A stretch of 64,000 nucleotides of DNA, taken from the NCBI GenBank assembly GCA_002692855.1, contig NZMJ01000046.1, forward strand, positions 129,018-193,017, written 5' to 3'. Shown piece by piece: positions 1-64,000 of this stretch. The translations under genes and the position numbers were made by a program. Within the stretch, counting starts at the first letter, position 1. Every line of letters begins with the position of its first letter. A model generated the notes under the pieces. That model saw only the letters and a list, made by a program, of their open reading frames with translations, was not told where the DNA came from and did not search any database. Origin of the DNA: Maricaulis sp. (GTDB lineage Bacteria > Pseudomonadota > Alphaproteobacteria > Caulobacterales > Maricaulaceae).

Positions 1-1
1 C

Positions 2-1528
2 ATGCAGCTGGTCAAGAACCTCCTCCTGACGCCGGAACGCTCGATCCGGCGCAAGGTGCAGGAAATGCGTCTGGCCTGGGCGCTCGAACGCCAGATCCCG
101 AAGACCGAGATTCTCGAACTTTATCTCAACCGCATCTATCTGGGCGCGGGTGCCTATGGCCTCGAGGCCGCTGCGCGGCGTTACTTCGACAAGCCGGCCT
201 CCGAACTGACGCTCGCAGAAGCGGCACTCATCGCTGGTCTGCCGCAGGCGCCCAGCCGTCTTGATCCGCTGCGCAACCTGCCTGACGCCCGCGACCGCGC
301 CACCGAGGTCCTGTTCGCGATGGAGGCGGCGGGTTTCATCACAGAAAGCCAGCGGCACGCTGCCGTTCTGGAACCCGCGACGCCCGTGCGAACCATCGCC
401 GAGGACGCGCCCAGCCCCGAAATCTTCGGCTACACCTTTGATTATGCCCTGCAACTGGCGAACGACCTGTTGCCGGACGCGCCCACGGACCTCGTGATCC
501 GCACCACGATCGACCCCGCCTTGCAGGCAGGTGCCCACAACGCGATCCATGACCTGCTGGCGGCCGAAGGCGAAGCCGAGCGCGCCGGTCAGGCCGCACT
601 GGTCGCACTGGATTCAGACGGATCTGTGCGCGCAATGGTGGGCGGCCGTGATTACGGCGACAGCCAGTTCAACCGCGCCGTTCAGGCGCGCAGGCAGCCG
701 GGTTCTGCATTCAAGCCCATCGTCTTTGCAGCCGCCATCGAGGCCGGCCTGTCACCCTTCACCACCTATATGGACGAACCGATCGACATCGATGGCTGGT
801 CGCCGCGCAATTTCGGCGGCACCTATCGCGGGCGGGTCACGATGCGCGAGGCGCTGCGTCGGTCCATCAATACCGTCGCCGCACAGATCGCCGCCGAGAT
901 TGGTATCGAAGCGGTGGTCGACATGGGTCGCCGTTTGGGGATCGAGAGCGAATTGCCGCCCCTGCCCGCGCTGTCGCTCGGCACGGCCGAGGTCAACCTG
1001 CTGGAACTGACCGGGGCCTATTCGACCATCGCCCATGACGGCGAGCGACGGCGTCCCTTCCTGATCACCGGGATCACCGACACGCGCGGCCACACGCTTT
1101 ACGAACACGAGGCGCGTCCCGGCGTCCGCGAAGTCGACCCGGACGTCGCGCAAACTGTCTCCACCCTGCTCCAGGACGTCGTCCAGAACGGCACCGGCCA
1201 GGCGGCGCGCATGGGCAATCGCCCCGTAGCGGGGAAGACAGGCACCAGCCAGTCTTACCGCGACGCCTGGTTTGTGGGGTTCAGCGCCGACTACACCGCC
1301 GGTGTCTGGGTGGGAAATGACGATGATACGCCGACTGCCGACGTCACTGGCGGCAGCCTGCCGGCGCGCATCTGGCAACGCTTCATGACGGTGGCGCACG
1401 AGGATCTGCCGGTTCGCCCGCTCAGCGCTCCGGCGCCGCGTGACCGGACCGAGCGCGAGGAACGCCAGATTGCCTACTACTCGTCCTTGTCGCGGGCTTT
1501 CGCCGCGGAAGCGTCCCGCATTCCCTGA
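2..1528 (+). CDS. Penicillin-binding protein 1A family (bifunctional transglycosylase/transpeptidase), 5' end truncated by window
   Basis: LELYLNRIYLGAGAYGLEAAARRYF transglycosylase motif; RQPGSAFKPIVFAAAIEAG, RRSINTVA and GKTGTSQ transpeptidase motifs. True start lies upstream of the window. Confidence 0.93.
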   Translation: MQLVKNLLLTPERSIRRKVQEMRLAWALERQIPKTEILELYLNRIYLGAGAYGLEAAARRYFDKPASELTLAEAALIAGLPQAPSRLDPLRNLPDARDRATEVLFAMEAAGFITESQRHAAVLEPATPVRTIAEDAPSPEIFGYTFDYALQLANDLLPDAPTDLVIRTTIDPALQAGAHNAIHDLLAAEGEAERAGQAALVALDSDGSVRAMVGGRDYGDSQFNRAVQARRQPGSAFKPIVFAAAIEAGLSPFTTYMDEPIDIDGWSPRNFGGTYRGRVTMREALRRSINTVAAQIAAEIGIEAVVDMGRRLGIESELPPLPALSLGTAEVNLLELTGAYSTIAHDGERRRPFLITGITDTRGHTLYEHEARPGVREVDPDVAQTVSTLLQDVVQNGTGQAARMGNRPVAGKTGTSQSYRDAWFVGFSADYTAGVWVGNDDDTPTADVTGGSLPARIWQRFMTVAHEDLPVRPLSAPAPRDRTEREERQIAYYSSLSRAFAAEASRIP

Positions 1529-2349
1529 CCGACTTCGCTGCGCAGCGCACTGATGTCGGCCCGGATTGCCGCCAGTTCAGCGCGTAACGCGTCCCGGTCG
1601 GCACGGGCCTCGACCTCCTGGCGGTTCTCGCGCTCTTCTTCCTCATCGAAATGCTTCGCCTGCAACGAATCCACGATGACCGCGATGAACAGGTTCAGGA
1701 TTGCGAAGCTGGTCAGCACAATGAAGACCAGGAAGAATATCCAGGCAAAGCTGACCTCGGCCATGACGGGCCGCGCCACTTCCATCGCCCAGCCCTCGAG
1801 CGTCATCACCTGGAACAGGGTGAAGGCCGATCCGCCCAGGCTGCCGAACAGGTCCGGGTTGGAGATCCCGAACAGCTTGGTTGCCATCACGGCCGAGACG
1901 TAAAACATCAGGCCCAGCACCATGATGATGGCGCCCATGCCCGGAATGGCGCGCATCAGCGCCTCGACCACCTTGCGCATCTCCGGCATGACCGAGAACA
2001 GGCGGAAGACGCGCAGGATGCGCAGCGCCCGAAGAACGGTGAAGGCGCCCGCATCGGGGAAGAGCGAAACGCCGACCACGATCACGTCAAACCAGTTCCA
2101 CCCCGACTTGAAGAAGCGCGGGCCGTAAGCGACCATTTTCAGGAACAATTCCGCCACGAAGATCGACACGATCACCATGTCGATGACGGGCAAGGCCCGG
2201 TCGAACCATTCCGCTTCCAGCGGATAGGTCTCCAGCCCCAGCGTGACGGCGTTGAACAGGATCAGCGCGGTGATGAAATTCAGGAATGCCGGTCGCTCGA
2301 CGAACGTGACCAGCCTGCCTCGCCAGCCTGATTGCGATTCTTCCTGCAT
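1477..2349 (-). CDS. Bacterial voltage-gated ion channel (NaChBac/NavAb-like, single 6-TM subunit)
   Basis: S4-like RALRILRVFRLFSVMPEMRKV; pore TLFQVMTLEGWAM; S6 followed by a charged coiled-coil tail. Start chosen at MQEESQ; the 3' end overlaps the PBP1A 3' end in convergent orientation. Confidence 0.88.
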   Translation of the reverse strand: MQEESQSGWRGRLVTFVERPAFLNFITALILFNAVTLGLETYPLEAEWFDRALPVIDMVIVSIFVAELFLKMVAYGPRFFKSGWNWFDVIVVGVSLFPDAGAFTVLRALRILRVFRLFSVMPEMRKVVEALMRAIPGMGAIIMVLGLMFYVSAVMATKLFGISNPDLFGSLGGSAFTLFQVMTLEGWAMEVARPVMAEVSFAWIFFLVFIVLTSFAILNLFIAVIVDSLQAKHFDEEEERENRQEVEARADRDALRAELAAIRADISALRSEVGQGMRDASAAKARDKDE

Positions 2350-2493
2350 CGTCCGCTCCCCTGCACCGCGCCTCTGGTATCGAACCACCGGGCGGATCGC
2401 AACGGTTTCAGCACTGCATTAACCGCGTCCGGGTACAGTTTTTTTACATGTGACACCTAGACCGGACGGGCGGACAATGAGGGGCGACCGGTC

Positions 2494-3576
2494 ATGGCGG
2501 TAATTTCCAGGCTCAACAATCTCGTCGACCTCGCCAGGGAAAAGTCGAGCGACCGCCGCCGCGACCTGCTCCGCGAGGTCGCCGACCTGTTCTTTGAAGA
2601 ACCGCCCGTCGAGGGCAGCGGCGAGCAATCCGAGTTCGACACGGTGTTGTCGCGCCTTGCCGCCCAGACGGCCACCGAAGCACGCGCCGAGCTGTCGCGC
2701 CGCTTTGCCGATGCCCCCCTAGCACCGCGAAATCTCGTCATGCAGCTGGCCCGGGACGCCATCGAGGTCGCTGCACCCATCTTGCAAAAATCGAACGCCC
2801 TGAATGAAAACGACCTCGTTGCGCTCGCCGAGGAACTGGGTCAGGATCATCTGAACCAGATGTCGGTCCGTGAAACCGTTCCGGAACGTGTTTCGGCAGC
2901 CATCGTGCGCCGCGGCGACGACCGCACGGTCGCGCGCCTGATCAGCAACGAAGGCGCCCGTCTGTCGCGTCAGACCTATGAGGAAGTGACCGAGCGTGCG
3001 GAGACCAACGCCGAGCTGGCCGCCCCTCTGATCCAGCGCAAGGAAACACCGGTCGACCTGTTGAACGACCTCGTGGCCGTCGTCGAAACGCAATTGCGCG
3101 AGCGCATCCTGAAACGCTTCGAGAGCGTTGATCCGGAGGTGCTTGAAGAAGCCATGCAGGCCTCCCACAACCGCCTGGAAGCGCGGATGGCCGCCGATGC
3201 CGAGATCCAGGAAGCCACCCGCTACATCAACAGCATGAAAGTGCGCAAACAGTTCGACGGCGCATTGCTGGCCAAGCTGATGCGCGAGCGTCAGTTCGCA
3301 AAGCTGGCGGTGGGCCTCGCCGACATGTCCGGGCTCGACTACCGCTCGGCACGCATGGCGATCGAACACGAATCCGTCGATCCGTTGTGCCTGATCTGCA
3401 AGGCAGGCGGTCTCGACCGCTCCCTGTTCGTCACAATGGCAGTCCTGCGCAATGCCGGTCGCACCGCAGATGCGCTGCGCGATGCCAAGGAGTACGGCCA
3501 GATCTTCGACTCGATCACGGATCGCGACGCCCAGCGCGCCATGCGCTTCATGATGCTGCGCCGCGACGCCGCCTAG
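2494..3576 (+). CDS. DUF2336 domain-containing protein
   Basis: 360 aa helical protein with DUF2336-type N-terminus (LVDLAREKSSDRRRDLLREVADLFFEE); paralogous to 22364..23467. Confidence 0.75.
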   Translation: MAVISRLNNLVDLAREKSSDRRRDLLREVADLFFEEPPVEGSGEQSEFDTVLSRLAAQTATEARAELSRRFADAPLAPRNLVMQLARDAIEVAAPILQKSNALNENDLVALAEELGQDHLNQMSVRETVPERVSAAIVRRGDDRTVARLISNEGARLSRQTYEEVTERAETNAELAAPLIQRKETPVDLLNDLVAVVETQLRERILKRFESVDPEVLEEAMQASHNRLEARMAADAEIQEATRYINSMKVRKQFDGALLAKLMRERQFAKLAVGLADMSGLDYRSARMAIEHESVDPLCLICKAGGLDRSLFVTMAVLRNAGRTADALRDAKEYGQIFDSITDRDAQRAMRFMMLRRDAA

Positions 3577-4790
3577 CTTGAACTGCCGCCATCCTCGCCA
3601 CGCGCGCCCGGCAGCAGGGTTTGCTGAACGGGGCGGCCATCTCTCGCCTTTTGCTGCGGCGGCATGAAGGCCTCGGCGCCATCGTCGAAATAGATGGTCT
3701 GGGACGGGAAGGCGAAGCCGGTTCCGGCCCCTTCGACGATATCCTTGATGCGGAAGGCCAGGTCTTCCTTGATCCGCAGCCACTCGCCCCAGTCCCGCGT
3801 GATCGTGAAACAGTAGAGCATGATGTCGATCGAGGACGGCCCAAAGCTGTCGACCCGCACGAATTGCGGCACATCGGGCGGCCCGGCGAACTCTTCATTG
3901 CCGCTCACATAGTCGCTGATCTGCTGGCAGATATGCCGCAGCTGGTCGGCGGTCGTTTTATACTCGACGCCGATCATCCAGTAGATCCGGCGGTGCGACA
4001 TGCGAGAGAAATTGATCACCGCATTGTCGGACAATTCGGCATTCGGGACATAGACCGGTCCCTTGTCGAAGCGGCGCACGACCGTCGACCGGAAATTGAT
4101 CCGCTCGACCGTGCCCTCGACCACCCCGTCGACCTTGATCCAGTCACCCGGCAGGAAGCGGCGCTCCGTCAGGATCAGGATTCCGGCGATCAAATTGCGG
4201 AACAGGTCCTGCGCGCCCAGCCCGACCGCCACCCCGAACAGGCCGAGACCGGCAATGATCGGTCCGACCGGGATATCCCAGATCTGGAGGACGGCCGCCG
4301 CCCCGACGACGACGAAAATCACGCGCAACGACTTTTCGATCCAGTCGAGCATCACCGTGCTGAGGACACGGCGCAGCCCGGCCATCGATCGGAGGACGGG
4401 TTTCACGGCATTGTGCAGCGCCCAGAAGATCACGACGGCGATCAGCGACTGGATCAGCCGCGTTCCGGCCATGAACGGCCCTTCAAACCCGAGAATCTGG
4501 ATGGCGACGAACAGACCGATGATGACCGGGATCAGCTTCAGCGGACCCGACAGGGCATCGAGAACGGCGTTGTCCATCGTCGTCTGGGTCTTGTCGGCTA
4601 TGCCCTTCAGGGCGCCGATGATCCAGCGCGAGATCAGGCCGCGCAGTGCCAGTCCCAACATGAGGACCAGCATCGCCAGGATGCCGTCACCGATGCTCGC
4701 GCCGAGAAAACTCGTCTGCCAGACTTCCGTGACATTGGCCCACAGCGCTGTGGCACCGTCTTCGACCGTTTGCAGGGGTTCCGTCGTCAA
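3573..4790 (-). CDS. Mechanosensitive ion channel family protein (MscS-like)
   Basis: MscS pore/beta domain: GLGLFGVAVGLGAQDLFRNLIAGILILTERRFLPGDWIKVDGVVEGTVERINFRSTVVR. Probable TTG start overlapping the prfC stop. Confidence 0.88.
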   Translation of the reverse strand: MTTEPLQTVEDGATALWANVTEVWQTSFLGASIGDGILAMLVLMLGLALRGLISRWIIGALKGIADKTQTTMDNAVLDALSGPLKLIPVIIGLFVAIQILGFEGPFMAGTRLIQSLIAVVIFWALHNAVKPVLRSMAGLRRVLSTVMLDWIEKSLRVIFVVVGAAAVLQIWDIPVGPIIAGLGLFGVAVGLGAQDLFRNLIAGILILTERRFLPGDWIKVDGVVEGTVERINFRSTVVRRFDKGPVYVPNAELSDNAVINFSRMSHRRIYWMIGVEYKTTADQLRHICQQISDYVSGNEEFAGPPDVPQFVRVDSFGPSSIDIMLYCFTITRDWGEWLRIKEDLAFRIKDIVEGAGTGFAFPSQTIYFDDGAEAFMPPQQKARDGRPVQQTLLPGARGEDGGSSS

Positions 4791-6391
4791 CTTGCTTGCC
4801 CTCTCTCCTTCGTGCGGTGAAATTTCAGCTTCGGCCACTTCTCTTCCGAATAGCTCACTTCCCAAGTGCTCTTGGCCAGGAAGACGGGGTCACCGTCGAT
4901 GTCTTCCGCGATGGCGCTCTTGTGGCGTTCGCCGAAGCTCTCGATGTCGCTGTCGCTGCCGGATATCCAGCGAGCAGTTTCGTAGGGCGCGGGTTCGAAG
5001 GTGACGTCGAGATTGTATTCCGCAGAGACCCGCTCGCTCATCACTTCGAACTGGAGCTGGCCAACCGCGCCGACGATAAAGTCCCCGCCGATGACGGGAC
5101 GGAACAGCTGGGTGACGCCTTCTTCGGCGAGCGATTCCAGCGCCTTCTTCAGATGCTTCGCTTTCAGCGGGTCTTTCAGGCGCGCGCGGCGGAGCATTTC
5201 CGGCGCGAAATTCGGGAAGCCCGAGAAACGCAGCGCTCCGCTCTCGCTCAGCGAGTCGCCGACACGCAGGACACCGTGGTTCGGCACCCCGATCACATCG
5301 CCCGCATACGCCTCATCAGCAATCTCGCGGTCTTGCGCGAAGAACATCACCGGGGACGAAATCGTGATCGCCTTGCCGGTCTCCGCCTTCAGCTTCATGC
5401 CGCGTTTGAACTCGCCGGATGCCAGGCGCAGGAAGGCGATCCGGTCCCGGTGATTGGGGTCCATGTTGGCCTGCACCTTGAAGATGAAGCCGGATACTTC
5501 GCTCGCCGATGGCTCGATCACGGACGAATTGCCTTTGACGACGACCTTCTCCGGCTGCGGGCCCGGGGCGACTTCGGCCAGCGCGTCAATCAGTTCGCGG
5601 ACGCCATAGCGGCGAAGGGCAGAGCCGAAATAGACCGGCGTCAGATGACCCTCGCGGTAGGACTGGTCGTTGAAGGGCGGGCACACCTCGCGCGCCATTT
5701 CTGCGCCTTCACGCAGCTCGGCCAGTTCGTCGTCGGGCAGTACGTACGAGATGGCGGGGTCGTCCAGGGAGACCCGCTTGGCCCCCTTGCCCGGTTCGAC
5801 ACCCTCGGCGCCGGGAAAGATCAGGAAGTCATTCTTGCGAACATCCATGACACCCTTGAAGCGCCGCCCCGACCCGGACGGCCACTGCATGGGCGCCACG
5901 TCGAGCGCCAGCTTGTCCTGGATGTCGTCTAGCAGCGCCTCGGGCTCCATCGCCTCCCGGTCCATCTTGTTGATGAAGGTCAGGATCGGGATGTCACGCA
6001 GGCGGCAGACCTCGACGAGCTTCAGCGTGCGCGGCTCCACGCCGCGCGCCGCGTCGAGCACCATCACGGCGCTGTCTGCGGCCGTCAGCGTGCGATAGGT
6101 GTCTTCCGAGAAGTCTTCGTGGCCCGGCGTGTCGAGCAGGTTGAAGCGCAGACCCTGGTGCTCGAACGTCATCACCGAAGCCGACACCGAAATGCCCCGG
6201 TCGCGCTCGATCTTCATCCAGTCGGACCGCGTGCGCCGGTTCTCGCCGCGCGCGCGCACCTGTCCGGCCAGGTGAATGGCGCCGGATGCTAGCAGCACGT
6301 TTTCCGTCAGCGTGGTCTTGCCGGCATCAGGGTGGGAGATGATTGCGAATGTACGGCGGCGGGCCCACTCGCCCGTGTTTTCGGTCGACAT
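4787..6391 (-). CDS. prfC: Peptide chain release factor 3
   Basis: GTPase motifs SHPDAGKTTLTENVLL, DTPGHEDFSEDTYRTL, FINKMDRE; full-length RF3 architecture; start MSTENTGEWARRRTFAIISH. Confidence 0.95.
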   Translation of the reverse strand: MSTENTGEWARRRTFAIISHPDAGKTTLTENVLLASGAIHLAGQVRARGENRRTRSDWMKIERDRGISVSASVMTFEHQGLRFNLLDTPGHEDFSEDTYRTLTAADSAVMVLDAARGVEPRTLKLVEVCRLRDIPILTFINKMDREAMEPEALLDDIQDKLALDVAPMQWPSGSGRRFKGVMDVRKNDFLIFPGAEGVEPGKGAKRVSLDDPAISYVLPDDELAELREGAEMAREVCPPFNDQSYREGHLTPVYFGSALRRYGVRELIDALAEVAPGPQPEKVVVKGNSSVIEPSASEVSGFIFKVQANMDPNHRDRIAFLRLASGEFKRGMKLKAETGKAITISSPVMFFAQDREIADEAYAGDVIGVPNHGVLRVGDSLSESGALRFSGFPNFAPEMLRRARLKDPLKAKHLKKALESLAEEGVTQLFRPVIGGDFIVGAVGQLQFEVMSERVSAEYNLDVTFEPAPYETARWISGSDSDIESFGERHKSAIAEDIDGDPVFLAKSTWEVSYSEEKWPKLKFHRTKERGQAS

Positions 6392-6456
6392 GTGATTATG
6401 GTCCGGTCTGATCTTGCCGCGCGGGGTAAACGCTCCGGCGCGGGCGTGCAAGCGGG

Positions 6457-6789
6457 CTAGCCCTCTTCGACCGGTTCCGTGAGGAAGTGGCGCCCGTGCC
6501 GGTCCTCGATTTCGACAACCCACAGATCAGGGTCCCGGTCCATGGCCCGGCGGATATGCGCATCGGCCTGGGCTTCAGGAACGATCCCGTTGGGCCGCGT
6601 CCAGATACGCTCCCCTTCGAAATTCCGGGCCGGAACAAAGGTCTCGCAGCTGCCGTCCAGCCGCATCACCTTGACCCACACGGCACCGGCATCCCGATCA
6701 CCACGGGCCACGACCATGCCCATCGCCCCGCCCGACTGTGCGCGGCGCAGCAAGGCCTGCACCCAGATTTCTGCTTTCAGCTCGCTCAT
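6457..6789 (-). CDS. DUF1491 family protein
   Basis: MSELKAEIWVQALLRRAQSGGAMGMVVARGDRDAGAVWVKV... EARADxxIxRxxxxDPDLWVVEIEDR pattern. Confidence 0.75.
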   Translation of the reverse strand: MSELKAEIWVQALLRRAQSGGAMGMVVARGDRDAGAVWVKVMRLDGSCETFVPARNFEGERIWTRPNGIVPEAQADAHIRRAMDRDPDLWVVEIEDRHGRHFLTEPVEEG

Positions 6790-6846
6790 AACCGTTGATG
6801 GCCGCCCAATTGCTTAATAAAGTGTAAAGGCGGTGGGGAGCGCATC

Positions 6847-8442
6847 ATGTTTGTAAGGGTATTGAGTGGGGGCTTCGGCCTCATAGTGTTGTTTTTCTTG
6901 GCGTTTGTTGCAAACGCGCAGGAGACGGCAACCAGCGGATCTGAAATCCGGACACTGTCCGATCTTGATCCATCTGCCAATTCCCGGCTCATTTCGGCCG
7001 GATCATCAAGCCAGATTCTCGATTTCCGGCTTCCTCCCAATATTTCTGCACAATCGGCACGGTTGGCACTCGCCGTGCGCGGCACTGCCGCCAGTCAGGG
7101 CGAGTTGTCTGTGACCGTCAACGGTCAACCTGCCGGGCAAATCATCGTTCGGGCCACCGAAAATTCGGTCATCGACATTCCGGGCGACATGCTTCAATCC
7201 GGCGCCAACACGGTCTCGCTCACGGCCAATGCTGCCGACGGCGACTGGCTGGTCGATGGGCGCCGCTCCCGGCTTCAGGTCAATTTTATCCGCGCCCGCC
7301 GCCCCGCTACGCTGGGCGAAGTCGAAGAGGCCCTGGCGGCTGATTTCGGCGCCATTCGCCGCGTCGCGATTGAAGACACGCGCGGCCCGCGCGCGGTCGA
7401 AGCCCTTGCGGCGCAGGCCATAGCCCTGCGCGCCGGACGGGTGCCGTTGTTTACGCATGACCGCTCCGGCGCAGACCTTTACCTGGTATTCGAAAGCGGC
7501 GGTGATCTGGGCCTGACCGGACCGGAAGTCGTCCTCGACGTCACGGACGGGGTCGGCATCCATGTTCGCGGCCGGAATGCGACCGAGACCGAGGCCGCGG
7601 CCCGCCTGTTCGCGGCGCGCTCCTTTCAGGGTCTGGGAACGCGCTTCACCATCGCCGAGGCGCTGGCGGCTCCGCGCCTGCAATCCGATGCTGCGCCTGC
7701 CCTGACGGATGACGGAACGGAATTGTCCCGTTTTGCGCGCCGGTCTTTCCCGTTCGGCGCTGATCACGGTGCGCGCACGGCGGTTGTCCTCGACCAGTTT
7801 GAAGGCGATTCCCGCCTTGCGGCCTTCTCCCTCCTCTCGCGCGTCGTCCTCACCACGGGCGAAGCCTGGCTCTATGCCTCCTATGGCGAGACCACTGCGG
7901 GCGTGTCGAGCGACAGCCACCTGGTGGTGATCGGGCCGGACATCACGGAAGACCGGGCCTTCATGGCGCGGGTGCCTGAGGAAATGCGCGCCGCGCTTCG
8001 CGCCGCGGACCGCGCGGTCGGACGCCGGTCGGGCTTCCGCCTTGCCGCCTCGGCCTATGCCGAAAGCGAAGACGGATCAGCCCCCGAGGGAGATCCGTCA
8101 GGCGTCGTGGCCGTGTTCGAGGATCCCTCGGTCGAGGGCCGCTGGATCGCCGCCTTTACCGCCCCGGACAACACCTCCTTTGCCGATGCCGCCGCAACGC
8201 TGGCACGGTCGGACTTGTGGCTGGCACTCCAGGGACGTGCGGCGCTCTGGACGGCATCGGGGATCACCCCGTTCGACTTCACTCCCGCGCCCGCACCCTC
8301 GCTCGGCCAGCGGGCGAGCAACCTGAATTTCTATCCGCGCGAATTCGCGATGGCGTTCTTCACGCTGGCCCTCCTCTTCGTGATGCGCGGCATGTGGCTG
8401 CGCCGCCGCCGCGTTCACGCGATGTCAAAGGGTTCACGCTAG
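6847..8442 (+). CDS. Secreted, C-terminally membrane-anchored protein resembling a cellulose synthase BcsB-type regulatory subunit
   Basis: Signal peptide; FRLPPNISAQSARLALAVRGTAASQGELSVTVNGQPAGQIIV...MLQSGANTVSLTA; single C-terminal TM plus RRRR tail. Family assignment is by motif impression only. Confidence 0.5.
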   Translation: MFVRVLSGGFGLIVLFFLAFVANAQETATSGSEIRTLSDLDPSANSRLISAGSSSQILDFRLPPNISAQSARLALAVRGTAASQGELSVTVNGQPAGQIIVRATENSVIDIPGDMLQSGANTVSLTANAADGDWLVDGRRSRLQVNFIRARRPATLGEVEEALAADFGAIRRVAIEDTRGPRAVEALAAQAIALRAGRVPLFTHDRSGADLYLVFESGGDLGLTGPEVVLDVTDGVGIHVRGRNATETEAAARLFAARSFQGLGTRFTIAEALAAPRLQSDAAPALTDDGTELSRFARRSFPFGADHGARTAVVLDQFEGDSRLAAFSLLSRVVLTTGEAWLYASYGETTAGVSSDSHLVVIGPDITEDRAFMARVPEEMRAALRAADRAVGRRSGFRLAASAYAESEDGSAPEGDPSGVVAVFEDPSVEGRWIAAFTAPDNTSFADAAATLARSDLWLALQGRAALWTASGITPFDFTPAPAPSLGQRASNLNFYPREFAMAFFTLALLFVMRGMWLRRRRVHAMSKGSR

Positions 8443-8479
8443 CCTCCCGCTCCTTATTGTCGGAGTCGGGGCAGCTCAC

Positions 8480-9352
8480 ATGCGTATCGCAGCGGCACTT
8501 GCCGCAATGGCCATCACTGCGGCACACGCGCAGGCGCAAGATGCCGAAACGGCATTCGATGGCCGTTCGCTGGCAATGGCACTTGATGATCGCTGCGAGC
8601 TTTATGCGGTGTCCGAGCGCAGCGCGCTCGACGCATCCTGGCTTCAGGCGCGCGGCGTCCTGATCCGGTCGGGCTACGAACCGTCTGTCTTGACGACACG
8701 CTATGCGGCCTTGTCGCGCCGCGCCCAGACCATGCCCTGTGACAGTTCCGACGCGCAGGCAATCGCCGCCGATGTCGCGTTCGCCTTTCGTACGCTGGGC
8801 CGCGTGCGCGAGATGGACTTTCCCGGTATCGAGCGGGTGTGGCGGGCCGAACGGCCCTATCCCGAATTTCCCGCCTGGACTCTGGCGCAATACCCTGTCG
8901 CAGGGGATGCCGGACACGTTTTCGGATTCTTCCACGCAGAGGGTGTTCGCAGTCTGGCGCTCGGCCTGCCGGCCACTTCGGTCGCAACGACGGCGCGCAT
9001 CGTGATGCGCGATGCAGAGCTGTCACCAGCGCTGACCGACGCAAGCCTTGGTGGACTGCTGGTGGTGCCGGGGCGTCCCGGCTGGGTGCGCTATGCGCCG
9101 CCCGCTCACGCCGAAGCGGTGATCTGGGCGTCAGCCCGGCAATCCGGCGGCGGGATGCTTCGCTTTGAGTTCCCGCGGCGCGCCGTCGAGGCCCTGATCG
9201 CCCTCGACCCGCGCGAAACCGTCAGGATCGAAACGCTCGACGCCCGCGGACGGGTGACCGACATCCTGTTTATCGAAATCGGGGATTTCGCGGCCGGGGA
9301 GGCTTTCCTGTCCGCCGGTCCGGGCGCGGACTCAGGCGCTGCCGGAGGCTGA
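8480..9352 (+). CDS. Hypothetical secreted protein
   Basis: 290 aa with signal peptide MRIAAALAAMAITAAHAQAQDA; same strand, 37 bp after the BcsB-like ORF. Confidence 0.7.
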   Translation: MRIAAALAAMAITAAHAQAQDAETAFDGRSLAMALDDRCELYAVSERSALDASWLQARGVLIRSGYEPSVLTTRYAALSRRAQTMPCDSSDAQAIAADVAFAFRTLGRVREMDFPGIERVWRAERPYPEFPAWTLAQYPVAGDAGHVFGFFHAEGVRSLALGLPATSVATTARIVMRDAELSPALTDASLGGLLVVPGRPGWVRYAPPAHAEAVIWASARQSGGGMLRFEFPRRAVEALIALDPRETVRIETLDARGRVTDILFIEIGDFAAGEAFLSAGPGADSGAAGG

Positions 9353-11104
9353 CATCAGCGACCCGCTCGCTTCCTGCGCGCGGCGGATGCGGTCATGCAC
9401 TTCCAGCGGCAGCGGTTCGACTTCCGGTATGGCGAGATCAATCACGGGCATCCGCACCGTGACGGTCGTTCCCTCATTGACCCGGCTTTCGATTTCCATC
9501 GTGCCGCCATGCAGTTCGGCCAGCGACCGGACCAGCGACAGCCCCAGCCCGGAGCCGCGCTCACCGCTCTCGTCCGTGTTGGACGCCTGCTGGAAACGAG
9601 CACCCAGTTCGCGCACTTCGTCCTCGGGAATGCCGACACCACTGTCGCCGACGGCGATGATCAGGTCGTCGCCTTCCCGGCGGGTCATGGCCACCACGGC
9701 ACCGGAAGGCGGCGTGAACTTGATGGCATTGGACAGGAGGTTCAGCAGGATCTGACGCAGCGCCTTGCGGTCAGCCTGCACATTGACGGATGTGTCGGGC
9801 AGGTCAGTGTCCAGCGACACACCTTTTTCTTCGGCCCGCTGGCGCAGCAACTTGGTGCAGATATCCACCACGTCACGGGCATCGAAACCTTCAGGATCAA
9901 GCTCGTAACGCTCGGCCTCGATCTTCGACATGTCCAGGACGTCGCCGATCAGGTCGAGCAGGTGGCGTCCGCTTTCGTGGATCAGGTCGGCATATTCCGC
10001 GTAGCGCGCCGGCAGCGGTCCGAACAGGCGCGCCTTCATCACCTCGGAAAAACCGATGATCGCATTCAGCGGCGTGCGGATCTCGTGACTGACCGAGGCA
10101 AGATACTCGCTCTTGGCGGCGGAATCCGACAGGGCCTCGTCGCGCTCGCGGCGCAGCAGATCGGTATCGGCCGTCTCACGAGTAAAGGCGGCGATTGTCG
10201 TGTCATCGCGCGTCGGCGCACCGGTGACCGTGACCTGTTCAGGAGCGCCTCCGGCGCCTCGAACCCGCGTACGGGTCGCCTCGCCACCGAGGCGGTTGAC
10301 GGCCTGCGCCAGCAATTGCCGTTCTTCCTCGTCGTGTGCCAGCGCGGCGAACGGCAGGCCCTCCAGCGTCTTGGGCAGACCCGGGATCAGGTCCCGCAAC
10401 CCGGCTGACCCGGCGAGGATCTGGCCCTCGTCCAGAACGGCCATCGGCACCGGCGATGCGTCAAAGGCATGACTGCGGACGCGGAAACGCGACGCATCGT
10501 TCTGCGCCTGGTCGAGCGAGCGCACGGCACGCAGCGACGAGATCGCGAAACCCGCCGCGATGAAGGCGGCAGCAACCGGGAATACCGGTGCGAAGATCAG
10601 CGAGGCTCCGGGCGGGGTCACCAGGAATCCGCCCAGTTGCAGCCCGCCGATCGCGATGGCGCTGAAACCCGACAGGGCAGCGGCCTCGACGATATGCCCG
10701 CGATTGCCGCAGGCTGCAGCAGCCGCCGGCGGCAACAGGAAGGCAATCGCGGCCAGACCCGTCACACCGCCACACGCTGCGGCGACCGAGGCCGCCAGCG
10801 CGGTCCACAGCAAGGCCAGCGTCAGGCGCGGCAATTCGCGGCGCGTTTCCTTGCGGAGGATGATCAGGGCGAGGGCCGGGATGGCAGCAATGCCGATGCA
10901 GATTCCCGCGATCAGCGGCGCAAACGACGTCGTGTCGATCACCGAGCGGGCTGTCGCCGCCAGTCCGGCAAGCCAGATCAGCCCGGCAATCAGGGCACCG
11001 GCACGCTGGGAAGGAATGGGCAACCGCTCAATCACGGATATTCCGGTTCTTCGTTCCGACTCGGAGAGTGAGCCAAGGGGACTCTTTGCTCGGTTTCTTA
11101 ACAA
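9332..11104 (-). CDS. Membrane sensor histidine kinase, DivJ/PleC-like
   Basis: Multiple N-terminal TMs, PAS-like region, HisKA SHEIRTPLNAIIGFSEVMKARLFGPLPARYAEYADLIHESGRHLLDLIGDVLDMSKIEA, HATPase GVGIPEDE and GSGLGLSLVRSLAELHGG. Alternative GTG start at about 11035. Confidence 0.88.
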   Translation of the reverse strand: MLRNRAKSPLGSLSESERRTGISVIERLPIPSQRAGALIAGLIWLAGLAATARSVIDTTSFAPLIAGICIGIAAIPALALIILRKETRRELPRLTLALLWTALAASVAAACGGVTGLAAIAFLLPPAAAAACGNRGHIVEAAALSGFSAIAIGGLQLGGFLVTPPGASLIFAPVFPVAAAFIAAGFAISSLRAVRSLDQAQNDASRFRVRSHAFDASPVPMAVLDEGQILAGSAGLRDLIPGLPKTLEGLPFAALAHDEEERQLLAQAVNRLGGEATRTRVRGAGGAPEQVTVTGAPTRDDTTIAAFTRETADTDLLRRERDEALSDSAAKSEYLASVSHEIRTPLNAIIGFSEVMKARLFGPLPARYAEYADLIHESGRHLLDLIGDVLDMSKIEAERYELDPEGFDARDVVDICTKLLRQRAEEKGVSLDTDLPDTSVNVQADRKALRQILLNLLSNAIKFTPPSGAVVAMTRREGDDLIIAVGDSGVGIPEDEVRELGARFQQASNTDESGERGSGLGLSLVRSLAELHGGTMEIESRVNEGTTVTVRMPVIDLAIPEVEPLPLEVHDRIRRAQEASGSLMSASGSA

Positions 11105-11235
11105 GGTATGAATCGCCTAGGTTGAGCTTTAACGAATCAGGCAGTTTTCTTCCTTCCGGCTGTAATGCCCCTCTGGTGAAGACTTCGTTCTCACGCCAAG
11201 ATAGGGTCAGTCGAGCTGCCGACGGGAGAGTTTCC

Positions 11236-12255
11236 GTGATCCTCGCTTCCTTGATTGCCGCCGTGCTTTTCGTTCAGGACGCCGAGCCTGAAACCACCGA
11301 GCCCCCTGCGACCGGTACGCCGGTGCTGCGTCTGGATGCGGTGCCCCAGCCTGCCGGACAGAACGACATCGTTCTTCAGTCGGCTGGTCAGTACGTTGGA
11401 TATCACCGGGTGATCGGGGATCTGCGGGATTCAACCATCGACTCGGGCGACGACCTCGATGTCGCGATGGACAGCCTGTCTTCCTATCTCGCGGACGAAC
11501 GCCTTGCGCGCGCCTGGCTCGCCTATGCGTCCCTGGTGGCCGAGCAGAACCCGCAATATCTCGATGATGTGCGCGAAGTCGCCGACTATTACGGTGCCGC
11601 CGCCGCGATATCGGGTCTCATGAATGACCCGGCCTACGCCACTGCCTTCCGTCACTCCGACGACGCCAGTGCAACCGTGCTCGGCGTGATCGACGAGGAC
11701 TCCGACGAAATCCGCATGTTGGGCGAACAATATCGCCAGGCGGCCTACGACCTTCAACATGCCGCCTGGGCCCAGCGCGTCGCCCGCGACCGCGAAACCC
11801 GGCTTTCGGCCCTGTCTGCATCGGGCGACCGCCCTCTTGCCCTGTCGATGGACGTGTTCGCCACCTCCTTTGTCGGCGGTGAAGACGGGCTGGGCGCCGC
11901 ATCATCCGAGATTGCGAGCCTGGCGGCCGTCAGCGGCCCGCCGCGCATGCCCTCGACCTCGACCAATCTGGCGATCACGGCAGACCTGCCCTACGAGCCG
12001 GACCGCGTCCGCGTCGGCCGCATCCTGTCGATTGCAGCGCTTCGGGCGATTGGCGACGACAGCACGTATACAGACCAGGCTGTTTCCCAGCTCCTGTCTG
12101 ACCCGCTCGCGCGGCGCTGCCTGTCCTGGGCCCGGATCAACATGGCCCAGTGCGTCGCCGCCGGCCATTTCAAGTATGAAGACTCCTTCTGCATCGCCCA
12201 GCATTTGCTGATCGACGTCAGCGATTGCTTGCAGGCATCGCAATCCCAGCGCTGA
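11236..12255 (+). CDS. Hypothetical exported protein
   Basis: GTG start (VILASLIAAVLFVQDAEPETTEP signal-like N-terminus); C-terminus with several Cys (RRCLSWARINMAQCVAAGHFKYEDSFCIAQHLLIDVSDC). Confidence 0.65.
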   Translation: MILASLIAAVLFVQDAEPETTEPPATGTPVLRLDAVPQPAGQNDIVLQSAGQYVGYHRVIGDLRDSTIDSGDDLDVAMDSLSSYLADERLARAWLAYASLVAEQNPQYLDDVREVADYYGAAAAISGLMNDPAYATAFRHSDDASATVLGVIDEDSDEIRMLGEQYRQAAYDLQHAAWAQRVARDRETRLSALSASGDRPLALSMDVFATSFVGGEDGLGAASSEIASLAAVSGPPRMPSTSTNLAITADLPYEPDRVRVGRILSIAALRAIGDDSTYTDQAVSQLLSDPLARRCLSWARINMAQCVAAGHFKYEDSFCIAQHLLIDVSDCLQASQSQR

Positions 12256-12473
12256 CAGCGAACGGCTGGCAAGCGTTAACAAAGTATGTATCGCTTTGAG
12301 ACGTGGTTAGCCGTTCCTTAATCGCACAGTAAAAATTTTATTTATTAGAATTCACGTCAATTGCTTTTAACTTCATTTCGTATCAACTAGCGTTTTTCTG
12401 GAATTGATGGAACGCATCGCATAGCTTGAGACTTGCAGGGATGGTCATATCTCGCAAGGAAGGCTGATCGACG

Positions 12474-12773
12474 ATGTTGTTTCTGTTTCGCGCCGCATTC
12501 TGGATTGCAGTGGTTGCCGCTTTCGCGCCTGCCGGGCTTGCCGGTTTCCAGGTGACCGAACGCGACGATGCCTCGATCGAAAGCGTGCTCGCAGCGGGTC
12601 AGGACATCATGGCCTTCTGTGCCGACATGCCGGCAATCTGCGATGCGGGTCGTGAAGCCACGGTCCTGCTGGGTGGCATGGCCGACGCCACGACCGAAGG
12701 CGTCAATCACTGGCTTGAAACCCGCGAAGAAGCCGAGCCGCGTCAGACTGTCCTCGCCGACTCCGGCGCATAA
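12474..12773 (+). CDS. DUF5330-like small protein
   Basis: MLFLFRAAFWIAVVAAFAPAGLAGF...VLAAGQDIMAFCADMPAICDAGREA: hydrophobic N-terminus and two-Cys core. Confidence 0.6.
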   Translation: MLFLFRAAFWIAVVAAFAPAGLAGFQVTERDDASIESVLAAGQDIMAFCADMPAICDAGREATVLLGGMADATTEGVNHWLETREEAEPRQTVLADSGA

Positions 12774-12811
12774 GGCTTGCCAGCCTCGCCTGCCCTGCCT
12801 AGGTGCAGGGC

Positions 12812-13231
12812 ATGAGCCTTCAAACCGACATCGACACCCTCATCGACGAATTCGACCTGCTGGACGATTGGGAACAGCGCTACCGCTATCTCATCGACAT
12901 GGGCAAGGACTTGCCGCCCTTCCCCGAGGATGCCCGCAATGAAGCCCACCGTGTGAAGGGCTGCGTCAGTCAGGTCTGGCTGATCGCGCGGCGCGATGAG
13001 ACCAATCGCGGCATACATGTCTTCGAAGCCGATTCCGACGCCCACATCGTGCGTGGTCTCGCGGCATTGCTGATCCGGATTTATTCGGGGCGGACATCGG
13101 CCGAGATCCGCTCCGTCGACGCGCGCGAGGTGCTTTCCAGGATCGGCCTGGCCGAACACCTGTCGCCCCAGCGATCAAACGGCCTCAACTCGATGATTGC
13201 GCGGATTCAGAGCGAAGCCGCCGAGGGCTGA
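12812..13231 (+). CDS. SufE family protein
   Basis: LIDEFDLLDDWEQRYRYLIDMGKDLPPFPEDARNEAHRVKGCVSQVWL with the SufE GCVSQVW catalytic Cys motif. Confidence 0.92.
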   Translation: MSLQTDIDTLIDEFDLLDDWEQRYRYLIDMGKDLPPFPEDARNEAHRVKGCVSQVWLIARRDETNRGIHVFEADSDAHIVRGLAALLIRIYSGRTSAEIRSVDAREVLSRIGLAEHLSPQRSNGLNSMIARIQSEAAEG

Positions 13232-13971
13232 GCCCGCTTCATTCCGTAATGCACCGCAAGCCGGGTCAGTCCCAGCTTCAGCGCGATCTTCGCAGACCGC
13301 TTCGGCCAGCATTCCTCGCGCTCGATCCGGGTCAGGCCGGTCTCGCGGATGCACGCTGCGAACACGACCCTGTCGAGACCCGGACCCAGGGCGGCCAGCG
13401 CGTCCATGACCCGGTCCTTGGCCGCCAGTACCGCGAGCGGCGAATCTTCCGGTCCGGCGGGGCCCCGGCCGCTACCGCTGCGTGGCGGCGCCGTCCAGTC
13501 CGCGGTCAGGCGCTGGCTCATGGTCGAACGCGCATGGTCAGCCCTCAGCTTTTCCCCGGCCTCATATTCGGCGCGATCAAGCAGCGGCGCGCTGCCATCC
13601 GGTCCCGGCCGAATCCAGCGCGCCAGGGGTGACGCCTCGCTGCGGCGGACCACGGGCATGTCCTTGCCCGCCTCATCGAGCAGGACAGCACGCTCCAGCC
13701 CGCCATGCTGCGCCAGAAAGCCCGCCTCCCCGGCCTGCTCGCGTGCGCTTCGATGCGCCACATCGTGCGACAGCGCAAAACCGTCCTCCACCTCAGACAG
13801 CCATCCATCGGCGCGCGCGGTCAGCACGTCCTTGCGCGGCACGCGCGCCAGCGGCCGGCGGCGTCGATCACCCTTAGGGAAGACGGCAAAGCCGCCCTGG
13901 CCGCCGTCGGGCAACAACAGGGCTCCCGGCGTCTCCAGGCGCCTCAGCCAGCGCGGCATCAATTGCGGCAT
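13207..13971 (-). CDS. DUF6456 domain-containing protein (putative DNA-binding)
   Basis: C-terminal ERxSxxxLxxAxxLxxxxY-like HTH region (RSAKIALKLGLTRLAVHYG); overlaps the upstream gene by 13 bp. Confidence 0.6.
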   Translation of the reverse strand: MPQLMPRWLRRLETPGALLLPDGGQGGFAVFPKGDRRRRPLARVPRKDVLTARADGWLSEVEDGFALSHDVAHRSAREQAGEAGFLAQHGGLERAVLLDEAGKDMPVVRRSEASPLARWIRPGPDGSAPLLDRAEYEAGEKLRADHARSTMSQRLTADWTAPPRSGSGRGPAGPEDSPLAVLAAKDRVMDALAALGPGLDRVVFAACIRETGLTRIEREECWPKRSAKIALKLGLTRLAVHYGMKRAQPSAASL

Positions 13972-14309
13972 CCGGAAATCTCGGTCGGCAGCGGCGCAGA
14001 CCGCAGGAAAGCCTCAAGCCGGTCGAGCCGGGCATCAAAGTCGGGGTCGTCCCGCCGATCTTCGACCACGTGACAGGCGTGCGACGCCGTGGTCCGGTCG
14101 CGGCGGAAAGCCAACGCGACGCGTGACAGGCTCAGCTCGAACGAGATGTGAGCGAGATACATCGCGACCTGGCGGGCCAGCGCGATGTGGCTCGCACCGC
14201 GCGTCGGCTGGTCAATATCCTCGGGTTCAATGCCGAACGCGTACGCGACAGCCTCCCGCGTCAGCCGGGCGCGAGCCGCATCCATCCGGTCCGGTTCGAT
14301 CATTCTCAT
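13959..14309 (-). CDS. Stand-alone DnaA domain IV-like (Bac_DnaA_C) helix-turn-helix protein
   Basis: HIALARQVAMYLAHISFELSLSRVALAFRRDRTTASHACHVVEDRRDD resembles the DnaA C-terminal ARQIAMYL...GRDHTTV.HA signature; AAA+ domain absent. AAGGAG upstream of the ATG. Confidence 0.75.
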   Translation of the reverse strand: MRMIEPDRMDAARARLTREAVAYAFGIEPEDIDQPTRGASHIALARQVAMYLAHISFELSLSRVALAFRRDRTTASHACHVVEDRRDDPDFDARLDRLEAFLRSAPLPTEISGCRN

Positions 14310-14450
14310 CTGCAAACTCCTTTCGGTCTCGGACGATAGGAACAAAAGCAGATCAGAGGATAACTTTCCTATACGCCTGCGTCACCAAATTCCACAGCTT
14401 GGAATTGCAGTGCGCAAATGCGGGGATTGCGGGTCGGCCGGGCGGCAGAC

Positions 14451-16160
14451 TCAGGCGAGGTAGGCGATCAGCAGGACAATGCCGAGGAGCACGCTGGTCC
14501 AGATCGCCAGCAGGCCGCTCGGTATGTCACGGCTGAACGCGCCGGCCGGACTGAACACATTGAACAGGCGCTGTCCCACACGGCTGCGGAACCGCGCCCG
14601 CACATGATCAAGGGATCCCATCATCCGGTCGAACATCGACCAGCTCCAGCGCACGAAGCTGTCCCCGACCCGGCGATAGAGCCAGTCCGTGTCAAGATTC
14701 ACACTCGGAATCTCGGCTGGATAGAGCTTGAACCGGACGAGGAAGGTGAAAGCGAACAGCGCCGCAAGCAACAGCTGCATCTGCCCGACCACGTGATCGA
14801 ATGTGTACGGGCTGTACTCCACCGGGAAGGGCAGAAGGTTATAGAGATCGCCGTAATTGACCCCCAGATAGATGCACAGGAAGGAGGCCAGCCCCATCGC
14901 CAGCAGCATGTTGGGCGGCGCTTCCTTCACCCGCTTGCCGCTATCGTGCGCGAAGAAGGCGAAATACGGGATCTTGATGCCCGAATGCTCGAGCACGCCG
15001 GCCGAGGCGAAGACCAGGATCAGCCACGGAATGATCGAGCCATGCTCGAGGACTGCGGCAAGGGTCAACGCCTTGGCGACAAATCCCGAGAAGAGCGGGA
15101 AGGCCGAGATCGACATTGCCCCGATGATGCAGAACACCGATGTCAGTGGCATCGACTTGAACAAGCCGCCAAGCTCGGTCGCCTTCACCGTTCCGGTGCG
15201 CAGCAACACCGCGCCCATCGTCATGAACAGCAGCGCCTTGTAGATGATGTGCACGAAGGCGTGCGCGGCGGCGCCGTTGAGTGCGAGCTCGGACCCGACA
15301 CCGATCGCGGCGACCATGAAGCCCAGCTGGTTGTTCAGCGAATAGGCCAGCACCTTGCGCAAATCGTTCTCGATCACGGCATAGAAGACCGGGAAGGCGG
15401 TCATGATTGCCCCGACCCAGATCAGCGGTTCGAGACCGGCAAAGCCGCGCGCCAGCGCATAGATCGCCAGCTTGGTGGTGAAGGCCGACAGGATGACCGC
15501 ACCGGTCGCCGTCGCCTTCGGATAGGAATCCTGCAGCCAGTTGTGCATCAGCGGGAATGCGGCCTTGATGCCGAACGCCATCAGGATCATCAGCCCGCCC
15601 GGCGCATTCACATCGACCTGGTTGAAGGCCCAACTGCCTGAATGGTTGGCGTAAAGGATCGCCCCGGTCAGCAGCAGGACGCCTGACAGGACGTGAATCG
15701 CCAGATAGCGGTGCCCGGCGCGGAAGGCAGCCGGATTGCGGCCCGCCCAGACCAGGAAGACCGACGTGATCGCGGTCAATTCCCAGAAGAAGAACAGGGT
15801 CAGGAAGTCGCCGGCAAACACCGCGCCGATACCGGCGCCGGTATAGAGCAGTGCCGCCACGTCCGACATCCGGTCGCGTTCGTGCAGCGCGTAGATACCG
15901 TTCAGCAACGAGGCCAGGATGAAGACCAGGCCCCAGATACGGGACAGCGGGTCAAACCGGTAGGTTTCAAAGCTGAAGCCCGCCGCTTCGAACACGCCGA
16001 ACACGCCCGTATGCGGGGTCAGGAACCACAGCGCTCCCGCCATGAGCGGCGCGAGGATCATCAGGACCTTGCGCGCATAATGCCAGGGCAGCAGAGCGCA
16101 CAGGACACCGGCGGCCAGGATTGGCCAGGCGGGCGACATGCCGGCGAACATCTCACTCAT
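14451..16160 (-). CDS. Na+/H+ antiporter subunit D-type (proton-conducting membrane transporter), paralog 3
   Basis: Poly-TM NuoM/MrpD-like: YTGAGIGAVFAGDFLTLFFFWELTAITSVFLVW, GIKAAFPLMHNWLQDSYP. Confidence 0.88.
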   Translation of the reverse strand: MSEMFAGMSPAWPILAAGVLCALLPWHYARKVLMILAPLMAGALWFLTPHTGVFGVFEAAGFSFETYRFDPLSRIWGLVFILASLLNGIYALHERDRMSDVAALLYTGAGIGAVFAGDFLTLFFFWELTAITSVFLVWAGRNPAAFRAGHRYLAIHVLSGVLLLTGAILYANHSGSWAFNQVDVNAPGGLMILMAFGIKAAFPLMHNWLQDSYPKATATGAVILSAFTTKLAIYALARGFAGLEPLIWVGAIMTAFPVFYAVIENDLRKVLAYSLNNQLGFMVAAIGVGSELALNGAAAHAFVHIIYKALLFMTMGAVLLRTGTVKATELGGLFKSMPLTSVFCIIGAMSISAFPLFSGFVAKALTLAAVLEHGSIIPWLILVFASAGVLEHSGIKIPYFAFFAHDSGKRVKEAPPNMLLAMGLASFLCIYLGVNYGDLYNLLPFPVEYSPYTFDHVVGQMQLLLAALFAFTFLVRFKLYPAEIPSVNLDTDWLYRRVGDSFVRWSWSMFDRMMGSLDHVRARFRSRVGQRLFNVFSPAGAFSRDIPSGLLAIWTSVLLGIVLLIAYLA

Positions 16161-16491
16161 CGCGCGCGCCCTTCTCGTAATAATCCTCGTCGCGGCCCAG
16201 CAGCGCTCGCAGCGGCCAGCCCATCAGGACGGCGAGGCAGAATCCGAAAAAGCCCATCGCGGCATAGAAGCCGAAGAATTGGTATTCGAACTCGGCGTGG
16301 AAATGGTGGAAATACTCGCCCACCAGCGTGGCGGCGAGCAGCACCAGGAAAATCCAGAACGGCAGCGTCCGGCCAAGTTTGGAATCGAGAAACAGGAAAG
16401 GACGCGCCAGCGGATGGATCTGGCGCTTCGGGTCTGGCGTCGCTGCACGTTTCGCGCGCGTCGTCTTCGGCTTTGGCGTTTCGTCGGTCAT
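16153..16491 (-). CDS. Small two-TM membrane protein within the Mrp operon
   Basis: 112 aa, basic N-terminus then two TM segments; overlaps both neighbours by 4-8 bp. Confidence 0.7.
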   Translation of the reverse strand: MTDETPKPKTTRAKRAATPDPKRQIHPLARPFLFLDSKLGRTLPFWIFLVLLAATLVGEYFHHFHAEFEYQFFGFYAAMGFFGFCLAVLMGWPLRALLGRDEDYYEKGARDE

Positions 16492-17948
16492 GGCAGATCC
16501 GCTCCCGTCTCGAACACGGGTGACAGGAATTCGGTCAGGGGACCGATCAGGAAGAACAGTACAAGCGTGCCTGCGGCCGTGATTACCGGCGGAAGAATCG
16601 CCAGCACGGGCGGCTTCTTCTTCAGCGGCGCATCGGGCTCATACCCGAAGAAGGCGCGCCCCGGGATCGGCATCAGATAGGCGATGTTCAGGATGGAGGA
16701 GGCAATCAACGCGCCGATCAGCGCCACATGTCCCGCTTCGAGCGACCCCTGCATCAGGAAAAATTTCGGCCAGGTTCCGCCGAAGGGCGGCAGGCCGATG
16801 ATCGAGAACGCACCGACCGCAAACGCGCCAAACGTCCATGGCATCAGCTTGCCAAGGCCGCGCATATCGGAAATCTCGGTCTTCTTGGTCGCGGTGTAGA
16901 TGGCACCGGCACACATGAAGAGCGTGATCTTGCCCCAGGCGTGCATCACGATCTGCAAGGCCGCGCCCATCAAGGCCAGCGGCGAGGCCAGCATCGCGCC
17001 CAGCGTCACATAGGACAGCTGCGACACTGTCGAGAAGGCCAGCCGGGCCTTGAGGTTGTCCTTGGTCAACGCGATGACCGACGCCAGGACGATGGAAATC
17101 GCGGCAATCCAGGCCAGCGGCTCGGATGTCGGCGCCGCTGCGATCACCGCCGGCCCGAAAATGTAGGTCGCGACCTTCAGCACAGCGAACACACCGGCCT
17201 TCACGACGGCCACGGCATGCAGAAGCGCACTGACCGGCGTCGGTGCGACCATCGCATTCGGGAGCCAGGGGTGAACCGGCATCAGCGCAGCCTTGCCGAT
17301 GCCGAATGTGAACATCACCAGCAGAATGCCCGAGATCAGCGGCGCGACATCGCCCAGGATGCCGCCGCGCGTGAACTCGTTCGTTCCGGCGAAATACTGC
17401 GTCGCAATGATTGCCGGCAACAGAAGGCCGATCGACGTGCCCAGCAGGATGCCCAGATAGATGGCCGCGCCCTTGCGGGCCTTGGCATCGCCCTTGTGCG
17501 CAACAAGCGGATAGGTCGACAGGGTCAGCGCCTCGTAGAAGAGGAACATCGTCACCAGGTTAGCCGACAGCGCGACACCCATGGCACTGGCAAGCGCAAT
17601 GGCGAAACAGACATAGAAGCGTGTCTGGTTCTTCTCCTCATTACCGCGCATATAGCCGATGGAATAGAGCGAGTTGACGATCCACAGACCGCTCGCAACG
17701 GCGGCGAACAGGGCTCCGAGCGGTTCCAGGCGGAAGCTTAGCGACAGCCCGTCAGTCACCGGCAGCAGGACGAGTTCCGCGCCCTCACCGGCCACCGAAA
17801 TCAGGTAGCCGACATTGACCGCCAGCAGGACGGCCGTGATCAGGGTCGCGCCCTCTCGGATATTCGGCCAGCGACCGAGCAGGCCGATCATCACGGCACC
17901 GATCGCCGGCAGCGCGATGGCAATCGCCAGAGCGAGTTCGGGGGTCAT
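16488..17948 (-). CDS. Na+/H+ antiporter subunit D-type, paralog 2
   Basis: MFLFYEALTLSTYPLVAHKGDAKARKGAAIYLG, GIGKAALMPVHPWLPNAMVAPTPVSALLHAVAVVKAGVF. Confidence 0.9.
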   Translation of the reverse strand: MTPELALAIAIALPAIGAVMIGLLGRWPNIREGATLITAVLLAVNVGYLISVAGEGAELVLLPVTDGLSLSFRLEPLGALFAAVASGLWIVNSLYSIGYMRGNEEKNQTRFYVCFAIALASAMGVALSANLVTMFLFYEALTLSTYPLVAHKGDAKARKGAAIYLGILLGTSIGLLLPAIIATQYFAGTNEFTRGGILGDVAPLISGILLVMFTFGIGKAALMPVHPWLPNAMVAPTPVSALLHAVAVVKAGVFAVLKVATYIFGPAVIAAAPTSEPLAWIAAISIVLASVIALTKDNLKARLAFSTVSQLSYVTLGAMLASPLALMGAALQIVMHAWGKITLFMCAGAIYTATKKTEISDMRGLGKLMPWTFGAFAVGAFSIIGLPPFGGTWPKFFLMQGSLEAGHVALIGALIASSILNIAYLMPIPGRAFFGYEPDAPLKKKPPVLAILPPVITAAGTLVLFFLIGPLTEFLSPVFETGADLP

Positions 17949-19474
17949 CGCACACCTCCCGCAATCGCGGCATCGGCTGCCGCGCGGGCGAGCTCATAGA
18001 CCGGCGACAGGTCGAAGAAGAAGAACACGTTGGCGAAGGCCAGCACCCACATCGGTATGGCCATCAGCCAGGGCGCGCGGCTGGAGGCCACCTCGCCATG
18101 ATGGGCACGTGGCTGGCCGACCCAGATGGCTGCCAGCAGACGCGCGACATAAGCCAGCGCCAGCAGGGACGAGATGATCACCGCCGCAGCGGCCCACCAC
18201 CAGCCCTGCTCCAGGGCAGCACTGATCAGATACCATTTCGACCAGAAGCCGACCGTCATCGGGACACCGATCAGGCTGAGCGAGGCGACTGTGAAGGCGA
18301 CAGCGGTCGCGGGCATGGATCGCGCCATGCCGGACAAGTCGCTGATCTGGCGCACGCCGAAACGCAGAGCGAAAATGCCGAGCGCCATGAATAGCGCGCC
18401 CTTCATCATCGCATGGTTCAACAGGTGCAGCACACCCGCCGAGATGCCGGCCGCGGTCCCGATGCCCAGGCCCAGCATCATGTAGCCGACCTGCGCCACC
18501 GACGAGAAGGCCAGCAGCCGCCGGGCGTCATTCTGGAAGATGGCCTGGATCGAACCGACGATCATGCCGACCACGCCCAGCATCGCGAACACCCACAGGA
18601 AGGACACCTGGACGAAGGGGGCGTCGGACGGGAATATGTCGAAGACGAACCGGATCAGCGTGTAGAACGCCATCTTTGTGGCGGTCGACGCCAGGAAGAC
18701 CGTCACGAAATTGGGCGCAAACGCATAGGCGTTCGGCAGCCACAAATGCAGCGGGAACATTGCGGCCTTCAGGCCCAGCCCCACGATGATGAAGGCGAAC
18801 GCCGCCTGGACCACCCGGCTGTCCTGCAGCGCGGGCAGGCGGTCGGCGATATCGGCCATGTTCAGTGTTCCGGTCGCCATGTAGAGGAAGCCGACGCCGA
18901 TCACGAAGAAGGTCGCGCCGATCGTGCCGAGGATCAGGTAATTGTACGCCGCAGTCAGCGCCCGGCGGTCCCGCCCGGCACCCATACCGACCAGCGCATA
19001 GGTCGAGATCGAGGAAATCTCGAGGAAGACGAACAGGTTGAAGGCATCGCCCGTGCTCGTCGCGCCCATGAGGCCGGCAAAGCAGACGAGGAAGGCCGAG
19101 TAGAACAGCGACTGCTTGTTGGGTGCAATTTCGTCGGCGACGCTTGGCAAGGCATAGACCACGCCCAGCACGCCAAGGAAGGACACCAGCAGCAGCACTG
19201 CGGCATTCAGCGCGTCGACCCGGAATTCGATGCCGTGCGGCGGCTCCCAGCCGCCCATCGCATAGCTGACGACGCCGTTCTGGGCGACATCACCCGCCAC
19301 AGACAGGGACAGGATGGCGGCAGCCAGCGTACCGAGCAGCGCCACGATCCAGCCCAGCCGGCCCTGGGGCAGGATGGCGGCGACGGGCGCGAGTGTCAGC
19401 GGAATCGCCACGGCGAGCATGACGGCATGGTCCGCCAGAAGCGGCGGAAGGAATGAGTTCACGAAGTCGATCAC
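17945..19474 (-). CDS. mrpD: Na+/H+ antiporter subunit D (MrpD-like), paralog 1
   Basis: FNLFVFLEISSISTYALVGMG, GLGLKAAMFPLHLWLPNAYAFAPNFVTVFLASTATKMAFY; overlaps mrpC by 4 bp. Confidence 0.88.
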   Translation of the reverse strand: MIDFVNSFLPPLLADHAVMLAVAIPLTLAPVAAILPQGRLGWIVALLGTLAAAILSLSVAGDVAQNGVVSYAMGGWEPPHGIEFRVDALNAAVLLLVSFLGVLGVVYALPSVADEIAPNKQSLFYSAFLVCFAGLMGATSTGDAFNLFVFLEISSISTYALVGMGAGRDRRALTAAYNYLILGTIGATFFVIGVGFLYMATGTLNMADIADRLPALQDSRVVQAAFAFIIVGLGLKAAMFPLHLWLPNAYAFAPNFVTVFLASTATKMAFYTLIRFVFDIFPSDAPFVQVSFLWVFAMLGVVGMIVGSIQAIFQNDARRLLAFSSVAQVGYMMLGLGIGTAAGISAGVLHLLNHAMMKGALFMALGIFALRFGVRQISDLSGMARSMPATAVAFTVASLSLIGVPMTVGFWSKWYLISAALEQGWWWAAAAVIISSLLALAYVARLLAAIWVGQPRAHHGEVASSRAPWLMAIPMWVLAFANVFFFFDLSPVYELARAAADAAIAGGVR

Positions 19475-20073
19475 CGGCCGGCCTCCCCGGTGTCCATGGC
19501 ATAGTCGGCGCGGTTGATGGCCTCGTCCTCGATCGTGCCGTAGCTTTCGCGGATCCGGACAACCAGCGCCAGGCCGACGGCAAGCGTTGCCACGCCGACC
19601 ACGATCGCGGTCAGGATCAGGACGTGCGGAAGCGGATTGGAATAGATCACCTCGCCGAGCGCATCGGCACCATCGAGGACGGCGTGGTCCTGCGTGGTCA
19701 TCACCGGCTGCGTCGCCGCATCAGCGGCCTGCTCCAGCACGCTTTCAATGCCGTGCGCGGCGTCTTCAGCGCCGTGGGCTGCTTCCTCGGCACCATGCCC
19801 GGCCTGGACTGCGCCATGCGCCACGTCCCCGGCGGCGTGCGACCCCGGCTCGCTGCCATGCGCACCGTCATCTTCAGGAAGGATAGGCGGTTGGCCGCCG
19901 AAAACCTTGCCCATCGTGATGTAGAGCAGGAAGACCGACGTCTGGAACAATGACAGGCCGACCAGCCGCTTGACCAGGTTTCCGGTCGCGATCACGGCAT
20001 AAAGGCCGGTCATCATCAGCACGATGACGACGATGAAATTGAAGCGTTCGGCGAGCAGTTCGATCATCACCAT
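19471..20073 (-). CDS. mrpC: Na+/H+ antiporter subunit C (MrpC/NuoK-like) with His-rich loop insertion
   Basis: GLYAVIATGNLVKRLVGLSLFQTSVFLLYITMGK and SNPLPHVLILTAIVVGVATLAVGLALVVRI are MrpC-like; about 64 aa AHG-rich segment between TM2 and TM3. Confidence 0.85.
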   Translation of the reverse strand: MVMIELLAERFNFIVVIVLMMTGLYAVIATGNLVKRLVGLSLFQTSVFLLYITMGKVFGGQPPILPEDDGAHGSEPGSHAAGDVAHGAVQAGHGAEEAAHGAEDAAHGIESVLEQAADAATQPVMTTQDHAVLDGADALGEVIYSNPLPHVLILTAIVVGVATLAVGLALVVRIRESYGTIEDEAINRADYAMDTGEAGR

Positions 20074-20510
20074 TCCTCTTCCGGAATGTCCGGTGCCCGG
20101 CCCGCAAAAGCATAAAAAATCACGACCATGACGGAGAACACCGTGGTCAGAACACCCAGCTCGACGAGCAGAATTCCCAGGTGCTGGCCGGCGTGGTGCG
20201 TCGATTCCGGGTCGAGAATATCGTAGTCGAGGAAGTTCGCGCCCAGCATCCAGGTCGCAAATCCGGTCCCGGCATACAAAAGGACGCCGACCGCAGCGCC
20301 TGTGCGCACGAACCAGATCGGCACCGCTTCGCGCGCCGCATCCATCCCAAAGATCAAGGCATAAAGCACCACGGCCGCAGCAATGATCACACCAGCCTGG
20401 AAGCCGCCGCCCGGGCTATAATCCCCGTGGAAGTGTACGTAGAAACCGAAAATCACGATGATCGGGATCAGCAGCTTTGAAACGACGCGCAGAACGAGAT
20501 GCGGGTTCAT
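20067..20510 (-). CDS. mrpB: Na+/H+ antiporter subunit B (MnhB domain)
   Basis: FYVHFHGDYSPGGGFQAGVIIAAAVVLYALIFG is the MnhB signature. Confidence 0.9.
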   Translation of the reverse strand: MNPHLVLRVVSKLLIPIIVIFGFYVHFHGDYSPGGGFQAGVIIAAAVVLYALIFGMDAAREAVPIWFVRTGAAVGVLLYAGTGFATWMLGANFLDYDILDPESTHHAGQHLGILLVELGVLTTVFSVMVVIFYAFAGRAPDIPEEEW

Positions 20511-21073
20511 TCCTCGCCCTCCTTCTTCGGCTTGCGGCGGCCAAAACCAAGCAGCAGCATGACCCCCAGACCGGCTGCGAAGATCACGACGGTCTCACCC
20601 AGCGTGTCGAAGCCCCGATAGCTTGCCAGGACAGCCGTCACGACGTTCGGCACGGCGATTTCCTGTGGCGTTCGGATCAGGTAGTCGAAGCCGACATAGG
20701 CATTGGCGGGCGCACTCGCGTCGCCATAGCTCGGCATGTCCCCGATCGCGAAAAACAACGCAGCGCCAGTGGCCGCCACCACGATCAGCGCCGCCCAGTG
20801 CCGGCCGGCTTTCACCGGCTCGGCCTCGCGCGCCGTCAGCAGCATCGCAGCCAGCATCAGGACGGTGGAAATACCGGCGCCGACGGCCGCCTCGGTAAAC
20901 GCCACATCGACTGCGTCGAGCGACACGAACCAGGCCGCGGACACGAGGCTGTACACGCCCATCAGCATGACGGCAGCAAACAGATTGCGCAGGCGGACGA
21001 TGGCAAATCCCACCGCCAGCAGCATCGCCATCAGCGCGTAATCAAGCAGTTGGGTCCAGTCGAAACCGTCCAT
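20507..21073 (-). CDS. DUF4040/MbhD-like Mrp subunit (MrpA C-terminal-like module as a separate gene)
   Basis: FAIVRLRNLFAAVMLMGVYSLVSAAWFVSLDAVDVAFTEAAVGAGISTVLMLAAM, then a second TM block with FDTLGETVVIFAAGLGVMLLL. Confidence 0.82.
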   Translation of the reverse strand: MDGFDWTQLLDYALMAMLLAVGFAIVRLRNLFAAVMLMGVYSLVSAAWFVSLDAVDVAFTEAAVGAGISTVLMLAAMLLTAREAEPVKAGRHWAALIVVAATGAALFFAIGDMPSYGDASAPANAYVGFDYLIRTPQEIAVPNVVTAVLASYRGFDTLGETVVIFAAGLGVMLLLGFGRRKPKKEGEE

Positions 21074-21435
21074 CAGACCTCTCCCTCACGCTCGCGCGGG
21101 TGCTTGGGATGATGGCGCGACAGGAGCGGCTTCTCGCCAGCGCGGTGCGCCGCGTTCGCCACGGCATGCGTTGCAGTGGGGCTGGTCAGGAACAGGAGGA
21201 AACCGACAAGCAGGAGCTTGGCCGCCAGCAGCGTGAAACCCGCCTGCAGGATCAGGGAAAACACGATAAGTTCGGCGCCCAGCGTGTCGGTCACGCCCGC
21301 GGCGTGCATGCGCGTGAAAAAGTCGGGCAGGCGCAGGACGCCCAGCGCCCCGGCCAGAACAAAGACAAGACCGGTCGCCATCAGGGCGATGCTGGCAATG
21401 TCGCGCACGAGGATGAGGCCGTCGGTCAGGGTCAT
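21073..21435 (-). CDS. mrpG: Na+/H+ antiporter subunit G
   Basis: GALGVLRLPDFFTRMHAAGVTDTLGAELIVFSLILQAG. Confidence 0.93.
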   Translation of the reverse strand: MTLTDGLILVRDIASIALMATGLVFVLAGALGVLRLPDFFTRMHAAGVTDTLGAELIVFSLILQAGFTLLAAKLLLVGFLLFLTSPTATHAVANAAHRAGEKPLLSRHHPKHPREREGEV

Positions 21436-21749
21436 TCGTCGTCTCCCCCGATGGCGCGGCGCAGGGACATTTGCGCCAGGGCGATTTCCAGCGACCGGTA
21501 GCGGAAGAATTTGAGGATCGCGATCGTCGCGATGAAGTTGATCAGCGCATAAAGCAGCGCGATATCGACGCCATCGCTTCGCCCGACCATCAGGCTGAAA
21601 ATCAGCAGCAGGAGCACGGTCTTCGTGCCGAAGCTGTTCGCCGCGAGCACGCGGTCATAGAGTGTCGGCCCGACGAAGAGGCGCGCCAGCATTAACGCCA
21701 TCGCGCCGGCCATGCAAAGAGCGGCCGCCAGATTGATCCAGACCATCAT
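21432..21749 (-). CDS. mrpF: Na+/H+ antiporter subunit F
   Basis: LFVGPTLYDRVLAANSFGTKTVLLLLIF...DIALLYALINFIATIAILKFF. Confidence 0.92.
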   Translation of the reverse strand: MMVWINLAAALCMAGAMALMLARLFVGPTLYDRVLAANSFGTKTVLLLLIFSLMVGRSDGVDIALLYALINFIATIAILKFFRYRSLEIALAQMSLRRAIGGDDE

Positions 21750-22234
21750 GATTTCGCTCTCCGCCCGTCAGTGGCCCGGTCGGCGCGTGCATTCATTTCG
21801 GCGAATCCGTCCGCGCCGGTGAAGTCGGGGGTCAGGGCATGAACGAGGAAAGCGTCTTCCTCGACCTCCACCGTCACCGTGCCCGGTGTCAGCGTGATCG
21901 AATTGGCGAACACACAGCGGCTGAGATCGGATTCGGCATCGACGGGCACCCGGACCAGGCGCGGCGTGATGTCGATGGAGGGATTCAGCGCTGCCTTCAG
22001 CACGGCGACATTGGACTTGGCGATCTCTCCGCCGAGCCAGCCATAGAAGGGAATCAGCATCGGCAGACGGAAGAAGGGAACGGTCTCGCGGTCGATGATC
22101 CGCATCCGGATCGACAAGAGGAGCGTCACCACCACGCTCGCGCCGCCCAGGGCGAGCAGCAGGGTCTTGTCATAGCCCGATAACACCCACCAGATGACGG
22201 CGAGAATGACGGCCAGTCCGGCGCCGTAAATCAT
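21746..22234 (-). CDS. mrpE: Na+/H+ antiporter subunit E
   Basis: FANSITLTPGTVTVEVEEDAFLVHALT signature; start at MIYGAGLAV. Confidence 0.92.
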   Translation of the reverse strand: MIYGAGLAVILAVIWWVLSGYDKTLLLALGGASVVVTLLLSIRMRIIDRETVPFFRLPMLIPFYGWLGGEIAKSNVAVLKAALNPSIDITPRLVRVPVDAESDLSRCVFANSITLTPGTVTVEVEEDAFLVHALTPDFTGADGFAEMNARADRATDGRRAKS

Positions 22235-22363
22235 GCGGTCTCCCCTCAACGATCCCGTCCGGAAACCGGAACGATTGAGGCGGTATTTAACGGTGGGGGC
22301 CGCGCTTGACCAGCATTGGAGCAACAAAACCCGTGGACAGCTGCAGTTCGTCAGACCCGAGCG

Positions 22364-23467
22364 TCAGCCCTGCTGGTTCCGCTTGCCCAGATTGGCCCAG
22401 TCCCAATAGCGCAAAATGGTCTGGGCACGTTCGACCGACAGGCTGTCGTGTACGATCATGCCTTCGGCAAATGCCGGCGCTGTTTCGGGCCTTCCCAGGG
22501 CACGCCACAGCTGGACGAGGCACTCACGGTCCGCACCGGTTGCCTTGACCAGAACAGCCAGCGGCTCGCCGCCCGGATCGTCGAACATGCGCGCCAGCAA
22601 GGGCCGGCTGATGCTGGCAATCTGGCTCGCGGCTTCGATGAGATCCGGCGTCGCGCCCTCACGGGCCATCGTTTCGAACACCTTCTCCAGCGTCCCGTAG
22701 GCGCTTTTCGCCATCGCGTTTCGATCACGCTGGCGCCGGTCGACGAAGACCAGGGCACGCGACACCAGCGGATCGGGTTCTGCCTCATGGGCCGCCATCG
22801 CGAAGACATCATCGACCGCCTCGATCATCAACGTCCGGTCAACGCCGAAGCGCTCCAGGATCGACAGGCGGTCCTTGTGCGGGGCGGACCAGAACAGCCG
22901 CATGGCCGCGCGCGGACGCAGTTCGGCGCGCTTCATGATGAGAGGAACGAAACTCGCCTCGTCTGACGCGGTAGTAACCAGATGATCGAGCGTCGGCGGT
23001 GCGATATGCGCCCCTGCATTGCGCAGGACCGCCGTCACCACGTTGAATTCGCCGTCCTTGATCAGTGACGCTGTGACGACTTCGGAAACGCGATCCCGCT
23101 TGGCTATGGCGATTCGATGTTCCAGCTGACCCGCGCGGATCACCTCCAGCAGGTCGAAATCCGTCAGCGTTTGAGAGCGTTCCAGGATCGGCTCCGCGAC
23201 CTCGAACGTGTCGATCGCCAGCGACCGGACCAGTCCCGACGGTGCGTCGAGGATATCCGCCAGCCGCAACGCGACCCGGCGGCGCAGGCTGACATCGCTG
23301 AACCGCAGGATCTCGTGCAGCAGATCGCCGACGATCCAGCGCTCCTGCGGACCGATCCGGCTCGATGGCAGGCATACGATATCGGCCAGACGCCGCGCCA
23401 GGATGGTGCGGGTGCGTCCGGGAAGCGCCTGCTGCGGCTGAAGGTCGAGCGGTTCTACATAAGCCAT
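22364..23467 (-). CDS. DUF2336 domain-containing protein (second in window)
   Basis: RRVALRLADILDAPSGLVRSLAIDTFEVAEPILERSQTLTDFDLLEVI; parallels 2494..3576 (ISR... APILQKSNALNENDLVALA). Confidence 0.72.
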   Translation of the reverse strand: MAYVEPLDLQPQQALPGRTRTILARRLADIVCLPSSRIGPQERWIVGDLLHEILRFSDVSLRRRVALRLADILDAPSGLVRSLAIDTFEVAEPILERSQTLTDFDLLEVIRAGQLEHRIAIAKRDRVSEVVTASLIKDGEFNVVTAVLRNAGAHIAPPTLDHLVTTASDEASFVPLIMKRAELRPRAAMRLFWSAPHKDRLSILERFGVDRTLMIEAVDDVFAMAAHEAEPDPLVSRALVFVDRRQRDRNAMAKSAYGTLEKVFETMAREGATPDLIEAASQIASISRPLLARMFDDPGGEPLAVLVKATGADRECLVQLWRALGRPETAPAFAEGMIVHDSLSVERAQTILRYWDWANLGKRNQQG

Positions 23468-23607
23468 GTTGAGTCCGAAAATCCGGTCTGTGATTGTCGC
23501 GCCCGTGCGTTAATGAAGCGTGGCGTTCGCACGCGCCGCGTCACCGCCTTGCGATACGCCCCTGCTCGCCGCAGTCTGCGACTTCCGCCGTGACGTGCCG
23601 GGGCACA

Positions 23608-24849
23608 ATGATCACCTCATCCAATGCCAGACCCTTTGCGGCTTATCTGCTGATCGTCATCGGCTGGTTTTTCAGCTTTGGCCTGCAAACCACGCTCTAC
23701 CCCGGCGTTGTCTATTTCACCCTGGGGGAAAGCCCTGAACGTCTCGGGCTAGCCCAGATGGCGTTGACCCTGCCGATGCTGATCCTCCTGCCGGCAGCGG
23801 GGGTGCTGGCTGAACGGCGCGGACGACGGAAATTGCTGCTAATTTTTTATGCGCTTGCCACCGCCGCAGCGCTGGCTTTGTCGCTGCTGCTGGCGACCGG
23901 CTCGCTGTCCTATCCGATCCTGATCATCTACGCCCTCAGCGTGGGATCGTTCGGCGCATTCGTGCTTCCGGCGCGCGATTCATCCATCAATCCTGTGGTC
24001 GAGATGGCCAATCGCACCGGTCACCCGATCACACTCCAGAAAGCAGTCATCCTGACTACAATCGCCCAGTTCGGCGCCCAGATTGCCGGCATGGCGGCTG
24101 GCTATGCCACCCGCTGGACCGGGCCGGCGATCATGTTCGCGGTGCAGGCGGGCGGCTTTGCGCTCGGGACCACCGCAGCGCTCTGGCTTCCGCGTCTGCG
24201 GACGCTGCGCCATGACAAGCCGCATGCGGTTCAGGATCTGGTCGACGGCATGCGCACCGTTTTCACGTCGCCGATACTGGGGCCGATGACATGGCTGATG
24301 ATCGCGGTCGGCTTTTTTGTGGTCGGCGGCGGCTTCTTTGTCATCATTCCGGTGCTTGTCCGCGACATCTATGGCGGTGGCTATTCGGAATTGTCGAGCT
24401 TGCTAGTCGTCTTCTGGATCGGAGCGCTTCTGGCCAATCTGGTGCTGGCGCGGTTCGGTTCGATCGAACGGCCGGGACGGGTGATCATCTTCGCCCAGGT
24501 TGTCACAGTGCTCAGCCTGGGCCTGTTGGCCCTGCCCATCCCATTCCCCGGCCTCTACCTGCTGGACCTCGGCTGGGGTCTCGGCGCCGGAGTCGCGATC
24601 TCTCTGAGCCGCGCCGTCGTGCAGGAAAACGCCCCGTCGGACATGGTTGCGCGCGTCATGTCCGTCTATCAGCTGGGGCTGTTTGGCGGCATGCCACTGG
24701 GCGCCGCCTTGATGGGGTTCATCGTCGCCGCGCTCGGACCGCGCGAGTCGGCTCTGATCCCGATGGCCGGTCTCGGACTTTTCCTGATCTGGCTGGCTGT
24801 CGCCACCCCCATGTTGAAAGTTCGAAGGGATGCAAAAGCGCGCTCCTGA
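23608..24849 (+). CDS. MFS transporter
   Basis: 12-TM pattern, AAGVLAERRGRRKLLLIFYAL loop motif; start at MITSSNARPF. Confidence 0.88.
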   Translation: MITSSNARPFAAYLLIVIGWFFSFGLQTTLYPGVVYFTLGESPERLGLAQMALTLPMLILLPAAGVLAERRGRRKLLLIFYALATAAALALSLLLATGSLSYPILIIYALSVGSFGAFVLPARDSSINPVVEMANRTGHPITLQKAVILTTIAQFGAQIAGMAAGYATRWTGPAIMFAVQAGGFALGTTAALWLPRLRTLRHDKPHAVQDLVDGMRTVFTSPILGPMTWLMIAVGFFVVGGGFFVIIPVLVRDIYGGGYSELSSLLVVFWIGALLANLVLARFGSIERPGRVIIFAQVVTVLSLGLLALPIPFPGLYLLDLGWGLGAGVAISLSRAVVQENAPSDMVARVMSVYQLGLFGGMPLGAALMGFIVAALGPRESALIPMAGLGLFLIWLAVATPMLKVRRDAKARS

Positions 24850-24889
24850 CCCTATCTGGTCAATGGACACCTAGCCCCGGAGACACGCC

Positions 24890-25297
24890 ATGCCCCGTTT
24901 GACCGAAGACGAAATCAGGACGCTGCGCGCCCGGCTGAACCCCGACGAGGACCGGATCGCATTCGGCGAAGGCACCGAGCCGCCCCATTCGCACCCGTTG
25001 AACGTGGAAAAGCGCGACGGCGAGTTTCAGTGCCGGGTCTGCGGCAACGGCCTGTTCAAGTCCGGCACGAAATACGATTCCGGATCGGGTTGGCCGTCCT
25101 TCTACGAGGCGCTCGACCCCGCCGCGGTCGAGACCAAGATGGACTTCAAGCTGTTCGCCCCGCGCAAGGAGATTCATTGCGCCAATTGCGGCGCCCATCT
25201 CGGCCATGTTTTCGACGACGGCCCCCAGCCCACCGGCCAGCGCTTTTGCGTCAATGGTACGGTGCTGGACTTCAAGCCCGCAGGCGGCGACAACTGA
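24890..25297 (+). CDS. msrB: Peptide-methionine (R)-S-oxide reductase
   Basis: CRVCGNGLF, SGSGWPSFYEAL, CANCGAHLGHVFDDGPQPTGQRFCVNG. Confidence 0.95.
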   Translation: MPRLTEDEIRTLRARLNPDEDRIAFGEGTEPPHSHPLNVEKRDGEFQCRVCGNGLFKSGTKYDSGSGWPSFYEALDPAAVETKMDFKLFAPRKEIHCANCGAHLGHVFDDGPQPTGQRFCVNGTVLDFKPAGGDN

Positions 25298-25327
25298 CCG
25301 CGAATCTGCTTGGGGAGACACAGATAC

Positions 25328-27625
25328 ATGACCAATTACCGCGTTGCGGCCCGCCGCCTTGGCATTCTTGCCTCGGCCGTCGCCGCCGCTCTGACTGTTG
25401 CCGCGTGCGGCGAGGAGACCACGATGAGTCAGCAACAGGCCGCCACGGCCGACACCGGGGCGGACACCGCCTCGACCGACCTGATTGCACGGGCCCGCGA
25501 GATCGAGGCGCCGGTCGCCGAGCAGCGCCCTGTCGAGATCGAACAACTCGGCCGCACCCGTACCGACGAGTATAGCTGGCTGCGCGACGACAACTGGCAG
25601 GAGGTGATGCGCGACCCGTCCGTACTGCGTCAGGACATCCGCGACCATCTCGACGCCGAGAACGACTATTTTAACGCCGTGATGGAGCCGACCGAAGCGC
25701 TTCAGGAACGCCTCTATCAGGAGATGCGCGGCCGTATCCGCGAGGATGATTCCTCGGTTCCCGATGCCGATGGTGACTATGAATACTTCACCCGCTACCG
25801 CGAAGGCGGCCAATACCCCGTCTATGCCCGCCGTCCGATCGATCCCGAAACGCGCGAGCCGCTGGGCGAGGAAGAAATCGTCCTCGATGGCGACGCCCTC
25901 GCTGAAGGCATCGAGTATCTCGACTTCGGCGATGTCGAGCATTCGCCCGACCATCGCTGGCTCGCCTACGGTGTCGATACGCGCGGTTCGGAATTCTACG
26001 AGGTGCGCATCGTTGACCTCGCCTCGGGCGAGATCGTCGCCACGCTGACCGACGAAAGCACCGGCGACTTCGTCTGGGCCAATGATTCACAAACGCTGTT
26101 CTGGGTCTGGCGGGACGACAACGGCCGCTCCAAGCGCGTCTACCGCCAGATTCGCGGCGAGGACGCCTCGACGCTCGTTTATGAGGAGCCGGATGACGGC
26201 TTCTTCGTGAATGTCGGCAAGACAGATGGCGACAGCTTCGTGGTCATCAACACGTCAGGCCACACCACGTCCGAAGTGCGCCTGATCGACGCCAATGCGC
26301 CGACGGCAGACGCCATCCTGGTTTCCGAACGCGAAGTCGATGTCCAGTATTCCCTGACCGAAGCCGGCGGGCAGTTCTTCATCCTGACGAATGCCAACGG
26401 CGCGGTTGACTTCAAGGTCATGGCCGCCCCGCTCGACGCACCTCAGCGCGCCAACTGGGAAGAAGTGATCGCCCACCGTCCCGGCGTTCTCGTCACCGGC
26501 CTGATGGGTTTCCGCAACTGGCTGGTCCGGATCGAGCGTGAAAACGCCCTGCCCCGGATCGTCGTGCGCAACCTTGAGTCCGGCGAGGAACACGACATTG
26601 CCTTCGAGGAAGAGGCCTATTCGCTCGGCATCGACAGTGGCTACGAATACGTCACCGACATGATGCGCTTCTCCTACGAGTCGCCCACGACGCCGGAAGA
26701 GACCTACGACTACGACATGTCGACGCGCGAGCGCACGCTACGCAAGCGTCAGGACATCCCCTCCGGTCACGATCCGTCGGCCTATGTCGTGCGGCGCATC
26801 ATGGCGACCGGCCATGACGGGGTGCAGATCCCGGTGACGGTCCTTTACCGCGAGGGTACGCCGCTCGACGGCTCCGCGCCGCTGATGCTCTATGGCTATG
26901 GCAGCTACGGGATCACCATTCCCGCAGCCTTCCGCGTCACACCGCTGTCGCTGGTGGATCGGGGCATGATCTATGCGGTCGCGCACATCCGGGGCGGCAT
27001 GGCCAACGGGTATCAGTGGTATCTCGACGGCAAGCTGGAAGGAAAGATCAACACCTTCCGCGACTTCCTGTCGGCGGGTAACGCGCTGGTCGAGGACGGC
27101 TTCACCACGCGCGGCAATATCGTCGCCTATGGCGGTTCTGCGGGCGGCTTGCTCGTGGGCGCGGCCATCAACATGGAGCCCGACCTGTTCGCTGGTGCGA
27201 TCGCGGCAGTGCCCTTCGTCGACGTGCTCAACACCATGAGCGACGAATCCCTGCCGCTGACGCCGCCGGAATGGCCCGAATGGGGCAATCCGCTAACCAG
27301 CGAAACCGACTACGACACCATCCTGGCCTACAGCCCCTACGATCAGGTAACGGCCCAGGATTATCCCCATCTGCTGGCAACGGCCGGTCTGACCGACCCG
27401 CGCGTGACGTATTGGGAGCCGGCCAAGTGGACGGCACGCCTGCGCGCCACCCGCACCGATGACGGCCTGACCCTGATGCGCACCAATATGGGCGCGGGTC
27501 ATGGCGGCGCGTCGGGTCGTTTCGACAGCCTGCGTGAAACGGCGATGAACTACGCCTTCGCGCTGATGGTCACTGGCCTGGCCGACGAGGAAGTCCACCA
27601 GCTGGAACTCGTCGAACAGGAATAG
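25328..27625 (+). CDS. S9 family peptidase (prolyl oligopeptidase/oligopeptidase B-like), lipoprotein-like N-terminus
   Basis: AACGEE lipobox-like; RTRTDEYSWLRDDNWQEVMRDPSVL; catalytic GGSAGGLL; MGAGHGGASGRF. Confidence 0.92.
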   Translation: MTNYRVAARRLGILASAVAAALTVAACGEETTMSQQQAATADTGADTASTDLIARAREIEAPVAEQRPVEIEQLGRTRTDEYSWLRDDNWQEVMRDPSVLRQDIRDHLDAENDYFNAVMEPTEALQERLYQEMRGRIREDDSSVPDADGDYEYFTRYREGGQYPVYARRPIDPETREPLGEEEIVLDGDALAEGIEYLDFGDVEHSPDHRWLAYGVDTRGSEFYEVRIVDLASGEIVATLTDESTGDFVWANDSQTLFWVWRDDNGRSKRVYRQIRGEDASTLVYEEPDDGFFVNVGKTDGDSFVVINTSGHTTSEVRLIDANAPTADAILVSEREVDVQYSLTEAGGQFFILTNANGAVDFKVMAAPLDAPQRANWEEVIAHRPGVLVTGLMGFRNWLVRIERENALPRIVVRNLESGEEHDIAFEEEAYSLGIDSGYEYVTDMMRFSYESPTTPEETYDYDMSTRERTLRKRQDIPSGHDPSAYVVRRIMATGHDGVQIPVTVLYREGTPLDGSAPLMLYGYGSYGITIPAAFRVTPLSLVDRGMIYAVAHIRGGMANGYQWYLDGKLEGKINTFRDFLSAGNALVEDGFTTRGNIVAYGGSAGGLLVGAAINMEPDLFAGAIAAVPFVDVLNTMSDESLPLTPPEWPEWGNPLTSETDYDTILAYSPYDQVTAQDYPHLLATAGLTDPRVTYWEPAKWTARLRATRTDDGLTLMRTNMGAGHGGASGRFDSLRETAMNYAFALMVTGLADEEVHQLELVEQE

Positions 27626-27647
27626 GCTGAAACTCAGCCTGGACGAC

Positions 27648-27681
27648 AAGGGGCGGCTCCCACGGGGGCCGCCCCTTTTTC
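27648..27681 (+). terminator. Rho-independent terminator after the S9 peptidase
   Basis: AAGGGGCGGC-TCCCACGGGG-GCCGCCCCTT followed by TTT; 10-bp perfect stem. Confidence 0.85.
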
Positions 27682-27688
27682 GTGCGCC

Positions 27689-28297
27689 CTAGCCTTCGAT
27701 ACGGAAGTTCAGCGTGGTCTGGCGTCCGCTTCGCGCGACATTCACGCCGTCAACGCGCCGCGGATTGAACCGCCACCGCTCTACGGCACGCTCCGCCGCC
27801 CGGACAAAGCCGCTATTGGTGCAGTTCGCGGCTACATCGAACGGCGTTCCATCCGCCGCGATCCCGTAGGTGACGACGCAATCGCCCTCCACGCCCTGAT
27901 TGAGCAGGCGCGGCGGATAGGTCGGCTCGATCCGCACCACCGGTGTCTCGTCCCGGTTGTCCGGCATGGTGAACGTCGTTGCCCCGAGTTCGAGCCCGCC
28001 AATGTTTGGCAGGGAGGCGATGGATACGGCGACAGGGGCCGCATCGACCGCCGCGGGACTGCTGTCGAGCCTGACCGGAGGAGGAGGCGGCTCGACTGGT
28101 TCTACCGAGTCAAGTTCGTATCCCGGCGGATCAAAGTCGATCTCCGGGACCTGCGGGAAAATGTCGATTTCAACATCGGGCAGAACCGGTTCGGGCAGAT
28201 GTTCGACGCGGATCAGCATCATCATCCCGAGAAACAGAAAGAATGTAATCGTTGCTGCGACAGGCATGCCGCTCGCCATGCGTAATATACGGCTCAT
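27689..28297 (-). CDS. TonB family energy transducer (second copy)
   Basis: N-terminal TM, VEPPPPP, C-terminal RIEPTYPPRLLNQGVEGDCVVTYGIAADGTPFDVAANCTNSGFVRAAERAVERWRFNPRRVDGVNVAR. Confidence 0.9.
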   Translation of the reverse strand: MSRILRMASGMPVAATITFFLFLGMMMLIRVEHLPEPVLPDVEIDIFPQVPEIDFDPPGYELDSVEPVEPPPPPVRLDSSPAAVDAAPVAVSIASLPNIGGLELGATTFTMPDNRDETPVVRIEPTYPPRLLNQGVEGDCVVTYGIAADGTPFDVAANCTNSGFVRAAERAVERWRFNPRRVDGVNVARSGRQTTLNFRIEG

Positions 28298-28433
28298 GTG
28301 AACCTCCCCAGTCTTACCGGGAACGGCTCCGCAGCCCCTGCTGCTGGATTGCAACCGTTACACGGTAACGGTTACACTATCACATTACGAATGTGTCATT
28401 GTCTGGGCGATTTCGCCGTCACGGGACCTGCCA

Positions 28434-28466
28434 AGAAAAAAGGCCCCGGTTTCACCGGGGCCTTTC
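28434..28466 (-). terminator. Rho-independent terminator downstream of the TPR gene
   Basis: Minus strand GGCCCCGGTGAAACCGGGGCC followed by TTTTTTCTT; ends just after the stop of 28493..30031. Confidence 0.85.
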
Positions 28467-28492
28467 CAATTCACGGATCAAACCTGAAAGCG

Positions 28493-30031
28493 TCAGCCTT
28501 CCTGGTTCTCGCGATCTTCTTCCGCCGCAGCAGCAGAGGCCGCAGCGGGATCCTGTTCGGCCTGGTCGCCGAGCGGGTCACCGAAGCGGTTGTAGTAAGG
28601 CGAGCATTCTTCCGGCAGATCCAGGATCAGACGGCCCGTTTCCGGATCGACATTGCCCAGGAGGACGGAGGTTTCGCGCTGGTCCTCGACCGAGAAACGG
28701 CACGAGTCACGGCGCAGCTGCTCGAGGATACGCGGGCGTTCCTGCTCGAAGCGGATTTCCTCGCGCACGAAGCGGGCCCAGCCCTCGGCGGTGCGGCGCG
28801 ATTCACCGAATTGCGCCCCCCGGTCAAAGGCTTCGATCGCCGACTGGCGCTCGCCCAGCTCGTAGCGGATATTGCCAAGCAGAACCCAGGCATTGCCGGT
28901 CTGGCGCAGACCGCCGCGATTGAGTGCGGACTCGATGGCACTGGTCGCCGCCTGCAATTCACCCTGCTGATAGAGCGCCTCACCCAGCTTCAGATAGTTT
29001 TCGCCGGCATTGGTCATTTCCGCGAGCGTCCGCAGCACCGGAATGGCCCGGTCCCATTCACGGGCCTGGCGCCACATGTTGGCGAGCAGTTCGACATTCG
29101 ACTGCGTACGCTCGACCCGGCCCGCATTCATCTCGCGCTCCAGGATGCTGGCACCGCGATAGGGCAGATCATAGAAGCTGTAATACTGGGCCAGGCGCTC
29201 GATCTCGCGCCCTTCCGTTAGCATCCCGTTGATATACATGATCTTGTTGACTTCGAACGCATCTTCTTCGCGATCGTTCTGGGCCAGCAGGGACGCGTAG
29301 GATGTCCAGATATTCTTCTCGGTCGGCCAGCGCGCAGCCATCTCACCGATGATCCGCATCTGGTCGGCAGTGCGGTCCAGCGACTGGTAGTAGTACAGCA
29401 CCAGGTTGAAGTGACGGCGCTCTTTCGGGTTGGCACCATTATACGCCTGCTCGGCATACCGCAGCCCTTCCGGGAAACGGTCAGCCTGGGCATAGGCCTG
29501 GGCCAGCATCATCGCGAGGCGTTCGTTGATCTCGCCGCCGGCACGGGCCGCCGCCTGGATCTCGTCAATGCCCTCATTGTAGCGCTCATTGGCGATCAGG
29601 AGCTGACCGATATTGATGCGCAGTCCGACGGTTTCGTCCGTGTTCAGGATGCCGGTCGCGATCGCATCACGCCAGTCACGGATCGCCGAGTCGAGACGCT
29701 CGGTCTCGTAATAGGCCCGGCCGCGCAGCTGCAGGGCAATGGCACGCTCGTAGTTGTTGATCCCGGAACGGCCGAGCGCCCGGTCCAGCTGGGTGATCGA
29801 CTCGCCCCACTGGTCGTTCGACTGGAGTTCCTGGGCGCGAAGAACGATTTCACCGATTTCCGCCGAGAAGGTGCGGTCGGCGGCAGCCTCCTCTTCGGAC
29901 TGGGCATCGTTCTGATTGCGCCGCTGCGCGTCGGCATCGGGCGTCATCAGGCCCAACAGACCGGCGCTGCATGCCGCCGCCATGAGAAGACGGAGGGGGA
30001 AACGGCCCGGTGCGTTCGTTGACAGCATCAT
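28493..30031 (-). CDS. TPR-repeat protein of the Ton-like cluster
   Basis: Helical tetratricopeptide-like repeats (AIALQLRGRAYYETERLDSAIRDWRDAI; WVLLGNIRYELGERQSAIEAFDRGAQ). Confidence 0.82.
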   Translation of the reverse strand: MMLSTNAPGRFPLRLLMAAACSAGLLGLMTPDADAQRRNQNDAQSEEEAAADRTFSAEIGEIVLRAQELQSNDQWGESITQLDRALGRSGINNYERAIALQLRGRAYYETERLDSAIRDWRDAIATGILNTDETVGLRINIGQLLIANERYNEGIDEIQAAARAGGEINERLAMMLAQAYAQADRFPEGLRYAEQAYNGANPKERRHFNLVLYYYQSLDRTADQMRIIGEMAARWPTEKNIWTSYASLLAQNDREEDAFEVNKIMYINGMLTEGREIERLAQYYSFYDLPYRGASILEREMNAGRVERTQSNVELLANMWRQAREWDRAIPVLRTLAEMTNAGENYLKLGEALYQQGELQAATSAIESALNRGGLRQTGNAWVLLGNIRYELGERQSAIEAFDRGAQFGESRRTAEGWARFVREEIRFEQERPRILEQLRRDSCRFSVEDQRETSVLLGNVDPETGRLILDLPEECSPYYNRFGDPLGDQAEQDPAAASAAAAEEDRENQEG

Positions 30032-30122
30032 TCACGCTCTCCTGCGCGCCCGTTAAGGCGTCTTGATGAGGCATTCCGCCTTACTGTGACTGCCACGCGA
30101 GCGCGGCAGCATCTTCCTGCGA

Positions 30123-30737
30123 TCAGTCAGCCAGCTGGAAGATGAACTGGGTTTCAACGCCGGCACGCGAGACCGGAACACCGTCGACCACCTTCGGATT
30201 GTAGCGCCAGCGTTCGACGGCGCGGCGGGCCGCACTCTCGAACAGCGAGCTCGAACAACGAAGGATCTGGATATTCGTCGGTGTGCCATCCGGCGTCACG
30301 TCGAAGCGCACATTGCAGGTGCCTTCAACGCCCCGCTCGGCCGCGCGCGGCGGATATTGCGGCTCGATCCGCACCAGAGGCTGGGCGTCACGGTCCGAAA
30401 CCGAGAAATTGACGTTCTGCGAGTTCAGCTGGGGGGCTTCGAACCGCGGGATTTCACCCACGATTGTCGACAGGCCCTCGGTCGGCTGCGACGCGCGCTG
30501 ACGCTCGATTTGCGGCGGCGGCGGCGGCGGCGTGACCTGATCCACGTCGCGAATATCGACATTTCGCTGACGCGCCAGTTCCTCGACTTCCGGACGGATG
30601 TCGATCTGGACCTCGGCGATTTCGTCGTCCTCGATTTCGCTGTCGGTGAAGATCAGCGCCTGCATCAACATGAACAGGCCGAAGGTGACGATGGCCGCAA
30701 TCGGAATGCCGATGATCAGTCTGAGAATGCCTGGCAT
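30123..30737 (-). CDS. TonB family energy transducer
   Basis: RIEPQYPPRAAERGVEGTCNVRFDVTPDGTPTNIQILRCSSSLFESAARRAVERWRYNPKVVDGVPVSRAGVETQFIFQL. Confidence 0.93.
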   Translation of the reverse strand: MPGILRLIIGIPIAAIVTFGLFMLMQALIFTDSEIEDDEIAEVQIDIRPEVEELARQRNVDIRDVDQVTPPPPPPQIERQRASQPTEGLSTIVGEIPRFEAPQLNSQNVNFSVSDRDAQPLVRIEPQYPPRAAERGVEGTCNVRFDVTPDGTPTNIQILRCSSSLFESAARRAVERWRYNPKVVDGVPVSRAGVETQFIFQLAD

Positions 30738-30747
30738 GTCGACCTCC

Positions 30748-31152
30748 CTAGTCGTTCCGCGTCGAAATATTCACCCGGATGCCCATATTGCCAACGATCT
30801 GCTGGACTTCGAGCACGAGGCCGATACTGGCGTCCTGGTCACCCTGGATCATCGCTTCAGCGCGGGGATTTTCCTCGACGAGCTGTTCCACGGCACCGCG
30901 GACACCATTGATGTCGTAGATACGGCGGTTGATCCAGACTTCGTCCTCACCGGTGATCGCGATCAGGATGGAGGGGCGCTGCCGCTCCGTCGTGGCCGCA
31001 TCGGGACGCTCGACCTGAACGCCCGGCTCCTTGATGAAGACCGAGGTCACGATGAAGAAGATCAGAAGGATGAACACCACGTCCAGCATGGGCGTCATGT
31101 TCAGTTCGACTTCTTCTTCCTCAGTGTTTACGCGGCTAGCTCTGCGAGCCAT
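30748..31152 (-). CDS. exbD: Biopolymer transporter ExbD (copy 2)
   Basis: EEEVELNMTPMLDVVFILLIFFIVTSVFIKEPGV. Confidence 0.95.
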   Translation of the reverse strand: MARRASRVNTEEEEVELNMTPMLDVVFILLIFFIVTSVFIKEPGVQVERPDAATTERQRPSILIAITGEDEVWINRRIYDINGVRGAVEQLVEENPRAEAMIQGDQDASIGLVLEVQQIVGNMGIRVNISTRND

Positions 31153-31185
31153 GGCCTAAACTCCATTGCATCAGGCTTGCGCCGA

Positions 31186-31596
31186 TTATTGGTCTGGACG
31201 CTGTGCACCCTGGATCGAAACCGGGATACCGTTCGCCCGCATGTCGTCCCAGATCAGCACCACGATGCCGTGATCGGCTTCGTATTGCGGCGCGATCAGA
31301 ACGGCACTGCGCGGGTTCTCGGCCCGGAAACGCGACACCGCAGCCAGCACACGTTCCGGATCGGTCTGTGTCTGGTTCACGAACACCCGGTTCTGGTCAT
31401 TGACGTCGACCAGGATGACGGGCGCCGGGTTTTGCGGCGTATCTTCCGACGAGGGCGGAGGCTGCATGTTCAGGCCCTCTTCCTGGAGGAAGGTTGCCGT
31501 CACGATGAAGAAGATCAGAAGGATGAAGACGATATCCAGCATCGGGGTCATGTTGACCTCGGCCTGATCGGCTTTCCTGTTGTGTCTGCGTCTCAT
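31186..31596 (-). CDS. exbD: Biopolymer transporter ExbD (copy 1)
   Basis: MRRRHNRKADQAEVNMTPMLDIVFILLIFFIVTATFLQEEGL. Confidence 0.95.
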   Translation of the reverse strand: MRRRHNRKADQAEVNMTPMLDIVFILLIFFIVTATFLQEEGLNMQPPPSSEDTPQNPAPVILVDVNDQNRVFVNQTQTDPERVLAAVSRFRAENPRSAVLIAPQYEADHGIVVLIWDDMRANGIPVSIQGAQRPDQ

Positions 31597-31600
31597 CCGA

Positions 31601-32119
31601 TTACAGCCCCAGCTCGAGATCGTCGGCCAGTGCAGCGGTACGGTGCTGCGCCATGCGTTCGATCTGGTTTGAGAACAGAAGTCCGGAAAGTGCTGCCACC
31701 ATGCCGGCCATCGTCGGGATCGTCGCGCGTGACACACCGGCCGACATGGCGCGGGCGTCGGACGATCCCAGGATCGCCATCACGTCGAACACCGAGACCA
31801 TCCCCGTCACCGTACCCAGCAGCCCCAGCAGGGGTGCAATGGCGACGAGCGTCTTGATCAGCTCGACATTCTGGTAGTTGCGTTGCTTCACCTCCGAGAT
31901 CAGCTGATCGCGGATCGCATGAGCATGCCAGGACTTGTGGTCCTCGCGTGCCGACCATTGGCGGACGGCGCGCTTGGCATGCCCTTGTTCTGCGAGTCCG
32001 AAATAGACCAGCCGCTCGAGGATGAAGGCCCACATGACGAACGTAGCGATCATGATCACCACGAGCACGGGGCCTCCCCGCTCGAGAAATTCCCGGAGGC
32101 CGTTGATTGCCGCATCCAT
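31601..32119 (-). CDS. exbB: ExbB/MotA/TolQ family proton channel (short form)
   Basis: IKTLVAIAPLLGLLGTVTGMVSVFDVMAILGSSDARAMSAGVSRATIPTMAGMVAALSGLLF. Confidence 0.94.
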   Translation of the reverse strand: MDAAINGLREFLERGGPVLVVIMIATFVMWAFILERLVYFGLAEQGHAKRAVRQWSAREDHKSWHAHAIRDQLISEVKQRNYQNVELIKTLVAIAPLLGLLGTVTGMVSVFDVMAILGSSDARAMSAGVSRATIPTMAGMVAALSGLLFSNQIERMAQHRTAALADDLELGL

Positions 32120-32143
32120 ATGCGTGCCTCCTTCAGCTGGCCC

Positions 32144-33520
32144 TTAGGCCGGACGACGTTCTTCAGCGGACCGCGCAACCATGCCGGCAGCCTGTTCTTC
32201 GAGCACCTGCTGGACACCGCGAGCGAAGCTGGCAGCGAAGCTGTGGACGAAGAGCAGCGGAATGGCCGAGACGAGACCGAGAACCGTGGTCACGAGGGCT
32301 TCGGAAATACCGCCCGCCATGATCTTCGGATCGCCGGTGCCGAACAGCGTGATCTGGGTAAAGGTCCGGATCATGCCCGTAACGGTACCCAGAAGGCCGA
32401 GCAGCGGAGCAATACCGGCTGCGAGCTTGAGGAAGTTCAGGCCAAACTCGAGCTTCGGCGTCTCCCGCAGGATGGCCTCGTCGAGCTTCAGCTCGATCGT
32501 CTCGATATCGCGGTCCTTGTATTCCTCATACACACCCATGACACGGCCGAGCGAGTTGCCACGCGACGGCGTGGAACGGCGCTTCTGGGCCGAGACCGCG
32601 GCCGATTCCAGCATCAGCTGGACCAGGCGCAGCAGGCCGAAGGCCAGCGAGACCGCCAGCAGGCCGAGGATGATGTAACCCACGGTACGGCCCTGCTGGA
32701 TACGCTCGGTCAGGTTCGGGACGTCCTTGTAGATGGCCAGAAGACCGCCACGGGACGGATCGACCGGACCCATCACGATTTCATCGCTGCTGGCATTATA
32801 GACCGCATCGGCAGCCGCCGTGATGTTCGACGGGGGCTGGCGCTCAAGCGGAGTGAGGTTGTAACCGGCTTCGCCTTCGTTCCACTGGACGAAGACAACG
32901 CCGCCATCCTGGGCCCAGGCGACAAACGGACCGACGCGGGTCACCGGAACCGGCTGACCGTTGCCAAGACCATTCACCTGGCGCTCCCAGGTCACGACCT
33001 GACCCTGGGCAATCATTTCTTCCAGCATCCGGCGCCAGATCTGGTTCAGCTGCTGAACGCCCGGCAGCGCGCGGCTGTCGGCCAGTTCGGCCAGCTGGGC
33101 CGTCCGGTTCGGGAACTGGGCGGACGTGACCGAGCCATCGATGATGGCTGCGAACTCGCCGGCGGACTGACGTGCAGCACCGAACAGTTCGCCAAACTCG
33201 CCCTGGGCTTCGCGGAGCTGGGCATCCAGCTCGTCGATGCGGGCTTCGTTGGTGTCATACTGCGTCCGGATTCCGGCCGCCTGACCTTCCAGGGCAGCCA
33301 GCTGCGAGCGGGCCTGGGCCAGAAGGGCAGCCTGCTGGCCGCGGGACTCGCGGAATTCCTGCAGGCGGCGCTGGTTTTCTGCGCTCATCTCACGGGCGTC
33401 GGAACGCACGCGGTTGAGCAGTTCGTTGATGGAGGAAGCCGGCTCCTGAGCCATGGCACTTCCTGCGAGCGCTGCGCCGAGCGAGACGGCAGCAGCGAGA
33501 ATCTTGAATGACTTTTTCAT
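32144..33520 (-). CDS. MotA/TolQ/ExbB family protein with large periplasmic coiled-coil N-terminus (TtpC-like)
   Basis: Signal peptide, long coiled coil, then AGIAPLLGLLGTVTGMIRTFTQITLFGTGDPKIMAGGISEALVTTVLGLVSAIPLL. Confidence 0.92.
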   Translation of the reverse strand: MKKSFKILAAAVSLGAALAGSAMAQEPASSINELLNRVRSDAREMSAENQRRLQEFRESRGQQAALLAQARSQLAALEGQAAGIRTQYDTNEARIDELDAQLREAQGEFGELFGAARQSAGEFAAIIDGSVTSAQFPNRTAQLAELADSRALPGVQQLNQIWRRMLEEMIAQGQVVTWERQVNGLGNGQPVPVTRVGPFVAWAQDGGVVFVQWNEGEAGYNLTPLERQPPSNITAAADAVYNASSDEIVMGPVDPSRGGLLAIYKDVPNLTERIQQGRTVGYIILGLLAVSLAFGLLRLVQLMLESAAVSAQKRRSTPSRGNSLGRVMGVYEEYKDRDIETIELKLDEAILRETPKLEFGLNFLKLAAGIAPLLGLLGTVTGMIRTFTQITLFGTGDPKIMAGGISEALVTTVLGLVSAIPLLFVHSFAASFARGVQQVLEEQAAGMVARSAEERRPA

Positions 33521-33538
33521 CGCGTTGATCTCCTCAGC

Positions 33539-34312
33539 CTATCGAGCGTCTTCCGAGCCCGGCATCGGCGCGGTGAACAGGTCCGGGGTGGTGACTTCCT
33601 GAGCAATACGGAATGCGCCGGTAACGGCGGAATTGCTGGCTCCGGAAACACGTTCCCACTCGGTGTTGTAACGGTGGCGGATGAACAGGTCGCCGTTCGG
33701 CATGTCGCGGATCAGGGCGACCCGGCCAATGCGAAGCGTCGGCACATCCGTCGGAACGCCATCGATGTCGACCGTCTCGTCATACGAGTCGATCTGGCGG
33801 CCATAGGAGGCCTCGATGTCATAGGCGTTCAGGATCAGGCGGTAACGTTCGGCCGCGGAAATTTCCGGATTGTCCAGGTCTTCATAGAGCTGGGCGATGC
33901 GGGTTTCGCGGGCATCGACGTTGAACGGCAGGTCCAGAGCGACGAAGTTTTCGAGGTTCTCGACCATTTCGCGCATCATCGGAAGGATGTCGACGCCGAC
34001 ATTGCCCACCCGTTCGATCTGCGTCTCCAGGGACGTGATCTCGTTCTGCTGTGCCTGGAGGAAGACGCGCTGCTGCTCGATATAGAGCCGCTGGCTTTCC
34101 ACCTGCTGCTGGAGCGCGCGGTACTGCAGCTCCATGTCCGTTGCGTCATCGTCCAGCTCGTCGATCTGCCGCTGGGCCGCCGCGCCATCCTGGGTGGATT
34201 GCTGGGCGGTGCGCAGCACATCGTTGATCTGAGCCTGCGCCACACCACCGACCGTTCCGGTCAGAAGAGCCGCCGCTACGGACGCGCTGAGCCAATACCT
34301 CATCTTCGCCAT
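33539..34312 (-). CDS. DUF3450 family protein
   Basis: Signal peptide; coiled coil QIDELDDDATDMELQYRALQQQVESQRLYIEQQRVFLQAQQNEITSLETQIERV; position upstream of TtpC/ExbB as in known Ton clusters. Confidence 0.85.
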   Translation of the reverse strand: MAKMRYWLSASVAAALLTGTVGGVAQAQINDVLRTAQQSTQDGAAAQRQIDELDDDATDMELQYRALQQQVESQRLYIEQQRVFLQAQQNEITSLETQIERVGNVGVDILPMMREMVENLENFVALDLPFNVDARETRIAQLYEDLDNPEISAAERYRLILNAYDIEASYGRQIDSYDETVDIDGVPTDVPTLRIGRVALIRDMPNGDLFIRHRYNTEWERVSGASNSAVTGAFRIAQEVTTPDLFTAPMPGSEDAR

Positions 34313-34840
34313 GTCTCGCCTCACAATGATCCGGGCGGGGCTGGCTGCCTCCACCCTGGAATTTCCCCTCGGTGACTTCCCGGCGACAATCGCCAGAAGA
34401 GCCCCAGTTAGAACGGCCGCTGGAATCAGCGGACCTGAGCCCGAACGGAAGTCCGGTTACGCGATTCTCTAAACGAAACTGGAGATAGTGCTGTGAACCC
34501 CTTCCCCTGCGGCAGTTGTTCTGCCGACGTATCGTTCAGAGACGCTTCGCGCCACTCATTGGCGGGCACGCTAGCGTCCCGTTGCCCGCCGATCAATACA
34601 CCCTGCCCATATCCTGCTGTGTTGAACATGGAAATCGTACCGACTTTCTCCTGAGAGGTCTCTGCGCGCCATCCGCGTTCGCCCTGAAGGCGAAACGCAG
34701 CGCAATTCATCCGGTTCCGTTACGATATTACATTTCTGAAATATTTTCCAGCTCACTTTTTCGTGTTGTCTGGAAAGACACGCGGAATCCGCCCGTGGGC
34801 CGGCGCGGAAAGGCTGCAATTCAGTGATGTGAAGGAAGGA

Positions 34841-34915
34841 TGGCTGGGGCGCCAGGATTCGAACCTGGGAATGGCGGTACCAAAAACCGCTGCCTTACCA
34901 CTTGGCCACGCCCCA
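34841..34915 (-). tRNA. tRNA-Gln (anticodon TTG)
   Basis: Minus strand TGGGGCGTGGCCAAGTGGTAAGGCAGCGGTTTTTGGTACCGCCATTCCCAGGTTCGAATCCTGGCGCCCCAGCCA; cloverleaf and encoded CCA. Confidence 0.96.
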
Positions 34916-35037
34916 ATTCGCGACCGTTTCGACCGCGTGAGCGGGGTAGATAGCGGCAAGCTGCGAAGGATGCAACGGGGCTGCGCGGTATGCGTTGCAC
35001 ACCCCCAATTCAGTCGCTATAAGCCGCGCCTCTGGTT

Positions 35038-35114
35038 CGGAGTATAGCTCAGCCTGGTAGAGCACCGTCTTCGGGAGGCGGGGGTCGCAAGTTCGAATCT
35101 TGCTACTCCGACCA
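35038..35114 (+). tRNA. tRNA-Pro (anticodon CGG)
   Basis: CGGAGTATAGCTCAGCCTGGTAGAGCACCGTCTTCGGGAGGCGGGGGTCGCAAGTTCGAATCTTGCTACTCCGACCA; anticodon loop TTCGGGA; encoded CCA. Confidence 0.96.
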
Positions 35115-35267
35115 TTCAATTCCCGGCCCTGTCATTCAATCGAATCCCACCTGACGCGAATCGCCGTCTGCCGGGACTCCTGTGCTGCGCGTCCCCTCGA
35201 CCCGCAGACAGGCCCTCTCTATAGATTCAGTGTCGAAACCCGTTCGCTGGGGACGGGCCGGGAGGGT

Positions 35268-37055
35268 ATGGCCGCCATGAAACAGTTCTGGATCACCGTC
35301 TTCGGTTCCGTCATCGGAGTGATCATCGGTTCGGTGCTGACCATCGTGCTCGGCATTTTCCTGATTGCCGGCCTGATCGCATCAGCGGCCCAGTCTTCTG
35401 ATCCTGCCCCTGTCATCCCGAGCGCCAACGTCGTGCTGGCGCTGGACCTGCGCGAAGCGCGCAACGACCAGCCCAGCCGCTCTCCCTTCGCCTTTGCCGA
35501 CCCCCTGTCGACGGTCGACCTGGTGCGCGCGCTGGAACGCGCCGAGGGCGATTCGCGAGTCGCAGGTGTGTTCATCCGGGCCAATGAATACGGACTGCCG
35601 GCGGCCCAGGCCGAGGAAATCCACCGCGCCATCGCCGCCTTCCGGGAATCCGGGAAATTCGTCCTGGTCCACGCCCAGGGTTTCGAAGGCACTTCGGCGA
35701 CGAATTATTTCGCCGTTTCCGGGGCAGACGAAATCTGGCTGCAGGACACGGCCACCTTCTCCGCGTCGGGCCTTTATGGCGAAGTGCCCTTCTTCGGCGG
35801 CGCACTGGAGCGGTTCGAGGGCGAAGCGGAATTCATCCGGTTCGAGGACTACAAGAACGCCCCCAATTCCTACACCGAAGACGGGTTCACGCCCGAGCAC
35901 CGCGAAGCCACCCTGTCCTACTTCAACGGCATCTACGACACGATCATCGCGGCGACAGCCACGGATCGCGGGCAAACCCAAGCGGCCATGCGCGCCCTGA
36001 TCGAGGATGCGCCCTACTCCGCCGAGGAAGCCATGGAGGCTGGCCTCGTGGATCGCCTCGGCCACCTGGTCGAAGCGCGCCAGGCCGCACTTGATCGTGC
36101 CGGCGCCCGCCAGCTCACCGACATCGCGGACTACGCGGAATCGGCGCTGATGCATCAGTCCGGCCCGGTCATCGCACTGATCGAAGGCCAGGGCGCCATT
36201 GTCACGGGACTTGCCCCGCCCGCCCTGTTTGGCGGCGAGGAAATGATCGGCAGCGACCACATGGCCGAATCGATCCTGATGGCGGCGCGCGATGCCAATG
36301 TCCGCGCCATCGTGCTGCGCATCGATTCGCCAGGCGGTTCGTCGATTGCCTCCGACCAGGTCTGGGACGCGGTGCGCCGTGCCCGCGACGCCGGCAAGCC
36401 GGTCATCGTGTCGATGGGCGGGGCCGCGGCGTCAGGCGGCTATTACATCGCCGCGCCGGCCGACTACATCGTCGCCAACGCCACGACGCTCACCGGGTCG
36501 ATCGGCGTCTATGGCGGCAAGGTGAACCTCCACGACACCTTCGGGCTGATCGGAATCAATATCGAGCCGGTCTCGGTGGGTGGCGAGTTTGCCTCGGCCT
36601 ATTCGGGACAGGCGAACTGGACGGATGAACAGCGCGCCGAGCTCGAATCGCTGCTGGGTGACATCTATGCCGACTTTACCGAGCGCGTGGCCGAAGGCCG
36701 CGAGATCGACATCGACCGCGTGCTCGAAATCGCCCGCGGCCGTGTCTGGACCGGCGCGCAGGCAGTGGAACTGGGCCTGGTCGACGAAATCGGGGGTCTG
36801 CGCGAAGCCATCGCGGCAGCACGGGCACTCGCTGACATCGAGGCCGGCACGCGCATCAATCTTCGCCGCTTCCCGGCTCGTCCGTCGCCGTTTGAGGCGT
36901 TCCAGCAGATGTTCGGGGCGACCGCCGAGTCAGCCGAGACGCTGGCCCGGATCAACGCGCTGATGGAACTGCCCGAAGTGCGTGCCGCCATCGAAGCGCG
37001 CAATGCCGCTTCGCGCGGCAATGAATTGCGCGCCGCTCCGGCGTCGCCGCAATAA
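35268..37055 (+). CDS. sppA: Signal peptide peptidase SppA, long (67K-type) form
   Basis: Two S49 modules; LRIDSPGGSSIASDQVWDAVRRARDAGKPVIVSMGGAAASGGYYIAAPADYIVANATTLTGSIGV. Confidence 0.94.
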   Translation: MAAMKQFWITVFGSVIGVIIGSVLTIVLGIFLIAGLIASAAQSSDPAPVIPSANVVLALDLREARNDQPSRSPFAFADPLSTVDLVRALERAEGDSRVAGVFIRANEYGLPAAQAEEIHRAIAAFRESGKFVLVHAQGFEGTSATNYFAVSGADEIWLQDTATFSASGLYGEVPFFGGALERFEGEAEFIRFEDYKNAPNSYTEDGFTPEHREATLSYFNGIYDTIIAATATDRGQTQAAMRALIEDAPYSAEEAMEAGLVDRLGHLVEARQAALDRAGARQLTDIADYAESALMHQSGPVIALIEGQGAIVTGLAPPALFGGEEMIGSDHMAESILMAARDANVRAIVLRIDSPGGSSIASDQVWDAVRRARDAGKPVIVSMGGAAASGGYYIAAPADYIVANATTLTGSIGVYGGKVNLHDTFGLIGINIEPVSVGGEFASAYSGQANWTDEQRAELESLLGDIYADFTERVAEGREIDIDRVLEIARGRVWTGAQAVELGLVDEIGGLREAIAAARALADIEAGTRINLRRFPARPSPFEAFQQMFGATAESAETLARINALMELPEVRAAIEARNAASRGNELRAAPASPQ

Positions 37056-37058
37056 GCG

Positions 37059-38222
37059 TCAGGCGAGCAGCACTCCCATCGCGAACAGGATCAGCATCGC
37101 GAAGAGCAGAACAACGAAGTAGAGGATGTCGATCACCACGACGCGCATCAGGGCGAAGAATCGCCCGTGCCCGTAGATCTTCCGGTGCAGCTTGTAGAGA
37201 TAGAAATTGCTCCACACGAAGAAGACCAGAATCCCCCCCGCACCGATCAGCGGGCTCAGCAGGACCAGCGTGGTCATCAGCAGAAACAGGAAAGAGTGGA
37301 AGTGCAGCGATACGACCAGGTGGTCGTAATAGAAGATGCCCCGCCGCCAGAAATGCATCAGCGCCAGCAATAGCGCATAGATCGGGACCAGTGCGAAGAT
37401 GATGCGCGGTGTCCACTCGGCGACCGAGCGCCGCCAGCTTTCCGGTTCCTGGATCACATGCCCGATCCGCTCGGCAAGATAGACGCGCACGGGATAGGGC
37501 AATCCATCCAGCCCGCTGACATCCATACCCTCGGTCGGTTCCGCGTCCGGATAATCCTCCGGCAGCAAGGACTGACGCATGGACAATTCCATTGCGTCAC
37601 GGCCTTCCTGGCGCCTTTGCTCGCGCGTTCTTGAATCCTCGACGTCCTCGCCGTTTTCGGCCGCGTCCTGGTCTGCTTCGACCTGGTTCAGCTGCGCCCG
37701 GACCTGCCCGATTGCGGCTGCGGCTTCGGGATTGTCGACCTGTGCCTCGGCGAGCGCCCGATCCGCCTCAGCCAGCTCTTCGGACCCTGAGCCTGCGCCG
37801 TCCATGAAGCCGCGGGTGAAGTCGTTTGAATCGAGCGAGAAGACGAGAAAGAAGACCAGACTCGCGACGATGAACAGCCGGAAGGGCTGGACATAGCGCG
37901 CACGAACACCGGTCAGGTAATGGCGGGTAACGTGACCGGGGCGAAAGATCAGCGCCGGCAGGGTGCGCCAGAACCGGCCATCGAACGAGAATAGCCCGTC
38001 GAGCACTTCGAGCACCAGCGACCAGACCGGGCGATGGAAGGTGTCAGCCTCTTGCCCGCAGCTGTGGCAGACCGGGCCTTTCAGCGCCGTCTGGCAGTTC
38101 GAGCAATGGCTGGAATCGCCAGCAGGCGGGAAAGCGGAACGCCGCCGCTGATTGCCGGACACCACCGCGTCTGCGGCAATGGCGTCAGTGACTGCGCTGT
38201 CGAGCAGATCATTTCCGGACAT
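37059..38222 (-). CDS. DUF3667 domain-containing membrane protein
   Basis: Zinc-ribbon-like CSNCQTALKGPVCHSCGQ, then GLFSFDGRFWRTLPALIFRPGHVTRHYLTGVRARYVQPFRLF. Confidence 0.85.
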   Translation of the reverse strand: MSGNDLLDSAVTDAIAADAVVSGNQRRRSAFPPAGDSSHCSNCQTALKGPVCHSCGQEADTFHRPVWSLVLEVLDGLFSFDGRFWRTLPALIFRPGHVTRHYLTGVRARYVQPFRLFIVASLVFFLVFSLDSNDFTRGFMDGAGSGSEELAEADRALAEAQVDNPEAAAAIGQVRAQLNQVEADQDAAENGEDVEDSRTREQRRQEGRDAMELSMRQSLLPEDYPDAEPTEGMDVSGLDGLPYPVRVYLAERIGHVIQEPESWRRSVAEWTPRIIFALVPIYALLLALMHFWRRGIFYYDHLVVSLHFHSFLFLLMTTLVLLSPLIGAGGILVFFVWSNFYLYKLHRKIYGHGRFFALMRVVVIDILYFVVLLFAMLILFAMGVLLA

Positions 38223-38289
38223 TGGTCCCTCCCCCCGCTCACGCTAACGCGGGTCGGGGGGAGGGAACAAGCGAGTTCACGCGGCAGGT

Positions 38290-39954
38290 TTAGTGCGACG
38301 CTCCATCGGCGCCTGCCGGATCGACATCGGCGGAATTCACATCCGCAAAGCACAGCCAGCGCGTCCGGTTGATGCGCAGGATGTTGTCGGTCCAGCCCGT
38401 GACATTCGGATTCACCAGCGCCTTGTTGACGTAGAAGACGATCGGGATCAGCGGCATGTCGTCGAGCAGCATCTGCTCGGCTTCCGCCAGGATGCCCGCG
38501 CGCACTTCCATGTCCTGCTCGCGGTTTCCGGCTGCGACGAGCGCGTCATATTCCGGATTGCGGTAGCGCGAATAATTCATCGGGATGGACTGCGTCTCAC
38601 CCAGATAAAGGAAGCTGTAGGGATCGTTGAAATCCGCGATCCAGCCGCCATCGCCGACCTGGAAGTCAGCCGCGCGAAGGTTTTCATAGTGAATTTGCAG
38701 CTCGATCTGCGTAATCGAGACATTCACCCAATCGGCGATGCTCTCCCAGTCCTGCTGCACGACCGGCGCGATGCGCGGATTATCGGCAGACGAACGGTAG
38801 GTGTATTCAAACTCGAGCGGGTTGTCCGGGCCATATCCCGCTTCCATGAGCAGTTCACGGGCACGCGCACGGCGCGCCTCGATCGGCTCGTCAGCCCAGC
38901 GCACACGCGCGTCATTGGTGTAATTTGCGACGCCCGGCGGCACCAGGGAATAGGCCGGCTCCTGACCCGCGCGATAGATCTCGTCCGCGAGGAAGCGGCG
39001 GTCGATCGCCATGCCCAACGCATTGCGCACGCGCACGTCGGCGAAGGTCTCGTCTTCCAGGTTCAACGCGTAATAGACCGTGCCCATATAGGGAGAGACA
39101 CGCACATAATCGGGCGCTTCCTGGCGCAGCCGGTCGATGTGCTGACCCGCGAACTCGTTGTTCAGGTCGATCTCGTTGTTCAGGACGCGGCGGCCTGCGG
39201 CAACGCTGTCGATGGTCGGGTAGTAGAAGATCTCGTCGATGCACACATCCTCATTCGCGTAGAAGCTCTCATTGCGCTCCAGGTGAATGAAGTTGTTCGT
39301 CGACCACTGGACGAGTCTGTAGGGCCCGTTGACGACAAGGTTGCGCGGCTGGATCCACTGATCGCCATACTCTTCCACAACGTGCCTCGGCACGGGGAAG
39401 GTGGTGTAGTGGGTCAGCAGGCCCGGCAGATAGGGCGCCGGATAATTCAGCTGGATTTCCAGCGTCCGGTCATCGACCGCGCGCACGCCGACATTCTCGG
39501 GCGACAGCTGGCCTGTATTCACTTCTTCCGCATTGACGATCGGGTACAGCAACGACGCGTATTGCGACAGCGTTTCGGGATTGAGAATGCGCTGGAAGGC
39601 GTATTCGAAATCACCTGCCGTGACCGGCGTGCCGTCAGACCAGCTCGCATCACGCAGATGGAAGGTCCAGGTCAGACCATCGTCGCTGAACTCGTAGGTC
39701 TCCGCCATTCCGGGGATCGGCTCGGCATTGATGTCCTCGGTGAACAGACCGATGAACATGTCACCGATGATGTTGTTCTCCCAGGTGCCGCTCGCCTTGT
39801 GCGGGTCAAGCGTCAGGGGCTCGCCGGAATTGCCGCGGTGAATGACGACAGAGTCGGACGCCGCCTCATTCCCGCCGCCGCCGCCACAAGCAGCCAGTAC
39901 CAACGCGGAAGCCCCGATGGTCAGGGCGGCAATCATCGAACGTTTGCGGATCAT
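38290..39954 (-). CDS. oppA: Peptide ABC transporter substrate-binding protein
   Basis: Lipobox LAACGGGG; SGEPLTLDPHKASGTWENNIIGDMFIGL...; full SBP_bac_5 architecture. Confidence 0.92.
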   Translation of the reverse strand: MIRKRSMIAALTIGASALVLAACGGGGGNEAASDSVVIHRGNSGEPLTLDPHKASGTWENNIIGDMFIGLFTEDINAEPIPGMAETYEFSDDGLTWTFHLRDASWSDGTPVTAGDFEYAFQRILNPETLSQYASLLYPIVNAEEVNTGQLSPENVGVRAVDDRTLEIQLNYPAPYLPGLLTHYTTFPVPRHVVEEYGDQWIQPRNLVVNGPYRLVQWSTNNFIHLERNESFYANEDVCIDEIFYYPTIDSVAAGRRVLNNEIDLNNEFAGQHIDRLRQEAPDYVRVSPYMGTVYYALNLEDETFADVRVRNALGMAIDRRFLADEIYRAGQEPAYSLVPPGVANYTNDARVRWADEPIEARRARARELLMEAGYGPDNPLEFEYTYRSSADNPRIAPVVQQDWESIADWVNVSITQIELQIHYENLRAADFQVGDGGWIADFNDPYSFLYLGETQSIPMNYSRYRNPEYDALVAAGNREQDMEVRAGILAEAEQMLLDDMPLIPIVFYVNKALVNPNVTGWTDNILRINRTRWLCFADVNSADVDPAGADGASH

Positions 39955-40087
39955 CTTCTAAGGTCTCCCCTTGAATTTCAGTGCCGGCCTGGTTTCGACC
40001 GGACGCAGTTAACGGCGCGAAGCGGTCGACAGCCCCCAACCACTCACGCATAGTTCTTTCTCTGGGGCAGATCATGAACGAGTTTCT

Positions 40088-40681
40088 ATGAACACGCGAT
40101 TACCAATTGCTGCTCTCCTGTTGCTCACGCCTGCTGCAGGCGCACAGGACATCAACGAATCCCCGCTGCAATCCCTGTTTGCCTGCCAGGCCATCACCGA
40201 ATCGGTTGAACGGCTGGCCTGCCTGGATCGGGAAGTGGCTGCACTACGGACTGCGGAGACCGAAGGTGGACTCGTCGCGGTCTCGCGGCGCGAAATCGAG
40301 GCGGCCGAGGAAGCGTCCTACGGCCTGTCGATCCCGAACTTCTCCCTTCCCAGCTTGCCCAGGCTTGGCTTTGGCCGCGGAGACGGCGCTGAAACGACCG
40401 TGACGCGCACATCGACGGGCGGCGAAATCCGCCGTGACTCGCAAGGCCGGATCGAAGAAGTCACCGGCGAGCCGATCGTGGCCGTGCGCCGTGATGCCCA
40501 GCGCCGTTATGTCTTCGAACTCGCCAACGGCCAGCACTGGCGCCAGAACGATGCCACCCGCGTCTTCGTCCCGAACAATATCGAGGGGCATACCGCCGAC
40601 ATTCAAAGCGGCACGCTTGGTTCTCACCTCATGCGTATCGACGACTCGAACCGCTGGTTCCGCGCCGTCCGCATCCAGTAA
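40088..40681 (+). CDS. Hypothetical secreted protein (paralog A)
   Basis: Signal peptide; CQAITESVERLACLDREVAAL; C-terminal WRQNDATRVFVPNN...GSHLMRIDDSNRWFRAVRIQ, similar to the next ORF. Confidence 0.75.
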   Translation: MNTRLPIAALLLLTPAAGAQDINESPLQSLFACQAITESVERLACLDREVAALRTAETEGGLVAVSRREIEAAEEASYGLSIPNFSLPSLPRLGFGRGDGAETTVTRTSTGGEIRRDSQGRIEEVTGEPIVAVRRDAQRRYVFELANGQHWRQNDATRVFVPNNIEGHTADIQSGTLGSHLMRIDDSNRWFRAVRIQ

Positions 40682-40701
40682 TCCCGATCCGGAGCCCGTA
40701 C

Positions 40702-41409
40702 ATGACTCGACTGATCTCCATTCGCACGCTTCTGATCGCCGGGACGGCCCTCACCGGCCTGACCTCTGCGGCGCACGCCCAGAACGCTGATCCCGTGGAC
40801 GCCGTGATTGCCTGCCGGTCGATTGCCGATCCGTCCGCTCGCCTGGCGTGTTTCGACAATTCCGCGACCGATCTGGCCGACGCGCGCATCGCGGGCGATC
40901 TCGTGACGGTCAGCCGCGCCGACGTGGTCGCGGTCGAACGCGACGGCTTCGGTTTCGACCTGCCCAGCATGCCCCGCATCTCGATGTCGCTCTTCGGCAG
41001 CCGTGAGCCCAATGCGCTCGACCCGAGCGCCATCGCCGCTGCGACCGGTGATCAGCCCGCCGCCATCCCGGCACCCGAGCCCGGTTCACCCGCAGCAACC
41101 CGTCCCGCCGCTCCGCGGCCTGCACCGGCTGCCGCTCCGGCCGACGAAGAGGTGACCATTGTGCGCCGCGACGACGACGGCTCCATCGAGGAAATCTCGA
41201 TGGTGATCGAGCGGGTCCGTGAGTACAATTACAACCAGCACCGCTTCTACATGGAGAACGGTCAGGTCTGGCGCCAGCTCGATACCGAGCGCGTTCGCCT
41301 CAACCGCAACAGCGAAAACACCGCCGTCATCCGCCGCGCGACCATGGGCAGCTACCTGATGCTCATCAATGACCGCGGCACCGCGATCCGCGTTATCCGC
41401 GAGGAATAG
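40702..41409 (+). CDS. Hypothetical secreted protein (paralog B)
   Basis: Signal peptide; CRSIADPSARLACFDNSATDL; C-terminal WRQLDTERVRLNRNSENTAVIRRATMGSYLMLINDRGTAIRVIRE. Confidence 0.75.
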   Translation: MTRLISIRTLLIAGTALTGLTSAAHAQNADPVDAVIACRSIADPSARLACFDNSATDLADARIAGDLVTVSRADVVAVERDGFGFDLPSMPRISMSLFGSREPNALDPSAIAAATGDQPAAIPAPEPGSPAATRPAAPRPAPAAAPADEEVTIVRRDDDGSIEEISMVIERVREYNYNQHRFYMENGQVWRQLDTERVRLNRNSENTAVIRRATMGSYLMLINDRGTAIRVIREE

Positions 41410-41429
41410 CGGCACCTTCACCGCAAACG

Positions 41430-41460
41430 AAAAAGCCGCCGGGCGACCGGCGGCTTTTTT
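41430..41460. terminator. Bidirectional terminator between paralog B and oppC
   Basis: AAAAAGCCGCCGGGCGACCGGCGGCTTTTTT; stem with A-tract and T-tract on each side. Confidence 0.85.
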
Positions 41461-41481
41461 GTACTTGGTGCTTGGACGCGG

Positions 41482-42387
41482 TTACCGGTCTTTCGGGTCG
41501 ATCGCGTCGCGCAGGCCGTCGCCGATGAAGTTGAAGCAGAAGAGCGTCAGCATCATCGTCGCGCCCGGGAAGATCAGCGTCCACCAGGCCACTTCCATGT
41601 CCTGCGCCCCATAGGCGATCAGGCGGCCGAGCGAAGTTAGCGGCTCCTGCACACCGAGGCCGAGGAAGCTCAGGAAGCTTTCCGCCAGGATCACGACCGG
41701 GATGGTCAGCGTGGCATAGACCACGACCGGACCCAGCACGTTCGGCACGATGTGCCGGCGGATGATCGACAGGCGGGACACGCCCGCCGCTTCGGCCGCT
41801 TCGACGAATTCCATGCCCCGGAGCGCGATCGTCTGGCCGCGAACGATCCGCGCCATGGTCAGCCATTCGACCGCGCCGATGGCGACGAAGATCAGGATGA
41901 TATTCCGCCCGAACACCACCATCAGGATGATGACGAAGAAGATGAAGGGCAGCGAATAGAGGATATCGACGATCCGCATCATGAACTGGTCGAGGCGACC
42001 GCCGACAAAGCCGGCCGTTGCGCCCCACATGACGCCGATTGCCAGCGACACGCTCGTCGCCACCACGCCCACGGCAAGCGACATGCGCAGACCGATCAGC
42101 ACCCGCGCGAACAAATCGCGGCCCTGCGCGTCGGTCCCGAAGATGTGCAGGTTGTCGAAGGTCGGCGCGAGCCAGACAGCTTCGCGGTAGATCGTTTCGT
42201 GGCTGTGCGGCCAGACCCACGGTCCGACAATTGCCAGGAGCACCATGAGCCCCAGAATCACCATCGAGGTGACGGCGGCGCGGTTGCGCATCAAGCGCGC
42301 GCGCGCATCGTCCCATAGCGAGCGGCCCTTGATGGCGCTCTGTTCGAGAAGCTCGGCGTTGGGATGGGCGTTGGTCGGTGCCATCAC
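41482..42387 (-). CDS. oppC: Oligopeptide ABC transporter permease OppC
   Basis: FGTDAQGRDLFARVLIGLRMSLAVGVVATSVSLAIG; EAAEAAGVSRLSIIRRHIVPNVLGPVVVYATL. Confidence 0.94.
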   Translation of the reverse strand: MMAPTNAHPNAELLEQSAIKGRSLWDDARARLMRNRAAVTSMVILGLMVLLAIVGPWVWPHSHETIYREAVWLAPTFDNLHIFGTDAQGRDLFARVLIGLRMSLAVGVVATSVSLAIGVMWGATAGFVGGRLDQFMMRIVDILYSLPFIFFVIILMVVFGRNIILIFVAIGAVEWLTMARIVRGQTIALRGMEFVEAAEAAGVSRLSIIRRHIVPNVLGPVVVYATLTIPVVILAESFLSFLGLGVQEPLTSLGRLIAYGAQDMEVAWWTLIFPGATMMLTLFCFNFIGDGLRDAIDPKDR

Positions 42388-43316
42388 TCATACCTCACTT
42401 TGGGATTGAGAACGCCGTAGAGCAGGTCTGCCAGCAGGTTCAGTGTGATGATCAGCGTGGCATAGAGAATCACCACACCCATCACGACCGTGTAGTCGCG
42501 CTGCAAGGCCGCGGTCACGAACTGGCGGCCGATACCGGGAAGCTGAAACACCTGTTCGATCACGATCGAACCCGTCACCAGCGCGGCCGAGGCCGGCCCG
42601 AGATAGCTGATCAGCGGCAGGATGGCGGCACGCAGGGCGTGACGCGTGATCACCACCCGCGAAGGCAGGCCCTTGGCATGGGCGGTGCGGATATAGTTTG
42701 AACGCAGCACTTCGATCATGCTGGCACGCATCAGGCGCGAGATGATCGCGATCTGCGGCAGGGCCAGTGTGAAGACCGGGAGGATGAGACGGTCAGGCGT
42801 CATGCCCAGGCGCGGATCCAGACCGCCCGTCGGCAGCCAGCCCAGATAGAGGCCCAGCGTCAACGCCAGCACCGGGCCCATCACAAAGGGCGGGATGGTT
42901 ATCCCGACCATTGCGAATCCCATCACTCCGAAGTCGGTTGGCCTGTTTTGCCTGAGCGCGGCAATTGAGCCGAGGATCGAACCCACGAACAACGCCAGCA
43001 GGATGGATAACCCGCCAATCGTCGCACTCACCGGAAAGCCTTCGGTGATGATCTGCGCGACCGTCTTGTCGCGGAATTTCAGCGACGGCCCGAAATCGAA
43101 CCGCGCCAGATCGGCCATGTAATTGAAATACTGCTCGTGCAGGGGGCGGTCGATCCCGAAATGGGCCTCGACATTGCGGCGCACCTCTTCGGGCATCGGC
43201 CGCTCGGTATCGAACGGACTGCCCGGCGCCGCGCGCATCATGAAGAATGCGACGGTGATGATAATCAGTATGGTCGGTATGGCGACCAAAAGCCGCCGAA
43301 TGATGTAGCCGAACAT
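42384..43316 (-). CDS. oppB: Oligopeptide ABC transporter permease OppB
   Basis: MFGYIIRRLLVAIPTILIIITVAFFMMRAAPGSPF; YIRTAHAKGLPSRVVITRHALRAAILPLISYLGP. Confidence 0.94.
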   Translation of the reverse strand: MFGYIIRRLLVAIPTILIIITVAFFMMRAAPGSPFDTERPMPEEVRRNVEAHFGIDRPLHEQYFNYMADLARFDFGPSLKFRDKTVAQIITEGFPVSATIGGLSILLALFVGSILGSIAALRQNRPTDFGVMGFAMVGITIPPFVMGPVLALTLGLYLGWLPTGGLDPRLGMTPDRLILPVFTLALPQIAIISRLMRASMIEVLRSNYIRTAHAKGLPSRVVITRHALRAAILPLISYLGPASAALVTGSIVIEQVFQLPGIGRQFVTAALQRDYTVVMGVVILYATLIITLNLLADLLYGVLNPKVRYE

Positions 43317-43370
43317 GCCGGGGGGGTTCCTGCCCTGTTTTGCTACAGTTTCATGCTGGTGCCGGACTCG

Positions 43371-43553
43371 TCAATCAAGGGCGGGTTGCAGCACATTTGC
43401 ACCGGCGGCATTCGGAATTGCACCGCGGACTGTCGTAAATCGGGGCTCTTCCGGCGCGGATAAGGCTTGCAGGACAGCCACACACAGCAATAGCCAGACC
43501 GCCCGGCGAACGCGCGCCGACGCGAAGTTCAGCAATTTAATCCATGCCGGCAT
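43371..43553 (-). CDS. Possible small single-TM protein upstream of oppB
   Basis: 60 aa MPAWIKLLNFASARVRRAVWLLLCVAVLQALSAPEEPRF...; no homology known to me. Confidence 0.25.
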   Translation of the reverse strand: MPAWIKLLNFASARVRRAVWLLLCVAVLQALSAPEEPRFTTVRGAIPNAAGANVLQPALD

Positions 43554-43667
43554 GACACGTCCTTCACGGTCTCGGGGCTTCCCTAGCAAGCACCGGACCG
43601 GTAAAGGGTCGGGTGACCGCGACGTGGGGACGTCTGGTAATCAGACTGGCGAGGACGGAAGCCTTTC

Positions 43668-44585
43668 ATGAATTCGAGCACCTTGTGGTGGACCGATTGG
43701 CAATATCGGGACGGCATCGTCTCGGTTCGCAGCACCGGTCAGAAGCTTCCCGTGAAGGGCAAGTTTTTGTGGGTCTGCTTCAACTGGTTCGTCTATTATC
43801 TCTGCATGGAAGCTTGGCGGACCGCGTCCATCGCCCGAAAGGGACCGCGCGTCGCCTTCCTGCCTCATCGACCCCGCCCCTGGTATTTCATCTGGCCGGC
43901 CTTGCATGCTGCCGGGGGCCGGATCGTCTCGGATCCCGAACACGCCGACATCGTCGTCTATTTCGAGGATGCCACCCGCGCCGACGGCCGCGTGGCGCCG
44001 ACCGGTCGCGCCACGTTGAATTTCGGCTGCACCGACGTCACCAAGACCCGCGTCAACACGGTGTTCGAGCAGGTATTTGGCTATCCTCTCCGCGCAGATC
44101 CGGAAACCGGGACCGATCCCGTGGTGGAAAAGTCCGAGATCAATGGCGCGCATGACGGCCGCGTTCGCAATGCGCCCTTCACGCCGGTTGCCGGATCCGT
44201 CTACCAGCGCCTCATCGACAACCGCATCGATGCTGACCGGGTCGAGGATTTCCGCTGCCTCGTCATCGGCGGGAAGATCCCGTTCGGCTTCCTGAAACGC
44301 CGTCCGGTCGAACGCCGCTTCATGAACTTCAACTGCGAAGTCAAACTGACTGAAACCGATGACTGGCTGCTGCCGGGCGAACTCGAAAAGCTCGAGACCT
44401 TTGCTTCGTCGATGAATCTCGATTGGGGGGCGCTCGACGTTCTTCGGGATCGCAATGACGGGCGCATCTATGTCGTGGACGTCAACAAGACCAACATTGA
44501 CCCGCCCATCGCACTGTCGCTGCGTGACAAGCTGTCGGCCACACGGCGCGCGGCCAAGCTGATTCGCGCCATCGCTGACGGCTAA
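43668..44585 (+). CDS. Hypothetical protein with ATP-grasp-like C-terminal motif
   Basis: LDWGALDVLRDRNDGRIYVVDVNKTNIDPP resembles the ATP-grasp catalytic D/N metal-binding strand pair; family by motif only. Confidence 0.6.
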   Translation: MNSSTLWWTDWQYRDGIVSVRSTGQKLPVKGKFLWVCFNWFVYYLCMEAWRTASIARKGPRVAFLPHRPRPWYFIWPALHAAGGRIVSDPEHADIVVYFEDATRADGRVAPTGRATLNFGCTDVTKTRVNTVFEQVFGYPLRADPETGTDPVVEKSEINGAHDGRVRNAPFTPVAGSVYQRLIDNRIDADRVEDFRCLVIGGKIPFGFLKRRPVERRFMNFNCEVKLTETDDWLLPGELEKLETFASSMNLDWGALDVLRDRNDGRIYVVDVNKTNIDPPIALSLRDKLSATRRAAKLIRAIADG

Positions 44586-45355
44586 TCCCGCTCGAGCCGG
44601 ACGCGTATCTCGCGTTCCAGCCGGGCCAGGCGGCGTGCATTCCGCCCCCCGTCTCGGACACCCGCACGGGCCGAGGCTCGGTAATCAAGGCGGGAACCGC
44701 CCGCCTGAGTTTCCCGGATTGCGATGACCACGTCATCGGTCTGGGCGTACCAGAAACTTTCGATCGTCAGTTCGACCATCAACCGGTTTCTCGCCACCGT
44801 CCCGACCCGCCAGCGCGCATCGCGTGCGATGCCCAGAACAGCGTCGAACACGGCCTCCGGCGGCGCGTCGAATTGCACGGCCTCGATCATCATGTCCGGG
44901 TGAAAATCACCCTCCGAAACGCGGTGGGCATGAACGCCGCGCCGCAGGATCAGCGCAGATGTGAAGCCAGGCGGCTGTTCGGCGTCGGTCGTGACTTCCG
45001 TGACGGCAGGATGGGCCGACTGCCGGACCCCGCCGAGCAGGGTCAAGGCAAAAGCCAGAAGCGCAACGACCAGGCTGGCCGCCACGACCCAGCTGCCTTG
45101 CGGCCATTCCCGGTCGTATCGGCGGGCCAGGATCAGCAGGACGCCGCTTCCCGCCGCGATTGCCAGAACCAGGATCGACAAGGCCAGCCCCCAGCTCAGG
45201 GTCAGGGTGTCGAGCGCGTAATGCCCTTCCAGCAGGCCCATCTTGGGCCCGATGGCGCATACGGCGAACCAGACGGGCAAGGCGATCAGCCCGGCGAAAC
45301 TCGCCATCGCGCCGATGTCCAAAAGCAGGTGTCGATGTCGTCCCATCGTCGGCAA
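44582..45355 (-). CDS. DUF1499 domain-containing membrane protein
   Basis: N-terminal TMs; VQFDAPPEAVFDAVLGIARDARWRVGTVARNRLMVELTIESFWYAQTDDVVIAIRETQAGGSRLDYRASAR. Confidence 0.8.
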   Translation of the reverse strand: MPTMGRHRHLLLDIGAMASFAGLIALPVWFAVCAIGPKMGLLEGHYALDTLTLSWGLALSILVLAIAAGSGVLLILARRYDREWPQGSWVVAASLVVALLAFALTLLGGVRQSAHPAVTEVTTDAEQPPGFTSALILRRGVHAHRVSEGDFHPDMMIEAVQFDAPPEAVFDAVLGIARDARWRVGTVARNRLMVELTIESFWYAQTDDVVIAIRETQAGGSRLDYRASARAGVRDGGRNARRLARLEREIRVRLERD

Positions 45356-45385
45356 CCCCCCGGCCTGCCGCTTCGGTCTGGTCCG

Positions 45386-46054
45386 TCAAGGATACAGTCT
45401 TGTGCGCCTCCAAGGCGAATCCGCGTCTTCGCGTACGAATTTCAGCCGGTCGTGCAGACGAAACGGGCGGTCGCGCCAGAATTCGATCTGGATCGGCACC
45501 ACACGGTATCCGGACCAGTTGGGTGGACGCGGAACTGCGCCCAGGCCGAAACGGGCGGCTTCCCGCGCCACAGCCTTTTCCAGTGCAAACCGACTTTCGA
45601 GCGGCTGCGATTGTTTCGAGGCCCAGGCGCCGATGCGGCTGTCGCGCGCCCGGCTCGCGAAATAGGCGTCTGCCTCGGCCGCACTGACCGCTTCGACCGC
45701 TCCGCGAACACGTACCTGCCGCCGCAATGACTTCCAGTGAAAGCACAAGGCCGCCTGCCCGTTCACCGCCAGTTGAGAGCCCTTGGCGCTGTCGGTGTTT
45801 GTGTAGAAAACGAAGCCGGACGGATCGACGTCCTTCAGAAGCACCATACGCAAATCCGGCAGGCCATTTTCGTCGGCCGTTGCCAGCGCCATGGCGTTGG
45901 GGTCATTTGCTTCCTTTGACCGCGCATCGTTCAGCCATTCGGCAAACAGGTCGAACGGCTCGTCGCGATCAAAGATCTCGGAGGCGTTCGCTGCACTCGT
46001 CTCGGCATAGTCCTGCGCAGACGGGCTTGGCGGGATCAGCGGCTTGTCGGCCAA
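45386..46054 (-). CDS. pdxH: Pyridoxamine 5'-phosphate oxidase
   Basis: [45 protein letters not shown]...[15 protein letters not shown]; terminal RRTRLYP. Confidence 0.95.
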
Positions 46055-46146
46055 GGGCGGGCTCCTGTCGGTTTGATGTCAGCGAATCTAGCACGGATGC
46101 GATTTCGTCAACCATTCCGGAAGGGTCGTCGTTCTAGCGTTCCGGA

Positions 46147-46647
46147 ATGCACGCGAAAACGGATCGCATAGAGGCCGCGTATCGAACGCTGGGCCTGCCA
46201 CCCGGAGCCACTCTCAGGGCGGCCAAGGACGCCTTTCGCGAACGTGTAAAATCCCTGCATCCGGATTGCACCCCGCCCACCGACACAACGTTGAGTGCGT
46301 TGTCCGACGCAATTGCCGCGATGCGCTGCCTTGAAAGCCTGTCGCCTCTGACAATTGACCTTGAAGTGACCGCCTCCGCTGCGCTCCGGGGGGCAACACG
46401 GCTCGTATCGCACGGCCTGCGGCGCGATTTTGTCCGCATTCCTCCCGGCACACAGGATGGCTGTGTGCTCGACGCCGTGGGCGATCGCTCGGCGCGAATC
46501 ACCATCCGTGTGCGCGAAGCTGAGGCCCTGCCGATCGCGAATGGTGAAGCGCCTGTCTCGATCGAAACCTTCGTCCGTGACTTTGCAGCGCCCTCTCCGG
46601 CCGCCCGGTTTGCGCGCTGGATCCGTGGACCGCGTTCAGCCGCGTGA
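46147..46647 (+). CDS. Small J-domain protein
   Basis: IEAAYRTLGLPPGATLRAAKDAFRERVKSLHPD (HPD motif), C-terminal DnaJ-like FVRIPPGTQDGCVLDAVG segment. Confidence 0.7.
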   Translation: MHAKTDRIEAAYRTLGLPPGATLRAAKDAFRERVKSLHPDCTPPTDTTLSALSDAIAAMRCLESLSPLTIDLEVTASAALRGATRLVSHGLRRDFVRIPPGTQDGCVLDAVGDRSARITIRVREAEALPIANGEAPVSIETFVRDFAAPSPAARFARWIRGPRSAA

Positions 46648-46703
46648 CGGGCCGCGCCCCGCCGTCTAGGTTCCTTGCGCCTGCCTTCGATCGGATCTGA
46701 ACG

Positions 46704-47795
46704 ATGTCACACAACACCTTTGGTCATCTTTTTCGCATCACGACCTGGGGCGAAAGCCACGGCCCGGCTCTGGGAGTCGTGATCGACGGCTGCCCGTCCG
46801 GAATTGCCTTGTCGGAAGCCGACATTCAGCCCTGGCTGGACCGCAGGCGTCCCGGGACAAGCCGCCATGTCACACCGCGCAACGAAGCCGACCAGGTTCG
46901 TATCCTCTCGGGTGTATTCGAGGACGACCGCACCGGAGGCCCCGTCACCACCGGCGCTCCGATCTCGATGATCATCGAGAACACGGACGCCCACTCGAAA
47001 GACTATGACGCGATCCGCGATCTCTGGCGGCCCGGACATGCTGATTACACCTACGACGCCAAATATGGCCTGCGCGATTACCGCGGCGGCGGGCGATCGT
47101 CAGCGCGGGAGACTGCCGCACGCGTCGCTGCCGGCGCTGTCGCCCGCAAGATGCTCGGCGATTCCATCACCATTCGCGGTGCGCTGGTCCAGATTGGCGA
47201 TCAGGCCATCGACCGGGGAAACTGGCGCTGGGAGGACACGCTGGACAATCCCTTCTTCTCGCCGGATGCCGCCATCGTCGAGCAGTGGGAAACCCGGCTG
47301 GATGATTTGCGCCGCGCGGGGTCATCGACCGGTGCCATCGTCGAACTCCATGTCAGCGGCCTGCCCGCCGGGCTCGGTGCCCCGGTCTACGGCAAGCTCG
47401 ATGCGGATATGGCCGGAGCGATGATGTCGATCCCGGCGGTCAAGGGCGTCGAAATTGGGTCGGGCTTTGCCAGCGCTGCGATGCGCGGCGAGGACGCCGC
47501 TGACGAAATGCGCATGGGCGAGAATGGTCCGGTCTTCCTGACAAACCACAATGGCGGCGTGCTCGGCGGCATTTCGACGGGGCAGGACCTCGTCATCCGG
47601 TTCGCCGTGAAGCCCACCTCCTCCATCCGGATCGAGCGCCGGACCCTTGACCGGGATTTCGAGGAAACCACGATTTCCACACGGGGTCGCCACGACCCGT
47701 GCGTCGGCATACGCGCAGTCCCGGTTGGCGAAGCGATGGCCGCGCTGGTCATCGCAGACCACTGGTTGCGGCATGCCGGACAGTCCGCTTTTTAG
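46704..47795 (+). CDS. aroC: Chorismate synthase
   Basis: [49 protein letters not shown]-type motif; [25 protein letters not shown]. Confidence 0.97.
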
Positions 47796-47896
47796 GCGAA
47801 CCTGACTGAACCGTTCATCTTGCGCTCATGGCAAGTGCGTTAACCCTTTCGCAAGCTCGCCCGGACTGTGGCGGGACAACGAAGGAGACCAACGCC

Positions 47897-48997
47897 ATGA
47901 AGCAGTCCCCACGGACATTGCTGGCCGCTCTATCGTCAGCCATTCTGGCTTCGGGTTTCGGCGCAATGGTTGCGCCGTCCGCGCTTGCAGCACCCGTTCT
48001 CGACGAAGAAATTTCAACCATCGTCTTCATTCAGGAAGACGGCCGGGGAGGTCGCGGTGGACGCGGCGATCGCGATGCCCGCACACCCGATGAACGACCG
48101 GGCATGACCCGGCATCCGGGGATCGACGACCGGGGCGGCCGCGGCGGGCGTGACGGACGCGGCGATGGCCGCGGTGGTCGTGACGGGCGCGGCGGCAATG
48201 ACGGTCGCGGTGACCATTGGCGTGACGGACGTGGCGGCAATGACGGTCGTGGTGACAATTGGCGCGACAACCGCGGTGGACGCGGCGACCACTGGCGTGA
48301 CAATCGCGGTGGCCGTGGCGATCACTGGCGCGACAATCGCGGTGGACGCGATCCGCGTTACAACAACAACCATCGTCCGGACCCGCGCTTCAACAACCGG
48401 GGCAGCCGCGACTGGCGCAATCGGCATTACACGCCGCCGCGTTACCGAAATCACACCCCGCCGCGTTATCGCAACTACAACCCGCCGCGCTACCGGAACT
48501 ACTCGCCGCCGCGCCGCACGTATTACAATACGCCGCGCAACAACTGGCGCTATCACACGACGTACTACAATCGTGGGTATGACCGTCACAATTACCGCTA
48601 TTACGACGCAGGTTGCGGCGCGAGCGGCGGTGATGTCTTCGCCGGTGCGATTCTCGGCGCCTTGTTCGGTGTCGCCGTGGCCGACGATGACGGAGCCGGC
48701 GCGCTGTTCGGTGGCCTGGTCGGTGCCGGCCTGTCGGCCAGCCTGAACTCGTGCGATCGTGGCCAGTACTACTATGCGGCCAGCTATTCGTTCGATCACA
48801 ACCAGCCCTATTACTGGCACAACCCGCATTCGGGTGTCCGCGGCGTGGTCCATGCCCGTGATTACTACAATTACGGTGGGCGCCGTTGCCGTTGGGGTGA
48901 TGCCGAGATCTTCATGCCCAACGGGGACTACACGACCGACCGCATCCTGATGTGTCAGGACCGCTATGGTCGCTGGGAAGTCGCGCGCCGCCAGTAG
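47897..48997 (+). CDS. Secreted low-complexity protein: RGG/RDNRGG repeats, PPRYRN repeats, glycine zipper, Cys-rich C-terminus
   Basis: Signal peptide MKQSPRTLLAALSSAILASGFGAMVAPSALA; repeats GRGDHWRDNRG and TPPRYRNH/TPPRYRNY/NPPRYRNY; C-terminal CRWGDAEIFMPNGDYTTDRILMCQDRYGRW. Confidence 0.85.
   Translation: MKQSPRTLLAALSSAILASGFGAMVAPSALAAPVLDEEISTIVFIQEDGRGGRGGRGDRDARTPDERPGMTRHPGIDDRGGRGGRDGRGDGRGGRDGRGGNDGRGDHWRDGRGGNDGRGDNWRDNRGGRGDHWRDNRGGRGDHWRDNRGGRDPRYNNNHRPDPRFNNRGSRDWRNRHYTPPRYRNHTPPRYRNYNPPRYRNYSPPRRTYYNTPRNNWRYHTTYYNRGYDRHNYRYYDAGCGASGGDVFAGAILGALFGVAVADDDGAGALFGGLVGAGLSASLNSCDRGQYYYAASYSFDHNQPYYWHNPHSGVRGVVHARDYYNYGGRRCRWGDAEIFMPNGDYTTDRILMCQDRYGRWEVARRQ
48120..48357 (+). repeat. 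Degenerate coding tandem repeat (RGG/RDNRGG; about 33-bp units in the distal part)
   Basis: e.g. GGACGCGGCGACCACTGGCGTGACAATCGCGGT followed by GGCCGTGGCGATCACTGGCGCGACAATCGCGGT. Confidence 0.85.
48430..48525 (+). repeat. 24-bp coding tandem repeat encoding (T/N/S)PPRYRN(H/Y)
   Basis: Three to four consecutive units TPPRYRNH, TPPRYRNY, NPPRYRNY, SPPRRTYY. Confidence 0.85.
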
Positions 48998-49023
48998 GTT
49001 CGCCAATCCAGCATGAATATTGC

Positions 49024-49047
49024 GAAGCCGGCGGAAACGCCGGCTTC
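49024..49047. terminator. Strong stem-loop after the RGG protein, terminator-like but with weak T-tract
   Basis: GAAGCCGGCG-GAAA-CGCCGGCTTC: 10-bp perfect stem with GNRA-type loop. Confidence 0.5.
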
Positions 49048-49131
49048 GTTCATTCTGGGCTCATCGCGGTCTGCTATGGTCCTTGCAACGATCCGGCCAG
49101 AAGTGCCGGCGGACCTGAAAGGAGTTCGACC

Positions 49132-49887
49132 ATGAAAATGATCAAGATTGCTCTGCTCGCCGCAGCGTCCGCAGCCGTGCTCACGCCGGCCGCTACTGCG
49201 CAGGCCCAGACCTATCGCAGCGTTCAGGAGTGCGAAGCCGCTCGCCAGAACCGCCAGGTGGCCGGTGCCGTGATCGGTGCCATCATCGGTGGCGTGATCG
49301 CTGCTCAGGTTGAAGATGACATCGACGACCGCGACAATCGCCATTGGCGGGGTCGTGGCCGGGGTCACAACGACTATTACGGACGAGGCCGGGGTCGCGG
49401 ATATGATCGCGGCAATGAGAACGACGTCGCCGTTGCAGCGGGCGCCGGCATCGGCGGTCTGCTGGGCTACGGGGTCGCCAGCGGCCAGCCTTGCGGTCCG
49501 GTCTATCGTGACGATCGCAACGCCAACTATGGCGGCTACGACAATGGCGGATACTACGACAATCGCGCCTATGATGACGGCCGCTACGACAACACCGGCT
49601 ATTACGACGATCAGGGCCGGTATTACGAAGACAACCGCTACACGACGGGCAGCGGCGGCTACACCGGTGACCAGCGCTATTACAACTCGGGTTCGAACTC
49701 GCTCGCAGGCGCCCCGGACAGCTATGTCTATTCGCAGCCGTCGGCAGATGCCCGCGTTTACACAGCCACGTCGAACACGGCGTGCCGCTGGATGGAGACC
49801 CGCCGCGCTGATGGCTATGGCTCGGTGACAACCCAAAGTGTCTACATGTGCCAGGGATCCGATGGCATCTGGCGTCCCGCCAACTAG
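49132..49887 (+). CDS. Secreted low-complexity protein: glycine zipper, RG-rich and Y/G/D/N-rich region, Cys C-terminus
   Basis: MKMIKIALLAAASAAVLTPAATAQAQT; VAGAVIGAIIGGVIAAQV; RGRGRGHNDYYGRGRGRGYDRG; NYGGYDNGGYYDNRAYDDGRYDNTGYYDDQGRYYEDNRY; CRWMETRRADGYGSVTTQSVYMCQGSDGIW. Confidence 0.87.
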   Translation: MKMIKIALLAAASAAVLTPAATAQAQTYRSVQECEAARQNRQVAGAVIGAIIGGVIAAQVEDDIDDRDNRHWRGRGRGHNDYYGRGRGRGYDRGNENDVAVAAGAGIGGLLGYGVASGQPCGPVYRDDRNANYGGYDNGGYYDNRAYDDGRYDNTGYYDDQGRYYEDNRYTTGSGGYTGDQRYYNSGSNSLAGAPDSYVYSQPSADARVYTATSNTACRWMETRRADGYGSVTTQSVYMCQGSDGIWRPAN

Positions 49888-49913
49888 CCTGACGATTTCA
49901 TGGGGATGGGAAG

Positions 49914-49941
49914 AGGCTGCCTTTCGGGGCAGCCTTTTTTC
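49914..49941 (+). terminator. Rho-independent terminator after the second low-complexity gene
   Basis: AGGCTGCC-TTTCGG-GGCAGCCT followed by TTTTT. Confidence 0.82.
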
Positions 49942-50670
49942 TTATGAAGTGCGCTTTGCCGCGACGAGGAATTCGCGATTTCCGTCGCTTCCGGTAATGG
50001 GGCTGTCAGTCACGCCGCTGACCCGAAAGTCCGTGCGGGTGTTGAGCCAGATCCGGAAGCGTTCCAGAGCCGCGTGGACGGCCTCGTCATCCTTGACCAC
50101 ACCGCCCTTGCCGATATGGGCGCGGCCGACCTCGAACTGGGGCTTGAAGAGTAGCAGGGCTTCCGCGCCGGAAGCTGCCATCGACAAGGGCCGTTCGATG
50201 ACCTTGGCCAGTCCAATAAAGCTCGCATCGCACACGACCAGGCCAGGCGCGAGGGTGACCTGCTCCGGCGTCAGGGTACGGGCGTCCTGCCCTTCCAGTG
50301 CGGTGACGCGCGGATCGTTCCGCAGTCGGGAGTGCAGCTGCTGACGGCCGACATCGACGGCAAAAACGCGCGCCGCGCCGCGCGACAGCAACACCTCGGT
50401 AAAGCCCCCGGTCGACGAACCGATATCGAGCGCCACCCTGCCCGCCGGGTCGATCCCGAAATGATCCAGGCCTGCCACCAGCTTCAGCGCGGCCCGGCCG
50501 ACCCAAGGGTGTGCGGGCTCCGCGTCGACGGGGGCGCCGGGCTGAACTTTCTGCGACGCCTTGGCAATCACCACGCCGCCGATCCTGACCCGTCCCGCAG
50601 CAATGGCCGCCTGGGCCTGCGCCCGGGTCTCAAATCGCCCCTGTTCGAGAAGGTAAAGGTCCGCCCGCAT
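49942..50670 (-). CDS. tlyA: TlyA family rRNA 2'-O-methyltransferase (S4 + FtsJ)
   Basis: S4: MRADLYLLEQGRFETRAQAQAAIAAGRVRIGG; FtsJ: ALDIGSSTGGFTEVLLSRGAARVFAVDVG. Confidence 0.93.
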   Translation of the reverse strand: MRADLYLLEQGRFETRAQAQAAIAAGRVRIGGVVIAKASQKVQPGAPVDAEPAHPWVGRAALKLVAGLDHFGIDPAGRVALDIGSSTGGFTEVLLSRGAARVFAVDVGRQQLHSRLRNDPRVTALEGQDARTLTPEQVTLAPGLVVCDASFIGLAKVIERPLSMAASGAEALLLFKPQFEVGRAHIGKGGVVKDDEAVHAALERFRIWLNTRTDFRVSGVTDSPITGSDGNREFLVAAKRTS

Positions 50671-50786
50671 GCCGCTGGGCATAGTCTCTCCCGTGGCGCG
50701 AGCGCAAGTCGCCTCTGGCGCGAACCTTGCTGCGAAGTCGGTCAAACGGGTCTGGGCCCGGCAAATCGTACCGATGAGGCACAGGC

Positions 50787-51851
50787 ATGTCCGTTTCTGC
50801 GACCACCAAGAACCGTGATCTCAGCATTGATACACTTCGCGGGGTCGCCTGCATCCTGTTGGTTGCGTTGCATGTCATCGGCGAAAACCCTGCCCAGGGA
50901 CTCCGCATTCCCGAAGAACATCCGCTCGCACTTTTCACCCAGCTTGCTTTCCACCTGCGCATGCCGCTCTTCGCGATGCTGTCGGGCTTTGTCTATGCGT
51001 GGCGTCCTGCCGAGCGCGGGCGGCTGGGCAAGTTCTGGCAGGGTAAGGCCCGCCGCCTGATCCTTCCATTCCTGTTCGCAGCGACCGCTTTTGCCGGAAT
51101 CAACACGGTTCTCGGCGGCGGGTTTGCCATGCCGATCGAAGATTTCTGGCAGGTCTATGTTTTCGCCTACGCGCACTTCTGGTTCATCCAGGCGGTCCTG
51201 TTGATCTTCGCCGCCTTCGCGGTCGCGGACTGGCTGTTTCCAAACCGACCGCACGAAGTGGCGCTTGGCATGATGATCCTGTCGATTGTCTTGTTCGTTG
51301 CGCCGGTCGCGCGGGACATCGAATTCCTGTCCATCACGCGCGCCCTCTATCTCTTCCCCTTCTTTGCACTGGGCGTGTTCATGAACCGCTTCGACCCCAA
51401 GCGGTTCGGACCCGCAGCGCAAATCTGGCTGGGCGTCGCAATTCTGCTGTTCTTCCTGCATACGCTGGCGTCATTGGACGATCCGCACCGGACGATCGAG
51501 CGCCGCGCTGTCTTCTCGCTCATGGCGGGGCTGGCTTTCGCTGGTGCGCTCCTGGCGAACCGCTTCTCATTCAAGCCGCTCGCCTGGATCGGTCAGTACA
51601 GCTATTCGATCTACCTCTATCACCTGTTCGCCGTGATGGGCTTGCAGATGATCTACAACTTCACAGGCGAACCGGCCCCGTGGCCGGGCATCGTGATCGG
51701 ACTGTCCATCGGAACGCTGGCCCCGATCGCCGTCGAAGTCGTGACACTGCGGTATTTCGGTTGGGCCGCCCCCTTTGTGGTCGGCATGAAGGGCAGGCCG
51801 CGTCAGCGCGGTGAAACCACCAAGATCGCTCCGGCAAACGCGGCCGTGTGA
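50787..51851 (+). CDS. Acyltransferase family membrane protein (Acyltransferase 3-like)
   Basis: RDLSIDTLRGVACILLVALHVIGE start and multi-TM; FAYAHFWFIQAVLLIF. Confidence 0.88.
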   Translation: MSVSATTKNRDLSIDTLRGVACILLVALHVIGENPAQGLRIPEEHPLALFTQLAFHLRMPLFAMLSGFVYAWRPAERGRLGKFWQGKARRLILPFLFAATAFAGINTVLGGGFAMPIEDFWQVYVFAYAHFWFIQAVLLIFAAFAVADWLFPNRPHEVALGMMILSIVLFVAPVARDIEFLSITRALYLFPFFALGVFMNRFDPKRFGPAAQIWLGVAILLFFLHTLASLDDPHRTIERRAVFSLMAGLAFAGALLANRFSFKPLAWIGQYSYSIYLYHLFAVMGLQMIYNFTGEPAPWPGIVIGLSIGTLAPIAVEVVTLRYFGWAAPFVVGMKGRPRQRGETTKIAPANAAV

Positions 51852-51939
51852 GACGCAAATCTCCCCGAGCAGCACGAAGCAATCACACCGGGATGACGGG
51901 ACATTCCTTGCCAGTAGACTGACTTCGCCCCGGCTCCTG

Positions 51940-53871
51940 TCAGGCCAGGAGCGCGGCGGCGGCTTCTTCCTCGCGGCCCAGCGCGTCCAGCACGGCGGCG
52001 GCAATGTGCGGCGCATTGAGACCTGCTTCCGCGTACATCACTTCGGGCTTGTCGTGGTCCTGGAACAGGTCCGGTAAGGTCAGGGTGCGAATCTTCAGAC
52101 CGGCATCCAGCGCGCCGCGTTCAGCCAGCAGGTGCAGGACGAAGGCACCAAAACCACCGCGCGCGCCCTCTTCGACCGTGATCAGTACCTCATGCTCTCG
52201 CGCGAGCCTCAGGATCAGGTCTTCGTCGAGTGGCTTGGCGAAACGGGCATCGGCAACAGTCGCCGTCAGGCCCCGCGCGCCCAGCAAGTCAGCCGCCTTG
52301 AGCGATTCTTCGAGACGCGTTCCCAGTGACAGGATCGCCACCGAATTGCCCTCGCGGACAATCCGCCCCTTGCCGATTTCCAGCGGTTCGATGACGTCCG
52401 GCAGGTCCAGTCCAAGTCCGTTTCCGCGCGGATAACGGAAGGCGGACGGGCCGTCATCGATCAGGCGGGAGGTCGCGACCATGCGCGCCAGTTCCACTTC
52501 GTCCGAAGCCGCCATGATCGTCATGCCGGGCAACTGACCAAGATAGCCCAGGTCAAAAGAACCCGCGTGCGTGGCACCATCGGCACCGACCAGTCCGGCA
52601 CGGTCAATGGCAAACCGGACCGGCAGGCCTTGGATCGCAACATCGTGCACGACGCTGTCATATCCGCGCTGCAGGAAGGTGGAGTAGAGCGCCGCATAGG
52701 GCCGCATTCCCGCCGCTGCGAGACCCGCCGCGAAGGTTACGGCGTGCTGCTCGGCGATACCGACATCAAAGCAGCGGTCGGGGAAACGCTCGGCGAACAG
52801 ATCGAGGCCGGTTCCCCCCGGCATCGCGGCCGTGATCGCGACAACGCGATCGTCCTTCTCGGCCTCGGCAATCAACGCATTGGCGAAGACCTTGGTATAG
52901 CTCGGCGGTCCGGCCTTCGACTTGGCCTGTTCGCCGGTCACCACGTTGAACTTCGACACGCCGTGATACTTGTCGTCTGCGGCCTCGGCGGGCGCATAGC
53001 CCTTGCCCTTCTTGGTCACGACGTGGACGAGCACCGGGCCCTTTTCGAAATCACGAACATTGCGCAGGACCGGAACGAGCTGATCGAGGTCATGCCCGTC
53101 GATGGGGCCGACATAATAGAATCCCAGTTCCTCGAACAGTGTGCCGCCGACCGCCCAGCCGAGCATGTATTCCTCGGCCTTGCGGGCCGTCTTCTCCAGG
53201 CCGACCGCCTTGGCCACGCCCTTGGCGACCTTGCGGAAATTCCGGTAGCCGCGTGAGGAGACGAGCCGGGCCAGGTAATGGCTCATCGCGCCGACAGGCG
53301 GCGCAATCGACATGTCATTGTCGTTGAGAATGACGACGAGTTTCTTCTTCAGCGCGCCGGCGTTGTTCATGGCCTCATAGGCCATGCCGGCACTCATCGA
53401 CCCATCGCCGATCACGGCCACGATATTGTCGTCACGTCCTTCGAGGTCGCGCGCCACGGCAAAGCCGAGCGCTGCAGAGATCGAGGTCGAGGCGTGCGCC
53501 GCACCGAAGGGGTCAAATTCGCTTTCGGAACGCTTGGTAAAACCGCTGAGCCCGCCGCCCTGGCGCAGCGTGCGGATCCGGTCGCGCCGACCGGTCAGGA
53601 TCTTGTGCGGGTAGCATTGGTGACCGACATCCCAGATGAGCTTGTCGGTCGGCGTATCGAAAACGTGATGGATCGCAACAGACAGCTCGACGACGCCCAG
53701 GCCTGCCCCCAGGTGACCGCCCGTGACCGATACGGCGTCAATTGTCTCGGCGCGCAATTCGTCGGCGACACGTCGCAGCGCCTCGATATCAAGATTCTTC
53801 AGATCGGCCGGGGTCTGGATGCGATCGAGATGGGGCGTGTCAGCCTTCATGGTCTTGCTTTCCTTGCTCAC
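51940..53871 (-). CDS. dxs: 1-deoxy-D-xylulose-5-phosphate synthase
   Basis: [68 protein letters not shown]-type overlap with ispA. Confidence 0.97.
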
Positions 53872-54755
53872 GCCCGCCGTGTCAGGACATAGTCCGCTGC
53901 CTGACGAAGGGTTTCGGCTCTCTCCCCGAACGGGTCAAGGTGATCCTTGGCTTGCGCGACAAGGCGCCGCGCCTGATCCTTTGCTCCGTCCACCCCCAGA
54001 ATGCCGACGAACGTGGCCTTTCCTTGACCACGGTCCTTGCCGGTCCGCTTTCCGGTTTCCTCGCTGGATCCTTCTGCATCCAGCAGGTCGTCGGTGATCT
54101 GGAAGGCCAGACCCAGATCGTGCGCAAAGCCCTCAAATGACCGCCGGACCGAGGCGTCGCAGTCCGACAGGATCGGCCCGACTTCAGCCGCGAAAGAAAT
54201 CAGAGCGCCTGTCTTCATCCGCTGCATGCGGGTGATCGTGGCAATGTCCCAGCCGCTCTTGTCTGCGGCCATGTCGATCATCTGCCCGCCGACCATGCCA
54301 CGCGCACCGGCCGCCGCCGCAATCCGGGCGATCAGCTCGCAGCGGCGCGCCGAATGCCCGTGAGTATCGGGATGCGCGAGGATTTCGAACGCCAGCGTCA
54401 GCAACGCATCGCCCGCCAGGACGGCGGTCGCTTCGTCATATTCCTTGTGGACGGTCGGACGCCCGCGCCGCACGTCGTCATCGTCCATGCACGGCAGGTC
54501 GTCATGAATCAGCGAGTAGGCGTGAACGCACTCCAGCGCCGCAGCACAGCGCAGCAAGCTGCGCTCCTCGGCATGGACGAGGCGTCCGCACTCGATTGCC
54601 AGGAATGGCCGGATCCGCTTTCCGGGCCCCAGCGCGGCGTAGCGCATGGCTTCAAGCACCTTGGCCTCGGGGCCATCGGAACGGGGCAATAGCGCATCGA
54701 GCGCGACTGTCACGCGGTCGGCGGCCTCTTCGAGCTGAACAAGAAATTCGGTCAT
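53868..54755 (-). CDS. ispA: Polyprenyl (farnesyl/geranylgeranyl) diphosphate synthase
   Basis: [35 protein letters not shown]; second [15 protein letters not shown]. Confidence 0.95.
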
Positions 54756-55114
54756 CAGCTCATCCGTGCTCCGTCCGGGACCGGCCGGTCGGTGGTCAAC
54801 AGCGAGACCCGGCCCTGCTCGTCGGTGACGCCGAGCGTCAGGACTTCGGACCGGAAGGGACCAATCTGGCGCGGCGGAAAATTCACCACGGCGAGGACGC
54901 GGCGCCCCATCAGGTCTTCGAGTGTGTAATGGTCGGTCACCTGGGCCGACGTCTTGCGCTGGCCAAGCGGTCCGAAGTCGATCCACAGCTTGAAGGCGGG
55001 CTTGCGCGCCTCCGGAAAGGGTTCGGCCCGAACCACCGTGCCCATCCGGACATCGGCCTTGAAGAAGTCATCGACGCTGATGTCAGGCAGAACAGGGTCG
55101 CCGGGCTGCATCAT
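54755..55114 (-). CDS. CsaA-like tRNA-binding domain protein
   Basis: DFFKADVRMGTVVRAEPFPEARKPAFKLWIDFGPLGQRKTSAQVTDHYTLEDLMGRRVLAVVNFPPRQIGPFRSEVLTLG. Confidence 0.9.
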   Translation of the reverse strand: MMQPGDPVLPDISVDDFFKADVRMGTVVRAEPFPEARKPAFKLWIDFGPLGQRKTSAQVTDHYTLEDLMGRRVLAVVNFPPRQIGPFRSEVLTLGVTDEQGRVSLLTTDRPVPDGARMS

Positions 55115-55115
55115 G

Positions 55116-55355
55116 TCAGTCCAGATCGGCCGGCTCGGTGGACACGGCTCCGCCGCTTCCGACCACAATCTTCTCGACCTTCAATTCGGCCTCGCGCAGC
55201 TTCTTCTCGCAATGCGCCTTCAGGGCAGCTCCGCGCTCGTAGATCGCGATCGACTGCTCCAGCTCCACGTCACCCTTTTCGAGTTTGCCGACAATCGATT
55301 CCAGTTCGGCCAGGGCCGCTTCGAAGCTCATCGATTCGATATCAGGCTGGCTCAT
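55116..55355 (-). CDS. xseB: Exodeoxyribonuclease VII small subunit
   Basis: SFEAALAELESIVGKLEKGDVELEQSIAIYERGAALKAHCEKKLREAELKVEKIV. Confidence 0.95.
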   Translation of the reverse strand: MSQPDIESMSFEAALAELESIVGKLEKGDVELEQSIAIYERGAALKAHCEKKLREAELKVEKIVVGSGGAVSTEPADLD

Positions 55356-55430
55356 GGATTCTCCTGTGGGTGCCGGATTGCGCCTGCACCATAGAAACGC
55401 CGGGACGCGGCGGCAACGCGTGTACCTGTA

Positions 55431-56027
55431 TTAGCGGTCAGCCCGGAATTCGTAGCGGCGATGGGTCCAGTAAAAGTCACCGCCGTCCCGCACGCAGCGC
55501 CAGCCCAGATTGCGCAGCACCGGACGCATCATGCGGTTGAACCAGCCGTGTGCGCACAGAAGGACCGGACCCGATTGCGCCGCCTCGATCAGACGCGCCG
55601 CGGCCGCCTCGGCGCGCAGTTCGGCCTGGCGTCGGCTTTCCTGTCCGCGCGCCATGCCGCACCACCATGCGGTGCGAGCAAAGACATTCCAGGTATGGGC
55701 CGGATAGAGGCCCGGCAGGGTCGGTGGCGGCAGGGGCGCCTCGACAAAAACAGGGTCGGTAATGATGTCACGGCCCGGCGCAGCAGCGCGGGCGGTTTCG
55801 ATCGCGCGCGGCAAGGTGCTCGCGAACACGACATGGGCTTCCTGTGCCGCAGCGAGAAGCTCGGGCGGTGGCGCCTGTTCGGCTGCCAGACCGGCACGGT
55901 CATACCCCGCCCACCAGTCTTCATAACCCCGCCAGTCGACGCGCGCCTTCCGGTCCGCTTCGGGGCGGCCGTGTCGGGCGATCGTAATGGCGCCCGGCAA
56001 ATCGGTCGTCTGGATTTTGCGTGTCAT
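55431..56027 (-). CDS. Histidine phosphatase family protein
   Basis: ITIARHGRPEADRKARVDWRGYEDWWAGYD; VFASTLPRAIETA. Confidence 0.85.
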   Translation of the reverse strand: MTRKIQTTDLPGAITIARHGRPEADRKARVDWRGYEDWWAGYDRAGLAAEQAPPPELLAAAQEAHVVFASTLPRAIETARAAAPGRDIITDPVFVEAPLPPPTLPGLYPAHTWNVFARTAWWCGMARGQESRRQAELRAEAAAARLIEAAQSGPVLLCAHGWFNRMMRPVLRNLGWRCVRDGGDFYWTHRRYEFRADR

Positions 56028-56073
56028 GACCGGATCTGTACGGGTGCGGAAATGACGCCGGTAGTGGCGCCCG

Positions 56074-57006
56074 TCACGCCTCGACCAGCGCTTGCGTAAA
56101 CACGGCGGCGGACCGCCCAAGCGCACCCAAGTCGTAGCCGCCCTCCATCATGCAGACAAGCCGCGCTGCACCGCTTTTCCCCCGGATTTGCGCAAGTTTG
56201 CGTGCCACCCAGTCATAGTCGGCCTCGTCCAGCAACAGGCCGCCCAGCGGATCGGCGGCATGCGCATCAAACCCGGCAGACACGAAGATCATTTCTGGCC
56301 CGAAAGCTGTCAGTGCAGGGATAATATCGCGTTCGAAGGCCTCTCGCCATTCAGCGCCCGTCGTGCCGGCTGGAACCGGTGCATTGACCACATTGCCGTT
56401 GAGCCCCGTTTCCTCCGCGCGTCCCGTTCCGGGGTAGAGCGAGGATTGATGGATCGAGGCAAAGAACAGCCGGGGCTCCCGCTCGGCCAGTTCCTGCCCG
56501 CCATTGCCGTGATGCACGTCGATATCGACGATGGCGACACGCTTAAGTCCGCGCATGTCGAGCGCATACATTGCCGCCACGGCGATATTGTTGAAGAGGC
56601 AGAACCCCATCGGACGGTCGCGCTCGGCATGATGCCCCGGGGGTCGCACGGCACAGAAAACAGCGTCGGCCTGATCATCGAGAACCGCATCGACTGCGGT
56701 CAGCCCGGCACCGGACGCATGCACGGCCGCAGCCCACGAGCCCCGCGACATATAGGTGTCCCAGTCCAGCCCGCTCAGCGAATCGTCATCCGGCTCGCAC
56801 GCCGCGACCCGGTCGACATGGTCCGCCGAATGAACCCGTAACAGGTCGGCGCGGTCGGCGGCGCGTGCCTCTAGGCGTTTCAGCTGGTGCAGCGGCGGCT
56901 CACCGAGTGCATCCTGCACGGCGCGCAGCCTTTGTGGCTGCTCGGCATGGGCGGGCGGGATCCGGTGTTCATGGCCAGTGTCGGACGTCACGATCAAGGT
57001 GCGCAT
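56074..57006 (-). CDS. Histone deacetylase/AcuC family zinc-dependent deacetylase
   Basis: VRPPGHHAERDRPMGFCLFNNIAVAAMYAL; VAIVDIDVHHGNGGQELAE; FVSAGFDAHAADPLGGL; MMEGGYDLGAL. Confidence 0.95.
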   Translation of the reverse strand: MRTLIVTSDTGHEHRIPPAHAEQPQRLRAVQDALGEPPLHQLKRLEARAADRADLLRVHSADHVDRVAACEPDDDSLSGLDWDTYMSRGSWAAAVHASGAGLTAVDAVLDDQADAVFCAVRPPGHHAERDRPMGFCLFNNIAVAAMYALDMRGLKRVAIVDIDVHHGNGGQELAEREPRLFFASIHQSSLYPGTGRAEETGLNGNVVNAPVPAGTTGAEWREAFERDIIPALTAFGPEMIFVSAGFDAHAADPLGGLLLDEADYDWVARKLAQIRGKSGAARLVCMMEGGYDLGALGRSAAVFTQALVEA

Positions 57007-57058
57007 GGCACAAGCTTAGCGGCTTGGCACGCGCTTTCCAGCCGCCCGCGGCAGCCGG

Positions 57059-57430
57059 TCAGTACAACTCGAACCCGGGGCAGAACGTGCTGTAGTCGCA
57101 TGTGATTTCTTCGCCGACTGCGATGTCGCGAAGGGCGACGGCCACCGGCCACCCGGAAAAGTCCGTGTTGGGCTTGGAGGTATGGTTGAGATACCGGCCT
57201 TCATCACCTTCCAGCACCAGCACGCTGTCATCACCCGGTTTGAAGTAGGAATAGCGGTCGAGATACTCGCGCAGCCGGCCCGTCGCCGCCTCGTAGAATT
57301 CGCGGCTGATTTCCTTGTCGAAGTCGGGATTGAATTCCCAGACCACCTGCCCGGCCTTGACCGGTTCTGCCGCGAAAACGCCGATTCCCTCGATCGGGGA
57401 CTCCTTCAGCTGGGCACGAACGGTCATCAT
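57059..57430 (-). CDS. SET domain-containing protein (copy 2)
   Basis: SPIEGIGVFAAEPVKAGQVVWEF; YLNHTSKPNTDF (NHxxxPN); GEEITCDYSTF. Confidence 0.92.
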   Translation of the reverse strand: MMTVRAQLKESPIEGIGVFAAEPVKAGQVVWEFNPDFDKEISREFYEAATGRLREYLDRYSYFKPGDDSVLVLEGDEGRYLNHTSKPNTDFSGWPVAVALRDIAVGEEITCDYSTFCPGFELY

Positions 57431-57858
57431 TTCGAAGCATCCTTCGGCTTGGCAGATCCGAACTTCTCGGTCAGCGACGGCAGGAATTCATGGCTTGAAT
57501 AGAACTGGCCATAGTCGCACGTCAGTTCCTCGCCTGCCGCGATGTCGCGCACCGCGAAGCCCGCATAACCTTGCGCATAGTCGGTGTTCGGATCGTCGGC
57601 GTGGTTCATGAACCGGCCGTGATCCCCGTCGAGCATGTAGATGGTCCGGTCATCAGGATGCACATAGGCATACCGGTCGAGAAACGCCCGCGCAGCAGGC
57701 GGCAGCGCCTGCACTTCTCCGGCGCGCAAGGCCCGGTCGAGAGTCGGTTCGAACCGCCAGACCTGCGTCCCCTTGGCGACAGGCTGGGCGGCAAAGACGC
57801 CGACGCCTTCAATGGCGCTGGCGTCCACATAGGTCTCGACGAGCAACATGACGTTCAA
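57427..57858 (-). CDS. SET domain-containing protein (copy 1)
   Basis: SAIEGVGVFAAQPVAKGTQVWRF; FMNHADDPNTDY; GEELTCDYGQFY; 4-bp overlap with copy 2. Confidence 0.92.
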   Translation of the reverse strand: MNVMLLVETYVDASAIEGVGVFAAQPVAKGTQVWRFEPTLDRALRAGEVQALPPAARAFLDRYAYVHPDDRTIYMLDGDHGRFMNHADDPNTDYAQGYAGFAVRDIAAGEELTCDYGQFYSSHEFLPSLTEKFGSAKPKDASK

Positions 57859-57943
57859 GCTCCGGTGCAGATACGGCGCGGGCCTATGCGCGCGGTTGAA
57901 ATGCTGCGCAAGTCACATTTTCGATGCGTTTGAAATGAACGCC

Positions 57944-58813
57944 TCAGTGAGACAGCGATATCTTCATGATGTTGACGCCCTGCGGCGCTTCGGGCTCCTC
58001 GGGAACGAAGAAGTCCGGCAACAATTCCTGTGTCGGGTCAACGGCATACTGGTCGAGATCGGTGACCCCTTCCGACACCAGGAAGCTGTCGTCGATCAGG
58101 AAGTTTCCTGTGAAGTCCTTGGACTTGTTCAGGACAAGATAAGCCGTGTCGGCGAGGATTTCGGGCTTGCGGCAATTGCGGAACGCATCTTCCCCGGCGA
58201 GCACATTCGCGATCGCCGCTGTGGCGACTGCCGTTCGTGGCCAGATGGCATTCGCAGCAATCTTGCCGCGGAATTCGCCGGCCCAGCCCAGGATGCACAG
58301 GCTCATTCCGTATTTCGCGCTCGTATAGGCAACATGCGGTTCGAACCACATCTCGCGCATGTCGAGCGGCGGCGACAACGCCAGAATGTGCGGGTTCTCG
58401 GCCTTCTCAAGATACGGCAGGCATTTCTGGGTCACCAGAAACGTTCCGCGCGCATTGACCTGGTGCATCAGGTCGTAGCGCTTCATTGGCGTGTCCGCTG
58501 TACCGCGCGGATAGATGGCCGAAGCGTTGTTGACGACGATGTCGATACCGCCAAAGCGGTCGACGGCAGCCTGCACTGCGGCTTCGACCGACGCTTCGTC
58601 GCGGATGTCGCAAACGACCGGCAGCGCCCGTCCGCCAGCTTTCTCGATAGCCTCCGCTGCCGAGTGAATGGTTCCGGCAAGCTTTGGATTGGGCGAATCG
58701 GTCTTGGCCGCCACCACGATGTTCGCGCCGTCGCGCGCGCAGCGTTCGGCGATGGCGAGGCCGATACCCCGGCTCGCACCGGTGATGAAGATGGTTTTGT
58801 CTTTCAGTGACAT
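57944..58813 (-). CDS. SDR family oxidoreductase (HSDL2-like)
   Basis: IFITGASRGIGLAIAERCARDGANIVVAAKTDSPNPKLAGTIHSAAEAIEKAGG; YTSAKYGMSLCILGWAGEF. Confidence 0.92.
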   Translation of the reverse strand: MSLKDKTIFITGASRGIGLAIAERCARDGANIVVAAKTDSPNPKLAGTIHSAAEAIEKAGGRALPVVCDIRDEASVEAAVQAAVDRFGGIDIVVNNASAIYPRGTADTPMKRYDLMHQVNARGTFLVTQKCLPYLEKAENPHILALSPPLDMREMWFEPHVAYTSAKYGMSLCILGWAGEFRGKIAANAIWPRTAVATAAIANVLAGEDAFRNCRKPEILADTAYLVLNKSKDFTGNFLIDDSFLVSEGVTDLDQYAVDPTQELLPDFFVPEEPEAPQGVNIMKISLSH

Positions 58814-58851
58814 GGCGTCCTCCCGATTCCGGGAGGAAACCTAGCCCGCCC

Positions 58852-59628
58852 TTAGAGCCCGCGCCACACCCGTCCGGTCGGGCAGTAAAGCCCGTCGGAG
58901 TCTCGGCAACGATGGAAGGTGAACATCACCGTCTCGGCGCGGCCCACCACTTCGTCGAGGCGGATATATCCGGGGCCACGGTAAGGCGGAATGCGGCTGT
59001 CGGTCGACCGGTCGCGATTGTCACCCATCACGAAGACATGGCCTTCGGGCACCTGGAACGGACCGGCATTGTCGAGATCAAGCCCGTCGCCGATTTCATA
59101 GATCGGGTGGCTCACGCCATTGGGCAGGATTTCGTTGTAGAAGGCGACTTCGACCATCGGGCCGTCATGCATGCCCTGTCCCTGGGTGCGGTATTCGCGG
59201 GTCTCGACTTCTTCGCGCTCGACGATGTCGCCATTGATGTAGAGACGTCCCTCGCGGACCATGATCGTATCGCCCGGCAAGCCGATCACGCGCTTGATCA
59301 GATTGCGTCGTTGTTCCGGATTGCGAAACACGACCACATCGCCGCGATCGGGCGTCCGCGCCAGGATGCGCGCGTCCCAGCTGTCAGGCAGCCAGTAACC
59401 GATGCCGAGCGGGAGCGAGTGGCGCGAATAGCCATAGGCCCATTTGGAAACCAGCACGCGATCACCCACCTCGAGCGAGGGCTGCATGCTTTCCGACGGG
59501 ATGTGAAAAGGTGCGAAAAGAAAGGTGACGATGACGAACCAGACACCGACGACACCACCGATAAACCGGATTGTTTCAGACACTTCGCCCGCGGCGTTTT
59601 TCGCCATTCTCTCTACGATAGACTTCAT
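58852..59628 (-). CDS. lepB: Signal peptidase I
   Basis: IPSESMQPSLEVGDRVLVSKWAYGYSRHSLPLG; RGDVVVFRNPE...LIKRVIGLPGD; VFVMGDNRDRSTDSR. Confidence 0.96.
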   Translation of the reverse strand: MKSIVERMAKNAAGEVSETIRFIGGVVGVWFVIVTFLFAPFHIPSESMQPSLEVGDRVLVSKWAYGYSRHSLPLGIGYWLPDSWDARILARTPDRGDVVVFRNPEQRRNLIKRVIGLPGDTIMVREGRLYINGDIVEREEVETREYRTQGQGMHDGPMVEVAFYNEILPNGVSHPIYEIGDGLDLDNAGPFQVPEGHVFVMGDNRDRSTDSRIPPYRGPGYIRLDEVVGRAETVMFTFHRCRDSDGLYCPTGRVWRGL

Positions 59629-59939
59629 TTCAATTTGACCGCGGTCCCATAGGCGAGGATTTCAGCTGTCCCCTCCATAATGGTGGAGGTGGTAAACCGG
59701 AAGCTTACGATTGCATCTGCACCGAGATTTCCGGCATCTGTGACCATTCGGTCAAACGCGGCTTCCCGGGACTGTTCAAGCAGTTCGGAATATTCGGTGA
59801 CTTCACCGCCGACGAGGTTGCGCAGTCCTGCCACGAAATCACGTCCGAAAAAGCGTGCGCGGACAATATTCCCGCGGGCAATTCCGAGGACGTCTCCCAC
59901 TTCGCGCCCGGGAACCTCCGGGCTCATGGTCACGATCAT
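59625..59939 (-). CDS. YbjQ/UPF0145 family heavy-metal-binding domain protein
   Basis: TMSPEVPGREVGDVLGIARGNIVRARFFGRDFVAGLRNLVGGEVTEYSELLEQSREAAFDRMVTDAGNLGADAIVSFRFTTS. Confidence 0.92.
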   Translation of the reverse strand: MIVTMSPEVPGREVGDVLGIARGNIVRARFFGRDFVAGLRNLVGGEVTEYSELLEQSREAAFDRMVTDAGNLGADAIVSFRFTTSTIMEGTAEILAYGTAVKLK

Positions 59940-60223
59940 TGGCTCGTCTCCTCGTCACGGTTGGCGGTGGCAATCAGGAACAGGAGCGCGACACCCGTGG
60001 CCGGCAGCGCCGCCGCGAGCACCCAGAGAGCGCTGTAGGGATAGGCAATGTTCACGCCGAACAGCATTGTGGCAGCGATCATTCCGGCCCAGAGCAACAG
60101 CCCGGAAAATGTCAGGCCATAGGCCAGACGTGCCAACCACTCGTCGTTCAAGCTGATGCCCCCTGTTAAGACCGGACAGGCGTCCGACCGCAGTATCGTG
60201 GGGGTCGAAGGCCGCAAATACAA
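59936..60223 (-). CDS. Small two-TM membrane protein (real start probably internal)
   Basis: LNDEWLARLAYGLTFSGLLLWAGMIAATMLFGVNIAYPYSALWVLAAALPATGVALLFLIATANRD; 4-bp overlap with the ybjQ-like gene. Confidence 0.6.
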   Translation of the reverse strand: MYLRPSTPTILRSDACPVLTGGISLNDEWLARLAYGLTFSGLLLWAGMIAATMLFGVNIAYPYSALWVLAAALPATGVALLFLIATANRDEETSQ

Positions 60224-60332
60224 GCTGCACCCGCACGGACGGGGAGGGAAACGAAACCCGCTGATCCGCGTTGCTGAACCACGCCAATCGGGGGATAACC
60301 CTCGGTGAGCCTCAAGGACAGGAGCCCCCAGG

Positions 60333-60710
60333 ATGACCGATTCACCGACTCAGATCCAAACGGCGGACGACCGCGACGACCGCCTGCTGTGCGGGCTCGT
60401 CTACGTCCTCTACCTGCTCGGTCCGGCCAATGGCGTCACGGTCCTGGTCGGGGCATTGATCGCATTCCTTCGCAAGGACAAGGCGTCGCCCTGGCTGGCG
60501 GGACATTACGAATTCCAGATCCGGACCCTGATCTACATGGTTGCCCTGGTGGTGATCGCGATCATCTGCGCGATCACGATCATCCTCCTGCCGATTGCCC
60601 TGCTGATCTGGCTGCTGCTCGGACTGTGGCTGCTGGTGCGGGTCGTCGTCGGACTGGTGCGACTGGTCGACGGTCGCCCGCATCCCGACCCGAAAACCTT
60701 CCTCGTCTAG
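60333..60710 (+). CDS. DUF4870-like small membrane protein
   Basis: LLCGLVYVLYLLGPANGVTVLVGALIAFLRKDKASPWLAGHYEFQIRTLIYMVALVV. Confidence 0.82.
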   Translation: MTDSPTQIQTADDRDDRLLCGLVYVLYLLGPANGVTVLVGALIAFLRKDKASPWLAGHYEFQIRTLIYMVALVVIAIICAITIILLPIALLIWLLLGLWLLVRVVVGLVRLVDGRPHPDPKTFLV

Positions 60711-62488
60711 TTGATCCCCAGCGCGAGGTCGTCCGGCAGGCGTTCATAGCCCAGCCGGATCGAGTCGAGCTGGCCGGGGACTGCCGTCAGGACGGTTTCG
60801 GCGAAGTAGCGCGCGATCTCGATACGGCTCTCGGCGAAGTCGGTATCGCCTTCGCCTTCCTTCAAGCGCCGTTGCGCAGCAACTGCGCCGATACACAACA
60901 GCCAGCCGCCGATCACGTCGCCTGCCAGCGTCTGGAACGCCGTTGCGCCGGTCAGCGCATCGGTCCGGTCCTCGCGTGAGGTCAACCAGTCCGCCGCGTC
61001 CTTCATGGCCCGGGCAGCCGGTTTCAATCGCTTCGCCAGTTCGGGCAGTTCGGGATTGGAGGAAGTCGAACAGTCCTCGACCGTGCGCTGGATGTCTTCG
61101 AGAATCTCTTCAAACGCCTTGCCGCCGTGCAGGCCCAGCTTGCGGCCGACCAGGTCGATCGCCTGAATCCCGTTCGTGCCTTCATAGATCGGGGCGATCC
61201 GCGCATCGCGGTAATGCTGCGCCGCGCCGGTCTCCTCGATGAAGCCCATACCGCCATGCACCTGGATGCCGAGCGACGAGACTTCGACGCCCACATCGGT
61301 TGACCAGGCCTTGGCGATCGGAGTCAGGAATTCCTCGCGGCGTCTGGAGAAGGCGCGATCTTCCTCGCTCTCCTCGTGCTCGGCCTCGTCAGCCGAGACC
61401 GCGCACAGATAGCAGATCGCCCGCGCCGCCTCGATCTTGGCCTTCATGGTCGCCAGCATGCGGCGCACGTCGGGATGTTCGATAATGGCGTGGGGGGCGG
61501 GACCTTCGGCATCCGGGGCGCGCCCCTGCCGGCGCTCCTGCGCATACGCCAGAGCATGCTGGTAGGCGCGCTCGGCGATACCGACCCCCTGGACACCGAC
61601 AGCGAGGCGCGCCGAATTCATCATGATGAACATCGCAGCCATGCCGCCCATTTCGGGACCAATCAGCCAGCCCTTGGCCTTGTCCATCTCCATCACGCAG
61701 GTCGGACTGCCGTGAATGCCCATCTTGTGTTCAAGGCCGATGGCATGAATCGCGTTGCGCTCACCCGGATTGCCGTTCTCGTCAGGCAGGTATTTCGGGA
61801 TCAGGAACAGGGAAATGCCCTTCGTGCCCTCGGGCGCGTCGGGCGTCCGGGCCAGCACCGGGTGAATGATGTTCTCGGCGCAGTCATGCTCGCCCCAGGT
61901 GATGAAGATTTTCTGGCCGGAAATCGACCAGCTGCCATCGCCATTCGGCTCGGCCTTCGACTTCAGCAAGCCGACATCGGACCCGGCCTGCGGCTCGGTC
62001 AGCTGCATCGTCGATGACCATTCGCCGGTGATGATACGCGGCAGGTAGAGCGACTTCTGCTCGTCGGTGCCGTTGACCAAAAGCGCTTCAATCGCCGAAT
62101 TGGTCAGCATCGGTCCCAGGCTGAAGGCCATGTTGGCGGACTGCATCATCTCCATGACCGCCATGCCCAGCACCCGCGGAAGTCCCATGCCGCCAGCTTC
62201 GGCCGGGAATTGCAGCCCCTGCCAGCCGCCCTCGACGTACTTTGCGTAGGCATCGCAAAATCCCTTGGGCGTCGTGACCTTCCCGTCCTCGAGCGTGCAG
62301 CCCTCCATGTCACCCGAGCGATTGAGCGGCGCGAGCACCTCATTGGCGAATTTCGCGGCCTCTTCGAGGATCGCGGTGGTCAGGTCCCCCGACATTTCGG
62401 GAAACGCGCCGGAGGCCTTCAGCCCGTCCATCGCGGCGATCTCGTCAAGCGCGAAGCGGATGTCGGATACGGGCGCGCGATACGTCAT
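60707..62488 (-). CDS. Acyl-CoA dehydrogenase with C-terminal extension domain
   Basis: MQLTEPQAGSDVGLLKSKAEPNGDGSWSISGQKIFITWGEHD; GGMGFIEETGAAQHYRDARIAPIYEGTNGIQAIDLVGRKL. Confidence 0.95.
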   Translation of the reverse strand: MTYRAPVSDIRFALDEIAAMDGLKASGAFPEMSGDLTTAILEEAAKFANEVLAPLNRSGDMEGCTLEDGKVTTPKGFCDAYAKYVEGGWQGLQFPAEAGGMGLPRVLGMAVMEMMQSANMAFSLGPMLTNSAIEALLVNGTDEQKSLYLPRIITGEWSSTMQLTEPQAGSDVGLLKSKAEPNGDGSWSISGQKIFITWGEHDCAENIIHPVLARTPDAPEGTKGISLFLIPKYLPDENGNPGERNAIHAIGLEHKMGIHGSPTCVMEMDKAKGWLIGPEMGGMAAMFIMMNSARLAVGVQGVGIAERAYQHALAYAQERRQGRAPDAEGPAPHAIIEHPDVRRMLATMKAKIEAARAICYLCAVSADEAEHEESEEDRAFSRRREEFLTPIAKAWSTDVGVEVSSLGIQVHGGMGFIEETGAAQHYRDARIAPIYEGTNGIQAIDLVGRKLGLHGGKAFEEILEDIQRTVEDCSTSSNPELPELAKRLKPAARAMKDAADWLTSREDRTDALTGATAFQTLAGDVIGGWLLCIGAVAAQRRLKEGEGDTDFAESRIEIARYFAETVLTAVPGQLDSIRLGYERLPDDLALGIN

Positions 62489-62752
62489 GGGGGCTATTCC
62501 ACTTGGGTCAGAAAGGATCGGAGGGGGAAAATAGCGGTTTCGCGCCGCGCGTCGAGCCATCATCCCGCCACGCCCGCCGCAGCGTTGCTGCGCTGCAACG
62601 ACGGATTCCGCTCCCCCGCACCGTTTCCTGCCTGGAAACGGCGATATTCCCGTCCGCCCCGTAGGCGGACGCTACAATCATCGCGATGTTGCAAATTGCC
62701 GCTGCGTGACGGCACAGTCTGCCAACATTCAAGGACGGGGAGACAACAGGTC

Positions 62753-63346
62753 ATGGCCGAAACCAACCGCTACACCAGCGTTGCGATCCTGCTTCACTGG
62801 ACGATCGCCATCCTGATCGTGATGCTGATCTTTGTCGGCTGGCGCGCCGGCGACATGGCCGAGGCCCTGCGTGCCGGAAGTACGGAATTCACGATCGACG
62901 ACGTTCGGCTGGTCTTCAACTGGCACAAGACGTTCGGCTTGCTGGTGCTTGCGCTCAGCCTGTTCCGGCTGGTCTGGCGGTTCATGAACCCGGTACCTGC
63001 CATGCCCGAAGGCATGAAGCCGTGGGAAAAAACGGTCGCGCGCCTGACCCATTTTGCCTTCTACGTGTTGATCATCGGCATGCCGATCCTGGGATGGCTG
63101 ACTGCATCCGCCTCGACCGCGCCCAGCTTCCTGTTCAACAATCCCGACCTGCCGATCCCGGAAATCGCGCCCGACAACCAGACCCTGCACGAAGTCACCG
63201 AATTCCTGCACGGCCGCGGAGCCTGGGTGATCATCGTACTGCTGGTGCTGCATGCAGGCGCGGCCATCAAGCACCATGTAATCGACAAGGACGACGTGCT
63301 CGCCCGCATGCTGCCCTTCCTTCGCCGCAAGAACCCCCAGGACTGA
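62753..63346 (+). CDS. Cytochrome b (cytochrome b561 family)
   Basis: RYTSVAILLHWTIAILIVMLIFVGWRAG; FNWHKTFGLLVLALSLFRLVWRFMNP; LLVLHAGAAIKHHVIDKDDVLARMLP. Confidence 0.94.
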   Translation: MAETNRYTSVAILLHWTIAILIVMLIFVGWRAGDMAEALRAGSTEFTIDDVRLVFNWHKTFGLLVLALSLFRLVWRFMNPVPAMPEGMKPWEKTVARLTHFAFYVLIIGMPILGWLTASASTAPSFLFNNPDLPIPEIAPDNQTLHEVTEFLHGRGAWVIIVLLVLHAGAAIKHHVIDKDDVLARMLPFLRRKNPQD

Positions 63347-63347
63347 C

Positions 63348-63896
63348 ATGAAGATTGCCCTCCTCCCCCTCGCCCTCCTCGTCACCGCCCCGGCAACTGC
63401 GTCGGACTGGACGCTGGACCGGGACGCCAGCAGCGTCACGTTCGAAACGACGGTGCTCGACGCCCCCGTGACCGGGCAGTTTGAAGACTTTGAAGCCGCC
63501 ATCCGGCTCGATCCCGAAAATTTGAGCGAAGCCCACATCGATGCGTCGGTGACGATTGCATCGGGCGGCACCTCGAACCCGTCCTACACCGGCGAGATGC
63601 TCGGCGAGCCGGGATTGGCGCCGCAGGCCCACCCGACCGCGAGTTTCATGTCGCATTCGGTGGCGGCGTCCGAGGAATGCGACACCTGCTATGTCGCCAG
63701 CGGCGATCTGTCGATCCGCGGCGAAACCCGGCCCATCGACCTGCCTTTCACGCTGACGATCGACGCCGACCGCGCCGTGGCGGAGGGGCAGTTCGTTGTG
63801 CGCCGCGCCGATTTTGGGATCGGCGGCTCCAGCTGGGGCAGTTCGGCCCGTGAGGTGACGGTCATCCTGCATATCGAGGCAGACCGGGCGCAGTAG
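63348..63896 (+). CDS. YceI family protein
   Basis: Signal peptide; WTLDRDASSVTFETTVLDAPVTGQFEDFEAAIRLDPENLSEAHIDASVTIAS; GDLSIRGETRPIDLPFTL. Confidence 0.93.
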   Translation: MKIALLPLALLVTAPATASDWTLDRDASSVTFETTVLDAPVTGQFEDFEAAIRLDPENLSEAHIDASVTIASGGTSNPSYTGEMLGEPGLAPQAHPTASFMSHSVAASEECDTCYVASGDLSIRGETRPIDLPFTLTIDADRAVAEGQFVVRRADFGIGGSSWGSSAREVTVILHIEADRAQ

Positions 63897-63933
63897 GCTT
63901 GCAGCCCCATATTGACTGGGGCTAGGTGCCGGC

Positions 63934-64000
63934 ATGACCGCGCCCCTCCGTCCTGCCGGCGATCCGGCTGCCATCAATGACGCCGCAGACATCCTGCGGC
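63934..64000 (+). CDS. Start of a gene, possibly Sua5/YciO/YrdC-type threonylcarbamoyl-AMP synthase (truncated by window)
   Basis: MTAPLRPAGDPAAINDAADILR matches the typical pre-motif N-terminus, but only 22 codons are visible. Confidence 0.4.
   Translation, partial: MTAPLRPAGDPAAINDAADILR

Follow-up and report, generated by a model that had tools for sequence, protein, structure and literature searches.

The closest described relatives of the two proteins analysed here are the 17 kDa surface antigens (PF16998, 17kDa_Anti_2, with PF05433, Rick_17kDa_Anti), which combine a pair of glycine zippers with a W-x-NP-x-SG-x-x-G motif and a CR...C(R/Q)...G.W ending. Proteins of this 17-kDa/glycine-zipper group score over the cut-off in 81 of 143 sampled alphaproteobacterial genomes. 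Literature searches found no mechanism for them in Alphaproteobacteria, and the group is without an assigned function in these bacteria. The profile of typical 17-kDa proteins matches SlyB in the PDB (7ojf and 7ojg, E 2.9e-7). SlyB is an outer-membrane lipoprotein of Escherichia coli and has been described as a stress-induced, ring-forming guard of the outer membrane (PMC13067283). A two-protein glycine-zipper system, CdzC/CdzD, is known from another alphaproteobacterium, Caulobacter; the Cdz proteins are toxins of 84–86 residues that depend on an immunity gene and on a type I secretion system of their own (PMC5380434), and no 17-kDa domain has been reported for them.

A 64,000-nucleotide stretch of the genome of a Maricaulis species (the window) contains two consecutive genes, A and B, which lie on the same strand and exactly at the coordinates given by the first-pass annotation (Table 1). 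The signal peptides, glycine zippers and C-terminal sequences quoted there are present in both products. Protein A consists of a signal peptide, an arginine-rich disordered region, a glycine zipper and a beta domain resembling that of the 17-kDa antigens. In protein B, the signal peptide is followed by a first zipper, a basic linker, a second zipper, an acidic linker rich in tyrosine, aspartate and glycine, and a C-terminal beta hairpin. Comparison with the nearest relative shows purifying selection on both genes, dN/dS being approximately 0.11 (A) and 0.16 (B). AlphaFold models the C-terminus of A as a helix and four antiparallel strands (block pLDDT 83–90 across most of this part) and that of B, confidently, as a beta hairpin. 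A fold search of the PDB with the model of A returned no match for the beta domain (best E 0.08). The zippers and arms of both proteins are modelled with low confidence, and membrane insertion of the zippers is therefore only predicted.

Table 1 Features of the A-B locus, in coordinates of the window
Feature	Position	Strand	Basis
Promoter direct repeat of gene A, GTTCATCTTGCGCTCAT	47813..47829	+	exact GTTCATN5GCTCAT, conserved upstream of A
Gene A, 366 aa	47897..48997	+	translation, 48 tandem orthologues, dN/dS 0.11
A signal peptide, aa 1-31 (...SALA/AP), without lipobox	47897..47989	+	sequence, lipobox scan
A low-complexity region, approximately aa 48-206, Arg/Gly-rich, then PPRYRN-repeat	48038..48514	+	tandem repeats, composition table
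A glycine-zipper hairpin, aa 247-283, invariant Cys on either side	48635..48745	+	alignment, per-member Pfam, profile comparison
A C-terminal helix and antiparallel beta domain	48746..48994	+	Pfam per member, profile comparison, AlphaFold
A CRW...MCQ...W stretch, within the C-terminal beta domain	48887-48976	+	
Strong hairpin 3' of gene A, probable terminator, abutting the B promoter repeat	49022..49049	+	fold z -5.5 for 48995-49060
Promoter direct repeat of gene B, GTTCATTCTGGGCTCAT	49048..49064	+	exact GTTCATN5GCTCAT, conserved upstream of B
Gene B, 251 aa	49132..49887	+	translation, alignment, Pfam per member, model, composition
B signal peptide, aa 1-26 (...AQAQ/T), without lipobox	49132..49209	+	sequence, lipobox scan
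B glycine zipper 1, aa 42-60	49255..49311	+	PF05433/PF13488 in 47/47 members
B glycine zipper 2, aa 98-117	49423..49482	+	alignment, profile comparison
B Tyr/Gly/Asp-rich linker, aa 121-216, net negative	49492..49779	+	composition table
B C-terminal CRW...MCQ...W beta hairpin, aa 218-247	49783..49872	+	profile comparison, model

The first-pass annotation recognized no characterized family for the pair; both proteins, however, belong with the 17-kDa surface-antigen/glycine-zipper group. Pfam matches of the single proteins from the window are weak and below the curated cut-offs (19.4 bits for the C-terminal domain of A, where 26.6 are required, and 18 bits for B, where 24.2 are required), and it is the sets of orthologues that decide the family. 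Approximately the last 120 residues of A, comprising the zipper and the beta domain, form a divergent version of the 17-kDa surface-antigen domain: all 48 C-terminal domains of A match PF16998 (E up to 0.1, best 1e-7), and their profile aligns with that of 19 typical PF16998 members taken from other Alphaproteobacteria with a probability of 98.1% (E 9.1e-14) over 117 columns in the same order, from the zippers via the W-x-NP-x-SG-x-x-G motif to the last tryptophan of the CR...C(R/Q)...G.W ending. Each of the 47 B proteins has matches to two glycine-zipper families, PF05433 and PF13488, and the zippers of B match the 17-kDa group with a probability of 96.2%, with the C-terminal hairpin of B being linked to the group only via A. 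The C-terminal modules of A and B align with each other at 14 of 41 identical positions (E 0.001 in a single comparison), and the family profiles align with a probability of 96.8% (E 2e-10); together, the pairwise and profile alignments establish a likeness beyond chance. B is a protein of the same kind as A, with shorter modules. A and B are best read as non-lipidated descendants of the alphaproteobacterial 17-kDa surface-antigen/glycine-zipper 2TM group that became fixed in tandem in one family. The domain is known and the arrangement is new. Matches of the B profile to prion proteins were rejected as low-complexity matches; sequences from Clostridiales and Hungatella (L010, L011) were set aside because the tyrosine-rich linker alone was matched.

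Proteins of intermediate architecture occur in the same order of bacteria. In other families of this order, RcnB or LprI is fused to a cysteine-flanked zipper and a 17-kDa C-terminus (L169, 1072–1983, and L171, 961–1974). These fusions share the zipper and cysteine-flanked C-terminal domain with A; however, they carry the RcnB or LprI N-terminus in place of the disordered arm and have a classical ending of the CRQPDGTW type, and no B was found beside either of them. Short A-like proteins of approximately 190–230 residues (L103–L108), which lack the disordered arginine-rich arm and the promoter repeat described below, are encoded as a second A-like protein in some of the genomes with an A-B pair. 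The B orthologues of a sister family have endings such as CRTVWREVTLPDGQVVRDPATACREGYNGDWEIV (L218). In the genome that contains the window (G000), weak and identical PF16998 scores were obtained on contigs C35 and C172. This assembly has a size of 4.07 Mb, whereas other genomes of the genus have 2.2–2.8 Mb, and a contamination of 5.9%; the identical scores, the size and the contamination suggest that the assembly is mixed or duplicated.

A lipobox located just ahead of the zipper is present in all 21 typical 17-kDa members examined. By contrast, a lipobox scan detected it in none of 49 B proteins and in one doubtful case among 48 A proteins (L096), where the cysteine lies within the hydrophobic core of the signal peptide. 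Since they lack the lipobox, A and B are classed as a divergent branch of the 17 kDa surface antigen group rather than as members. SlyB is likewise a lipoprotein; the likeness of A and B to SlyB consists of a related glycine-zipper segment, reached via the 17-kDa profile, and of the probable outer-membrane setting, whereas the family profiles of A and B themselves gave no direct match to SlyB in the PDB profile search. Alignments show four invariant cysteines in A and four in B. The typical 17-kDa group has two, corresponding to the last two, and the extra invariant pair flanks the zippers in both A and B. A disulfide between these extra cysteines may hold the zipper hairpin closed at its base and so stand in for the lipid anchor. 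Two further differences from the antigens are the long disordered regions, arginine-rich in A and rich in tyrosine and aspartate in B, and the reduction of B to the zippers and the last beta hairpin.

The two genes are inherited together. Full-length A (E < 1e-25) was detected in 50 of 137 genomes of the family, and B is present in all 50; a clear B (E < 1e-9) without A was detected in a single further genome (G003). B lies directly downstream of A on the same strand at 48 of the 48 relative loci where both are on one contig, so that, with the window, the tandem is resolved in 49 genomes; in the fiftieth (G073), A and B are at separate contig ends. The pair occupies at least three chromosomal locations and is never split: in most genera it lies between aroC and tlyA; elsewhere it is flanked by a gene for an RNA methyltransferase and by tyrS, or adjoins a Na+/H+ antiporter cluster (the latter names assigned by eye). 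Occurrence at several genomic sites, always as a pair, indicates that A and B moved as a unit. B without A is more widespread, being found in the sister family, where one case is near aroC (L218, 4084–4995 and 6890–8011). This suggests that the locus first held B and acquired A and the promoter repeat afterwards. Its presence without A in the sister family and in G003 means that B has no strict need of A.

Both genes are preceded by the same element. The sequence GTTCAT-N5-GCTCAT, an 11-bp direct repeat, is located approximately 84 bp before each start codon and is followed, approximately 12 bases further on, by a TA-containing element resembling a -10 box. The repeat is conserved at 9 or more of 12 bases in 45 of 46 regions upstream of A, and at 10 or more in all 49 regions upstream of B; in upstream regions shuffled with the same composition, nine matching bases were reached in approximately 5% and ten in approximately 0.6%. 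A pattern search of the 4.07-Mb genome found the exact repeat twice only, at positions 47813 and 49048 of the window, and the reversed pattern gave zero sites. With a relaxed pattern, 16 sites were detected in seven genomes, ten of them at promoters of A or B. The repeat was not found at the B genes of the sister family. Exact sites isolated from the pair occur at position 1501 of both L193 and L190, one before a gene for a small uncharacterized protein and the other before that for a peptide-binding lipoprotein of an Opp-type transporter (identified by eye); they are possibly minor regulon members or chance occurrences. The strong hairpin after A directly adjoins the repeat of B, an arrangement that points to separate transcripts for the two genes under common control. 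Scans for sigma-70 promoters and simple terminators found nothing, the terminator scan having missed this hairpin, and no Rfam match exceeded the gathering scores.

The geometry of the repeat is that of OmpR/PhoB-family sites. It holds TCA-N8-TCA, the reverse complement of the CenR motif TGA-N8-TGA, with the same 11-bp period. In the CenKR regulon, the direct repeat is co-directional and located upstream of the -35 element (PMC9275681). By contrast, the element of A and B has the opposite orientation and lies nearer to the -10 position than CenR activator sites do, so CenR is only a lead as a candidate regulator. Membership of the ChvI regulon was rejected because the ChvI motif of Caulobacter, TTGC-N3-GCAA (PMC9731502), is a different sequence from the conserved element.

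The low-complexity arms have retained their composition and charge. The RGG and PPRYRN motifs highlighted in the first-pass annotation are lineage-specific tandem repeats that expanded locally in the A protein of the window, and in relatives runs of RDRR, RGD or QQRR stand in their place; it is the arginine-rich composition that is conserved. Arginine makes up 15–41% of the A arm, with zero to three lysines per whole protein, and the net charge of the arm is +4 to +53 in every full-length orthologue. The tail of B contains approximately 17% tyrosine and is net negative in every parsed orthologue. The opposite charges fit an association of the two arms, although complementarity does not prove contact.

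Because A and B are always paired and have a common promoter sequence, they probably build one envelope structure. The proposal of a two-protein envelope module is well supported by the universal tandem linkage, the joint relocation and the shared promoter element, and we are highly confident of the family relationship and of the paired, co-regulated nature of A and B. What we infer beyond this is their location, hetero-assembly and function. A and B would be exported by Sec and oxidized in the periplasm. The zipper hairpins would pack together within the outer membrane or alongside it, in the manner of SlyB, and would probably form a hetero-oligomer of A and B, with the small beta domains facing the periplasm. 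The cationic arginine-rich arm of A and the anionic tyrosine-rich arm of B may bind each other, anionic envelope polymers such as LPS and peptidoglycan, or both. Together they would form an inducible scaffold for stabilizing the outer membrane or tying it to adjoining layers; a single regulator of the OmpR/PhoB type would recognize the 11-bp direct repeat and switch on both promoters. An outer-membrane location is likely. The explanation as a whole is tentative and falls slightly short of even chances: A and B would be co-regulated outer-membrane partners of the SlyB/17-kDa type, without a lipid anchor, which assemble via the zippers and stabilize the envelope. The specific scaffold or guard mechanism is more doubtful. 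The most elaborate form of the proposal is improbable: a heterotypic outer-membrane layer in which the cationic arm of A meets the anionic arm of B, disulfide-clamped zippers take the place of lipid, and a regulator serves mainly or only the two promoters.

The pair may instead have arisen long ago by tandem duplication of a generic 17-kDa/zipper surface protein and be merely still adjacent, with arms that drift and have no specific function. That A and B have the zipper, the C-terminal module, the cysteine pattern and the promoter in common fits duplication, the repeat itself may be left over from such an event, and arm sequences vary widely among relatives. However, the pair has relocated to other chromosomal sites without separating, the sign of the charge of both arms is kept in all orthologues, and the A arm is itself under purifying selection (dN/dS approximately 0.12), which leaves neutral adjacency rather unlikely. 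Secretion signals, a cationic disordered arm and the naming of the group as surface antigens would also suit a pair for surface matrix or adhesion, with zippers in the outer membrane and arms that point outwards to bind polysaccharide or extracellular DNA. The neighbours are housekeeping genes (aroC, tlyA, dxs, tyrS and one resembling rumA), with no export, polysaccharide or holdfast genes adjoining, and nothing was found in favour of the holdfast or stalk role that had been envisaged; such a surface function is unlikely.

Far less probable are two further readings. Two adjoining glycine-zipper proteins in an alphaproteobacterium recall CdzC/CdzD (PMC5380434) and hence a bacteriocin for contact killing, but at 366 and 251 residues A and B are not of the Cdz size, their signal peptides are of the Sec type, and no type I secretion or immunity genes are among the listed neighbours. 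The RGG repeats of the A protein in the window had prompted a comparison with RNA-binding proteins and phase separation. Nucleic-acid binding of the RGG type, whether inside the cell or in extracellular condensates, finds no support in motif conservation, as RGG is not conserved in relatives; moreover, the signal peptides are conserved, and the combination of zipper and beta domain is of the envelope type. It is, like the bacteriocin reading, very improbable.

The features that are new here are an obligate tandem pair, its occurrence at several chromosomal sites, and a promoter repeat before both genes. A variant of the 17-kDa/zipper proteins that comes with a linked partner under shared control and a promoter tag that is nearly unique, and that lacks a lipid anchor, provides a clean genetic handle of two genes and one presumed regulator.
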